A stretch of DNA of 39,855 bases from Candidatus Woesearchaeota archaeon (lineage in GTDB: Archaea > Nanobdellota > Nanobdellia > Woesearchaeales > GW2011-AR4). The stretch covers positions 1-39,855 of the forward strand of contig JACPTC010000010.1 of NCBI GenBank assembly GCA_016192985.1, in the 5' to 3' direction. Each line of letters begins with the position of its first letter. Within the stretch, counting starts at the first letter, position 1. Positions 1 through 39,855 of this stretch are shown one piece after another. Below the pieces are notes generated by a model that saw only the letters and a list, made by a program, of their open reading frames with translations, was not told the origin of the DNA and did no database searches. A program made the translations under genes and the position numbers.

Positions 1-96
1 AGGTATGTGAGGAAAGATAGGAATTGAAAGTATGCTGCTTGCGACGTGGTGATTACTGGCGTTGCCCATAGCAGACAGATATGGGACAAAGTATAA
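1..96 (+). other. Unassigned end of an upstream gene, possibly disrupted
   Basis: In frame 1 the first 27 bases read RYVRKDRN then TGA. After that stop the same frame continues open as KYAACDVVITGVAHSRQIW and ends DKV-TAA at 96, with no start codon. The second peptide loosely resembles the C-terminal half-repeat of MraZ/AbrB-fold proteins (..DVVIVGV..RIEIWDK), so this could be the tail of such a gene with an indel or a damaged junction. The first 18 bases are identical to 672-689 at the end of sufU. With only the edge visible, no product can be assigned. Confidence 0.25.
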
Positions 97-110
97 GAAA
101 AATAAAAAAA

Positions 111-262
111 TTCAATCCGTCGCTTCGCGACAAAAGTTACACTCGGCAAAAATTTTACTGCCAATAAATTTTTGCCTCGAATAATCAAAATAAATGGGCG
201 AGATGTTGCGATATGATAGAAAAGCAACATCGAGCACTAAAATTTGCCGAAGGCGGATTGAA
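111..262. repeat. Nested inverted-repeat (structured) intergenic element
   Basis: The outer arms TTCAATCCG (111-119) and CGGATTGAA (254-262) are perfect complements. Inside are GTCGC-ttc-GCGAC (119-131), GGCAAAAATTT (145-155) with AAATTTTTGCC (166-176), and GATGTTGC (202-209) with GCAACATC (224-231). An alternative long-range pairing joins 143-157 to 238-250 with a two-base bulge. It lies directly before the sufU promoter. It could be a small structured RNA, a MITE-like remnant with terminal inverted repeats, or terminators of the upstream gene. The pairings are seen; the role is not known. Confidence 0.55.
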
Positions 263-275
263 GGTTATAATCAAA
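263..275 (+). promoter_or_regulatory. TATA-type promoter of the sulfur cluster
   Basis: GGTTATAATCAAA lies about 25 bases before the sufU ATG at 294. No Shine-Dalgarno sequence precedes that ATG, which fits a leaderless archaeal transcript. Confidence 0.45.
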
Positions 276-293
276 TTGAAAAATTGATTTAAA

Positions 294-698
294 ATGGACA
301 ACACCGAATTAATGTATCAAGAGCAAATACTCGACCATTACAAGAATCCAAGGAATTTCGGCAGGATGGATAATGCAAGCGTGCATCATCACGAAAAAAA
401 TCCTCTTTGCGGTGACGAGATTGATATGTTTTTGGTAATTGGCAAGAACAAAAAAATCAATGATGTCAAGATTAACCCTCATGGATGCGCAATATCGGTT
501 GCAAGCGCTTCAATGCTGAGCGAGGAAATAAAAGGCAAATCAGTTGAAGAGATTGAAAGGCTCAAAAAAGAAAACATTTTAGAAATGCTTGGCATTCCAA
601 TAAGCCCAGTAAGGCTGAAATGCGCTTTATTGCCATTGGATACATTGAAAAACAGCATTTTGATATTTGAGAGGTATGTGAGGAAAGATGGTGCTTGA
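294..698 (+). CDS. sufU: SufU/NifU N-domain-type Fe-S scaffold or sulfur-transfer protein
   Basis: The protein (134 aa) belongs to the IscU/SufU family, which accepts sulfur from a cysteine desulfurase for Fe-S cluster assembly. The signature residues are present: Cys39 in NPLCGDEID with Asp41, Cys65 in HGCAIS, and Cys110 in LKCAL. The N-terminus (YQEQILDHYKNPRNFG) is typical and the length is normal for a stand-alone scaffold. The ATG follows a TATA element at leaderless distance. The next gene starts inside the last 11 bases, so translation is probably coupled. No cysteine desulfurase is visible; it may lie upstream or elsewhere. Confidence 0.93.
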   Translation: MDNTELMYQEQILDHYKNPRNFGRMDNASVHHHEKNPLCGDEIDMFLVIGKNKKINDVKINPHGCAISVASASMLSEEIKGKSVEEIERLKKENILEMLGIPISPVRLKCALLPLDTLKNSILIFERYVRKDGA

Positions 699-1140
699 TA
701 CGCTTTTGGTTGAAGCCATAGAAGGAATGGGCATCGGAATTTTACCTATCCTTCAAGATGAAGTCCTAGATAATCTCAAAATAGAAAAACTCGAAAGAAA
801 TGGAAGATCATCGGCAGCAGAACTAGCAAGGAAAGTTGTTGATATTAAGTCCAGGGCATTTACCGATGGCAGAAATGGCTTTTTTAGAGGAATGGCTGGA
901 AGATTATACGGTGCATTAAGAAGCATATCATCTGGCAATAAGCCAGAAAATGTAATTGTGTCCGCTTATAGTGGCGATAATGGGAATGATGGTTGTGAAC
1001 TGCACATTGCAGTAGTCTATCCATGGGGCGAAAAGACCGGAACATTTCATTTATGGCAATCTAGGAAAGATTGGCTATCATTGGATGTTTGTTACTTGAA
1101 TGCTGTGATGGGATATAAAACCGAACTGAGAGTCCATTAG
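688..1140 (+). CDS. Unknown protein between sufU and sufC
   Basis: I do not recognise this 150-aa protein. Its ATG lies within the last codons of sufU (11-base overlap) and its stop is 9 bases before sufC, so it is almost certainly part of the same transcript. The N-terminal half looks helical and basic (EKLERNGRSSAAELARKVV). The C-terminal half is rich in aromatic and beta-forming residues (VIVSAYSGD, ELHIAVVYPWGEK, TFHLWQSRKDW). There are only two cysteines, not arranged as a cluster site, and no SufB or SufD motif. The operon position suggests a role linked to Fe-S assembly, but that is inference only. Confidence 0.75.
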   Translation: MVLDTLLVEAIEGMGIGILPILQDEVLDNLKIEKLERNGRSSAAELARKVVDIKSRAFTDGRNGFFRGMAGRLYGALRSISSGNKPENVIVSAYSGDNGNDGCELHIAVVYPWGEKTGTFHLWQSRKDWLSLDVCYLNAVMGYKTELRVH

Positions 1141-1149
1141 AGAGAAAAA

Positions 1150-1782
1150 ATGACAGACGAACTAATCATCAAGGACTTGCACGTAAGCGTTGAAGGGCAG
1201 AATATTTTGAACGGTGTAGACCTAGTTGTAAGAAAAGGCGAAGTGTGCGCCTTGATGGGGCCCAATGGAAGCGGAAAGTCCACATTGGCTTATACTTTAA
1301 TGGGGCATCCAAAATACACAGTTGACAAAGGCGAGGCATGGTACAATTCTGTAAAGCAAAACCAAATAAGCGTTCCTGATTTTGTAAAATTATTAAGGGA
1401 AAAAATGAAATTGTTGAAAATTGACGACTCGTTCAGCAGAAGGTACTTGAATGAAGGGTTTTCAGGAGGAGAGAAAAAAAGGGCGGAAATTTTGCAGTTG
1501 GCAGTTTTGCAGCCGGAGATGGCAATACTTGATGAAACGGATTCTGGCTTGGACATAGACTCATTAAAGATAGTTGCAAATGGCATTAACACACTAATTG
1601 GACCAGACAGAGGCATATTGGTCATAACACATTACCAACGATTGCTTAACTATATAACTCCAGACAGGGTTCACGTAATGGTTAAAGGAAAAATCGTCAA
1701 AAGCGGCGGAAAAGAATTGGCGCATGAATTAGAGGCAAAGGGCTATGATTCCATTATCAAGGAAGCCGAAGCTCAGGTTTAA
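1150..1782 (+). CDS. sufC: SufC-like Fe-S assembly ATPase lacking the Q-loop segment
   Basis: This ABC-type ATPase of the SUF system has Walker A GPNGSGKST (37-45), signature FSGGEKKR (104-111), Walker B MAILDETDSGLD (124-135) with Glu129, and H-loop His161 in ITHYQR. All are close to textbook SufC. The length is 210 aa against about 248-250 for the family. The deficit falls between KGEAWYN and ISVPDFVKLL, where SufC normally carries the FLAFQYPxEIPGV segment with the Q-loop glutamine; about 30 residues are missing in frame. It could be a real lineage-specific deletion, a sub-functional copy or an assembly deletion. SufB and SufD, the usual partners, are not in the window. Confidence 0.92.
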   Translation: MTDELIIKDLHVSVEGQNILNGVDLVVRKGEVCALMGPNGSGKSTLAYTLMGHPKYTVDKGEAWYNSVKQNQISVPDFVKLLREKMKLLKIDDSFSRRYLNEGFSGGEKKRAEILQLAVLQPEMAILDETDSGLDIDSLKIVANGINTLIGPDRGILVITHYQRLLNYITPDRVHVMVKGKIVKSGGKELAHELEAKGYDSIIKEAEAQV

Positions 1783-1787
1783 AAACA

Positions 1788-1802
1788 AAAAGTTTATATT
1801 CA
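1788..1802 (+). promoter_or_regulatory. Probable TATA promoter for the A-type carrier gene
   Basis: AAAAGTTTATATTCA sits just after the sufC stop and about 50 bases before the ATG at 1851. This suggests a separate or additional transcript with a short leader. Confidence 0.35.
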
Positions 1803-1850
1803 ATAAACAGTAAAGAGAGTAAAGAATCAAAAAAAGGACAATTAATCAGA

Positions 1851-2192
1851 ATGCAACAATCAAAAGAAATCATTGTAACATTAACGGAAAAGGCAGCTGA
1901 AAAAGCAAAAAAACTGCTGGAAAAAGATGGCAAGCAGGGCTACGGCTTAAGAGTTGGTGTAGTGGCAGGAGGCTGTTCAAGCTATATGTATGATATAGGA
2001 TTTGAAAAAACTCCAAAAGGAAATGACACAGTGATTGAGGAAAAAGGAGTCAAGGTGTTTATTAATCCCGAAAGTTTAGCCTTTATGAAAGGCGCAACAG
2101 TTGATTATAATGACACATTAACGAACGCAGGGTTTAAAATAAAAAACCCAAATGTCAAAACCAGCTGCGCATGCGGTCATTCTGTTGGGTAG
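1851..2192 (+). CDS. HesB/IscA-type (A-type) Fe-S carrier
   Basis: This 113-aa protein is an A-type carrier that passes Fe-S clusters from scaffold to target proteins. The three conserved cysteines are present: Cys42 in GGCSSYMYDIGF, and Cys106 and Cys108 in the C-terminal SCACG. The core GLRVGVVAGGCS and the VFINPESLAFMKGATVDYN strand-helix are typical. It lies 68 bases downstream of sufC with its own TATA-like element, so it may be transcribed both with and apart from sufUC. Length and motifs are normal for the family. Confidence 0.93.
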   Translation: MQQSKEIIVTLTEKAAEKAKKLLEKDGKQGYGLRVGVVAGGCSSYMYDIGFEKTPKGNDTVIEEKGVKVFINPESLAFMKGATVDYNDTLTNAGFKIKNPNVKTSCACGHSVG

Positions 2193-2242
2193 TATTTTAA
2201 CAATATTTATTAATTGTTGTTTATTTCTTCAGAAGCATTAGC

Positions 2243-2452
2243 ATGATAAGCGTAAAAGTATTTGTTGACAGGGAGAACAAAAATACTGAGATTAGATTAA
2301 CTGATAATTCGGTTGTCAGCGACTTGCTAAAAAAACTTAGGGTAAATCCAGTTACTGTGCTGGTTTCAAGAAACAATCAATTGATTTTGGATGAAGAGCG
2401 ATTAAATAACAATGATGAGATAAAGATTTTGAGCGTTATTTCAGGTGGTTGA
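2243..2452 (+). CDS. ThiS/MoaD/TtuB-type ubiquitin-like sulfur carrier
   Basis: The 69-aa product has the beta-grasp pattern of small sulfur carriers and ends exactly in ISGG. The terminal Gly-Gly is where an E1-like enzyme adenylates the protein to form the thiocarboxylate. The adjoining TtuA/Ncs6-like thiolase makes a TtuB/SAMP2-like role in tRNA 2-thiolation the most likely one, though thiamine (ThiS) or molybdopterin (MoaD) roles cannot be excluded from sequence alone. No E1-like activating enzyme is visible in the window. The next gene starts on the stop codon, indicating translational coupling. Confidence 0.85.
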   Translation: MISVKVFVDRENKNTEIRLTDNSVVSDLLKKLRVNPVTVLVSRNNQLILDEERLNNNDEIKILSVISGG

Positions 2453-2859
2453 ATGTGGGTGGAGAAGATGCAGGGCAATCTGGATTTAGTTTAGCAGATA
2501 GAGCTAGGGATGTGGGTGGCAGTAAATTTGCGCGTGCGAATGAGCTTTACAAGCTGTTTGGCCTCTTTAGAGGAGACCTTGAAGCTATTATAGGATACGC
2601 AAGATTGTTTCTGCAAGGGACAGAAGAGTCAAGAGGAAATGAAGATGCCAAGCAACAGGCTTATGAACTGCTTAACGGAATTAAGGCGTATTTTTGCGAG
2701 CAGGTTCTAATGTATCCAACTGGAGTGGAAATGCTGGCTGCGAAAGCAAAAGAGATTGTTCCTAAATTTGAGTCAGGCATGGCAAGGGTATTTGAGCGGC
2801 GTGAGCCTGAAGGGATAGAAGAAATGGATACTGCTTACAGATTGATTTGGGGACCATGA
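2449..2859 (+). CDS. Unknown helical protein coupled to the sulfur-carrier gene
   Basis: I do not recognise this 136-aa protein. The frame can start at TTG 2449, overlapping the TGA of the sulfur-carrier gene, or at GTG 2455; no in-frame ATG is available. It is predicted mostly helical, with LYKLFGLFRGDLEAIIGYARLF and a segment ending ELLNGIKAYFCEQVLMY. That segment resembles the (G/A)AxYFxxxxV motif shared by the three small proteins at 5107-6384, so it may be a distant member of that set. Its tail overlaps the next gene's start (ATGA at 2856), so it sits between two sulfur-transfer genes in one operon. Confidence 0.7.
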   Translation: MNVGGEDAGQSGFSLADRARDVGGSKFARANELYKLFGLFRGDLEAIIGYARLFLQGTEESRGNEDAKQQAYELLNGIKAYFCEQVLMYPTGVEMLAAKAKEIVPKFESGMARVFERREPEGIEEMDTAYRLIWGP

Positions 2860-3779
2860 ACTGCTGCAACGAAAAATCAGTTATAGCGCTGCCTTCGGGC
2901 GAGAAGCTTTGCAAGAACCATTTCATAGTGTATTTTGAGGGCAAAGTATTCAGGACAATAAGGCAGTTTGACTTAATTGGCAAGGAAGAGAATTTGGGAG
3001 TTGCGTTGTCCGGCGGCAAAGATTCATTGACTCTTTTGCACATCTTAAAAAGGTTGTCTGAACAAAATCCCAAAATAAGGATTAATGCAATTGCAATAGA
3101 TGAGGGAATTAAGGGTTACAGGGACAAAACATTAGAAAAGGCTAAAGAATTTTGTGATAGAAACAGCATAAGATTGAATATTTTCTCGTATAAAGAAGAA
3201 TTCGGGTTGACTTTGGATGAGATATTGAAAATCTTAAATGTCAAACCATGCACAATATGCGGTATATTCAGAAGATACTTGTTAAACAAAAAATCGAGAG
3301 AGCTGAAATTGACAAAGCTTGCCACAGGCCATAATCTTGACGATGAATGCCAGTCAATCCTTATGAATCAGATGAAGAACAATATAGTGGCATCAGCCAG
3401 GCTAGGAGCAAAAGTTGGTTTGATTCAGAACAGCATGTTCGTTCAAAGAATAAAGCCGTTATACCTATGCACAGAAAAGGAAGTAACAGCCTATGCTTTC
3501 TTAAATGGGCTTCTTGAAGAATTTACAGAATGTCCAAATGTCCCGCAGTCATTCAGGGCGCAAGTCAGGGACATGTTGAATGGTTTGGAAAACAAGTTTC
3601 CCGGGACCAAGTACTCAATTGTGAATTCGTTCCTGCAGAATCTGCCATCGTTAAAACAAAGGTTTAAAAATGAAGAAGTAAAAGCATGCGCTAAATGCAA
3701 CGAGCCAAGCGCGAATGAGATTTGCAATGCCTGTGTTTATTTGGGAAAATTAAATAATATATTAACTGGGGTAAAATAA
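2856..3779 (+). CDS. TtuA/Ncs6/TtcA-family tRNA 2-thiolation enzyme
   Basis: This PP-loop ATPase activates a tRNA base (probably wobble U34 or T54) by adenylation and inserts sulfur. The PP-loop SGGKDS is at residues 52-57 from the ATG. An N-terminal zinc motif (Cys3/Cys4, Cys19, His22), the central CTICG cysteines with GHNLDDE, and the C-terminal CAKC...CNAC zinc pair follow the TtuA/Ncs6 layout. In that family the central cysteines hold a [4Fe-4S] cluster. The ATG at 2856 overlaps the preceding stop and is preferred over an in-frame TTG three codons earlier. Together with the Gly-Gly carrier and Suf genes it forms a coherent sulfur-relay cluster. Confidence 0.9.
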   Translation: MNCCNEKSVIALPSGEKLCKNHFIVYFEGKVFRTIRQFDLIGKEENLGVALSGGKDSLTLLHILKRLSEQNPKIRINAIAIDEGIKGYRDKTLEKAKEFCDRNSIRLNIFSYKEEFGLTLDEILKILNVKPCTICGIFRRYLLNKKSRELKLTKLATGHNLDDECQSILMNQMKNNIVASARLGAKVGLIQNSMFVQRIKPLYLCTEKEVTAYAFLNGLLEEFTECPNVPQSFRAQVRDMLNGLENKFPGTKYSIVNSFLQNLPSLKQRFKNEEVKACAKCNEPSANEICNACVYLGKLNNILTGVK

Positions 3780-3780
3780 A

Positions 3781-4398
3781 ATGGATTATCATCAGCCACC
3801 GGCAATTGTGGAAAGGATTGAAGATCCTGCTAATTGCGGCAGCAAACTGCAAAGATTGATGAATGGGAACCTAAGCCCTAAAGAGATTTCTGAAATAACG
3901 ATGGTGCATCCGATCTCGATAGAAGATAGATTGGCGTATTTTCCTCCTCCAAGCGCGAGACAAGTTCCCAACATTAGAGAAGGCTTATCAGCACCATTTT
4001 CTTACATATTTTATAGGAATCAGAAATCTGAAAGAGGCTGGGACTTCGCTCTTGTTATAACTAAGAAGGGTGTTCCAGTTGGAGTGTATTACAACAGGGG
4101 AAAAGTTATCAGTGCTTATGGGATGGTTGTACCCAGCGACATAGTTTTTGACTTTTATCAAAATCCACTAAATCATCATGAAGAGGGTTTTGATCTTGAA
4201 AATCTAAAGCTATATATAAGCAGATCGCTGGCCGTTTGCACAAATGAGATGAGAGCGAGGCTTGATGGTGAATTCAAAGAAAGATCTAAACAACAAAAAC
4301 CGCAAAATAAAAAAGGCCAGATTCCAGACATTTATATGCAAAAAAGATCACAAGTTCCTAAACAACAAAAGTTTATGAGACAAAAAATAGTTGGATAA
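3781..4398 (+). CDS. Unknown protein at the end of the sulfur operon
   Basis: I do not recognise this 205-aa product. The ATG follows the thiolase stop by one base, so it belongs to the same operon. The middle (WDFALVITKKGVPVGVYYNRG, VISAYGMVVP) looks like a small alpha/beta domain. The last 40 residues are a low-complexity Lys/Gln/Arg tail (ERSKQQKPQNKKGQ), plausibly disordered and nucleic-acid binding. No cysteine-cluster or catalytic signature is visible. A link to tRNA modification is suggested by position only. Confidence 0.75.
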   Translation: MDYHQPPAIVERIEDPANCGSKLQRLMNGNLSPKEISEITMVHPISIEDRLAYFPPPSARQVPNIREGLSAPFSYIFYRNQKSERGWDFALVITKKGVPVGVYYNRGKVISAYGMVVPSDIVFDFYQNPLNHHEEGFDLENLKLYISRSLAVCTNEMRARLDGEFKERSKQQKPQNKKGQIPDIYMQKRSQVPKQQKFMRQKIVG

Positions 4399-4402
4399 GC
4401 AA

Positions 4403-4416
4403 AAAGTATTTATACC
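4403..4416 (+). promoter_or_regulatory. TATA promoter of the superoxide dismutase gene
   Basis: AAAGTATTTATACC lies about 50 bases before the ATG at 4462, leaving a leader of roughly 25 bases. This fits the Shine-Dalgarno sequence that follows. Confidence 0.45.
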
Positions 4417-4446
4417 TTAAAGACATACAAAAAGCTAAATAAAATC

Positions 4447-4452
4447 GGAGGT
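4447..4452 (+). promoter_or_regulatory. Strong Shine-Dalgarno site of sod
   Basis: GGAGGT ends nine bases before the sod ATG at 4462. It stands out because most genes in this window appear leaderless, and it implies a leadered, highly translated transcript. Confidence 0.6.
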
Positions 4453-4461
4453 CGATTAAAA

Positions 4462-5070
4462 ATGCACACATTGCCAAAGTTACCATACGCCTATAATGCG
4501 CTTGAGCCTTATATTGATGAATTAACTATGACGATACACCATACAAAGCATCATCAAGCCTATATTGACAAATTAAATGGCGCAATTAAAGGGACAAAGT
4601 TTGAAAATATAGATGTTGACGAACTTATTAAGAAATTGAATGATGTGCCTGAAAACATAAGGACTGCTGTAAGAAACCACGGAGGAGGGCATTCAAATCA
4701 CACTTTCTTCTGGGAGATTATGGCTCCTGATGCAGGCGGCGAGCCGCATGGAAATGTTGCAGAAGCAATAGAAAGCACTTTTGGCACCTTTGACAAGTTC
4801 AAGGAAGAGTTCACAAACGCTGGCTTGAACAGGTTTGGCTCAGGATGGGCATGGCTCGTTGTAAATAGTGGAAAATTGGAAGTTTACAGCACTGCAAATC
4901 AAGACAGCCCGATAATGGAAGGAAAAACTCCGATTTTGGGAGTTGATGTGTGGGAGCATGCGTACTACATTCTTTATAAGTCAGCACGAGTGGAATATCT
5001 AAAGAATTTCTGGAATGTTATAAACTGGCGACAAGTAGAAGAAAATTATAAGAAAGCCGTTAAGAAGTAA
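4462..5070 (+). CDS. sod: Fe/Mn superoxide dismutase
   Basis: The enzyme converts superoxide to oxygen and hydrogen peroxide in the cytoplasm. The protein is 202 aa, normal for the family. The metal ligands are His26 in TIHHTKHH, His80 in HSNHTFFW, and Asp162 and His166 in DVWEHAYY. The [13 protein letters not shown] opening and FGSGWAWLV are diagnostic. The metal (Fe or Mn) cannot be decided reliably by eye. It appears to be transcribed alone from its own TATA box with a strong ribosome-binding site. It neighbours Fe-S genes, which are sensitive to superoxide. Confidence 0.97.
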
Positions 5071-5087
5071 TTAATCACAAGATTAAC

Positions 5088-5101
5088 AGATAAATTTATT
5101 T
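5088..5101 (+). promoter_or_regulatory. TATA-like element before the first small helical gene
   Basis: AGATAAATTTATTT lies 10-35 bases before the candidate starts TTG 5107 and ATG 5125. The ATG is the better fit to a leaderless transcript. Confidence 0.35.
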
Positions 5102-5106
5102 ATTAG

Positions 5107-5445
5107 TTGTCAAATTATAAAGTTATGCGGAGTTCATTGGAAAGAATTGCAAAAGAACGGCCAGATGAGCTAATCATTCTGAATGATTTTGAGCCTCATT
5201 GGTATCAGCTTGGCCAATTATATGATGAAAAGTTAGGTAGAATACAGCTAAGTGAAACTTTAAGGGAGATTTTCGAATTGTACATGTCACGCTTGCTGTT
5301 GCCTGTAAAGTTCTCGTTTCATAAAGAGCTAAAAAAACTTGCTCATGGCTATATAAGACGAGATGAAATAGGAAGAGGTGCTTATTGCCTTGGCGCAGCT
5401 CATTACTTTTGGCAGAATTTTGTTGTTTTGGATAAAAAATGTTAG
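5107..5445 (+). CDS. Small helical protein of unknown function, paralogue 1 of 3
   Basis: The open frame begins at TTG 5107; ATG 5125 (MRSSLERI) is a better distance from the TATA-like element and may be the true start, giving 106 aa. The product is helical. It contains LYDEKLGRIQLSETLREIF and, near its end, LGAAHYFWQNFVVL. The next two genes carry matching elements (IYDARYGMAQL with MEAARYFRRTYV; WYDLATRRIDT with AAADYFRRQFI), which suggests a tandem paralogous family. Its stop overlaps the next ATG by 7 bases. No known domain is recognised. Confidence 0.65.
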   Translation: MSNYKVMRSSLERIAKERPDELIILNDFEPHWYQLGQLYDEKLGRIQLSETLREIFELYMSRLLLPVKFSFHKELKKLAHGYIRRDEIGRGAYCLGAAHYFWQNFVVLDKKC

Positions 5446-5753
5446 AAAGAAGATTAACACTAGTTGCAAAAAATCATTTTAATCCAGACGGGGTAAGATG
5501 GGAATCTGAAGATATTAAGAGGGTATTGACAATTTATGATGCAAGATATGGAATGGCACAATTAACAGGTGAAGAGTTAAGGCAACACCAAATCGTAATA
5601 GAAGGATTAGATGACGAAAGAAGAATTCGCTTGTATAATGAAATGTCAAGAATAGCTGGATTGTTGGCACTGACCAGCCCGGCAGAATCAAAAAGGTTGA
5701 TGGAAGCAGCAAGGTATTTTCGAAGAACATACGTAAATGTTTATGCCGTATGA
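5439..5753 (+). CDS. Small helical protein of unknown function, paralogue 2 of 3
   Basis: This 104-aa protein starts at an ATG inside the end of the preceding gene, so the two are probably co-translated. It repeats the family layout: IYDARYGMAQLTGEELRQ, a charged middle, then EAARYFRRTYVNVY near the C-terminus. Arg and Glu are abundant and there are no cysteines, membrane helix or signal peptide, so a soluble helical protein is likely. Function unknown. Confidence 0.7.
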   Translation: MLERRLTLVAKNHFNPDGVRWESEDIKRVLTIYDARYGMAQLTGEELRQHQIVIEGLDDERRIRLYNEMSRIAGLLALTSPAESKRLMEAARYFRRTYVNVYAV

Positions 5754-5794
5754 ATTATTTTTCCATAGCTCAAGATTAGTTTGAGATTAAGTTA

Positions 5795-5805
5795 AATTTA
5801 TAAAT
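5795..5805 (+). promoter_or_regulatory. TATA promoter of the third small helical gene
   Basis: AATTTATAAAT lies about 27 bases before ATG 5827, the spacing expected for a leaderless archaeal mRNA. Confidence 0.5.
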
Positions 5806-5826
5806 AGTTTTATTTATCCTTACAAC

Positions 5827-6384
5827 ATGAATTCGCAATATGGGCCGGTAGTAGCTGCATTAAATAATTATCGTGTAAATGAAAACAATGTTGTGACGAA
5901 TTATTTAATGGCTGCTCTGCGTTGGTATGATTTAGCCACAAGACGCATCGATACAGATTCTAGGATCGAAAGAATCATTAGAAATGAATTTCTTGAATCG
6001 TCTACATTTTATAGAGCAAGAATTCATGAAATGTTAAGAAAACAAGTTGACAAATTAAGAAGCATTGGTAATTTGAAAGAAAAATTGGGTGAAAAGGAAA
6101 AAGGGCAAGAGTTGAGGGAGATAGCTGATTATGTAGCTGCAGCGGCAGATTATTTCAGAAGACAGTTTATACCGCAAATAGGTGTTAGAACTCCGGAATT
6201 TTTTCTTACCTCAGTGGATGGTGCTATTCAAGGTGGAAATGAGCATCCTTATAAAAGGCAAAGGTCCGCTCCAGACGATCCTCGCAGAGAAAGATTTGAA
6301 GTGGTAGGTGACATAATAACACCATCACAGTTAAAAAGGTTAGTTATTCCTCAGGACCATCCTCTACACATCCTTTTTTCTTAG
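5827..6384 (+). CDS. Helical protein of unknown function, paralogue 3 of 3
   Basis: This 185-aa protein shares the WYDLATRRID...AAADYFRRQFIPQ pattern of its two upstream neighbours but is longer. It has an extra Lys/Glu-rich helix (LKEKLGEKEKGQELREI) and a C-terminal extension rich in Pro, Arg and His after residue 125. It has its own promoter. Its last 41 bases overlap the end of the convergent zinc-ribbon gene, so the two mRNAs would be complementary at their 3' ends. Function unknown. Confidence 0.7.
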   Translation: MNSQYGPVVAALNNYRVNENNVVTNYLMAALRWYDLATRRIDTDSRIERIIRNEFLESSTFYRARIHEMLRKQVDKLRSIGNLKEKLGEKEKGQELREIADYVAAAADYFRRQFIPQIGVRTPEFFLTSVDGAIQGGNEHPYKRQRSAPDDPRRERFEVVGDIITPSQLKRLVIPQDHPLHILFS

Positions 6385-6769
6385 CCTCTTTCAATTTCTT
6401 AGTCAACCCAATCTTCTTTTTGCATTTCTGGCATTCAAAAACGTAAGAAGGGGCTCCTTCAAAAGTTTTCCTTTTGTATTCTGTTACTGTCTCGCCTTCA
6501 TTTCCGCAGTAGGGGCATTTGTATTCAACGTTAAGCAATAAGCTATTTTCAACCTGCTCATTGCTCTCCTTATAGCCGCAGGAATAGCATATATAATGGT
6601 CAGCTTTTTTATCTATTTTGCCTCCCTTTTTCTGAGGCTTTCCCATCACATCATTTTTGCATTTAGGGCAGTCTTTTCTGAAAACCCACGCCATTGCACT
6701 TCCGCTTTCTATTGTTCTATTTGTAAAATAAACACATTCCTCCATGCTGTTCGGTTTTTTCAATGCCAT
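6344..6769 (-). CDS. Multi-CxxC zinc-ribbon protein
   Basis: The 141-aa product contains CPKC, CYSC, CPYC and CQKC pairs, enough for two zinc ribbons, with a Lys-rich linker (KPQKKGGKIDKKAD) and a Lys-rich tail. Such ribbons are common in archaeal transcription- or RNA-associated proteins; the exact role is unknown. The start lies one base after the stop of the upstream lipoprotein gene, so they form a two-gene operon. The 3' end overlaps the convergent gene at 5827-6384. Confidence 0.8.
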   Translation of the reverse strand: MALKKPNSMEECVYFTNRTIESGSAMAWVFRKDCPKCKNDVMGKPQKKGGKIDKKADHYICYSCGYKESNEQVENSLLLNVEYKCPYCGNEGETVTEYKRKTFEGAPSYVFECQKCKKKIGLTKKLKEAKKKGCVEDGPEE

Positions 6770-6770
6770 C

Positions 6771-7451
6771 TTAGCTTATGCCTCTTATTTTTTTCCAGAT
6801 AGGAACTGCGCCTCCATAACTTAGATTGTTTATAAAATCTTCGCTTAGGTTTGTCCTCTTCCTGATTTCCTCTTGATAAAGTCCCAATGTTATATTGACT
6901 GGACAAAAATGGTTGATTACGCTGCTGTCTTTTCTCGCGTCATTTGAAATCTGATAAAAGGATGCATTGAGAAATAGCGCGTCCTTGAGCGACAAACCAG
7001 CTGATTTTGCCTTTTCAGGGTAGTTGCCAACAAGCTTCCTCAATAAATCAACAGATTTGAAACCCTTTATTGCAGACTGATTTCTGAGGGCTGCAGATTC
7101 TGTGATAAGCGGCCTTATTTTGCATCCGAATCCAAACTTTGTAGTGCCGGACTTGCCGTATTTTTGGGATTCTATGTAAATCCTTTCAGCTTCCAAGTTA
7201 AGTATCCTATATTCTACTACAAGGTCAAACGGCTCCTGGTCAGTCGCAAGCCTGAGTTTTTGAATTTCTTTGAATTCCTTAAGCATAGAATCTATCTGCT
7301 GCGCATTATCTGGATAGGTGCTTATAGTTGTGTTGTATTTGAGGTTTGCAGCATTAATCTGCTGAACCGCGTAATTGAAGTCCTTTTGATGTGCGCATCC
7401 TGCTGCAAACAGCACAAGCACAATAAAAAAAATCCTTGGTAGCATAAACAT
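6771..7451 (-). CDS. Predicted lipoprotein of unknown function
   Basis: The 226-aa protein begins with a hydrophobic signal (LPRIFFIVLVLF) followed by a lipobox-like AAGC, which predicts export and lipid attachment at that Cys. Two ATGs (7451 and 7445) are possible. The mature part is mainly helical (QQIDSMLKEFKEIQKL) with three further cysteines. I recognise no enzyme motif. It is probably membrane-anchored on the outside and is co-transcribed with the zinc-ribbon gene, although a functional link between an external lipoprotein and a zinc ribbon is not obvious. Confidence 0.75.
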   Translation of the reverse strand: MFMLPRIFFIVLVLFAAGCAHQKDFNYAVQQINAANLKYNTTISTYPDNAQQIDSMLKEFKEIQKLRLATDQEPFDLVVEYRILNLEAERIYIESQKYGKSGTTKFGFGCKIRPLITESAALRNQSAIKGFKSVDLLRKLVGNYPEKAKSAGLSLKDALFLNASFYQISNDARKDSSVINHFCPVNITLGLYQEEIRKRTNLSEDFINNLSYGGAVPIWKKIRGIS

Positions 7452-7606
7452 CCTGTTAAAGAATTAAAAAGACATTATTAAATCTATTTATTTTATTCAA
7501 AATAAGACAGCTGCAGAAAAACTATGATTTCTGGAGTCTTCTGACTCTATTGATTATCAGGCAGCCAGAATAGCTCTTACCTTTTTAAACACCTCTTTCC
7601 TACTAA

Positions 7607-7888
7607 AGCTCATGGACAAGAGATTTTTGCCTGTATCATGTCAAGAAACTTGATGGAAATCATATCTATGGAGTTGCAATTGGCTTGACTCTTGCAGCGG
7701 CTGCATATGCAGGAGGGGGCATCTCAGGAGGAGTTTATAATCCTGCAGTCGCTTTAGGGCTAATGATTTTTGGATCGCTGACGGGCGCTCATGGCTTCAA
7801 TAGTCTGATTATTTATCTTATTGGGTCATTTGCAGGCGCAATTCTTGCGGCATGGTCTTTCAAATATTTTAATTCAAAAGATTCTTAA
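7607..7888 (+). pseudogene. 5'-truncated aquaporin (MIP family) remnant
   Basis: The open frame from 7607 (after a stop at 7604) reads LYHVKKLDGNHIYGVAIGL, then GGGISGGVYNPAVALG, then two hydrophobic segments ending WSFKYFNSKDS. GISGGxxNPAVALG is the second-half NPA motif region of aquaporins, and the final segment matches their last helix. The first NPA box and the first helices are absent, and 7452-7606 shows no matching sequence in any frame. A TTG at 7685 could start only a non-functional fragment. It is best read as a decayed channel gene. Confidence 0.8.
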
Positions 7889-7911
7889 ACAAACTGTTTG
7901 TATCAATTTTG

Positions 7912-8253
7912 ATGTATATTCCGAAAAAATACGGCCAGAGCAAGATTGACAAATGCCCTTTCTGCCAGAAGCACGCAACAGCCATGAACAGCCAGAAAGT
8001 TCCTGTCTGCCAATTACATAAAGAAGAGATGCTTGACAACCTTAGATGCGTTTGCGGCTCGCCTCTTGAAACTTTGCACGGTAAATTTGGAGTGTTTTTT
8101 TCATGCATGAAATGCGGCAACATGAATCTAAGGAAAACCCTGGAATTCAATTCAATAAAGCCTAAAATAAATAATACTGCTAAAAATAATGAAAAAAATC
8201 AAGCTAAAAAAGAAACAACAGTCAGGAGCGATGACCCAAGATATTTTGACTAA
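7912..8253 (+). CDS. Zinc-ribbon protein, topoisomerase-type Cys motifs
   Basis: The 113-aa protein (ATG 7912; an in-frame TTG lies directly before it) has CPFC, a following C-x2-H, then CVCGSPLE...FFSCMKCGNM. The last part resembles the C-terminal zinc fingers of DNA topoisomerase I (CxCG..L....G.F..C..C). The tail is Lys/Asn-rich and probably disordered. It overlaps the next gene (S4 protein), suggesting co-expression and a nucleic-acid role. No enzymatic domain is present. Confidence 0.75.
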   Translation: MYIPKKYGQSKIDKCPFCQKHATAMNSQKVPVCQLHKEEMLDNLRCVCGSPLETLHGKFGVFFSCMKCGNMNLRKTLEFNSIKPKINNTAKNNEKNQAKKETTVRSDDPRYFD

Positions 8254-8449
8254 ATACGTTGAGCTGAACACATTTCTTAGAATAATTGGAGTCAAAGGAA
8301 CAGGGGGGAAAATCAAGCACATCATCTGCTCGGGTTCTGTCAAGGTCAACGGAGAAGTTGAGACAAGAAACCAAAGAAAATTAAAGGTAACGGATATTGT
8401 TGAATATCTTGGAAAAGAGCATATAGCCAAAGGGGAAATGATAAGGTAA
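8231..8449 (+). CDS. Small S4-domain RNA-binding protein (YbcJ-like)
   Basis: The core (YVELNTFLRIIGV..GGKIKHIICSG, then VKVNGEVETRNQRKL) is a compact S4 domain of the YbcJ type, normally an RNA-binding module of about 70 aa. ATG 8231, just after GGAG, gives 72 aa and removes a Lys-rich stretch that an upstream ATG at 8189 would add. This start overlaps the zinc-ribbon gene by 23 bases. The role is probably in ribosome or RNA metabolism, by family inference. Confidence 0.8.
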   Translation: MTQDILTKYVELNTFLRIIGVKGTGGKIKHIICSGSVKVNGEVETRNQRKLKVTDIVEYLGKEHIAKGEMIR

Positions 8450-8450
8450 C

Positions 8451-8594
8451 ATGTGCGCGCTGTTAACATCGTGCACAATACAAAGTATCGGTGCACCGAT
8501 AAAGCCAAAGGCTGATTGGAGTTATGACGCAGGGGCACACTCACAAAAAAAAACAGTAAGAATCGGGGCTTCTGGAAAATTTTTTACAGATTAA
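8451..8594 (+). CDS. Possible 47-aa ORF after the S4 gene
   Basis: An ATG two bases after the S4 stop opens a 47-codon frame ([18 protein letters not shown] ... SGKFFTD). It ends inside the last codons of the convergent CAP-fusion gene. It could be a real small gene coupled to the S4 gene, or chance. The composition (two Cys, [13 protein letters not shown]) is protein-like, but no family is recognised. A 16-base perfect palindrome (8486-8501) lies within it. Confidence 0.3.
8486..8501. repeat. 16-bp perfect palindrome
   Basis: TATCGGTGCACCGATA is fully self-complementary. It lies between convergent genes, inside the 47-aa candidate ORF. It is GC-richer than its surroundings. It could be a protein-binding site or simply chance. 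Confidence 0.5.
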
Positions 8595-11056
8595 CAGAAA
8601 TTCTGAGTTGCCAGTACTTTTCCATCATTAGAAACAGCAACACCAATACCCTCACTTTTCCAGTAAGATGTTAGTATATTCTGCCTATGTCCAGGGCTAT
8701 TCATCCATCCTTCGACAGCACTTTTAGCTATTTCGTCTGGTGTCAACCATTCTCTGTTAGACTCAACTCCATTAACATATTGTATTGCGCCATAGGTCCA
8801 GCCCTGATGAAGATTTTCCGCACCCTTATAAATATAATTCCCTGCATAAATATCGCAACTAAATCCAACTTGGGAGTATCTCCACGAAAAATCATATCCC
8901 TCAGGTGAATCATGACTAAAATAATCTCTATTAACCATATCTTCACTATGTTTTCGTGCGGCTAAAGCAATTTTATCATTCCACGATAATTTTGATAAAT
9001 CATATTTCTCTCTCTCGATGTTAATAAGTCCGTGAATTTTTTCTTCTATCGAATTTATAGTTGGTTTAGTTAAATCCAAACAAATATCTCCAGATTGCCT
9101 GAATTTTGAACCATATGGGCATCCACAAGTTGAAGCTTTATTTACTAATATCCCATCATCACAATAAAGGGGTTTATCATCAGAACATTCATCATAAGCA
9201 GTTCCATCCTCACAGGTTTTGATACAATTGTCGCCTCTTTTGACATATCCATCTGGACAACCGCATTTATTAGGATTGTAGATAAAATTACCCCCTATAC
9301 ACTGCATTTTTAGTTTTGGAGAACAATCTGGCTCGATAGTTTCATCAGAACATTTAACCTCAATTATGCACTGATTTTTGTAAATCCTTTCTCCTGATAG
9401 ACATCCACATTTTTGGGGTTCTTCTTTTAATCCATTGATGGAACAGTATAATGGTTTTTCATTAGAGCAAGAATTAATTTTTGTGTCGTCCTCACAAAGA
9501 ATTTCCTTTCCAATGAGTTTGAAAACCAAATTTCTAACCAAAGGATACTTTGGACTTGTTCTCTTTATAGTAATTTGCTCAGTATAGCTTACTACATTTT
9601 TTACTTCTATCTGTTTAGCTGGTTCTCTTTTATAGAGATTTATGTTTTCGACATTTAATTTTAAAGTCTTGTATTCCCTCTTAAAAATTCCTTGAACAGA
9701 ATACAATTCTTTTGTCTTTCCAAAGTCAGGTAAATATTTCTTTAATTCATTGTAATATCCATCCAGCAAAACCTTATTATTGTAGTCGTCCACAATTGAA
9801 AACACATGAACGCCCATATTTCCATCTCCTTCAATGCTTCTCTCAAGAAAACCATTTAATGTAACTTTCTGTTTATCAGAAGCATAAATATCGTTAAGAT
9901 ATTCAGAAAAAGATATTTTATTTGAGATATTCTCTAGTGATGTAACAGTCTTTGCATTCGATATATTCTTTAATTCTTGTATCGTTACTGTGGCAGATGT
10001 TAAATAAAACAATAGACCTATCAAAAGTAAGAGTGCTAATCCAAATACATAATAAATAGGTTTAATCTTAGATGGTTTGGGTTTTGGAGGTTTAGTGGAT
10101 TTTTTCTTGGCTTCCTTATAAATATCATTCCAGTATGAGAATACATCTATAGAGTATACCTCGTAAATCTTCTTTACAAATTTATAACAAGCATTATCTA
10201 GCTTCTTTTCAAATGAATTATTTTTAAGAATAATTATTAAGATATTTAACATTTTTTGTATTTCATGTTCCTTTATTCTTTTATTTTGTAATATTTCTTT
10301 TCTTAAACTTCGCAAACTAGACCTAACATTCTCATTTAACTGAACATCAAAAGAGGCATCAAAAACTTTACTGACAAAAACCTTAGAATCTTTTTCCTTT
10401 GGTGGCTTTGGTCCTTCAGGCTTGGGTGGTTCAGGCTCTGGTTTAATAGGCTTTGGAGTACAATCGTGCAATGTAAAATGCCAATTTTCTTTGGTGGTCG
10501 ATTTATTACAACGTGGGCACTTGCAATCATGTTGCCATGGATGTCTAGTGTCAATGGTAACCCATTTTTTGCATATATGACATTGATAAGGGGGATCCCA
10601 GTCTTCCGTTTTACCAAAAATATATGGGTCTTTATATGGTTCTGGATGTTTTGACTCATTCATGCAATATGGACATGGTGGGCAATCAAGGCAAAGATGA
10701 ATGTTATCTGGAATGCCTAACTTAACCTTTTTCCTAAATGAAAAAGAGGGATGGGGTATAATATGCTTCTCGCAGAAAAATTTGCCACAGAATCTGCATT
10801 TGTTTAATTTTCCCTTATGTGGACTTATATGATAATGACAGCCTTTAGTTTCGTCTTCTGGAAAAGTCTCATGAAGGGCATGAATCAAAAAAGAGTACGC
10901 TTCATTTACCTCTTTAAATTTTTCAGTAGCATCATCGCTTTTGTTTCTATCGGGATGATACTTTTTGGCTAAGCTCCAGTAAGCTTCTTTAATCTGCTCT
11001 TTAGTAGCGTTTTTGTTTACCCCTAAAATCTTATAGTAATCTTTTGCTTTTTCCAT
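8591..11056 (-). CDS. J-domain / zinc-finger / transmembrane / Cys-rich / CAP-domain fusion
   Basis: This 821-aa protein joins domains not normally seen together. Residues 5-57 are a DnaJ J-domain with the HPD triad at 34-36. Residues 73-198 hold several Cys/His zinc clusters ([26 protein letters not shown]). A Pro/Lys linker (200-222) and a helical segment (about 235-320) lead to one membrane helix at 333-354. Residues 360-500 form a probable beta domain. Three Cys-rich repeats (about 521-660, each with C..D...CS...CxCx.G) precede a CAP/SCP domain (668-821) with His703, Glu747 and His790 (SPGHRQNIL). The topology implies a cytosolic J-domain and an external CAP domain. The frame is open throughout. 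Function unknown. Confidence 0.88.
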
Positions 11057-11137
11057 TTAACTTAGACCAACCCCAATATATGAAAGCCAAAATATATCTA
11101 TAAATACTTTGCTATGTTTTTTCACGTCAAGAACAAG

Positions 11138-11150
11138 TAAATTATAAATA
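11138..11150 (+). promoter_or_regulatory. TATA promoter of the PIN gene
   Basis: TAAATTATAAATA lies about 27 bases before ATG 11173, giving a leaderless transcript. The region 11057-11172 also serves the divergent CAP-fusion gene, with TATA-like AT tracts at about 11085-11105. Confidence 0.5.
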
Positions 11151-11172
11151 CTCAGCCAATCACTATTTTACT

Positions 11173-11558
11173 ATGGCAGAAGAATATATAATAGATACTT
11201 CAATTTGGGTTGACATTTACGAAGACAGGAAGGGCTATAACAATGAGCCACTGGGTGATTATGCCTTTAATTTACTTGCAAAAATAAAAGCAAAAGAAAG
11301 TGCTATTGTGCTTACTGATTTTCTTATCAAAGAGCTTGAGACGCTTTATTCAGTTGCGGAAATTAATGGAATGTTCAAGCCTTTTGAAAAAATTATAAAA
11401 AGATTATTGCAACAGAAAAACAGCGAGAAGAAGCCAAAAAGATAGCCGAGGAAAGAAATGTGCCTGCTGGGGATGCTTTGCATGCTATAATAGCAAGAGA
11501 CAATGACTTAATTCTTGTAACAAGAGACAGTCATTTCAGAAAGCTAGAAGATATATAA
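11173..11558 (+). pseudogene. PIN-domain ribonuclease (VapC-like) with a -1 frameshift
   Basis: The first part (IDTSIWVDIYEDRKG, LTDFLIKELE) is a PIN-domain N-terminus with acidic Asp8. The original frame continues to a stop at 11445 as an unrelated Lys-rich tail. The true C-terminus is in the -1 frame: ATEKQREEAKKIAEERNVPAG, then DALHAIIARDNDLILVTRD, ending at 11558. The switch maps to the A-run in ATAAAAAGA near 11398. Restoring one base there gives a protein of 128 aa, the usual PIN length. It may be a homopolymer sequencing error, a pseudogene, or slippage. An RHH gene faces it 22 bases away. Confidence 0.85.
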
Positions 11559-11580
11559 AAACACTACAGGCCGGAAGAAC

Positions 11581-11841
11581 TTATCTAATTTTTCTATCAA
11601 GCTCTTCAAAAACTTTCTTCCTTATTTTTTCCAACTGCTCATCGCTAGTTTTCTTTTTAGAAACTCCTTTCAGATGTGCGATTTCTATCATAGCTTCTTT
11701 TAGCTTGGTTTCTTCCACTTTTTCCCTAAGGGCATTTCTGATAAATTCTGTCCTATTATGATAGCCCTGTTTCTCCACAATAGAGTCTATCTCTTTCAAG
11801 AACATATCATCCAGCTTTAGAGTAATCATTTCAGTTGTCAT
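11581..11841 (-). CDS. Ribbon-helix-helix (CopG/VapB-like) transcription regulator
   Basis: The 86-aa protein from ATG 11841 (MTTEMITLKLDDMFLKEID, then HNRTEFIRNALREKV) is a ribbon-helix-helix DNA-binding domain followed by a charged helical tail suited to binding a toxin. An upstream ATG at 11940 would add 33 residues that read through the promoter and is rejected. A TATA element and a palindrome lie directly upstream. It is convergent with the PIN gene rather than in the usual antitoxin-toxin operon order. Confidence 0.85.
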   Translation of the reverse strand: MTTEMITLKLDDMFLKEIDSIVEKQGYHNRTEFIRNALREKVEETKLKEAMIEIAHLKGVSKKKTSDEQLEKIRKKVFEELDRKIR

Positions 11842-11848
11842 ATAGCCA

Positions 11849-11874
11849 TTGTATATACAACAGATATATAAGCT
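11849..11874 (-). promoter_or_regulatory. Promoter plus palindromic operator of the RHH gene
   Basis: On the minus strand a TATA element (GCTTATATATCT, 11863-11874) lies about 27 bases before the ATG. The perfect 12-bp palindrome TTGTATATACAA (11849-11860) sits between TATA box and start. RHH proteins bind short palindromes as dimers or tetramers, so autorepression at this site is a reasonable inference. Confidence 0.5.
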
Positions 11875-11963
11875 TTTCGCCCCTATTCCATAAATTAACT
11901 TATAAAATGTTAAAAATCGACTTGAGTGTGCCCGGAGCAATAGCTGATTTTAACACTGATTTC

Positions 11964-11978
11964 TAAAAGATTTATTAA
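11964..11978 (+). promoter_or_regulatory. TATA promoter of the helicase gene
   Basis: TAAAAGATTTATTAA is centred about 30 bases before ATG 12001. Confidence 0.4.
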
Positions 11979-12000
11979 GCCCATTCAATTTCTTGCACGT

Positions 12001-13929
12001 ATGAACTACAAAGGGCTTGAACTGGACAAATTCCAGGAAGATGCAATAAAAAATATCGAGCACAACAAGTCTGTGGTAGTTTCAGCTCCTACAGGATCAG
12101 GGAAAACACTTATTGCAGATTATATCATTGACAGGGATTTCAGAAAAGGGATAAGAGTAATCTACACTGCCCCGATAAAAGCCCTTTCAAACCAAAAATA
12201 CAAGGAATTCTCAAGGAGCTATGGGGAAAAGAATGTTGGAATAATAACTGGAGATGTGCAGAAAAACACTGACGCGCTCATACTGATAATGACCACCGAG
12301 ATTTACCGTAACATGGTCTTGAGCAACGACCCTTTCATCAGCGAAGTCTCCTATGTGATTTTTGACGAGATACATTACATAAATGATATTGAAAGGGGCT
12401 ATGTTTGGGAAGAATCAATAATCTTCTCAAAGCCTAATGTAAGGGTGCTGTGCCTGTCTGCAACAATCCCAAATGCTGATGAGTTTGCAAGATGGATTGA
12501 AGCGATAAAAGGGCACGATGTTGTTGTTGTCAGGCATGATAAAAGGCCTGTGCCGCTTCATGTGAATTTTTATGATGCAGAGCTTGGCATCACCACTTTA
12601 AAGAACCTCAAGGATGCAATGGACATTCCAGATTATCACAAGGTTATGCCAAGGCACTATGGATTCAGGCAAAAGCAAAAAGCAAAAATTCCCTCCCATT
12701 TTGAGCTAATAAAGGATATTAAAAACAACCTTCCTTGCCTATTCTTCAGCTTTTCAAGGCAAGGATGCCAGAAAAAGGCGCTTGAGCTTTTCCAGAAAAG
12801 CATGTTCCAGCTGAACCCTAAAATTTCATCCTTTGTAAGGAACAAGCTTTCGGGCACAAGCCCTGAAATAAACAAGCTTGACTCTGCCAGGATTTTGAGG
12901 CAGGTACTGCCTTACGGGATAGCGTTCCACCATGCAGGCATGCTGCCAATCCTCAAAGAAATAGTGGAAGAACTTTTCGAGAAGGGTATGATAAAAGTTT
13001 TGTACACAACTGAGACCTTTGCTGTTGGAATAAACATGCCCGCAAAGAGCGTCTGCTTCGAGGTATTGAGAAAATTTGACGGCATATCTTTCAGGCTCAT
13101 GAATTCAAAGGAATATTTCCAGATTGCAGGAAGGGCTGGAAGAAGGGGGATTGACAAGGAAGGGTTTGTCTACATAATGACCGAAAGAAAATTTTTTGAA
13201 TATGAGAGAGTGAAAAGAATAATTCATTCAGACACATCCCCAATAACATCGCAGTTCAGGCTTTCTGTAAACACAGTTCTGAACTTGATAATGCAACATG
13301 ATGAGAAAGAGATTGATGAGATATTGTGCAAAAGCTTCCATTCGTTCCAAAAATACGGAAAGAAATTCATGGACAGGGAAAACATTGTGAGCCATAATGC
13401 TTTCTATAACTATAAGAAGAAGCTCGAAAAAATGGGATATGTGCAGAGAAACAGCCTGACTGAGAAAGGAGTTTTTGCCTCAAAAATCTATTCTGATGAA
13501 ATATTGATTGGAGAGATATTTGCAACCGATTTTTACACTAAATTGAATGAATATCAGATGCTCATGGCTGTTGCATGCTTGTGCTATGAGGCAAGGGAAA
13601 AAACAGAATTCTTTAGAAAACGCCATTCAAAATTGACAGACGAGCTTAAAAGGATGATTTGGAAAAATGACTATCTTAAGCATGAAAAGCGCTTCAGGGA
13701 AATTGGAGAGCTGACCGCATTGATCCATTCCCTTTATTACGGGCAAAATTTATTGAAAATAATTGAAAACACAAATCTGCTGGAAGGCGATATTATAAGA
13801 TTTTTCAGGCAAATTGAAGACAAGCTCAGGCAGATTAAAAGCGCTACAGAAGACAGAAGCTTGAGGGACATGCTTTCAAACTGCCAGAAGATTGTTGAGG
13901 ATTGTGTGGGTGAGTTTGACACTATTTGA
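12001..13929 (+). CDS. Ski2/Mtr4-like superfamily 2 helicase
   Basis: This 642-aa ATP-dependent helicase has motif I APTGSGKT (29-36), motif Ia TAPIKALSNQK, motif II DEIH (122-125), motif III SATIP (153-157), motif IV region FFSFSRQGC, motif V ETFAVGINMPA and motif VI QIAGRAGRRG (374-383). DEIH with QxAGRAGRRG is characteristic of the Ski2/Mtr4 branch, whose members unwind RNA for exosome-linked decay, rather than the DNA-acting Hel308 branch; this is an inference from motifs. A C-terminal helical domain (about 400-642) follows. The gene stands alone, and the following open frame overlaps it only through an unlikely upstream start. Confidence 0.9.
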   Translation: MNYKGLELDKFQEDAIKNIEHNKSVVVSAPTGSGKTLIADYIIDRDFRKGIRVIYTAPIKALSNQKYKEFSRSYGEKNVGIITGDVQKNTDALILIMTTEIYRNMVLSNDPFISEVSYVIFDEIHYINDIERGYVWEESIIFSKPNVRVLCLSATIPNADEFARWIEAIKGHDVVVVRHDKRPVPLHVNFYDAELGITTLKNLKDAMDIPDYHKVMPRHYGFRQKQKAKIPSHFELIKDIKNNLPCLFFSFSRQGCQKKALELFQKSMFQLNPKISSFVRNKLSGTSPEINKLDSARILRQVLPYGIAFHHAGMLPILKEIVEELFEKGMIKVLYTTETFAVGINMPAKSVCFEVLRKFDGISFRLMNSKEYFQIAGRAGRRGIDKEGFVYIMTERKFFEYERVKRIIHSDTSPITSQFRLSVNTVLNLIMQHDEKEIDEILCKSFHSFQKYGKKFMDRENIVSHNAFYNYKKKLEKMGYVQRNSLTEKGVFASKIYSDEILIGEIFATDFYTKLNEYQMLMAVACLCYEAREKTEFFRKRHSKLTDELKRMIWKNDYLKHEKRFREIGELTALIHSLYYGQNLLKIIENTNLLEGDIIRFFRQIEDKLRQIKSATEDRSLRDMLSNCQKIVEDCVGEFDTI

Positions 13930-13970
13930 TTACTTCTTTCAGGATAACACAAGCAGCCAAATTTCCGCAA

Positions 13971-13982
13971 CATTTAAATAGA
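13971..13982 (+). promoter_or_regulatory. TATA promoter of the surface-protein pair
   Basis: CATTTAAATAGA lies about 35 bases before ATG 14013. Confidence 0.4.
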
Positions 13983-14012
13983 GAAAATAACTACTATCAA
14001 ATAATTACAAAA

Positions 14013-15110
14013 ATGAAGATTGCAGCTTTTGCTATCCTGTTTGCTATTTTGGTAGCCGCAGGCACCTTAGCGAGAGGCATTGAGATAACTGAAATAGATG
14101 TGCATGTTGATTATGATGAGGCTTATACTTACAGGATAGAGAACAGGGACAGAATTGATTTTGTGTCTGTTCCAGTTGCAAACAACACAAAAATAAGCGC
14201 AGATATTCTGCCTGGCTCTAATGTGACATTTACCGTAAGAGTTGAAAACACTTTCCAAGGCGAAGAGCCTGACTTTAAGGGGGTATTTTTGACTATAACT
14301 ATCGAGGACATAGATGACGGCGCGGATTTGGAGGAGGAGAGCATAGACTTTGACCTTGAGCCAGGCGACGATTACAGAGCAGATGTAAAATTTTCCATTC
14401 CAACTGATGTGGACTCCGGAACATACACTTTAGTCATTGATGCTGAAGGGGAAGACAAAAACGAGACTTCATTCGAAACAAAGCTTGTCCAAAAAATAGA
14501 GGTCAAGAAGCAAAGCCATGATATAAGAATCGCAAAAGTATTATTGAACCCGAGCATTGTTGACTGCAGCAGAAAAGCAAAGCTTACAGCAGAGATAGTC
14601 AATGCAGGCTCAAATCCCGAAAGCCAAATTGCTCTTGAATTCAAAGCCCCAAGCTTGGGCATTAATTCATACGACACTGACCTATTTTTAGAATCCTCAG
14701 ACGAAGCAAGCGATGAGGAAAAGATGTATACAAAAACATTAAGCATAGAAGCGCCGCCTTTTTTTCAAGCAGGAACATATCCAATATTTATAAATCTTTA
14801 TTGGAAAAATTTTATCTTATTTGACCAGAAGACAGCAGAATTGACAATTAAAGATTGTGCGTCTTCTGTAAAGAAAGAAGTAAAAAAGGAAAAACAGGCT
14901 CAAGAAGTGATTAACAAAACGCAGGCCGTTAAAGCAATCCAGCCTAAAGAAGGACAAAAAAGTGAAAAGATGCAGGAATTAATAACATCAACAGAAGAAG
15001 TGTCAATTTTAAAGTCTCCTCTGCTTTTTTCAATGCTTTTTGGAGGCGTTGTCATAATCATACTAGCTATGCTGGCTACTGTAGGTTATTTGAAGAGCAA
15101 AGCGCAATAA
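14013..15110 (+). CDS. Membrane-anchored surface protein with shared two-domain module
   Basis: ATG 14013 begins a clean signal peptide (MKIAAFAILFAILVAAG); an in-frame ATG at 13926 would overlap the helicase and is rejected. The 365-aa product has an acidic beta-rich ectodomain (VTFTVRVENTF, DIDDGADLEEESIDFDL, IDAEGEDKNE), a second domain beginning SHDIRIAKVLLNPSIVDCSRKA, a Lys/Gln linker, and one C-terminal membrane helix (LFGGVVIIILAMLATV) with a short basic tail. The two domains recur in the C-terminal half of the next protein. They look like COG1361/CARDB-like beta-sandwich modules. The likely location is the outer face of the cell envelope. Confidence 0.82.
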   Translation: MKIAAFAILFAILVAAGTLARGIEITEIDVHVDYDEAYTYRIENRDRIDFVSVPVANNTKISADILPGSNVTFTVRVENTFQGEEPDFKGVFLTITIEDIDDGADLEEESIDFDLEPGDDYRADVKFSIPTDVDSGTYTLVIDAEGEDKNETSFETKLVQKIEVKKQSHDIRIAKVLLNPSIVDCSRKAKLTAEIVNAGSNPESQIALEFKAPSLGINSYDTDLFLESSDEASDEEKMYTKTLSIEAPPFFQAGTYPIFINLYWKNFILFDQKTAELTIKDCASSVKKEVKKEKQAQEVINKTQAVKAIQPKEGQKSEKMQELITSTEEVSILKSPLLFSMLFGGVVIIILAMLATVGYLKSKAQ

Positions 15111-15150
15111 TGCTTGAATTGCATTAGAAAATTGGGGGTTATAAGATTTG

Positions 15151-18009
15151 ATGCGAAAACAAATAATAAAATTTAAGCTTTTGATAGTGGTTTTCCTATT
15201 GATATTTACAGTTAATGCTGTCTTCGCACAGAAATATATAAAAAATTCTTTTCCGGCTTTTAATGGTCATGTCATATTCTGCGATTCTAACGACAAAAGA
15301 ATAAGCTGCAGAGACCTTGGCGATGGGAAAAGCCATTCTTGCGGCGAGTTTGGCGCGAATGGATGCCAGGCGCTTGAAGGCAGTAACAATGGGGGAAGCC
15401 CAGGATGCCTTATAACTTGCGAAAAAGTTAGCAATATTCCTTCCTCTGATGCTTCGAATCTTTCAAATGCTTCAAATGCCACTCATGTTTTTATAAATGA
15501 GGCACTTGCTAATGGGCTTGACGACCCTGATTCCGAATGGATTGAGCTTTTTAACAATGGCAGCGCTGATGTTGATTTAACAAATTGGAACATATCTGAA
15601 ACTGCAAGCGCCAATTTCACGCTAAGCGGCATAATTCCTGCTAAAGGCTTTGTTATTTTAACAAGAAACGTCCAGCTTTTTAATTTGACATACCCAAAGG
15701 TTAGCTTGAGCGCGATAAGCATAATAAACATCACTACACCAAATTTCAATTTAGCTGATGCAAGCGGCGAGATACTTCTTTATAATGCATCAGGGGCTTT
15801 GGCAGACAGGTTTGAATATGCGCAAGCTGCAGGCAAAGCTTTTGAGAATATTTCAATCGGAAGGTATCCTGACGGAAGCCCAAGCATAATCAACCTAACA
15901 ATTCCATCACCGGGGGCAAGAAATGATGCCCAAGCTCCAAAACTCAACAAATGGATTAACCCTTCAGCTAACAGCACAAAAGTAGGCGCTTTGATTAACA
16001 TTACAGTCAACATAACAGATGATACAACACCGGTAAATTCAACAAAAATAAACTTGAACGGAACGGAATTCCAAATGTCAAGCAACGGGGAAATATGGAC
16101 ATTTCTATGGAATACAAGCGCGTTTGCCCAAGGGCAGTACAATATAACTGTTTTCTTCAATGACAGCTATGGAAAATCAGGGGCTGACACTCTCTTCAAT
16201 ATAATTGTAAACAATAGCCCATTTGTTACTGCTTTTTCACCAGCAAATTTGAATATAACCATACCGGAAGGGTTTACCCAGCAATTTAGTTTAGATGCGC
16301 TTGACCCTGATGATGCTTTGCTTAATTTTTTTTGGTTTATTGACAATATCCTAAACAGCACGAACCCTAAAAATTTCTCTTACACGCCGAGCTTCAGTGA
16401 TAATGGCACTCACACAGTAAATGCAACAATAAGGGATTCCTCATCAAACCAGATTTCAATTAAATGGACAGCAATAGTAACAAACTTTAACAGAGCGCCT
16501 GTTTTAGATGCAATTTCAAGCAAGGCAGTAAATAAAAATTCGAATCTTGCCTTCAACATAACAGCAACAGATTTGGACAACGACACTTTAGCATTTTCCA
16601 GCAACCGCTCAGGGATTACAATAACAAAAATAAATAATTCAGTGGCAACAGTGTCATTTACTCCAACAAACCTGGATTTAGGGAGCAATATAGTGAACCT
16701 CATAGCAAGCGACGGCTTTCTGACAGACTCAAAGATTGTAGTGATTACTGTAAACGCAGGAAGCAATAATGCGCCGATTATAACATCTTCTCCGATAACA
16801 AGCGGAACAGTCAGCCAGTTGTATAACTATGATGCTGATGCACTGGATTTAGACACTGATATTTTGATATTCTCATTGGCATCAAACGCAACCGGCATGG
16901 TGATTAACAGCGCAACAGGGCTGATAAGCTTTACTCCTGCCTCAATAGGTGTTTTTGCAGTTAATGTAAGTGTATCTGATCTTGTAGCGATAAACAGCCA
17001 ATCCTATACGCTTATTGTATCAAATGCCAGCATATCACTTCCATCTTCTGCAATAAACAAAAGCAAGCTGCAAATAATCGACGTGGATGCAAAGATTGAT
17101 GGCAAAAAAAGGAGCAACCTTAAAGACAATTCAAAAATCAGCAGAGAAGCAAAGCCAGGCTCTAGCATAGAATTTAAGGTTACTGTAAAGAACGATTTCA
17201 CAGACAGCGAAGATATAAAAATAGAAGATATTGCAGTCAGGACAACTATAGAGGAAATAGACAACGATGATGACTTGGAAGAGGAATCCAAGGAATTTGA
17301 CTTAAGGGCGCAGAGCGACAAAACAGTCACATTCAAGTTTGAGGTTCCATTGAATGTTGAAGAAGGAGATTATAATGTTTTCATAGAAGCTGAAGGTGAA
17401 GACGAAAACGGCAACGAGCTCGATGACGATTTTGAAGTTGAAATTGAAGTTGAGAAGGAGAAACATGACTTAAGATTCTTGAATTTTGATTTAAAGCCTG
17501 AAACAATAAGCTGCAACAGGGAGTTTAGCCTTGACTACAAAGTGATAAATGCTGGTCAAGAAGACGAATCAAATTCTGCTGCAGGCATAAAAAGCGCTGA
17601 TTTGGGGTTGGATTTGTTTGAAAAAGGAATATCTGTTGATGCGGGCACAGACAACAATATATTTTCAGGCGCGCGAAGGATTAAGCTCAATAGAAGCATA
17701 GAAAGCGGCTCTTATGCAATAACGGCGGATTTGTATTCTGAAGATGGCATTCTTCAAGATAAAAAATCTGAAACTATAAAAGTAGAGGACTGCATAAAAT
17801 CAAGTGAGTCCAAAGAAGATGAAGTTGTCTTGATAACGGGCGCTGATGAGAGTCGAAAAACGCAGTCAATGAGGCAGGAAATTGAAATCTCGCCGGTAAA
17901 AATACGCTCCAGCGATTCTGACAGAAACCTAAGGCTGCTTGCTTTAAGCACATTCATATTTGCAGGATTTTTTGTTGTTGTTGCAATACTGTTGTTTTTC
18001 GGATTTTGA
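15151..18009 (+). CDS. Large surface protein: lamin-tail, Ig/cadherin-like repeats and shared anchor module
   Basis: ATG 15151 starts a 952-aa protein with a signal peptide (IIKFKLLIVVFLLIF). An early Cys-rich segment is followed by a lamin-tail-like domain (HVFINEALANG, DPDSEWIELFNNG, FVILTRN). Several Ig/cadherin- or dystroglycan-like repeats follow (APVLDAISSKAVNKNSNLAF; SPITSGTVSQLYNYDADALD). After about residue 640 comes the two-domain acidic module shared with the preceding protein (EIDNDDDLEEESKEFDL; HDLRFLNFDLKPETISCNR), then a single membrane helix at the end. Many NxS/T sites suggest glycosylation. It is probably an adhesin or envelope protein, 40 bases downstream of its paralogue. 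Confidence 0.82.
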   Translation: MRKQIIKFKLLIVVFLLIFTVNAVFAQKYIKNSFPAFNGHVIFCDSNDKRISCRDLGDGKSHSCGEFGANGCQALEGSNNGGSPGCLITCEKVSNIPSSDASNLSNASNATHVFINEALANGLDDPDSEWIELFNNGSADVDLTNWNISETASANFTLSGIIPAKGFVILTRNVQLFNLTYPKVSLSAISIINITTPNFNLADASGEILLYNASGALADRFEYAQAAGKAFENISIGRYPDGSPSIINLTIPSPGARNDAQAPKLNKWINPSANSTKVGALINITVNITDDTTPVNSTKINLNGTEFQMSSNGEIWTFLWNTSAFAQGQYNITVFFNDSYGKSGADTLFNIIVNNSPFVTAFSPANLNITIPEGFTQQFSLDALDPDDALLNFFWFIDNILNSTNPKNFSYTPSFSDNGTHTVNATIRDSSSNQISIKWTAIVTNFNRAPVLDAISSKAVNKNSNLAFNITATDLDNDTLAFSSNRSGITITKINNSVATVSFTPTNLDLGSNIVNLIASDGFLTDSKIVVITVNAGSNNAPIITSSPITSGTVSQLYNYDADALDLDTDILIFSLASNATGMVINSATGLISFTPASIGVFAVNVSVSDLVAINSQSYTLIVSNASISLPSSAINKSKLQIIDVDAKIDGKKRSNLKDNSKISREAKPGSSIEFKVTVKNDFTDSEDIKIEDIAVRTTIEEIDNDDDLEEESKEFDLRAQSDKTVTFKFEVPLNVEEGDYNVFIEAEGEDENGNELDDDFEVEIEVEKEKHDLRFLNFDLKPETISCNREFSLDYKVINAGQEDESNSAAGIKSADLGLDLFEKGISVDAGTDNNIFSGARRIKLNRSIESGSYAITADLYSEDGILQDKKSETIKVEDCIKSSESKEDEVVLITGADESRKTQSMRQEIEISPVKIRSSDSDRNLRLLALSTFIFAGFFVVVAILLFFGF

Positions 18010-18036
18010 ATTGTAGCATTTCTTAGCCAGCATTAT

Positions 18037-18843
18037 TTATTTCCCATGCTCTATTAACCTTCTCATCCTTTGCACAAAGTCCTCTGCAGTCTTGTAGTAC
18101 CTGTCAAATTCCTCGCCTTTTATCTCAACTATTTCTCTGTGCGTGACCATTTTCATCAGCCGGTAGAAATTCCTCATTATTAATACATACTTATGCTCAA
18201 GCAGTTTTCTCTTTACAAGCTTTTGCTCCATCAAATCGGCTGCATGCTCTGGAGTAGGGGGAATCTCGCCTACTTTCATTAATGCGGCATGCGCCGAGTC
18301 TATAACTGCCCAATACAGGTCTATCACTGCCTGCAACAAATGCCATCTTGAATTGTGCAAAGTGTTAGGGGCTCTTGTGTAGTATGTCCATATACTCTCT
18401 TGGGTTGGCCTTATCCTGCCTCTCTTGAGCAGTGCCTGCAAAGGGTCAAAAAATCCTGAGTCAATCAAAGCTACCCCATCCCTAAGCAGATTAATCGCTA
18501 TGGGATCACCATTTCTCATGTACTCCCAAAATGAGGTAAACCGCATTGTTGTAATGTGAAGCTTTGTGGAGATTTTTACAATGCTCCGTTGAACAATGAG
18601 CCTGTAGGCCTCAACAACCTCAGGAGACATATTCATAACCAAGTCGTCCAAAATAACAAGAAGGTCAATGTCACCCCCTGGTCCTTTTGTTTTGCGGGCA
18701 GTCGAGCCGAATATAACAACGGCCCTTATCAAACTGCCAAGCTCCTTATAGACTTCATTAGCAAATTTATAGGCAGTGTCAACATCCTCTTTGTAATAGC
18801 GCTCGAGATTAGGATGCTCTTTCTTAGGAATATCAAATTTCAT
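18037..18843 (-). CDS. Nucleotidyltransferase (MNT) fused to a HEPN-like domain
   Basis: The 268-aa protein has a Pol-beta-type nucleotidyltransferase core: GSTARKTKGPGGDIDLLVIL with Gly46-Ser47 and the metal-binding Asp58 and Asp60. The C-terminal half (RWHLLQAVIDLYWAVIDSAHA, then PTPEHAADLMEQKLVKRK) is helical and matches the HEPN-type domain that often accompanies MNT. Separate MNT and HEPN proteins form toxin-antitoxin pairs in which MNT nucleotidylates HEPN; single-chain versions are also common in archaea. The RxxxxH ribonuclease motif is not clear here, so nuclease activity is doubtful. The start lies 7 bases from a long palindrome. Confidence 0.8.
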   Translation of the reverse strand: MKFDIPKKEHPNLERYYKEDVDTAYKFANEVYKELGSLIRAVVIFGSTARKTKGPGGDIDLLVILDDLVMNMSPEVVEAYRLIVQRSIVKISTKLHITTMRFTSFWEYMRNGDPIAINLLRDGVALIDSGFFDPLQALLKRGRIRPTQESIWTYYTRAPNTLHNSRWHLLQAVIDLYWAVIDSAHAALMKVGEIPPTPEHAADLMEQKLVKRKLLEHKYVLIMRNFYRLMKMVTHREIVEIKGEEFDRYYKTAEDFVQRMRRLIEHGK

Positions 18844-18849
18844 TTTCTT

Positions 18850-18882
18850 AAAAAAATTTAACCTCCGAGGTTAAATTTTTTT
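18850..18882. repeat. 33-bp AT-rich palindrome in a divergent promoter region
   Basis: AAAAAAATTTAACCTC (18850-18865) and its exact complement (18867-18882) flank a single C. It lies just before the MNT-HEPN start and about 110 bases before the divergent DUF483-like gene. As RNA, on either strand it would form a hairpin with a run of U at its end. Confidence 0.75.
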
Positions 18883-18961
18883 CGTATTATAAAAGGTTTT
18901 GTTGTTTTTATGGGATAGTGACATAAAGGTTTAAAAAGGAGTTTAAGCAATATAACACAAA

Positions 18962-18972
18962 ATATTATATAA
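18962..18972 (+). promoter_or_regulatory. TATA promoter of the DUF483-like gene
   Basis: ATATTATATAA is centred about 27 bases before ATG 18994, consistent with a leaderless transcript. Confidence 0.5.
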
Positions 18973-18993
18973 CAACAGCTATTCTCTTCCACA

Positions 18994-19830
18994 ATGCTCT
19001 ATGAATTGCAGCAAATATTCCATTCAATAATCAAATCCTTGGAAGTTCTATATGTTATTGAGGGCGTTAAGCCATGCGCAAGAATACTTGTTTTTGAGGA
19101 TGATTTGGAAAAAATAATTGATTTTCTCATGAAAAATCAATTATTTTTTAGTTTATCTGACTTTAAGGTTTTAAAACAAACTATACAAAGCGAATTTTAT
19201 TCCGATAAGTCAATTAAAATCCAAAAAAATGCACTCCAAAAAGGGCATTTTTTTGTTTATTTGTCAAAAACCAAAAATTTTGCAGAAAAAGCAAAATTTT
19301 TGGAAGAAAATAATGAGCATAAGGATTTGGGCTTACTGTTAGGCTATCCAGAATGTTGCTGCGATTTTTTTGTAGATAATTTTGATGAGAAAAACACCGA
19401 TTTAACGCTGAAAATCCTAAATAACTCCGATGGGCTTGAGTTTGCATTTCATACAAATATTGCTGCAAGGCATTTTGATGTTGCTTTGCTGAGCCATTTT
19501 CCCCACAGGTTTGACTGCAAGCCGTCAATTGAAATTGCTAAAAACAACCTAGAAGCAATAAAAGAATATTCAAAGCCGTTAGCTGCGATGTTTTTAGGTG
19601 TTCTGCAAAGCATTGTTGTTTACACAATTGGCGAAGGCGTGTTCCTGCTCAGAAAATGCGAGAAAATCGGCAATGAGTTTATTTATGGGGATATTCTAGC
19701 TACAGAGAAAAGCAAGCTGTACTTCCTTATCAGCTCAAATAAGCGATTTGGCATTATTAATAAAACTAAGTTTGTTGTTGGCGATATGATTATAGATGGG
19801 CCACAATATGGAGTAATGCTCTTCACTTAG
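18994..19830 (+). CDS. DUF483-like protein carrying three intragenic hairpins
   Basis: The 278-aa protein contains LGLLLGYPECCCDFFVDNF (about 112-130), which I recall as the signature of the archaeal DUF483 family; the biochemical role is unknown to me. The C-terminal part is a beta-rich region (EGVFLLRKCEKIGNEFIYG). The coding sequence holds three perfect inverted repeats between codons 39 and 104, in a Lys/Phe/Asn-rich stretch that may be inserted relative to relatives. The 3' end overlaps the convergent methyltransferase gene by 8 bases. Confidence 0.75.
   Translation: MLYELQQIFHSIIKSLEVLYVIEGVKPCARILVFEDDLEKIIDFLMKNQLFFSLSDFKVLKQTIQSEFYSDKSIKIQKNALQKGHFFVYLSKTKNFAEKAKFLEENNEHKDLGLLLGYPECCCDFFVDNFDEKNTDLTLKILNNSDGLEFAFHTNIAARHFDVALLSHFPHRFDCKPSIEIAKNNLEAIKEYSKPLAAMFLGVLQSIVVYTIGEGVFLLRKCEKIGNEFIYGDILATEKSKLYFLISSNKRFGIINKTKFVVGDMIIDGPQYGVMLFT
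19109..19149. repeat. Intragenic hairpin, 17-bp perfect stem
   Basis: AAAAAATAATTGATTTT (19109-19125), loop CTCATGA, then the exact complement at 19133-19149. It lies within codons 39-52 of the DUF483-like gene. Confidence 0.85.
19222..19255. repeat. Intragenic hairpin, 11-bp perfect stem
   Basis: CAAAAAAATGC (19222-19232) and GCATTTTTTTG (19245-19255) are separated by 12 bases, within codons 77-88 of the DUF483-like gene. Confidence 0.8.
19271..19303. repeat. Intragenic hairpin, 13-bp perfect stem
   Basis: CCAAAAATTTTGC (19271-19283), loop AGAAAAA, then GCAAAATTTTTGG (19291-19303), within codons 93-104 of the DUF483-like gene. Confidence 0.85.
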
Positions 19831-20356
19831 CATATAAGCTCACCAAAGTCCCATTTACCAAAAAAGCATCTTCTTTCTTCAAGAATCTTGGATGAAAATG
19901 ATGGCCGTAATGGATAAGCTTGCCTTTCATTTCCCTGAGCAGCTTATCTTCGATTCCTCTTTCCAATGGTGCATCAGGGGCCAAAAATATAGCATCGTGT
20001 TTTGAGATGTTATGCGCAAAAAAATCCTTGTTATGGAAAACTGCATTGCCCACACCAAGCTTGGCTTTTATTTCTTTAGCCCTGTTGTGCAAAAAGACGT
20101 CTATCTCAACGCCTTCTGCATTATTGCAAAACAATGAAGCAATCAGCACAACTTTGCCGTCGCCGCTCCCTATGTCAAGAAAGTTTTTGAACTTCTGCAA
20201 TCCTATCGTTTTGAATGCTTCATAAATCTCATCTGAAATTGAGGCATTCCAGAAGCCTTTAGAAGTGCTGAACATGGGAAGCTTTCCATTTCTTAGGAGT
20301 TCCAGATAAAATTTGTCATATTCTTTTTTTATTTGAGCAAAAAGGGGATTATTCAT
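19823..20356 (-). CDS. Class I SAM-dependent methyltransferase
   Basis: The 177-aa protein has the SAM-binding motif FLDIGSGDGKVV (motif I, about 59-70), followed by EGVEIDVFLHNRAKEI (motif II acidic residue). It also has HDAIFLAPDAPLERGIEDKLL and a C-terminal GTLVSLYAK strand. It is a compact single-domain Rossmann methyltransferase. The N-terminal helices (KKEYDKFYLELLRNG) resemble small DOT1/PrmA-like archaeal enzymes, but the substrate cannot be predicted. It is convergent with, and overlaps by 8 bases, the DUF483-like gene. Confidence 0.82.
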   Translation of the reverse strand: MNNPLFAQIKKEYDKFYLELLRNGKLPMFSTSKGFWNASISDEIYEAFKTIGLQKFKNFLDIGSGDGKVVLIASLFCNNAEGVEIDVFLHNRAKEIKAKLGVGNAVFHNKDFFAHNISKHDAIFLAPDAPLERGIEDKLLREMKGKLIHYGHHFHPRFLKKEDAFLVNGTLVSLYAK

Positions 20357-20423
20357 TTTTGTTTTTTAATATTTTCATTTAATTTAAATTTTTTTATTGA
20401 CAAGCGGCATCCAAAACCAAAAA

Positions 20424-20434
20424 GTATAAATATA
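20424..20434 (+). promoter_or_regulatory. TATA promoter of the 20471 gene
   Basis: GTATAAATATA precedes the GTG start at 20471 by about 40 bases. AAGAGGT (20464-20470) directly before the GTG could serve as a close ribosome-binding site. Confidence 0.45.
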
Positions 20435-20470
20435 AGCAAATTATGCTGTTGGATATTATATCCAAGAGGT

Positions 20471-21127
20471 GTGACTTTGGCTTCAAATACATTGACCGAG
20501 AGAGTTGCTACGGACTTTGCTAGAGTAAAGTTAAAAAAAGCTTCTGTCAAAGTTCCCAAACTCAAAATTCAAAAAGAGAGTGGCAAAAGAGCCCTTAATC
20601 AAAGAAAATCTGATGCAGTTCCTATTTCTTCTTTAGTTAATATTCTCATAAAAAGTGCAATTGAGAAAGCCAAAAAAGAGCAAAAGGAAAAGGTTCAAGT
20701 TGAGGAAGAAAAGAGTTATACTGTGCTAAAAGAGGGCAATAAGCTGATTTTTAACGGCGGCTATGGCACTGTTTCTAAAGGCTATGGCGCAACCCCTCAC
20801 GCATCTTATGTGGATTATGGAAAGCTGTTTAGTCATCTGGGCAGTTTTAGAGCAAAACAGCCTTATGAAAATATGGCAGAGCATGTTGGAGCATTAAACA
20901 GGGAAACAGAAAGCAGAAGCTTTGTTTTGGCTGATAAACAGACAATGGAAAGGGGTGCTGGGTATGTCAAATATTTCTTGGGAGGCATAGCTTTAAACCC
21001 AGATTCTGGAGCCCACCCATCATCATTGGTTCCAGTAGCAGGCATGAACTCATCAGAATGGGAGCAGTTTAAGATGTGGATGAAGCTTGATCCAGTTATG
21101 TATCTGCTTAAGATAAGAACTTCTTAA
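20471..21127 (+). CDS. Unknown protein with a duplicated C-terminal peptide
   Basis: I do not recognise this protein. The GTG at 20471 (VTLASNTLTERV), placed after AAGAGGT and downstream of a TATA box, is preferred to an ATG at 20333 that would start within the divergent methyltransferase gene. This gives 218 aa: a basic N-terminal region (KLKKASVKVPKLKIQKESGKR), a helical Lys/Glu segment, then a Gly/Tyr-rich domain (IFNGGYGTVSKGYGATPH). The C-terminus (MWMKLDPVMYLLKIRTS) recurs in altered form as a short fragment at 21188-21241. Confidence 0.65.
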   Translation: MTLASNTLTERVATDFARVKLKKASVKVPKLKIQKESGKRALNQRKSDAVPISSLVNILIKSAIEKAKKEQKEKVQVEEEKSYTVLKEGNKLIFNGGYGTVSKGYGATPHASYVDYGKLFSHLGSFRAKQPYENMAEHVGALNRETESRSFVLADKQTMERGAGYVKYFLGGIALNPDSGAHPSSLVPVAGMNSSEWEQFKMWMKLDPVMYLLKIRTS

Positions 21128-21187
21128 TAACAGGAGTTGGTAAAAATTTTTATCTTGAATCATTAAACGAGAATGTCATGTTGTAAG

Positions 21188-21241
21188 ATGTTTATGAAGC
21201 TTGACGCTGCTCTCTACAAGCTCAAGACCTCAACCTCCTAG
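21188..21241 (+). pseudogene. Remnant 3' end of a paralogue of the preceding gene
   Basis: This 17-codon frame reads MFMKLDAALYKLKTSTS then TAG, against MWMKLDPVMYLLKIRTS at the end of the preceding gene. The DNA around it (AAGATGTNNATGAAGCTTGA) also matches 21071-21090. It is best explained as what is left of a tandem duplicate after deletion; a functional 17-aa peptide is possible but unsupported. It overlaps the 3' end of the opposite-strand gene. Confidence 0.55.
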
Positions 21242-21746
21242 GCAGTCCTACTTCCCTTTCTAACTTGTAGAAAATACTTAAGCCTGCATTTAATAAGTTT
21301 GAAACCTCTTCTCCTGCAGTTGAATACCTGTCTTGTATCAGCCTTTCTCCAGCCTTTCCCGCTTCGATTTTCTGTTCTTCACTTAAACTGCCGCCCATTG
21401 ATACAGTATCATATAACCCTTTAAGTTTTTGATATGCGCCATATACTTGTTCAAATGCGACATAGCCTCTTGTGCCTTTCGCTAAAGCTGCTGGATGTGC
21501 TTCTTCCCTTGCAGTTCTCTCCAGTCTCTGCTCGCCGCTTGTTTCAAAAAGTCTTGAAATGTCAACAGCTCTTTGCTCTGGAGCAACCTCTTCAGCAATC
21601 TTGTCTGTTTTTAATGCCTGCATTGACTCTTTTATTAACGCCTCTATTTCAACTACTTCCTTCTTTCTTTCTTCCTCCATTAACTTAAGCTTCTTAATCC
21701 TTTGTTCAGGACTTAGTTTTGTAAGTTCTTTCTTGTCAATTGTCAT
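21222..21746 (-). CDS. Unknown coiled/helical protein, last gene of the cassette
   Basis: The protein is 174 aa from ATG 21746, which lies 8 bases after the stop of the TIM-barrel gene; a further upstream ATG at 21779 would overlap that gene. The first 60 residues are strongly helical and charged (LSPEQRIKKLKLMEEERKKEV), likely a coiled coil. The rest is helical (AFEQVYGAYQKLKGLYDTV; AGEEVSNLLNAGLSIFYKL). No known domain is recognised. The tight spacing implies co-expression with the two large upstream genes. Confidence 0.7.
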   Translation of the reverse strand: MTIDKKELTKLSPEQRIKKLKLMEEERKKEVVEIEALIKESMQALKTDKIAEEVAPEQRAVDISRLFETSGEQRLERTAREEAHPAALAKGTRGYVAFEQVYGAYQKLKGLYDTVSMGGSLSEEQKIEAGKAGERLIQDRYSTAGEEVSNLLNAGLSIFYKLEREVGLPRRLRS

Positions 21747-21754
21747 TTTTAGAA

Positions 21755-23944
21755 TTACTCTAAAGGAACAGCGCTCCAAAGCGTCCAGTCATTTGATGGC
21801 GCATAGCCTCCAAAGATGTAATAAGGCGGCTTGTTCTGGCCGAAAAAAGAGTATTGCACATCGCTCCATGTTTGGGGAACTCCCACACCTCTGAAGCCCA
21901 TCCCATAAACAGAAGAGCCAAAGAAGCGCCATGTTTTCATCAGCCCGTGAAAGTCGCTTAAATCTGTTGATGCGTCAGCTCCCGGCTCAACAGTTACTGC
22001 TTTCTCATAGCCGTATTTTTTAAGTATTGAAACAATCTCTCTTATTGGGCTGTTGCCTTGGCCTGGAGCAAGATGATCATCATGATACCCATAATTATCA
22101 GCAAGGTGCACATTGCCAACCATGCCTTCTTTTGCCAAGCTTTCAACCTGGCTAAGAACCCATTTCTTGAAGTTATCATCATTTTGCTCTCTTGTCATGC
22201 GCGGGTCGTCCTGCCAGTACTTGCGCCATAAATTAATGTGCCCAGTGTCAAGTGTGCCTTTGATGTGCCTTTCAGCCAATTTTTGCGCCTCGTCTTTGCT
22301 TACCCCCATGTAATATGGATTTGACTGTTTAGTCCCTTCCTTTACATCTCCCGGTGCTAAGCTTACGCCATACTCAATTTCAGGCTGGGTAAGCAGCTCA
22401 ACCATTCTTTCCCTGGATTTGCTGATTACCCATTTCAGCTCCTCCAGATGGCCGCCAAATCTTTCCGGAAATATATGCTCTACAGCAACCACAACAGGAT
22501 TATTTGGGTCTCTTGTCTTTCTTAAAGCATGTATTGCTGCTTCTGCATAAAGCCTTACGCCGTGCTTCTCAAGCCTTTTGATTGGCGTTATGATGTGCTC
22601 TTTTGTTTCATGGGTGTCTACAGCTTGTTGCTCTTGCGATGCTGCTGTTGACCTATCATATTCCAACGTTCTTTGAACATCAAACATTGCCCTTTTTATT
22701 ATTTCGCTCGGCATCTTCATTTCAGGCTGCACTATTCCGCTAACACTCCCAACAATCCTTAAAAGCTCCTCATCCTGCTTTAATAGCTTCCACTGCTCCT
22801 CCTTTGGAACAGAGCTCTCAAGCTGCTCGTAGAATTTTTTTGCCTCTTCGAGTTTATTTATTAATTTGATAGTGGCTTGGGCTCTTGCAGAAAACTGCAA
22901 TGACCACCCTCTTGCAATGCCCTCCTGAGCCTCAAGAGTTGCTCTTACATAAGCCTCTTCTGGGTATTGTTTTTCATAGTAAGATAATTTTCTCTTCTTT
23001 TTTTCTTCCAAATACTTGTTATATTCTTCCGCCTCCCTCTTGAAGTCTTCAAAAGATTTAAGCCGCACATCAAATAAGTTCTTATCTTGGCTGTACTTGG
23101 GAACTCTGCCTTTTAGAGGGTCATAAGGGTCTGTTATTTTTCTATTTTGATAATCAATGTAATCACCTTCATAAATAATCCTGCCGCTTGAATCATGCTC
23201 TTTTCCCCTAATCCAAACCCTGTTTTTTCCATCTTGATCTGTCCCCCAGCCGCTTTTTTCAGCCCTGTTCCATACAGGATGCGCAACCAATCTGTTCTTC
23301 TGCACTGTCTCAATCTTTGCATGGGTTCTGTCATCAAGAAGCTCGAATCTCGCATCAACTTCTTGCGTGTGGGCTTGCTTAAACATCAATCTTCCACTCG
23401 GATCGCGAGCAAGATTAAGCCTGCTTGTCTCATCATCCATGTACATATCAGTCATTGGCCTTTCAAATTCGCCTGAATGGATTACAACTGAGCCCCCTCC
23501 TAAATCAGCTTGAAAGTCAATTGCTCTTTTCAGCTCAAACATATCCTGTGTCGCATTATAAATGGAGAAATTGCCCCTTTCATCCCTGCCCATCATTCCC
23601 ATCAGCTGGAAAGAGGCATGTGTTGTAAACTTGACTTCATTAGCCATTGATAATTCCCTTATTGCCTGTCTTTGATCCTCGCCAAGCATTTCAGGAGTTT
23701 GAGCATTTCTTGAGCCCATCCTGTAGCCCGGAAATTGTATCTCAATGTTGCCTGCACCCATCCTTATTTTAGAGTAGATGCCTGCAACATTTGCAGCAGA
23801 AATTCCCATCGGAACACTCATTCCTATATCCTTTATTCCGAGCTCAGCACCGTAAGCTGGCTTTTCCCCATAGCTTTGAGGATCCATTGCATTAAAATAA
23901 TCAACAACAGGATGGTGGGAGTAATAGCCAGCGCCGAATTTCAT
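21755..23944 (-). CDS. Sugar-isomerase/AP-endonuclease-2-like TIM-barrel protein with large insertion
   Basis: The 729-aa protein carries hallmarks of the xylose-isomerase-like TIM barrel: GNIEIQFPG (66-73), FTTHASF with His109, VVIHSGE with His156 and Glu159, VVVAVEHIF with Glu489, GTLDTGHINLW with Asp566 and His569, NVHLADN with His613, HDDH (621-624) and VEPG with Glu653. These are typical metal-ligand positions. Between about 160 and 450 lies a charged, partly coiled insertion (EEYNKYLEEKKKRKLSYYEK) absent from ordinary members. Activity may be DNA repair or sugar isomerisation; neither can be chosen from sequence. It sits 31 bases after the 472-aa gene in the same operon. Confidence 0.75.
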   Translation of the reverse strand: MKFGAGYYSHHPVVDYFNAMDPQSYGEKPAYGAELGIKDIGMSVPMGISAANVAGIYSKIRMGAGNIEIQFPGYRMGSRNAQTPEMLGEDQRQAIRELSMANEVKFTTHASFQLMGMMGRDERGNFSIYNATQDMFELKRAIDFQADLGGGSVVIHSGEFERPMTDMYMDDETSRLNLARDPSGRLMFKQAHTQEVDARFELLDDRTHAKIETVQKNRLVAHPVWNRAEKSGWGTDQDGKNRVWIRGKEHDSSGRIIYEGDYIDYQNRKITDPYDPLKGRVPKYSQDKNLFDVRLKSFEDFKREAEEYNKYLEEKKKRKLSYYEKQYPEEAYVRATLEAQEGIARGWSLQFSARAQATIKLINKLEEAKKFYEQLESSVPKEEQWKLLKQDEELLRIVGSVSGIVQPEMKMPSEIIKRAMFDVQRTLEYDRSTAASQEQQAVDTHETKEHIITPIKRLEKHGVRLYAEAAIHALRKTRDPNNPVVVAVEHIFPERFGGHLEELKWVISKSRERMVELLTQPEIEYGVSLAPGDVKEGTKQSNPYYMGVSKDEAQKLAERHIKGTLDTGHINLWRKYWQDDPRMTREQNDDNFKKWVLSQVESLAKEGMVGNVHLADNYGYHDDHLAPGQGNSPIREIVSILKKYGYEKAVTVEPGADASTDLSDFHGLMKTWRFFGSSVYGMGFRGVGVPQTWSDVQYSFFGQNKPPYYIFGGYAPSNDWTLWSAVPLE

Positions 23945-23975
23945 TTTGCACCTTTTTTATTGATTTTTTTAATTT

Positions 23976-25394
23976 TTACCAGTTCAGCATATCATGCTGC
24001 TTCTTGAAATGGTGATAAACATTCCACATAACTTTTTTGACAGTGTCCTCTGCCTTGCTTCTTGAAATTGCCTCTTTCATTAAGTCTGTTTGTGTTGGCT
24101 TTTTCTGCGCTTTCTTTACCTCACTTTTCACTTTGAAAGAGCCGAACAATTCTGCAAATCCTTTAAGAATCGACACAAACGGGCCTGGTCTTTTTGCAGG
24201 CGCTTTTGGCAACTCTTTCCTTTCCTCAAATTCTTCTCCAGCTTCCTTTAAGTACCTCATCAGCTCATCGCCAAGAGCCTCAAGCGCAGCCTTGACAGAG
24301 CCGTCAATCACGCCAAGCAGCTGGAAGTCTTCGTGCTCGCGCATTCTTTTGTAGCTTTCAATTTCCTTGTCTGACCATGCATAAGCCCTCAAATCAATTT
24401 CTATTCTGCCAAGATGCAAAGGGCCTCTTTGGTATTCCTGCGTGTAGCTCATTTCAGGCCTTGTCCTAAAAAGGTAGTGCATGAGAATGCACTGCTTTAT
24501 CTTGTCATCTTCCTTGCCTTTTATTGCAAGCACTTCCACCTCAATCATAGAACTCTCAAAAGCGATTATCAAATCAGGTGTTTCTGTCTTGCTTTGGTCG
24601 AGCTGCAGCCTTTGTATATTCTTTAAGTAAGGCTTGACCCAAGTCATGTACATTCTTATAATTTCGAAATGTTGCCTTAAATATTTCAAAGTGAACCTTC
24701 TTCTGTTTTTTAATTCCTCATAAGTGTGCTCTTTCCATGCAAGGAATGACCTAACCTTTCTCTTTAGAACTTCCCTTACTTTTCTGTTGAATTGCCCCCT
24801 TTCCCTTTCAACTGCGATATCCACATCTTCCTGCTTTTTTGGATGAGTGCTGAAGAACAAATCAGGCAGAGTAGTGAATTGGACTTCCCTTGCCATTCCA
24901 TAAACAGATGCCGGGTTTTTTGCGCCTTGCTCCACAAGGTCAACCCAAATGCCTTTTAGGGTTATTTCAGCGCTTTCTGCACTAGGGCTATTGGTGTAAC
25001 TGTCTGCATAATAGCTCATCCTTTCATCAAGAATCCTCATCTCTCTTACAAGCTGGAACAACTCCCTGACCATCTTTCCTATTGTTGCAAGGAACTGGCT
25101 CACTTTGTCCTGCTGCAGCCCAATCCTCTGCTGAGATGCTCCGAAGAACGCAGAGTTTTCCGCTGCCGCAAAAACGTCTGTTATCTTATCAATTCTGGGG
25201 AAGCCGCCAAAATATCGCAAATAATGCAAAGTCCAGAAATAAGGCTCTTCAATAGAGATGTTATACCCTTCATAATGAAGCCTGTATCTTCTTGCAGGGG
25301 TGGGGTAGCCTGTTTTAATGCTTGCCTGCCTGAACTCCTCGCTTACTTCAATTTCATCAAAGCCATACTTTTTAAGCTCAGCTTGAGTCACCAT
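23976..25394 (-). CDS. Conserved-looking 472-aa protein of unknown function
   Basis: I do not recognise the family. The N-terminal part is aromatic-rich (RRYRLHYEGYNISIEEPYFW), followed by long helices (QQDKVSQFLATIGKMVRELFQ). A central strand-helix patch reads TPDLIIAFESSMIEVEVLAIKG, then DDKIKQCILMHYL. Its Pro273-Asp274, Glu285/Glu287 and Lys292 spacing is reminiscent of PD-(D/E)XK nuclease folds, a tentative suggestion only. The C-terminus is Lys-rich and helical. No membrane helix is evident. It is the first large gene of the minus-strand cassette, about 100 bases downstream of the small AbrB pair. Confidence 0.7.
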   Translation of the reverse strand: MVTQAELKKYGFDEIEVSEEFRQASIKTGYPTPARRYRLHYEGYNISIEEPYFWTLHYLRYFGGFPRIDKITDVFAAAENSAFFGASQQRIGLQQDKVSQFLATIGKMVRELFQLVREMRILDERMSYYADSYTNSPSAESAEITLKGIWVDLVEQGAKNPASVYGMAREVQFTTLPDLFFSTHPKKQEDVDIAVERERGQFNRKVREVLKRKVRSFLAWKEHTYEELKNRRRFTLKYLRQHFEIIRMYMTWVKPYLKNIQRLQLDQSKTETPDLIIAFESSMIEVEVLAIKGKEDDKIKQCILMHYLFRTRPEMSYTQEYQRGPLHLGRIEIDLRAYAWSDKEIESYKRMREHEDFQLLGVIDGSVKAALEALGDELMRYLKEAGEEFEERKELPKAPAKRPGPFVSILKGFAELFGSFKVKSEVKKAQKKPTQTDLMKEAISRSKAEDTVKKVMWNVYHHFKKQHDMLNW

Positions 25395-25493
25395 TTCTTG
25401 CTCTTTTTTAGTTTCTTCCTCTTTTTTAAAATGTTAAAATTCAATGTAATTGTTGTTTTTAAAGTTATGGTTTTTAATTAATTATTGGCTCAA

Positions 25494-25643
25494 TCATTCA
25501 TAAATCCCAAGTTCATCATCCTCTTCAACGTGCCTTGACCTCTTTTCACTCAAGTTTAGCTCAATCACGTCTTGTGTCTTGAGTATCTCTTCAATCTCCC
25601 ATCTTGTTTTGCCCATCAATTCAGCCAAATCTTCTATTTTCAT
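25494..25643 (-). CDS. Small acidic protein (49 aa) following the AbrB-like gene
   Basis: ATG 25643 opens a 49-codon frame (MKIEDLAELMGKTRWEIEE ... ELGIYE) ending at TGA 25494. It overlaps the AbrB-like gene by 23 bases in another frame. The start (IEDLAELMGKTRWEIEEIL) looks like a short helix-turn-helix. The tail is strongly acidic. AbrB-type genes often overlap partner genes in this way. The frame is short but composition and coupling support it. Confidence 0.55.
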   Translation of the reverse strand: MKIEDLAELMGKTRWEIEEILKTQDVIELNLSEKRSRHVEEDDELGIYE

Positions 25644-25800
25644 GCACAACACCTCGCTTCTTTTTTATATGCAGTATAAAGCCTTCCTTATGCTTCTTAA
25701 ACTCAAGTTCCATGCCTTTTTTCAGTCCCTCGTATTCTGCAAGAAGCTTAGGGACAGTGATAATCAACTGGCCAGAAGGAAGCTTTTGAATCTTTACCAT
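25621..25800 (-). CDS. AbrB/SpoVT/MazE-like DNA-binding protein
   Basis: The 59-aa product (MVKIQKLPSGQLIITVPKLL, then EYEGLKKGMELEFKKHKEGFILHI) has the swapped-hairpin AbrB pattern: a strand, a Gly turn, ITVPKxLA and a GMELEF strand. Such proteins are transcription regulators or antitoxins. It heads the minus-strand cassette downstream of an AT-rich promoter and overlaps the next small gene. It may autoregulate the cassette; this is inferred from position. Confidence 0.8.
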   Translation of the reverse strand: MVKIQKLPSGQLIITVPKLLAEYEGLKKGMELEFKKHKEGFILHIKKKRGVVHENRRFG

Positions 25801-25860
25801 CGTAATACTATTATATTTAATAATATTTATAATTATTTTTAGAATATTTTAATTAATAGT
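25801..25860 (-). promoter_or_regulatory. AT-rich promoter region of the minus-strand cassette
   Basis: The minus strand upstream of ATG 25800 reads ATTATAAATATTATTAAATA and further AT tracts, giving several overlapping TATA-like sites. The precise TATA box cannot be chosen. Confidence 0.4.
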
Positions 25861-25963
25861 ATTTAAGCTTTTCGGTTTTGTTTCAAAGAAAGCGTAACGA
25901 AAAAATTTTATTCTGCTCAAATTGCATTTTTTCCTGATACTATTGTTGAATAAAAACGCAAAC

Positions 25964-25977
25964 AATTTAAATATACA
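25964..25977 (+). promoter_or_regulatory. TATA promoter of the DUF4346-like gene
   Basis: AATTTAAATATACA lies about 25 bases before ATG 25994. Confidence 0.45.
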
Positions 25978-25993
25978 TATTTTCTAGCATACT

Positions 25994-26353
25994 ATGGCGA
26001 TGGACAGGCCTGCATGGGTAAAGGACAAAAAGGTAGCAGAGGATTTTGAAGTCATAAGAACAAAGCCTTATGATGACTACAAAGATCACAGGAATGATGA
26101 TGGCTGCTACACTTTGATAAGAATATACTGGGACACGCACGAAATTGGAGTTGCTGTATGTGATTATCAGCATACAATCCTGAAAGAGTTCAGGGGCAAA
26201 AGAGCCAATGATGTCTATGTTGCAATTTTCAAATTTAATGACGAGCATAAGAAGAATTGGTTTAAGGTTCTGGACCATGCCGCATATCTTGGAAAAGAAT
26301 TGAAGAAAGCCGAGATTTGCCTTGCTTTGGGCGTTGAGTATGTTCAGGAATAG
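25994..26353 (+). CDS. DUF4346-like protein
   Basis: This 119-aa protein has a beta-rich front (CYTLIRIYWDTHEIGVAVCDY) and a C-terminal helix block LDHAAYLGKELKKAEICLALG followed by VEYVQE. I recall LDHAAYLGxELxKAExAL..G..YxQD as typical of DUF4346 domains, which occur in archaea alone or attached to dihydropteroate-synthase-like proteins. The function of the stand-alone form is unknown. It is transcribed from its own promoter; either of two in-frame ATGs (25994, 26000) could serve. Confidence 0.65.
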   Translation: MAMDRPAWVKDKKVAEDFEVIRTKPYDDYKDHRNDDGCYTLIRIYWDTHEIGVAVCDYQHTILKEFRGKRANDVYVAIFKFNDEHKKNWFKVLDHAAYLGKELKKAEICLALGVEYVQE

Positions 26354-26384
26354 GTTTTTAAGTTGTGTTTGATTTCTTCAACTT

Positions 26385-27107
26385 ATGTTTAAATTTCGAT
26401 TTAGAGGGCTTGAAGTCTTAGTGAATGAGCAAGTTAACACGCCTTTAGCTCACGAAATAGAGAAAAGAGCATTTGTTGATGAGCCAGCCGAAACGGTAGA
26501 AGGATTGGACTTTTTAAAAACGCATGGAAAACTATTGCTAGTAGAAAATATAGGAATTGCAGAATCAATAGAATTGGACGAATTATTAAGATTGGGCCTA
26601 GATGCACTTCCTCCTGAATCACCTCTCCGTATGATTGTAGAAAACAATAGAAAAAATGGCGTTTTAGAAAATGTTAAGGAAGAATATCAAGGAAGACCAA
26701 GATATCATTATTTGCACGCCATTGCTGTTGATGTAAAGGGACAAGGCTATGGTTCATGGTTATTTGGAGAAAGAACTAAAAGAATTTTAGGCAGAAACGA
26801 AATAGGATTTGGTTTTGTAATGCCTGATAACCTTCCAGCAATCAGGATGTATTTAAGGCACGGCGCTTTATTGGACAAGGTTGAGGAAGAAGTATACGTT
26901 AAAGGCCAACCTTATGTTAGAATGGTTCATGACGAAAGTTTTTCAGTGCCCTTTGTGCGCAGGGCAACATTATCAAGAAAAGATAAGCGGGTAGTTGAAA
27001 TAGGCGCAAAAAGGTATTTGAGTGATGTCCGCGTTTATCTTAACGCAGGTTATGTTGGTACAAAATTTGAACAACCAAATAGATTAGTGTTCCAAAGAAG
27101 ACTATAA
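26385..27107 (+). CDS. GNAT-family N-acetyltransferase
   Basis: The 240-aa protein has the acetyl-CoA binding signature in HAIAVDVKGQGYGSWLFGERTK: a strand, then the Q-G-x-G-x loop at about 120-123. It is followed by GFGFVMPDNLPAIRMYLRHGA, the usual N..A...Y...G end of GNAT folds. About 100 N-terminal residues of unknown role precede it. The substrate is unknown. The last 6 bases overlap the convergent nnrD gene. Confidence 0.8.
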   Translation: MFKFRFRGLEVLVNEQVNTPLAHEIEKRAFVDEPAETVEGLDFLKTHGKLLLVENIGIAESIELDELLRLGLDALPPESPLRMIVENNRKNGVLENVKEEYQGRPRYHYLHAIAVDVKGQGYGSWLFGERTKRILGRNEIGFGFVMPDNLPAIRMYLRHGALLDKVEEEVYVKGQPYVRMVHDESFSVPFVRRATLSRKDKRVVEIGAKRYLSDVRVYLNAGYVGTKFEQPNRLVFQRRL

Positions 27108-27980
27108 TCTTTTTATCTCCTCCACCATATCGCTTGCCAAATAAGTAAAACCTTTTTTCTTTTTCAACAGAATCTCACCGATTTTTTTGTTGAAATAGGA
27201 TGCGTTTATAGCGCTCTGAAGCAAATCTTTTGACTGGGCCAAAAAGCCAGCGCACAATCCTGCCAAAACATCTCCTGTCCCACCCTTTGTCATTCCGGCA
27301 TTTCCGCCCCTAATATAAAAAATCTTATCTTTTGAGATTATTACGTCAACCTTTCCTTTTAAGAGAATGACATTGTTTTTATTCAGAAATTTCTGAGTTG
27401 TTTTTTTGATTAATTTTGCTTTGAAAAAAAAATTTTTCTCGAGAAAAACTTTTTTTATAATATTTTTTTCAATTTTAGAATTAATCAAAAAATGCTCCAA
27501 TTCCTTTGAATGCGGCGTGATTATTGAGTTTTCGGCATCGTGCATTGAAATAGATTTGATGGCGTCGGCGTCTATAACTTTTAATTTTTTAATGGATTTT
27601 ATTGTTTTTTTGCAAAAGCGCATTGTGTCTTTTTTCAAGCCAATTCCGTTTCCAATCAGCAGAACATCAAATTTTTCCATTGATTTTTCTATAATACCAA
27701 AATGGCTTGCCTTAAAGTGCTTGCCTTTTAATTTAATTGTAACCAAATCCGGAGAATAAGCGTTTATCGCCCATGCTACCTTCTCAGGGGCAATTACTTT
27801 AACTAAATCGCAGCCGCTTCTCAATGCAGCCAATCCTGCCAATGCTGCAGCTCCTGCAAAATCTTCAGAGCCAGCAACAGAAAGAACTAAACCATTGTCG
27901 CCTTTGTGGCTGTCTGGCTTTCTTTCTGGAAGCCTTAATTGAGATTTGGTGATGAAGCCCATTTTTGAGATTTTTTTCAT
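27102..27980 (-). CDS. nnrD: ADP/ATP-dependent NAD(P)HX dehydratase (YjeF C-domain)
   Basis: The enzyme repairs hydrated NAD(P)H. The 292-aa protein shows the ribokinase-like fold motifs of this family: HKGDNGLVLSVAGS (25-38), IVIDADA-type KVIDADAI (134-141), ITPHSKELEHF (154-164) and the nucleotide/catalytic loop GNAGMTKGGTGDVLAG (227-242). It overlaps nnrE by 4 bases (ATGA), so the two are translationally coupled; in many organisms they are one fused YjeF protein. Codons about 165-191 are Lys/Phe/Asn-rich, encoded by a nested palindrome at 27408-27486. Confidence 0.92.
   Translation of the reverse strand: MKKISKMGFITKSQLRLPERKPDSHKGDNGLVLSVAGSEDFAGAAALAGLAALRSGCDLVKVIAPEKVAWAINAYSPDLVTIKLKGKHFKASHFGIIEKSMEKFDVLLIGNGIGLKKDTMRFCKKTIKSIKKLKVIDADAIKSISMHDAENSIITPHSKELEHFLINSKIEKNIIKKVFLEKNFFFKAKLIKKTTQKFLNKNNVILLKGKVDVIISKDKIFYIRGGNAGMTKGGTGDVLAGLCAGFLAQSKDLLQSAINASYFNKKIGEILLKKKKGFTYLASDMVEEIKRL
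27408..27486. repeat. Nested AT-rich palindrome inside nnrD
   Basis: GATTAATT (27408-27415) pairs with AATTAATC (27479-27486), TTGAAAAAAA (27421-27430) with TTTTTTTCAA (27463-27472), and the centre TTTTTCTCGAGAAAAA (27433-27448) is a 16-bp perfect palindrome. All are within the reading frame. The centre resembles the loop of the intergenic hairpin at 28582-28619 (ATTTTTCTCGA). Confidence 0.75.
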
Positions 27981-28573
27981 TTCCTTAATCCAATGTCAAC
28001 AACCACAGTTTTGTCTTGGAATCTTTCAAGCCCTTTTTTTATGTCATGAAATGTCACAATCAGGTCTGGATTGACGGATTTCTCAACTATGTTTCCAGTA
28101 TCTGGGTCCATGCCCGTAGGTATATCGACAGAAACTTTGTACGCTTTTGAATTGTTTATGTCATCAATTATTGCAGAGATTTCTCTGTTCAGCCCGCCGT
28201 AGATTCCTATGCCTAAAATCGCGTCTATGATGATGTCGTATTCATCGAAATCAACTTTGTCATCTGTTAGAAACTGCATCTTTTCATTGCGCTCTATTCT
28301 TTTGAAGTTTGCCAGCGCCTCTTTTTTCAGTCTGCTTTCATCCCCTATGAAAAGCACATCAGTCTCCGCTTCCTCGCACAAGTAGCGGGCAGCAACAAAT
28401 CCATCTGCGCCATTGTTGCCGTGGTAGCAGACAACAAGAATTTTTTTGTCTTTTAAGTCGAATCTCTGTTTTATCTTGCAGTATACTGCCCTGCCTGCAT
28501 TTTCCATAAGGTTCGGCCTTGGGATGCCGCTGTTTGCCTCCAAAGCCCTCATTTCCTGTGACAAAATCATCAT
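27977..28573 (-). CDS. nnrE: NAD(P)HX epimerase (YjeF N-domain)
   Basis: The 198-aa protein epimerises damaged NAD(P)HX so the dehydratase can act on it. The signature MENAGRAV (22-29), VVCYHGNNGADGFVAARYL (GNNGxDG loop), IIDAILGIGIYGGLNREI and VSVDIPTGMDPDTGN are all present, and the length fits a stand-alone YjeF N-domain. The start has two in-frame ATGs in a row. Tandem hairpins separate it from the upstream YkgJ gene, so it probably begins its own transcript. Confidence 0.92.
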   Translation of the reverse strand: MMILSQEMRALEANSGIPRPNLMENAGRAVYCKIKQRFDLKDKKILVVCYHGNNGADGFVAARYLCEEAETDVLFIGDESRLKKEALANFKRIERNEKMQFLTDDKVDFDEYDIIIDAILGIGIYGGLNREISAIIDDINNSKAYKVSVDIPTGMDPDTGNIVEKSVNPDLIVTFHDIKKGLERFQDKTVVVDIGLRK

Positions 28574-28581
28574 AAAAATCT

Positions 28582-28619
28582 AAAAAAATTCAATTTTTCT
28601 CGAAAAATTGAATTTTTTT
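28582..28619. terminator. 17-bp perfect hairpin before nnrE
   Basis: AAAAAAATTCAATTTTT (28582-28598), loop CTCG, then the exact complement at 28603-28619. It lies 8 bases before the nnrE start on the minus strand, and together with the next hairpin may end transcription from the YkgJ gene or act in the nnrE leader. Confidence 0.7.
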
Positions 28620-28636
28620 CTAAAGTGTTACTTCCG

Positions 28637-28671
28637 AAAAATTTTTGATTTCCAAAAAATCAAAAATTTTT
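28637..28671. terminator. 15-bp perfect hairpin at the 3' end of the YkgJ gene
   Basis: AAAAATTTTTGATTT (28637-28651), loop CCAAA, then the exact complement at 28657-28671. It covers the last codons and stop of the minus-strand YkgJ gene and is placed as a terminator. Confidence 0.7.
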
Positions 28672-29466
28672 ATAATTATTTACTTTTTCCTTTGCTTCAA
28701 CATTATCGTCAAACCTGTTTATTAAATTTTTCTTTTCTTCTTCAGTCAGATAGCCAGCCTCAACCAAAAAGTCGGTAAAGTCTATTTTTTCAGAGTTATT
28801 TATCCTCCTTAATATGGAATCATAAGGAATGTTTATGGCAGGCTTTATAATTTTTTTTCTCATCAAGTCAACAATTGCGGAGTTCATCCACTTTATTATT
28901 ATGTCATTCTGCACTGCATTCAGGAATGAGCCGTCAGGAAATGCCTCATTTAAAAATTTTACCATATTGTTGAAATCAGCTGGAATATTTGGAAGGATTT
29001 TTTCCATTGCGCCGCATTCGCCAAAAAGGTTATTTCGATTCGGATTACTTATTGAAAAGGGGCTTCTATTAAATGGAAACAATCTGCACACATAAGCTCT
29101 TTTTGTATGGTAAATTGAGCATTTGCTGTTTTTTAGGAACGGGCATGCGTCAGTTAATCCATCCATAAAATAGGTCAAAATTATTGCTTTATTCGATTTC
29201 AAATCCATAATAGCCCTTAAAGGTTTTATCCTGGCGTCTACATTAACTTCATGCTGCCATTCTTTGAACCTTTTTGCTTCCCAGTCCCACAATGGAAAGG
29301 TCATCTGCTCAACAGGAGCAAGCTGGACAACAGGCAGCTTGCCGAAAACATATTGCTTGAGGAATTCCCTGTCCTCCTTTGGGACTATTCCTCTTATATG
29401 GCTGCAGCATGAGCCGCATGCATTGCATTGGAATTTTGGTGTTTCTGATTGGATTGGGATGAGCAT
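28660..29466 (-). CDS. YkgJ-family cysteine-cluster protein
   Basis: The 268-aa protein has CNACGSCC (14-21), ACPFLKNSKCSIYHTKRAYVC (about 111-132) and FGECGAM, the spaced cysteines of the YkgJ (Fe-S or Zn binding) family. The C-terminal third is helical and Lys-rich. The biochemical role of the family is poorly defined. It lies 9 bases downstream of the secreted-protein gene on the same strand, so it is probably in one operon with the two envelope genes upstream, ending at the hairpin at 28637-28671. Confidence 0.85.
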   Translation of the reverse strand: MLIPIQSETPKFQCNACGSCCSHIRGIVPKEDREFLKQYVFGKLPVVQLAPVEQMTFPLWDWEAKRFKEWQHEVNVDARIKPLRAIMDLKSNKAIILTYFMDGLTDACPFLKNSKCSIYHTKRAYVCRLFPFNRSPFSISNPNRNNLFGECGAMEKILPNIPADFNNMVKFLNEAFPDGSFLNAVQNDIIIKWMNSAIVDLMRKKIIKPAINIPYDSILRRINNSEKIDFTDFLVEAGYLTEEEKKNLINRFDDNVEAKEKVNNYKNF

Positions 29467-29475
29467 TTTTATTAA

Positions 29476-30822
29476 TTATTCAAAACTTCTTTTATATGTA
29501 AAATAAAATCCTGTGCCTTTTGTGTACCAATTACTTTTATCTCCAACATTAGGAGGCAGTCGTCCAAAATTGAAGCTGAATGTACCCATTTTACTCATTC
29601 TATTTGCAATTACCTTTGCTCTTTCAATTGATGAGCTAATCCCAGGCACACTACTTTCGGCACTCTCCTGAAAATAATTAAAATCCCCTTCAAGGTATTT
29701 ATCAAATGCAATTGACTTTGGGTCAAAAGCTTGTACGCCTTGCAACCCCAACAGCATTTCTCTGAGCTTTTCCTGTGTCCCGATTATAGGAGTGCCATCA
29801 GGTTTTTGGACTTTGACATTTATAAGAGGGTATTCAAAATGCTTCATCGGTGGCATGAGGTAATAAACGTTATTTTGGGCAATATGCAAGCCATTCCACC
29901 GAGCATATGATGTCTCATCACGCATTGTGAATGTAATTCTGGATATGATATCCCCGCTTTGAAGAGATACCAAAACGTTTTGCCCTTCCAATTCAAAACT
30001 CTCTCCAGGCTTAAAATAAGGATTACTCTCTTTTTCTGCTCTTAGAAAAAAACCGCTTTCCATATTTACCTGAAATCCTGAATCAGAAAATGCTGTGGAA
30101 TCTTTTCTTAAATTTTGGTTGTCAATATTGAAATAAATTTCTATAGGCTTATACATGGCAGATATCCCTAATCCATGAACCCTTGCGCTGGTACCTTCCC
30201 TTACATAAAATCTGCCGGCATCGTGGATTATCTTGCCAGATATAGGAACTGATTTGCCATTAACATTGAGATTAATTTCCTTATCTTGAGTGTCGATTAA
30301 AATAAAATCATTTTCTGGAATGCTCGCATCTTTTTTTCCTTCAGGATAAAATATTATGTATCCACTTTCATCAACTAAAATTCGGCCGTTTTTATAAGTA
30401 TCTGACGCAAGTGTGGTTTTCCCTTGAACACCATATGTTGCCTGCAATATCCCATTTTGTATGCGCGCTCCATTTCCAAGGTCAACTTTTGCGCCATAAG
30501 TTTGCATAATTGCCTTTTCTGCCTCGGTTTTTGATACATCTTTTGTTAGGTCTTGAATTTTGTCAAAGTTTTGGCTTATTTGCTGTGCCGTCATTTCTTT
30601 CCTCTGCTCTGAAGTCAATTCTTCATATTTAAGCTTGTCAGCAGGCACGTCTTTAATTCTTTCAGGTGGAATTTTTTCCCAATTAAAATTAGGGTTGTTA
30701 TAAAAATCAGGATTATTATAACTTTGAGGATTACTATAATCTAAGTTAGAGTCTTGTGCTTGGACTATTGCAGCCAGTAAAACTATAACAAAAAGTATCA
30801 CTAGCTTTTTTCGTAAAGTCAT
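29476..30822 (-). CDS. Secreted protein of unknown function
   Basis: The 448-aa product has a signal peptide (KKLVILFVIVLLAAIVQA, cleaved near AQA-Q). It is followed by an Asn/Tyr/Pro-rich repeat (NPQSYNNPDFYNNPNFNW) and a helical segment (PPERIKDVPADKLKYEELTS). The remaining 300 residues appear beta-rich (LGNGARIQNGILQATYG; GRILVDESGYIIFYP). There is no C-terminal membrane helix or cysteine-based anchor. It starts one base after the stop of the pilin-like gene, so both are made together, which suggests a shared role at the cell surface. Confidence 0.75.
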   Translation of the reverse strand: MTLRKKLVILFVIVLLAAIVQAQDSNLDYSNPQSYNNPDFYNNPNFNWEKIPPERIKDVPADKLKYEELTSEQRKEMTAQQISQNFDKIQDLTKDVSKTEAEKAIMQTYGAKVDLGNGARIQNGILQATYGVQGKTTLASDTYKNGRILVDESGYIIFYPEGKKDASIPENDFILIDTQDKEINLNVNGKSVPISGKIIHDAGRFYVREGTSARVHGLGISAMYKPIEIYFNIDNQNLRKDSTAFSDSGFQVNMESGFFLRAEKESNPYFKPGESFELEGQNVLVSLQSGDIISRITFTMRDETSYARWNGLHIAQNNVYYLMPPMKHFEYPLINVKVQKPDGTPIIGTQEKLREMLLGLQGVQAFDPKSIAFDKYLEGDFNYFQESAESSVPGISSSIERAKVIANRMSKMGTFSFNFGRLPPNVGDKSNWYTKGTGFYFTYKRSFE

Positions 30823-30823
30823 T

Positions 30824-31669
30824 TTATTGATTGCTGATTAAATTTCTAATTCTCTCATTTGCGCAATATTGAACGTATGTTAAATCATCAGATGGCAAAT
30901 TTGTGCATGAATAGTTCCCATATTGACTTACAAAATTGAATATTAATGGTTGTTGATTAATAATTGTTGTGTTATCGACAATTGTAAATAATAAAATATT
31001 GTCTTCTAATTGCGCAAGCAAAATCTGTAAATCGAAATCTACTCCATGATTAATTATACAGCTAAGGCAAATAGCGGAAGACCTGTTAACTTGAATTTCC
31101 ATTATTAAACTATTGAAATTCATAATTTTGTCTAAATTGATATTTTCAAGTTGCACTCTCATATTCTCACTTATCTGCAAAATCTCGCCTTTTTGTATTT
31201 TTATTGGAACTCCTAATATTAATATTAGACTATTTGGAATAATCATTGATTTGGCTTGGATTTTTCCAATTTCAATATTGTAGCCATATTTTTTTAAGTC
31301 CTGAAAATCTCTTAAACAGGAATTTAAATTATCTTCTATATATTTGGAAATCTGCCCCTCAACTTCAGATTTGCTCGGATTTAATACAACATTGTGATAA
31401 AAATAGTAAGGCACATCAAATCCAAACTTATTATAGTGATTAGCAGGAAGCGTGTAATATCCACCGTGTTCAGAAATGAAAATAATGGCTTCTTCTCCGG
31501 TTCTTTTTATACAAGATTTTATAAACAGCTCAATCGGTTGCCTATCCAAAGAGGCTCCTCCTAAATTCTCGTTTCTATTTTGACCATAAATATAAAAAAC
31601 CAAGCCAGCAGCAATAAGAATAACGAAAGCAAAAAGGACGAAGTACACAATCTGGCCTCTTTTAAACAT
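30824..31669 (-). CDS. Pilin-like single-helix surface protein
   Basis: The N-terminus MFKRGQIVYFVLFAFVILI fits an archaeal class III (type IV prepilin-like) signal: a short basic stretch, cleavage expected between Gly5 and Gln6, then a hydrophobic helix. The 281-aa protein continues with an external beta-rich domain with a few cysteines (SCIKRTG, NSCLRDF, ICLSCIINHG, NYSCTN). A prepilin peptidase gene is present at 37942. It may be a pilin, a pseudopilin or simply an N-anchored protein. It is first in an operon with the secreted-protein gene. Confidence 0.7.
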   Translation of the reverse strand: MFKRGQIVYFVLFAFVILIAAGLVFYIYGQNRNENLGGASLDRQPIELFIKSCIKRTGEEAIIFISEHGGYYTLPANHYNKFGFDVPYYFYHNVVLNPSKSEVEGQISKYIEDNLNSCLRDFQDLKKYGYNIEIGKIQAKSMIIPNSLILILGVPIKIQKGEILQISENMRVQLENINLDKIMNFNSLIMEIQVNRSSAICLSCIINHGVDFDLQILLAQLEDNILLFTIVDNTTIINQQPLIFNFVSQYGNYSCTNLPSDDLTYVQYCANERIRNLISNQ

Positions 31670-31701
31670 TATAATACTTATTTTAGATTGCTATTATAAA
31701 T

Positions 31702-32490
31702 TTAACTCTTCTTAACACTAAACCCGCCGCTCGGCAGCGCCCTTATTATTTCGTCAATAGAGCCACCAAGCTTATGCTGGATGTATTTTGCAATAGCGCT
31801 TGCTTTCTCGCTGCCCTGCTGCAATATGACATATTTTTCAGAATTTGCCTTAACTGCGTCAATTGGCCCAGCCATTATCTGCTGTTGTCTTGTTACTCCC
31901 ACAGCTAAATCAATCTTGTTGGTTATGTAATTTGTCTTGCCGTAAATCATAAATGCCCCTTTTCCCATGTACTCGCCAGCCTTGGTTTTTTTGCTTACCT
32001 GTTCCGGGCTGACATAAAAGACTGAGGAGGTGTGCAGTCCAAGTTTCCATGCGCGGCTGAATGTGCAGGTTGCATCAGCAGCCTCTTCTCTTGTTTTTGC
32101 GCCAATTTCGCCTTGCTCATTCTTGACAACAAAGAAAGGCGAGCCTGCCATGTCTGTATGAAAAACCAAATCATTCGGGCTTGTGTGCTTTTTTATGGTA
32201 ATCTCGTTGGAAGTGGCATCTCTGCCTCCAATGACCAAAAAGCCCCCAGAACTAACAAACCATCTGAACTTTTCATACCATTCTCGCTTTCTCTCCTTTA
32301 TCTTCTGCTGCTTGGATTTCTCCAAAGTGTTTTTTTCCTTTTTTGTTTCAAGCTCATGCAGCTTCCTCATACTTTCATTTAACGCCTTTTCCGCGCCATC
32401 AACCTTCTTCTTTGCCCTCTTGGCCTTTTCAAAATAAGCTGCAGCATTCTCATCAATGGTTTTTGTCAAGTCCAAAACAAGCCTTGTCAT
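31702..32490 (-). CDS. Stand-alone NFACT-R (Rqc2/NEMF C-half) protein
   Basis: The 262-aa protein starts with a coiled coil (AAAYFEKAKRAKKKVDGAEKA) and continues into the NFACT-R/DUF814 domain: FVSSGGFLVIGGRDATSNE, DLVFHTDMAGSPFFVVK, EAADATCTFSRAWKLG, GAFMIYGKTNYI. Full archaeal NEMF/Rqc2 homologues have an NFACT-N and HhH region before the coiled coil, about 600-650 aa in total. Here the ATG lies where the coiled coil begins, so the tRNA-binding N-half is missing or encoded elsewhere. The family works in ribosome-associated quality control. A long inverted repeat lies directly upstream. Confidence 0.88.
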   Translation of the reverse strand: MTRLVLDLTKTIDENAAAYFEKAKRAKKKVDGAEKALNESMRKLHELETKKEKNTLEKSKQQKIKERKREWYEKFRWFVSSGGFLVIGGRDATSNEITIKKHTSPNDLVFHTDMAGSPFFVVKNEQGEIGAKTREEAADATCTFSRAWKLGLHTSSVFYVSPEQVSKKTKAGEYMGKGAFMIYGKTNYITNKIDLAVGVTRQQQIMAGPIDAVKANSEKYVILQQGSEKASAIAKYIQHKLGGSIDEIIRALPSGGFSVKKS

Positions 32491-32499
32491 TTTATTGGT

Positions 32500-32571
32500 A
32501 AAAATTTTTAATCAGTGAGTTGTGAGCGAGTTCGCACGAGCTCACTCGCATGTCACAGATTAAAAATTTTT
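32500..32571. repeat. 72-base long hairpin in a divergent promoter region
   Basis: AAAAATTTTTAATC (32500-32513) pairs perfectly with 32558-32571. Inside, GTGA (515-518) can pair with TCAC (553-556), and GTGAGC (522-527) with GCTCAC (540-545). The core is GC-richer than its flanks. It lies between the NFACT-R start and the divergent 32617 gene. Confidence 0.75.
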
Positions 32572-32583
32572 CGAATTTTAGTA

Positions 32584-32595
32584 ACATTTAAATAA
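32584..32595 (+). promoter_or_regulatory. TATA promoter of the large membrane protein
   Basis: ACATTTAAATAA is centred about 27 bases before ATG 32617. Confidence 0.45.
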
Positions 32596-32616
32596 TTACT
32601 ATCCAAAAAATAAGCA

Positions 32617-35600
32617 ATGATTAATAAAGCAAAATGGGTGCTTAAAAAGCTCGAGTTTGGGCTGCTGGAATTCTTTGTGGCAATACTTATGGCCATTGGG
32701 CTTTTTGGATATTTCAGCAGCGTTCCTGCCGACTTGGACTGGATAGACCATACAATAAGCTTTGTGCTTTTCACCTACCTTTTTTATAAGCTGGATATCA
32801 CATCCATATTGCTGGGAAAATCCTCAAAATTTGCAAATTTGGCAATAATAATTTCTTATTTCTCCCTGTTTTTCAAAGATATAGCAGCTTATACAAGGCT
32901 GAGCGCATTTCATTTCAAGGTGTTAACTTTTGTGGATTATTTTTACCTGTTTATAAGCAATAATCTGCTTGCAATAAATCTAGCGACTTTTTATATCGGG
33001 ATTGCAGGCATTCTGCTCATTAGCTTTTATCTAGCGAAAAAGATAGAGGCATCCCATCCAAGCCTGTTGTATGCAATCTTTCCTAAAAAATTCAAGAATA
33101 AGGCAGTTAAGTTTTTTTTGATTTTTTTGTTGTTGCTTGGATTCTATTATTTCGTTTACAACACAATAATCGAATGGCTTGAATTTGTTATAGACGACCC
33201 GGTTATTGCAACTGGCATAGCATTCTATGTTTACAAGATAGCAAAGCACCATAATAAATTCGACAAAAGCAACTTCGTGTTTAGGATAGGCGACTTTAGC
33301 GCAAAGTGGTATACTAAGTGCATATCGCTTCTCCACTACAAAAAGACACTGCCATTGGCGATTTCAGGATTAATCATATTGCATGCATTGTCAGATTTGG
33401 GGGTTTTTGCATACTCTTTAGCGCTTTCGAAGGAAAATTTTTATTTTGGAATCTTAAATGAGGAGCATGTGCCTTTTCTCAGATTGTTTATGGATGATGC
33501 AAAATATTTGCCCAGCAATGCTTTAGCGCCATTGCTCATTGGCTATTTGCTGAATGCCTTGTCATTGATAATATTTTTACTTATACCTGTGGCTGTATGG
33601 GCAAGAATGTTTTCCCGAAAAGAGCTATATATCAGCAGGATTTTTTTGTTTTTTATTTATTCTTCAGCTGTTGCATACATGCTTCTCCCGGGCTACATAA
33701 TCGGGCCTTTGAAAGAATCTTCAATAAGAGGCGCAGATATATCCACAATTTCTTTGCTGGAAACCAGCTCCATTTTGAATGCTTTTTTCCAAAATAAGCT
33801 GGCAATAGTGTTTGCAGTCCCAATAATTTCAATTTTATTCGGGTTGGCCATCTATTTGTTAAGCTCAAACTCCAGAATTGAAAAGGAGTTATATGCAATT
33901 TCAATTATAGGGGGATTGACATTCTATGCTGTTTATCTTTATTATTTCTCCAGCAGCCTGTTGGCTTACTTTTATAGTAATATCCTGCTTACCATATCCA
34001 CTCCACATTTTTTGATTGGAATGATTTTTCTCGTCCTTTTGCTGCTTTCCGCATTGTTCTATATAGGCGGCTATGCAGTATTTTTATATGAGATAGTCAT
34101 GGAATACCATAAAAGGAAATGGTCCGATGCAATAGATGAGGAATTGGTCAGCATAATAAAAAAGACCAGAAACTTTGAAAGAGCTGCGATAAAGCCAAAA
34201 AAGGCACAGATTGCAGGAGATGTAGTAAAGTACTCATTGATTGCGCTTTTTTCCCTTGTAGTGCTGGTTTTTGGCTATAAGATGGTAAGCCTTATAAAAG
34301 AAAGGGCATGCAGCACTGAAATATCAAAGTTTGAGATTGACTTAAGAAACATAGACAAGAGCTTGAGATTTGGGGCAAGGGAGCTGCAAAGCCATGATGC
34401 GCCGTGCGGCATTGACAAAATATACTTCTTTGATTTGAGCAAAAAGATAAATCCTGAAGATTTCAAAGACATTCCGCTTATAAAAGATTCGCTTCAAAGC
34501 GGCGCAAGCAACAATGTGTTTCTAATCAAGGAAAATGATGTCAAGCGCTCATTTTACGCAGGCAGCTTGGGGATGATATACCCCTACCATATATGCTTTG
34601 TGCCCCAATTTGGCAGGATATCGTTCTTTGCTGAAGGGGCTGGCAATTCAATCAATGTCGTAAGCGCATGCGGACAGCCGGAGTGCACGTTTATTCCTGT
34701 CAACATCAGCGACGAGGATGCACTTGAGGTAATTCAGGAAGCTCTGGATTTTGGATGCATCAATTGCCCGACTGATTTGAATCAGGATTTCGAAAAAATG
34801 AAGTTAACAAGAAAGAATGTGGAGATATTAAGGAAGTTCACATCCTGCGATGGCATTGCTCAGGTTGAAATCCTGATAAAGCCGAAAGAAGGGAAAAATT
34901 TAAGGGATTTTGTGCTTTATGAGTATGTGCCAAAAAGCTGCATTGATGACTTAAGCGAATATCTTGCAGAGGAAGTTGAAGGCAATGTTGAAATAAAGTC
35001 TGATCCATTGATAATGTGGTATTTTCAAGGGCTGGACAAAGAGACAAAAGTTTCATACAAGCTGAATACGGAATTTAATGAAGAGTGTATGCAATTAATC
35101 AAGGGAATGGCAATATCACAAAGAATTGAGGTCATAGAAAAAGGCTCTCAGCCAGAGATTGCTGATTCCGCCCCAGTCATAGCAGGATTGCCTGACACGA
35201 TATTGACAGGCGAAGGCTTTAAGCAGAATGTTATAAGCAGTTTGTGGAAATACACAAAAGACAGAGAAACAAAATCCGTAAACTTGGTGTACAGGATTAT
35301 CAAACAAACAAACCCGAGCTTGGTTGAATGCAGCATAAGCAAAGAGAAACATGTAGATTGTGAAGTAATGGAAAACAAAAATGGCTCTTCAACCGTTACT
35401 GTAGAGGTTTATGATAACGAGCTTGCTGATACGGACAGCTTTGACGTAGAGATTTCGCAGTTTTGCAAAAGGCACAGCAAAAAGGCTTGCGATAGAGACA
35501 CAGTCTACTGGTTTGACAGCTGCGGCAACAAGCAGGAGCTTATTCAGGAATGCAAAGATGACAAGGTTTGCTTCGATGGAAACTGTGTTGAAAGAAAAAA

Positions 35601-35622
35601 ATTGGAAGAAGATGATGATTGA
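32617..35622 (+). CDS. Large polytopic membrane protein with Cys-rich extracellular tail
   Basis: The 1001-aa protein has about twelve or thirteen hydrophobic helices up to residue 560 (for example FFVAILMAIGLFGYF, LIIFLLIPVAVWARMF, LVLLLLSALFYIGGYAVFLY). A 440-residue soluble part follows, with many cysteines. It ends in FCKRHSKKACDRD...DSCGNKQELIQ and CKDDKVCFDGNCV, a small disulfide module common on archaeal surface proteins. I recognise no transporter or transferase motif. Possible roles are an envelope assembly factor or a sensor; none is supported. It has its own promoter. Confidence 0.8.
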   Translation: MINKAKWVLKKLEFGLLEFFVAILMAIGLFGYFSSVPADLDWIDHTISFVLFTYLFYKLDITSILLGKSSKFANLAIIISYFSLFFKDIAAYTRLSAFHFKVLTFVDYFYLFISNNLLAINLATFYIGIAGILLISFYLAKKIEASHPSLLYAIFPKKFKNKAVKFFLIFLLLLGFYYFVYNTIIEWLEFVIDDPVIATGIAFYVYKIAKHHNKFDKSNFVFRIGDFSAKWYTKCISLLHYKKTLPLAISGLIILHALSDLGVFAYSLALSKENFYFGILNEEHVPFLRLFMDDAKYLPSNALAPLLIGYLLNALSLIIFLLIPVAVWARMFSRKELYISRIFLFFIYSSAVAYMLLPGYIIGPLKESSIRGADISTISLLETSSILNAFFQNKLAIVFAVPIISILFGLAIYLLSSNSRIEKELYAISIIGGLTFYAVYLYYFSSSLLAYFYSNILLTISTPHFLIGMIFLVLLLLSALFYIGGYAVFLYEIVMEYHKRKWSDAIDEELVSIIKKTRNFERAAIKPKKAQIAGDVVKYSLIALFSLVVLVFGYKMVSLIKERACSTEISKFEIDLRNIDKSLRFGARELQSHDAPCGIDKIYFFDLSKKINPEDFKDIPLIKDSLQSGASNNVFLIKENDVKRSFYAGSLGMIYPYHICFVPQFGRISFFAEGAGNSINVVSACGQPECTFIPVNISDEDALEVIQEALDFGCINCPTDLNQDFEKMKLTRKNVEILRKFTSCDGIAQVEILIKPKEGKNLRDFVLYEYVPKSCIDDLSEYLAEEVEGNVEIKSDPLIMWYFQGLDKETKVSYKLNTEFNEECMQLIKGMAISQRIEVIEKGSQPEIADSAPVIAGLPDTILTGEGFKQNVISSLWKYTKDRETKSVNLVYRIIKQTNPSLVECSISKEKHVDCEVMENKNGSSTVTVEVYDNELADTDSFDVEISQFCKRHSKKACDRDTVYWFDSCGNKQELIQECKDDKVCFDGNCVERKKLEEDDD

Positions 35623-35667
35623 GCCAAATACAAAGAAATTAAAATAACCCAATAAAATTAAATAAAA

Positions 35668-36264
35668 ATGGCAGAACAAAATATAAGCCCGGAGCAGATT
35701 AAGGCATTGCAGGAGAAAATAAAGCAGATGAGTCCTGAAGAGCTGAAGGAATTCCAGAAAAAACAATGTATATTCTGCCAGATTGTTGCAGGCAAAGTAC
35801 AGTCAAGGAAAGTTTATGAGGACGAGAAAGTTGTTGGCATTCTGGACATAAATCCCGCAAATCCCGGGCATGTCCTTCTCCTGACAAAAGAGCACTACAC
35901 GATAATGCCGCAAATCCCAGATGAGGATGTTGCCCATACGTTCATGATAGTCAAATCGCTTTCCAATTCCATGTTAAGGGGCATTGATGCGCAGGGCACT
36001 AATGTGATAGTTGCCAATGGAATTGCAGCAGGACAAAGGGCACAGCATTTTATGGTCCACATAATACCGAGAAAGGACAATGACAACATAAACTTTATAC
36101 TCCCGCAGAAACCAATGGACGAAAAGCAAATAGAGGCTATAGGCAATAAACTGATTGCTGGTTTGCAGGGCGTTGAAAAAAATGATGCGGTACAAGAGAA
36201 GGCAGAGCAAAAGGGCTCTAGCGTTAGCTTGGATGAAATCTCAAGATTGATGGGTGCGAGATAA
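35668..36264 (+). CDS. HIT-family protein with altered triad (HxMxH)
   Basis: The 198-aa protein has a 30-residue helical extension, the CIFC zinc-type pair (34-37), the HIT core KVYEDEKVVGILDINPANPGH, and the triad region GQRAQHFMVHIIPR. The usual HxHxH is His127-x-Met129-x-His131: the middle His, the covalent nucleophile in HIT hydrolases, is replaced by Met. A C-terminal helix ends in LDEISRLMGAR. The stop overlaps the next ATG (TAATG), so the two HIT genes are coupled. Confidence 0.9.
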   Translation: MAEQNISPEQIKALQEKIKQMSPEELKEFQKKQCIFCQIVAGKVQSRKVYEDEKVVGILDINPANPGHVLLLTKEHYTIMPQIPDEDVAHTFMIVKSLSNSMLRGIDAQGTNVIVANGIAAGQRAQHFMVHIIPRKDNDNINFILPQKPMDEKQIEAIGNKLIAGLQGVEKNDAVQEKAEQKGSSVSLDEISRLMGAR

Positions 36265-36815
36265 TGGCTGACAAAGCAAAGGAAAGCTGCTTAGTGTGCC
36301 AGATAATTGGAAACAAGATACCTTCAAAAAAGGTTTATGAAGATGATTTAGCGATGGCTGTGCTGGATGTAAATGGCGCTAATCCCGGCCATTGCTTTGT
36401 AATGCCAAAAAATCACTATCCCATAATAGAGCAAGTGCCTGATTTGGAAATAGGGAGACTCTTCCAAGTGTCAAATAAAATTTCGAGTGCAATATTCGAG
36501 TCGCTTGGTGCGCAGGGAACAAACATATTTGTTGCAAACGGGATTCCTGCAGGCCAAACTGTCGCGCATTTTGCCATAAACATAATCCCAAGAATGGAAA
36601 ATGACGGCATAAACCTACAATGGCAGCCAAAGCAGCTCAGCGAAGAAGAGATATCCACAATTGAGCTAAGGCTAAAGGAGCAGACAAAAAACATAGGCAA
36701 TTTTGAAAAACATGATGCAAAAATGCAGGCTCGCAAGCCTGCATTTTTGCCAGATAAATTTTTGTCAGAAGATGAGGAGGAATATTTTACAAGGCAGATG
36801 AGAAGGGTGCCATAA
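36264..36815 (+). CDS. HIT-family protein with degenerate triad (HxAxN)
   Basis: The 183-aa protein is a paralogue of the preceding gene: CLVCQIIGNKIPSKKVYEDD, LDVNGANPGHCFVMPKNHY, and the triad region GQTVAHFAINIIPR. Only His102 of the triad remains; the nucleophile position is Ala104 and the third is Asn106, so hydrolase activity is unlikely. The pair may form a pseudo-enzyme heterodimer that binds nucleotides. Codons 152-163 (AKMQARKPAFL) are encoded by a perfect hairpin at 36717-36750. Confidence 0.9.
   Translation: MADKAKESCLVCQIIGNKIPSKKVYEDDLAMAVLDVNGANPGHCFVMPKNHYPIIEQVPDLEIGRLFQVSNKISSAIFESLGAQGTNIFVANGIPAGQTVAHFAINIIPRMENDGINLQWQPKQLSEEEISTIELRLKEQTKNIGNFEKHDAKMQARKPAFLPDKFLSEDEEEYFTRQMRRVP
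36717..36750. repeat. Intragenic hairpin, 15-bp perfect stem
   Basis: GCAAAAATGCAGGCT (36717-36731), loop CGCA, then the exact complement at 36736-36750. It lies in frame within the second HIT gene and is more GC-rich in its centre than its surroundings. Confidence 0.88.
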
Positions 36816-36829
36816 CAAGACTTTTTTAA

Positions 36830-37414
36830 TCAATTCGTATTCGGCACAAAAATCCATTCATTGAGCCAATCTTTTTTGATAATTCCGTTTTCCATGTTGA
36901 AGATGGGGATGTAATTATGGTGTATTCTGAATGGAAAAGTGACTTTTGTTGTTGTTATTTCACTGATGCAGTCATTGCCATGCCTTCTTTTTATGCCGGG
37001 AATTATGCTTCCATTGAAGATTTCAACTAGCTCATCAGAACTTTTGGCTTCAATAATCAGGATTATCGCAAAGTGCCCGTCTTTTTCGCCTAAAAAGCTT
37101 TCTGCATGGTATCTTGGGTTTACTTTTTTGAAATTTGCACTTTTCTTGATTTCCTCAAGATACATTTGTCTTGTTATGCCTTCCTTAAGCTTTATGATGT
37201 ATAGCTGTCTTGCATGGAATTGACCTCTTTCTGGACTTTCATCAGAGACATCAACATAATAATGAACAAAACCCTGCTCTTCAAGATGCTTTCTTTTCCT
37301 GTTTACTGTTGTAACTGGAACTTTTGTATTTTTTGCTATCTGGTTGTCAGAAATCCTTGGGTTTTTGATTAATTCTTTCAATATTGCTTCTTCTTGCTTG
37401 TCGAATTTCCTCAT
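36830..37414 (-). CDS. Lrp/AsnC-like winged-helix transcription regulator
   Basis: The protein is 194 aa from ATG 37414 (MRKFDKQEEAILKELIKNPR); a TTG four codons earlier is less likely. The N-terminal winged helix (ISDNQIAKNTKVPVTTVNRKRKHLE) is of Lrp/AsnC type. The middle (LYIIKLKEGITRQMYLEEIKK; GHFAIILIIEAKSSDELVEIF) has the alternating pattern of an effector-binding alpha-beta domain. The C-terminal 50 residues (FPFRIHHNYIPIFNMENGI) are an extension not usual for Lrp. It is convergent with the HIT pair; its targets are unknown. Confidence 0.78.
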   Translation of the reverse strand: MRKFDKQEEAILKELIKNPRISDNQIAKNTKVPVTTVNRKRKHLEEQGFVHYYVDVSDESPERGQFHARQLYIIKLKEGITRQMYLEEIKKSANFKKVNPRYHAESFLGEKDGHFAIILIIEAKSSDELVEIFNGSIIPGIKRRHGNDCISEITTTKVTFPFRIHHNYIPIFNMENGIIKKDWLNEWIFVPNTN

Positions 37415-37426
37415 AAAAACCACCAA

Positions 37427-37445
37427 TTTAGATATATTTATACGA
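37427..37445 (-). promoter_or_regulatory. TATA promoter of the Lrp-like gene
   Basis: On the minus strand CGTATAAATATATCTAAAT precedes ATG 37414 by about 25 bases. Confidence 0.5.
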
Positions 37446-37522
37446 ATAATGACTACTTTATTGGAAAATTTAGATTAGTTTTTAAGCTTTTTGGTATAAA
37501 TATTCCAAATCTCTTTGGCAAG

Positions 37523-37536
37523 GTTTTTATATACAA
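37523..37536 (+). promoter_or_regulatory. TATA promoter of the 37554 gene
   Basis: GTTTTTATATACAA is centred about 25 bases before ATG 37554, consistent with a leaderless transcript. Confidence 0.5.
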
Positions 37537-37553
37537 CATATAAAATTTGAGTT

Positions 37554-37982
37554 ATGACTGATGGATTAGCGACAGCAATTGCTCAAAAATCTTTGTATGA
37601 TCCACATTTACCCTTATCCATGGCAATTACAAGAATATTTGACCTGGAGGCTATGGCAGAGTCACATTCACAAAATGGTAGGCATCCAAATAATGAGCGA
37701 ATGAGGGAGGCTTCATATTGGGATGATATAGGTTCTGGATACCATATTGGAATCACAATCAAAGATGGTGCTTATTATATGATTTTGCGGGCACCAAATG
37801 GCAGGCGTTCTATGACTTACAGATATTTTAATGGCAGAGGCACATTGGTAAATCATAATACAGGTAAAGGAATGGCTACTATGGAGTCTCTTCCTCCACA
37901 TATTGCATTACATACAATGCTTATAGAAACGATGCGGCCTTCTATAACAGCAGCATCAGAGGATTCCCAAAAACCCATGTAA
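37554..37982 (+). CDS. Unknown 142-aa protein
   Basis: I do not recognise this product. It has a helical start (LATAIAQKSLYDPHLPLSMAI), a central beta-rich segment (GYHIGITIKDGAYYMILRAP, RRSMTYRYFNGRGTLVN) and a helical, Met-rich end. There are no cysteines or membrane helices. It has a good promoter of its own. Its last 41 bases overlap the 3' end of the convergent prepilin peptidase gene, so the two mRNAs would be complementary there. Confidence 0.65.
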   Translation: MTDGLATAIAQKSLYDPHLPLSMAITRIFDLEAMAESHSQNGRHPNNERMREASYWDDIGSGYHIGITIKDGAYYMILRAPNGRRSMTYRYFNGRGTLVNHNTGKGMATMESLPPHIALHTMLIETMRPSITAASEDSQKPM

Positions 37983-38847
37983 TGCAGAAAGCGATAAAAA
38001 AGCTCGGCACAAATGGAATGCCTTCCTTTATCAGGATTTTTCTGACTTTTTTTTGCTTATGAAACTGGACAAGCTTGCGAATTTGGCTTTTGCTTATTCC
38101 AAGCTCCTTTGGGCCTGTAATATATTTGCCCTCAACATAAACGTCATCAACAATCCAATCCCCTTCAGTGAGCTTTGACGGTTCAACTGATTTATACATT
38201 GACGATTTTTCAATTGCCTTGACAAAAATCCAAAGGTAGAACGTAACCAGAATAAGAAGCGAAGCCGACAAGAGAAGAGTCCTTATAGTATTAGTCCTCA
38301 CAATAAACAACAAGCTGAATAATAATGCCAGAAGGAATATTACCATTGTTTTTTTAATTTTGACAATATTTTTTCCGGATGATATTTTTGTGTATGCCGT
38401 TAAAAATTTCTTCTTGTTTTTAAAAGCGAGCCATATGCTCCACAGCAATCCGTAAATCGCTCCTACAAACAAAGAGCTTATAAAAAAGCCAAACAAAAAT
38501 TGATGTGATGTAGAGCTTAAATCAATGCCAATCATTGCTCCCAGCCCCATCAGAATCTTGCTGTCGCCGCCCCCCCACTGGCCAGCGTAGAACATTATAT
38601 ATGCTATTCCAAAGAATATTATCAGTCCTACAATGCTGTTTATTATGAAAGAATGGGTCGAGTATATGACAGAAAACAGCAAGTTTAAAGCAATGCCTGA
38701 AATTATTAAGCCATAATTGAGCCAGTCTGGGACTTCCCTTGTTTTCAAGTCAGTAAGCGAGGCAGCTAAAAGGGCTACAAAGGAGATTCCATAGGCCACA
38801 ATAGAAGGCGCAATCCATGAGCCAAACCAGTCATAAACCATATTCAT
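37942..38847 (-). CDS. A24-family prepilin peptidase (PibD/FlaK type)
   Basis: This integral-membrane aspartic protease cleaves class III signal peptides of pilins and archaellins. The catalytic pair is Asp33 in SLTDLKTREVPDWLN and Asp95 in the GGGDSK form of the GxGD motif. The 301-aa chain has about seven hydrophobic helices, and a cytosolic loop with EGDWIVDDVYVEGKYITGP that is common in archaeal members. The pilin-like protein at 30824 is a plausible substrate. It is divergent from the cis-prenyltransferase-like gene, sharing the AT-rich interval 38848-38915. Confidence 0.9.
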   Translation of the reverse strand: MNMVYDWFGSWIAPSIVAYGISFVALLAASLTDLKTREVPDWLNYGLIISGIALNLLFSVIYSTHSFIINSIVGLIIFFGIAYIMFYAGQWGGGDSKILMGLGAMIGIDLSSTSHQFLFGFFISSLFVGAIYGLLWSIWLAFKNKKKFLTAYTKISSGKNIVKIKKTMVIFLLALLFSLLFIVRTNTIRTLLLSASLLILVTFYLWIFVKAIEKSSMYKSVEPSKLTEGDWIVDDVYVEGKYITGPKELGISKSQIRKLVQFHKQKKVRKILIKEGIPFVPSFFIAFCITWVFGNPLMLLL

Positions 38848-38863
38848 GGCATAAAAAATAAAA

Positions 38864-38905
38864 ATGTTTATAAATTTATTTTATTTACCCCGATAATGGG
38901 GGGCT
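38864..38905 (+). promoter_or_regulatory. Promoter and leader hairpin of the cis-prenyltransferase-like gene
   Basis: TGTTTATAAATTT (38864-38876) is a TATA-like element. CCCC-GATAAT-GGGG (38888-38901) followed by GGCTTTTT forms a short GC hairpin with a T-run, about 10 bases before ATG 38916. It could be a terminator-like leader element or a block on translation. Confidence 0.4.
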
Positions 38906-38915
38906 TTTTGAATCT

Positions 38916-39587
38916 ATGGATATGATTAAACACCTAGCAGTTAGCTTGGACGATATTTTAGATTGGTGCAGGAAAAACAGCATCAATGCTGAAGATGGGT
39001 TTGAAAGGTATTTTAATCTTCTGGCCAGACTGATGGAGCACCAGATTAGGCTGGACATCCCGATTTTGACAGTATATCTTCTACCTGACACCCAAAATCC
39101 GACAGACCATCAAATCTCATTTTTTGAGCATTTGGCGGATTTCTTTGAAAATCTATCTCACATGCAGCTAATATCTGGGCAAAAAATAAAAATATCAATA
39201 TTCGGCAAATGGTACAAGCTGCCCGGCAAAGCAATTGAGGCAATGAAAAAGGTGATAGATGAAACAAAGGATTACGACAGCTTTTTTACAAATTTCTGCA
39301 TAAACTATGACGGCCAAGAAGAGATTGTAGATGCGTGCAAACTAATAGCCAAACAGGTTGAGCTAGGCAAGCTTGATGCGGAGATGATAACAAAGGAAAC
39401 AATAAAGGAAAATATTTATTCCTCATATTTTTTAGCTCCTGACGCTATCCTTATTTACGGCGAAAGAAAATTAACTGGGATTTTGCTTTGGGACTCAAAT
39501 GGTGCAAGAGTTATTTTTACAGACAAATCATTTGTGGATTTTGAAGACAGGGATTTAGAGAGATTAAATCTACAGTCGTTAAGATAA
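38916..39587 (+). CDS. Degenerate cis-prenyltransferase (UppS fold), NgBR-like
   Basis: The 223-aa protein follows the UppS/cis-prenyltransferase order: IKHLAVSLDD where the family has KHVAIIMDGN, DIPILTVYLLP for the (L)TLYAFS strand, FGKWYKLP for the (I)GDxxxLP turn, NFCINYDGQEEIVDA for N.A..YGGRxEI, and APDAILIYGERKLTGILLWDS then VIFTDKSFVDFEDRDL for the C-terminal signature. The DGN(R) motif is DDILDW and RTGGExR is IYGERK, so substrate-phosphate-binding residues are lost. It resembles the non-catalytic NgBR/Nus1 partner of heteromeric enzymes. A catalytic partner is not in the window. Confidence 0.8.
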   Translation: MDMIKHLAVSLDDILDWCRKNSINAEDGFERYFNLLARLMEHQIRLDIPILTVYLLPDTQNPTDHQISFFEHLADFFENLSHMQLISGQKIKISIFGKWYKLPGKAIEAMKKVIDETKDYDSFFTNFCINYDGQEEIVDACKLIAKQVELGKLDAEMITKETIKENIYSSYFLAPDAILIYGERKLTGILLWDSNGARVIFTDKSFVDFEDRDLERLNLQSLR

Positions 39588-39608
39588 ATTGAAAGCCACA
39601 CAATAGGG

Positions 39609-39855
39609 CTAGACATTACCTTCACATTTTACGCCAAAAGAGCCATAGCGTAGGCTTAGGTTGAACTTCTTGCATAACAAATTCATAACTACAAGGTTTT
39701 TATCGGATGCGTCTTCAACAATGCACTGCCTAAAGCCGGAACTATCCCAGTTTGCAGACCCGTCAACTTTCCTGCAGAAAGTGACGAAATCATTCGGCAT
39801 TTCGATATTTATTGTTTCAGTCGCATTCTTAATTTCTATTTCTATCTTCTTAACC
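39609..39855 (-). CDS. C-terminal part of an unidentified protein, cut by the window edge
   Basis: The minus-strand frame is open from the window end (VKKIEIEIKNATETINIE) through MPNDFVTFCRKVDG to a stop at 39609. ATG 39800 is therefore probably internal and the true start lies outside. The visible 81 residues contain three cysteines (TFCRKV, RQCIVED, VKCEGN) and look beta-rich, as in an extracellular or disulfide-stabilised domain. No family is recognised. Confidence 0.55.
   Translation of the reverse strand, partial: VKKIEIEIKNATETINIEMPNDFVTFCRKVDGSANWDSSGFRQCIVEDASDKNLVVMNLLCKKFNLSLRYGSFGVKCEGNV

Follow-up and report, generated by a model that had tools for sequence, protein, structure and literature searches.

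A conserved woesearchaeal family of cis-prenyltransferase homologues with a lost catalytic site, tentatively read as repurposed binding proteins

The window, the whole stretch of 39,855 nucleotides of woesearchaeal DNA analysed here, encodes a catalytically dead paralogue of cis-prenyltransferase (cPT), referred to below as the dead copy (38916..39587, + strand, 223 aa, ATG start; PF01255, AlphaFold, VIA-align). The dead copies in Woesearchaeota are one conserved family. Comparison of their sequences establishes that the fold has been kept, the substrate site abandoned, and the gene held under purifying selection at one inherited locus. Our first-ranked reading, to which we give just short of an even chance, is that the dead copy is a binding pseudoenzyme, an archaeal-type cPT that lost its function and was then repurposed. 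The family represents either a new regulation of carrier-lipid synthesis or a new use of the fold, and its genes should not be annotated as undecaprenyl diphosphate synthase.

Fold, catalytic site and constraint

The window protein matched PF01255 at 90.7 bits (E = 1.3e-25), far above chance given the cut-off of 27. It also matched 16 UppS-type NCBIfam models, every one under its cut-off. An AlphaFold model (pLDDT 91.0, pTM 0.87; this run and alignment A3 covered 78/80 named loci, leaving out L127 and L137, which have extended frames) aligned with UppS 1x09 over 221 residues (VIA-align, Z 27.1, rmsd 2.0). Among the best 50 structural matches listed, the closest solved structures were UppS enzymes and cPTs akin to them, and DHDDS scored Z 25.7; NgBR chains were not among these 50, with one chain printed per entry. 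Strand A begins at residue 6 of the model and close homologues begin alike, so that the protein has no N-terminal membrane segment. Sequence and fold similarity both place the protein in the cPT superfamily, as a full-length cPT fold and no fragment. The clear fold signature named in a preliminary description of this DNA was borne out.

We observed that the window protein retained 1/11 catalytic positions when compared with 61 catalytic homologues from the same phylum. All 92 distinct family members retained 0-3 of these positions and all 61 catalytic homologues 10-11, with none intermediate. DGNxRW, RTGGExRxS and the catalytic His and Glu, which mark catalytic UppS and cPT enzymes, were not found in the window protein. 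The remnant of the DGNRR substrate loop is D12-D13-I14-L15-D16 (38949..38963, + strand). Its 'LDD' aligns with 'LDG', which makes D12 the Mg-binding Asp (E. coli D26, human DHDDS D34), and the Asn and two Arg are replaced by I14, L15 and D16. The D, N, R and R of this loop were present in 61/61 catalytic homologues. Also replaced are the catalytic His, the late Glu and, within SxExxxR, the N and the R. In the former RTGGExRxS segment (39453..39476, + strand), I180 stands for R194, K185 for R200 and T187 for S202, and the equivalent of E213 is R198. The labels R194, R200, S202, E213, H43 and N74 follow what we take to be the E. coli UppS numbering, an assumption that does not extend to D26.

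According to the preliminary description, DGN and RTGGE were missing and the residues that bind diphosphate and Mg were replaced. RTGGE is indeed absent, DGN is absent as a whole and the arginines are lost. The statement on Mg needs correction because D12 aligns with the Asp of DGN. This remaining Asp, kept in the window protein, could in principle serve an unusual active prenyltransferase or a diphosphate hydrolase, and Methanosarcina mazei MM_0014 is described as active despite having no RxG (PMC8131916). We consider an active enzyme improbable. The Mg-binding Asp was retained in only 23/92 family members, R200 in 13/92, E213 in 6/92, H43 in 3/92, and R194 and N74 in 1/92 each. Changing D34, R37, R38 or R211 singly in human DHDDS is described as lowering activity several-fold (PMC7573591).

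The C-terminal RxG of NgBR-type activation, which the preliminary description had suggested checking, was absent from the window protein, whose tail is DLERLNLQSLR. It was missing in 88/92 family members, the window protein among them. Four dead-copy tails (4/92; L090, L116, L120 and L163) can be read as RxG. Dead copies from other genera of the window's family end in QKG plus one or two residues.

Information per position, expressed as the ratio of the dead family to the catalytic set, was 0.51 at residues 12-24 and 0.38 at residues 58-63. The ratio was up across residues 81-176, with peaks at 117-122 (1.67) and 168-176 (1.87). Residues 91-149 (39186..39362, + strand; GKWYxLP, TKDYDxFF, NFCINYDGQEEIVDA) form a C-terminal constrained block (ratio 1.2-1.7, with invariant columns) that is better conserved in the dead family than in catalytic enzymes. 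The second constrained block, residues 164-176 (39405..39443, + strand; KENIYSSYFLAPD), contains the peak of 1.87. W192 and D193 (39489..39494, + strand) were each present in 91/92 dead-family members, and the D193 column holds Gln in 53/61 catalytic homologues. Constraint was gained at W99, Y100, D121, F124, C128, S170-A174 and others. The fall of the ratio at the substrate sites and its C-terminal rise show that the pocket was abandoned and that a C-terminal face came under new constraint. For alpha5 and alpha6, matched to the human cPT dimer face by element counting, the ratio was 1.20-1.24; these are described as the DHDDS/NgBR interface elements (PMC7573591).

For a repurposed binding protein, we envisage that an ancestral archaeal-type cPT lost catalysis with its fold retained. 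The dead copy would still dimerise, most likely with itself, via the retained alpha5/alpha6 face, and would act by binding, not catalysis. Binding would occur via the newly constrained C-terminal surface (GKWYxLP, TKDYD, NYDGQEE, KENLYSSYFLPPD), and the function would be independent of a dedicated catalytic cPT partner. Candidate ligands are a protein, a phosphate (polyprenyl or other) and a ribosomal component from the adjoining operon.

Family, selection and locus

Dead-copy orthologues occur throughout the order, and named records with the gene are nearly all Candidatus Woesearchaeota, Nanoarchaeota or unnamed archaea. L131 and L112 also carry it, under the titles Methanosarcinales archaeon and Candidatus Aminicenantes bacterium. 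Either the titles or the bins are probably mistaken, since L131 shows the peptidase/L7Ae/NDK order. Our search of the open-access literature on woesearchaeal, DPANN and Archaeoglobus cPTs, with subscription journals mostly outside its scope, found no paper on the family.

In a tree of 98/178 rows, built without the 80 named loci (inner support modest, 14/95 branches starred), the dead copies formed one clade, with an SH-aLRT of 89 without the long-branch row L061 and 30 with it. The dead family fell in a 97-starred set with the intact archaeal-type L078 and L161 and two class-level homologues, separate from the canonical enzymes of the same genomes. L078 (from G044) and L161 (from G223) are the closest catalytic kin of the dead family, sharing the WDS and YDG signatures as well as the tree set. 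Unlike the dead family, they have intact catalytic residues and RxG and do not lie at the prepilin peptidase locus. No peptidase or L7Ae neighbours were found within the ~10 kb read around these two active genes, which leaves descent in place from an active enzyme as no more than a possible origin of the dead copy. In G044 the archaeal-type enzyme coexists with a dead copy.

The dead-copy gene is under purifying selection, as judged from its substitutions. We obtained a dN/dS of ~0.07 (0.073/1.06) for the close pair L039/L043, and the dead copies of G045 and G221 differed at pN 0.15 and pS 0.79 (saturated). Over 79 aligned rows of dead copies, 9 columns were invariant and 22 nearly so, and conserved columns cluster in the C-terminal half. 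The dead-copy alignment A2 excluded L061 as too divergent. Several members have lost the helix that follows the former DGN loop. A decaying gene with no function would account for the patchy distribution (53/139 genomes) and for losses within the genus of the window genome. We give this reading almost no credence, and the conservation of the sequence already refutes it: the dN/dS, the invariant columns and the conserved locus all stand against decay.

The divergent neighbour of the dead copy is a prepilin (type IV leader) peptidase of the A24 family (37942..38847, − strand; PF01478, 59.4 bits), and the two genes are divergent in 76/83 distinct loci. A HIT-domain gene pair (35668..36815, + strand; PF01230 in both) is part of the conserved locus, and HIT lies upstream of the dead copy in 61/108 loci, duplicates included. 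An L7Ae/L24e/NDK block follows downstream on the same strand in 35/83 distinct loci. The 108-locus count comes from 27 relatives and 80 named loci that overlap, the 83-locus and 92-member counts are de-duplicated, and contig ends truncate some of the loci. The window carries the left half of the conserved gene order, after which the contig ends. Between the HIT pair and the peptidase are a winged-helix regulator (PF13412; 36830-37426, − strand) and an ORF without a Pfam match (37554-37982, + strand).

We considered a functional tie between the dead copy and the prepilin peptidase and rejected it, as the peptidase occurs in 54/59 relatives, some of them without a dead copy. The adjacency is for this reason probably inherited.

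Canonical enzyme and possible roles

The preliminary description had proposed a search for a canonical UppS elsewhere in the genome, and one canonical cPT gene is present. It runs off the end of contig C14 and continues at the start of C20, the two contigs sharing an exact 141-base overlap, and it carries DGN, RPGGExR and RRFG, with the tail RRFGE. A perfect 31-base tandem duplication (L002 1453-1516, contig C14) lies over its DGN codons, ~350 bases from the broken end of C14, and shifts the frame; it may be an assembly error or a very recent mutation. Among paired genomes (n = 24), the catalytic paralogue has its own RxG in 23/24 and NxG in one.

Inactive cPT homologues with known roles belong, as subunits, to heteromeric cPTs of dolichol or rubber synthesis. 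To our knowledge, all non-catalytic homologues of known role (NgBR, Nus1, plant CPT-like) are cPT subunits, so that the prior is on the side of a partner. On this reading the dead copy would be NgBR-like, forming a heterodimer with the canonical cPT and tuning its activity or the length of its product chains, with no RxG handshake involved. We rank this reading second; it is plausible, and we lean against it. The canonical cPT of the window genome, the four tails readable as RxG, interface elements alpha5 and alpha6 more conserved than in enzymes, and a C-terminal half kept while the N-terminal half is eroded, as in NgBR, all speak for it. So does an archaeal precedent, the heteromeric cPT of M. 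mazei (MM_0618/MM_1083), as described in PMC8131916. The placement of RxG on the enzyme instead of the dead copy speaks against it.

We assessed co-occurrence in 139 genomes at least 92% complete, with the window's own not counted and classes assigned by hand; probably every genome in the analysis is a metagenome assembly. Both genes were present in 46 genomes, the enzyme only in 52, the dead copy only in 7 and neither in 31, and 3 were unclear (G060, G133, G056). A partner role is consistent with the presence of the enzyme in 46/53 dead-copy genomes. The dead copy was also commoner with the enzyme than without it (46/98 vs. 7/38; P = 0.003, Fisher), a point for the partner that drops to P = 0.10-0.15 once the large family f34, with no dead copy in any genome, is excluded. 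Weighing against a partner, 52/98 enzyme-bearing genomes have no dead copy, and 7/53 dead-copy genomes (at least 92% complete), G045 included, have no recognisable catalytic cPT. Three congeners of the window genome have the locus intact with the dead copy cleanly deleted, and retain the canonical enzyme.

A DHH gene flanks the canonical enzyme in the window's family. We found no enzyme in G045 (98% complete) or its congener G221 (91%), both of which keep the DHH gene. The absence of the enzyme from G023 and G126, two of the seven genomes with the dead copy only, is doubtful because the flanking DHH gene is missing from both assemblies; an assembly gap likely hides the enzyme in G023 and possibly does so in G126.

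Across 24 genomes, the dead copy showed no co-evolution with the enzyme (partial distance correlation 0.08, reached by 527/2000 permutations). The correlation with the neighbouring peptidase was 0.72, reached by 0/2000 permutations, as expected under shared inheritance. The catalytic partners of dead copies came from several separate tree branches (L075, L077, L078, L079 and the main clade). Both the lack of co-evolution and these unrelated enzymes count against the partner. We rejected an obligate NgBR-type heteromer on the missing RxG of the dead copy, the congener deletions and the genomes in which the enzyme is missing.

A negative regulator would form mixed dimers with the canonical cPT and poison it by withholding the RxG tail. 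Because this tail is described as crossing over from the opposite subunit (PMC7573591), the active site of the enzyme in a mixed dimer would have none. The objections to the partner apply equally here, and purifying selection was also seen in the G045/G221 genus, where no enzyme was detected; we regard this role as quite improbable.

We place the repurposed binding protein narrowly ahead of the partner: the tests lean against a dedicated cPT partner, and precedent leans for one. In its fuller form, the cPT fold would have been exapted as a non-enzymatic binder with a role outside polyprenol synthesis, beside the prepilin peptidase and ribosomal genes even where no catalytic cPT is recognisable; we put this forward only tentatively. 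If true, the fold would have found a use beyond the enzyme and its heteromeric partners.

The preliminary description had also suggested that the gene may mark the polyprenol route for glycan transfer in this lineage. This link proved unspecific, as STT3/AglB was present irrespective of the dead copy (38/46 genomes with both genes, 7/7 with the dead copy only, 47/52 with the enzyme only). GT4 (PF00953) was found in 24/140 genomes and likewise showed no pattern. The dead copy was rejected as an N-glycosylation marker, STT3/AglB occurring with it, without it and without any cPT. STT3/AglB was also present in 25/31 genomes without a recognisable cPT, many of them in f34, and lacking in 6/31. The carrier lipid of the cPT-less STT3 genomes must come from a host or an undetected enzyme, or be another lipid.

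Comparison with known systems

Dead cPT homologues are already known as a kind. Like NgBR and Nus1, the dead copy has the cPT fold but lacks the catalytic residues and occurs alongside a catalytic cPT, and its C-terminal half is conserved and its N-terminal half eroded. Non-catalytic cPT subunits are described as resembling other cPTs in the C-terminus only (PMC7839719). Unlike NgBR and Nus1, the dead copy has neither a C-terminal RxG (NxG in yeast) nor an N-terminal membrane segment, and each of the two genes is found without the other. NgBR's C-terminal RxG is described as crossing over to complete the DHDDS active site (PMC7573591); here RxG is on the resident enzyme, the reverse of the human pair. 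Against PDB sequences, the family profile matched UppS at 5.9e-38 and DHDDS at 7.4e-35 (catalytic matches spanned 1e-38 to 1e-32), and its matches to NUS1 chains were far weaker (0.0038-1).

The NgBR/Nus1 pattern seen in the preliminary description thus holds in outline only. A dead homologue beside a catalytic cPT, N-terminal erosion and C-terminal conservation agree with it. RxG on the enzyme, the three deletions, the 7/53 genomes without an enzyme, the lack of co-evolution and the weak NUS1 match do not.

The dead copy resembles homodimeric UppS (PF01255) in its full-length fold (Z 27.1) and likely dimer elements, and differs in that dead copies retain 0-3/11 catalytic positions. M. mazei MM_0618/MM_1083, compared by its description only, is likewise archaeal, with two cPT paralogues acting together (PMC8131916). 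The dead family differs from the known kind in its ancestry, in lacking RxG with the RxG on the enzyme instead, in the lack of a membrane segment and in its independence from enzyme presence.
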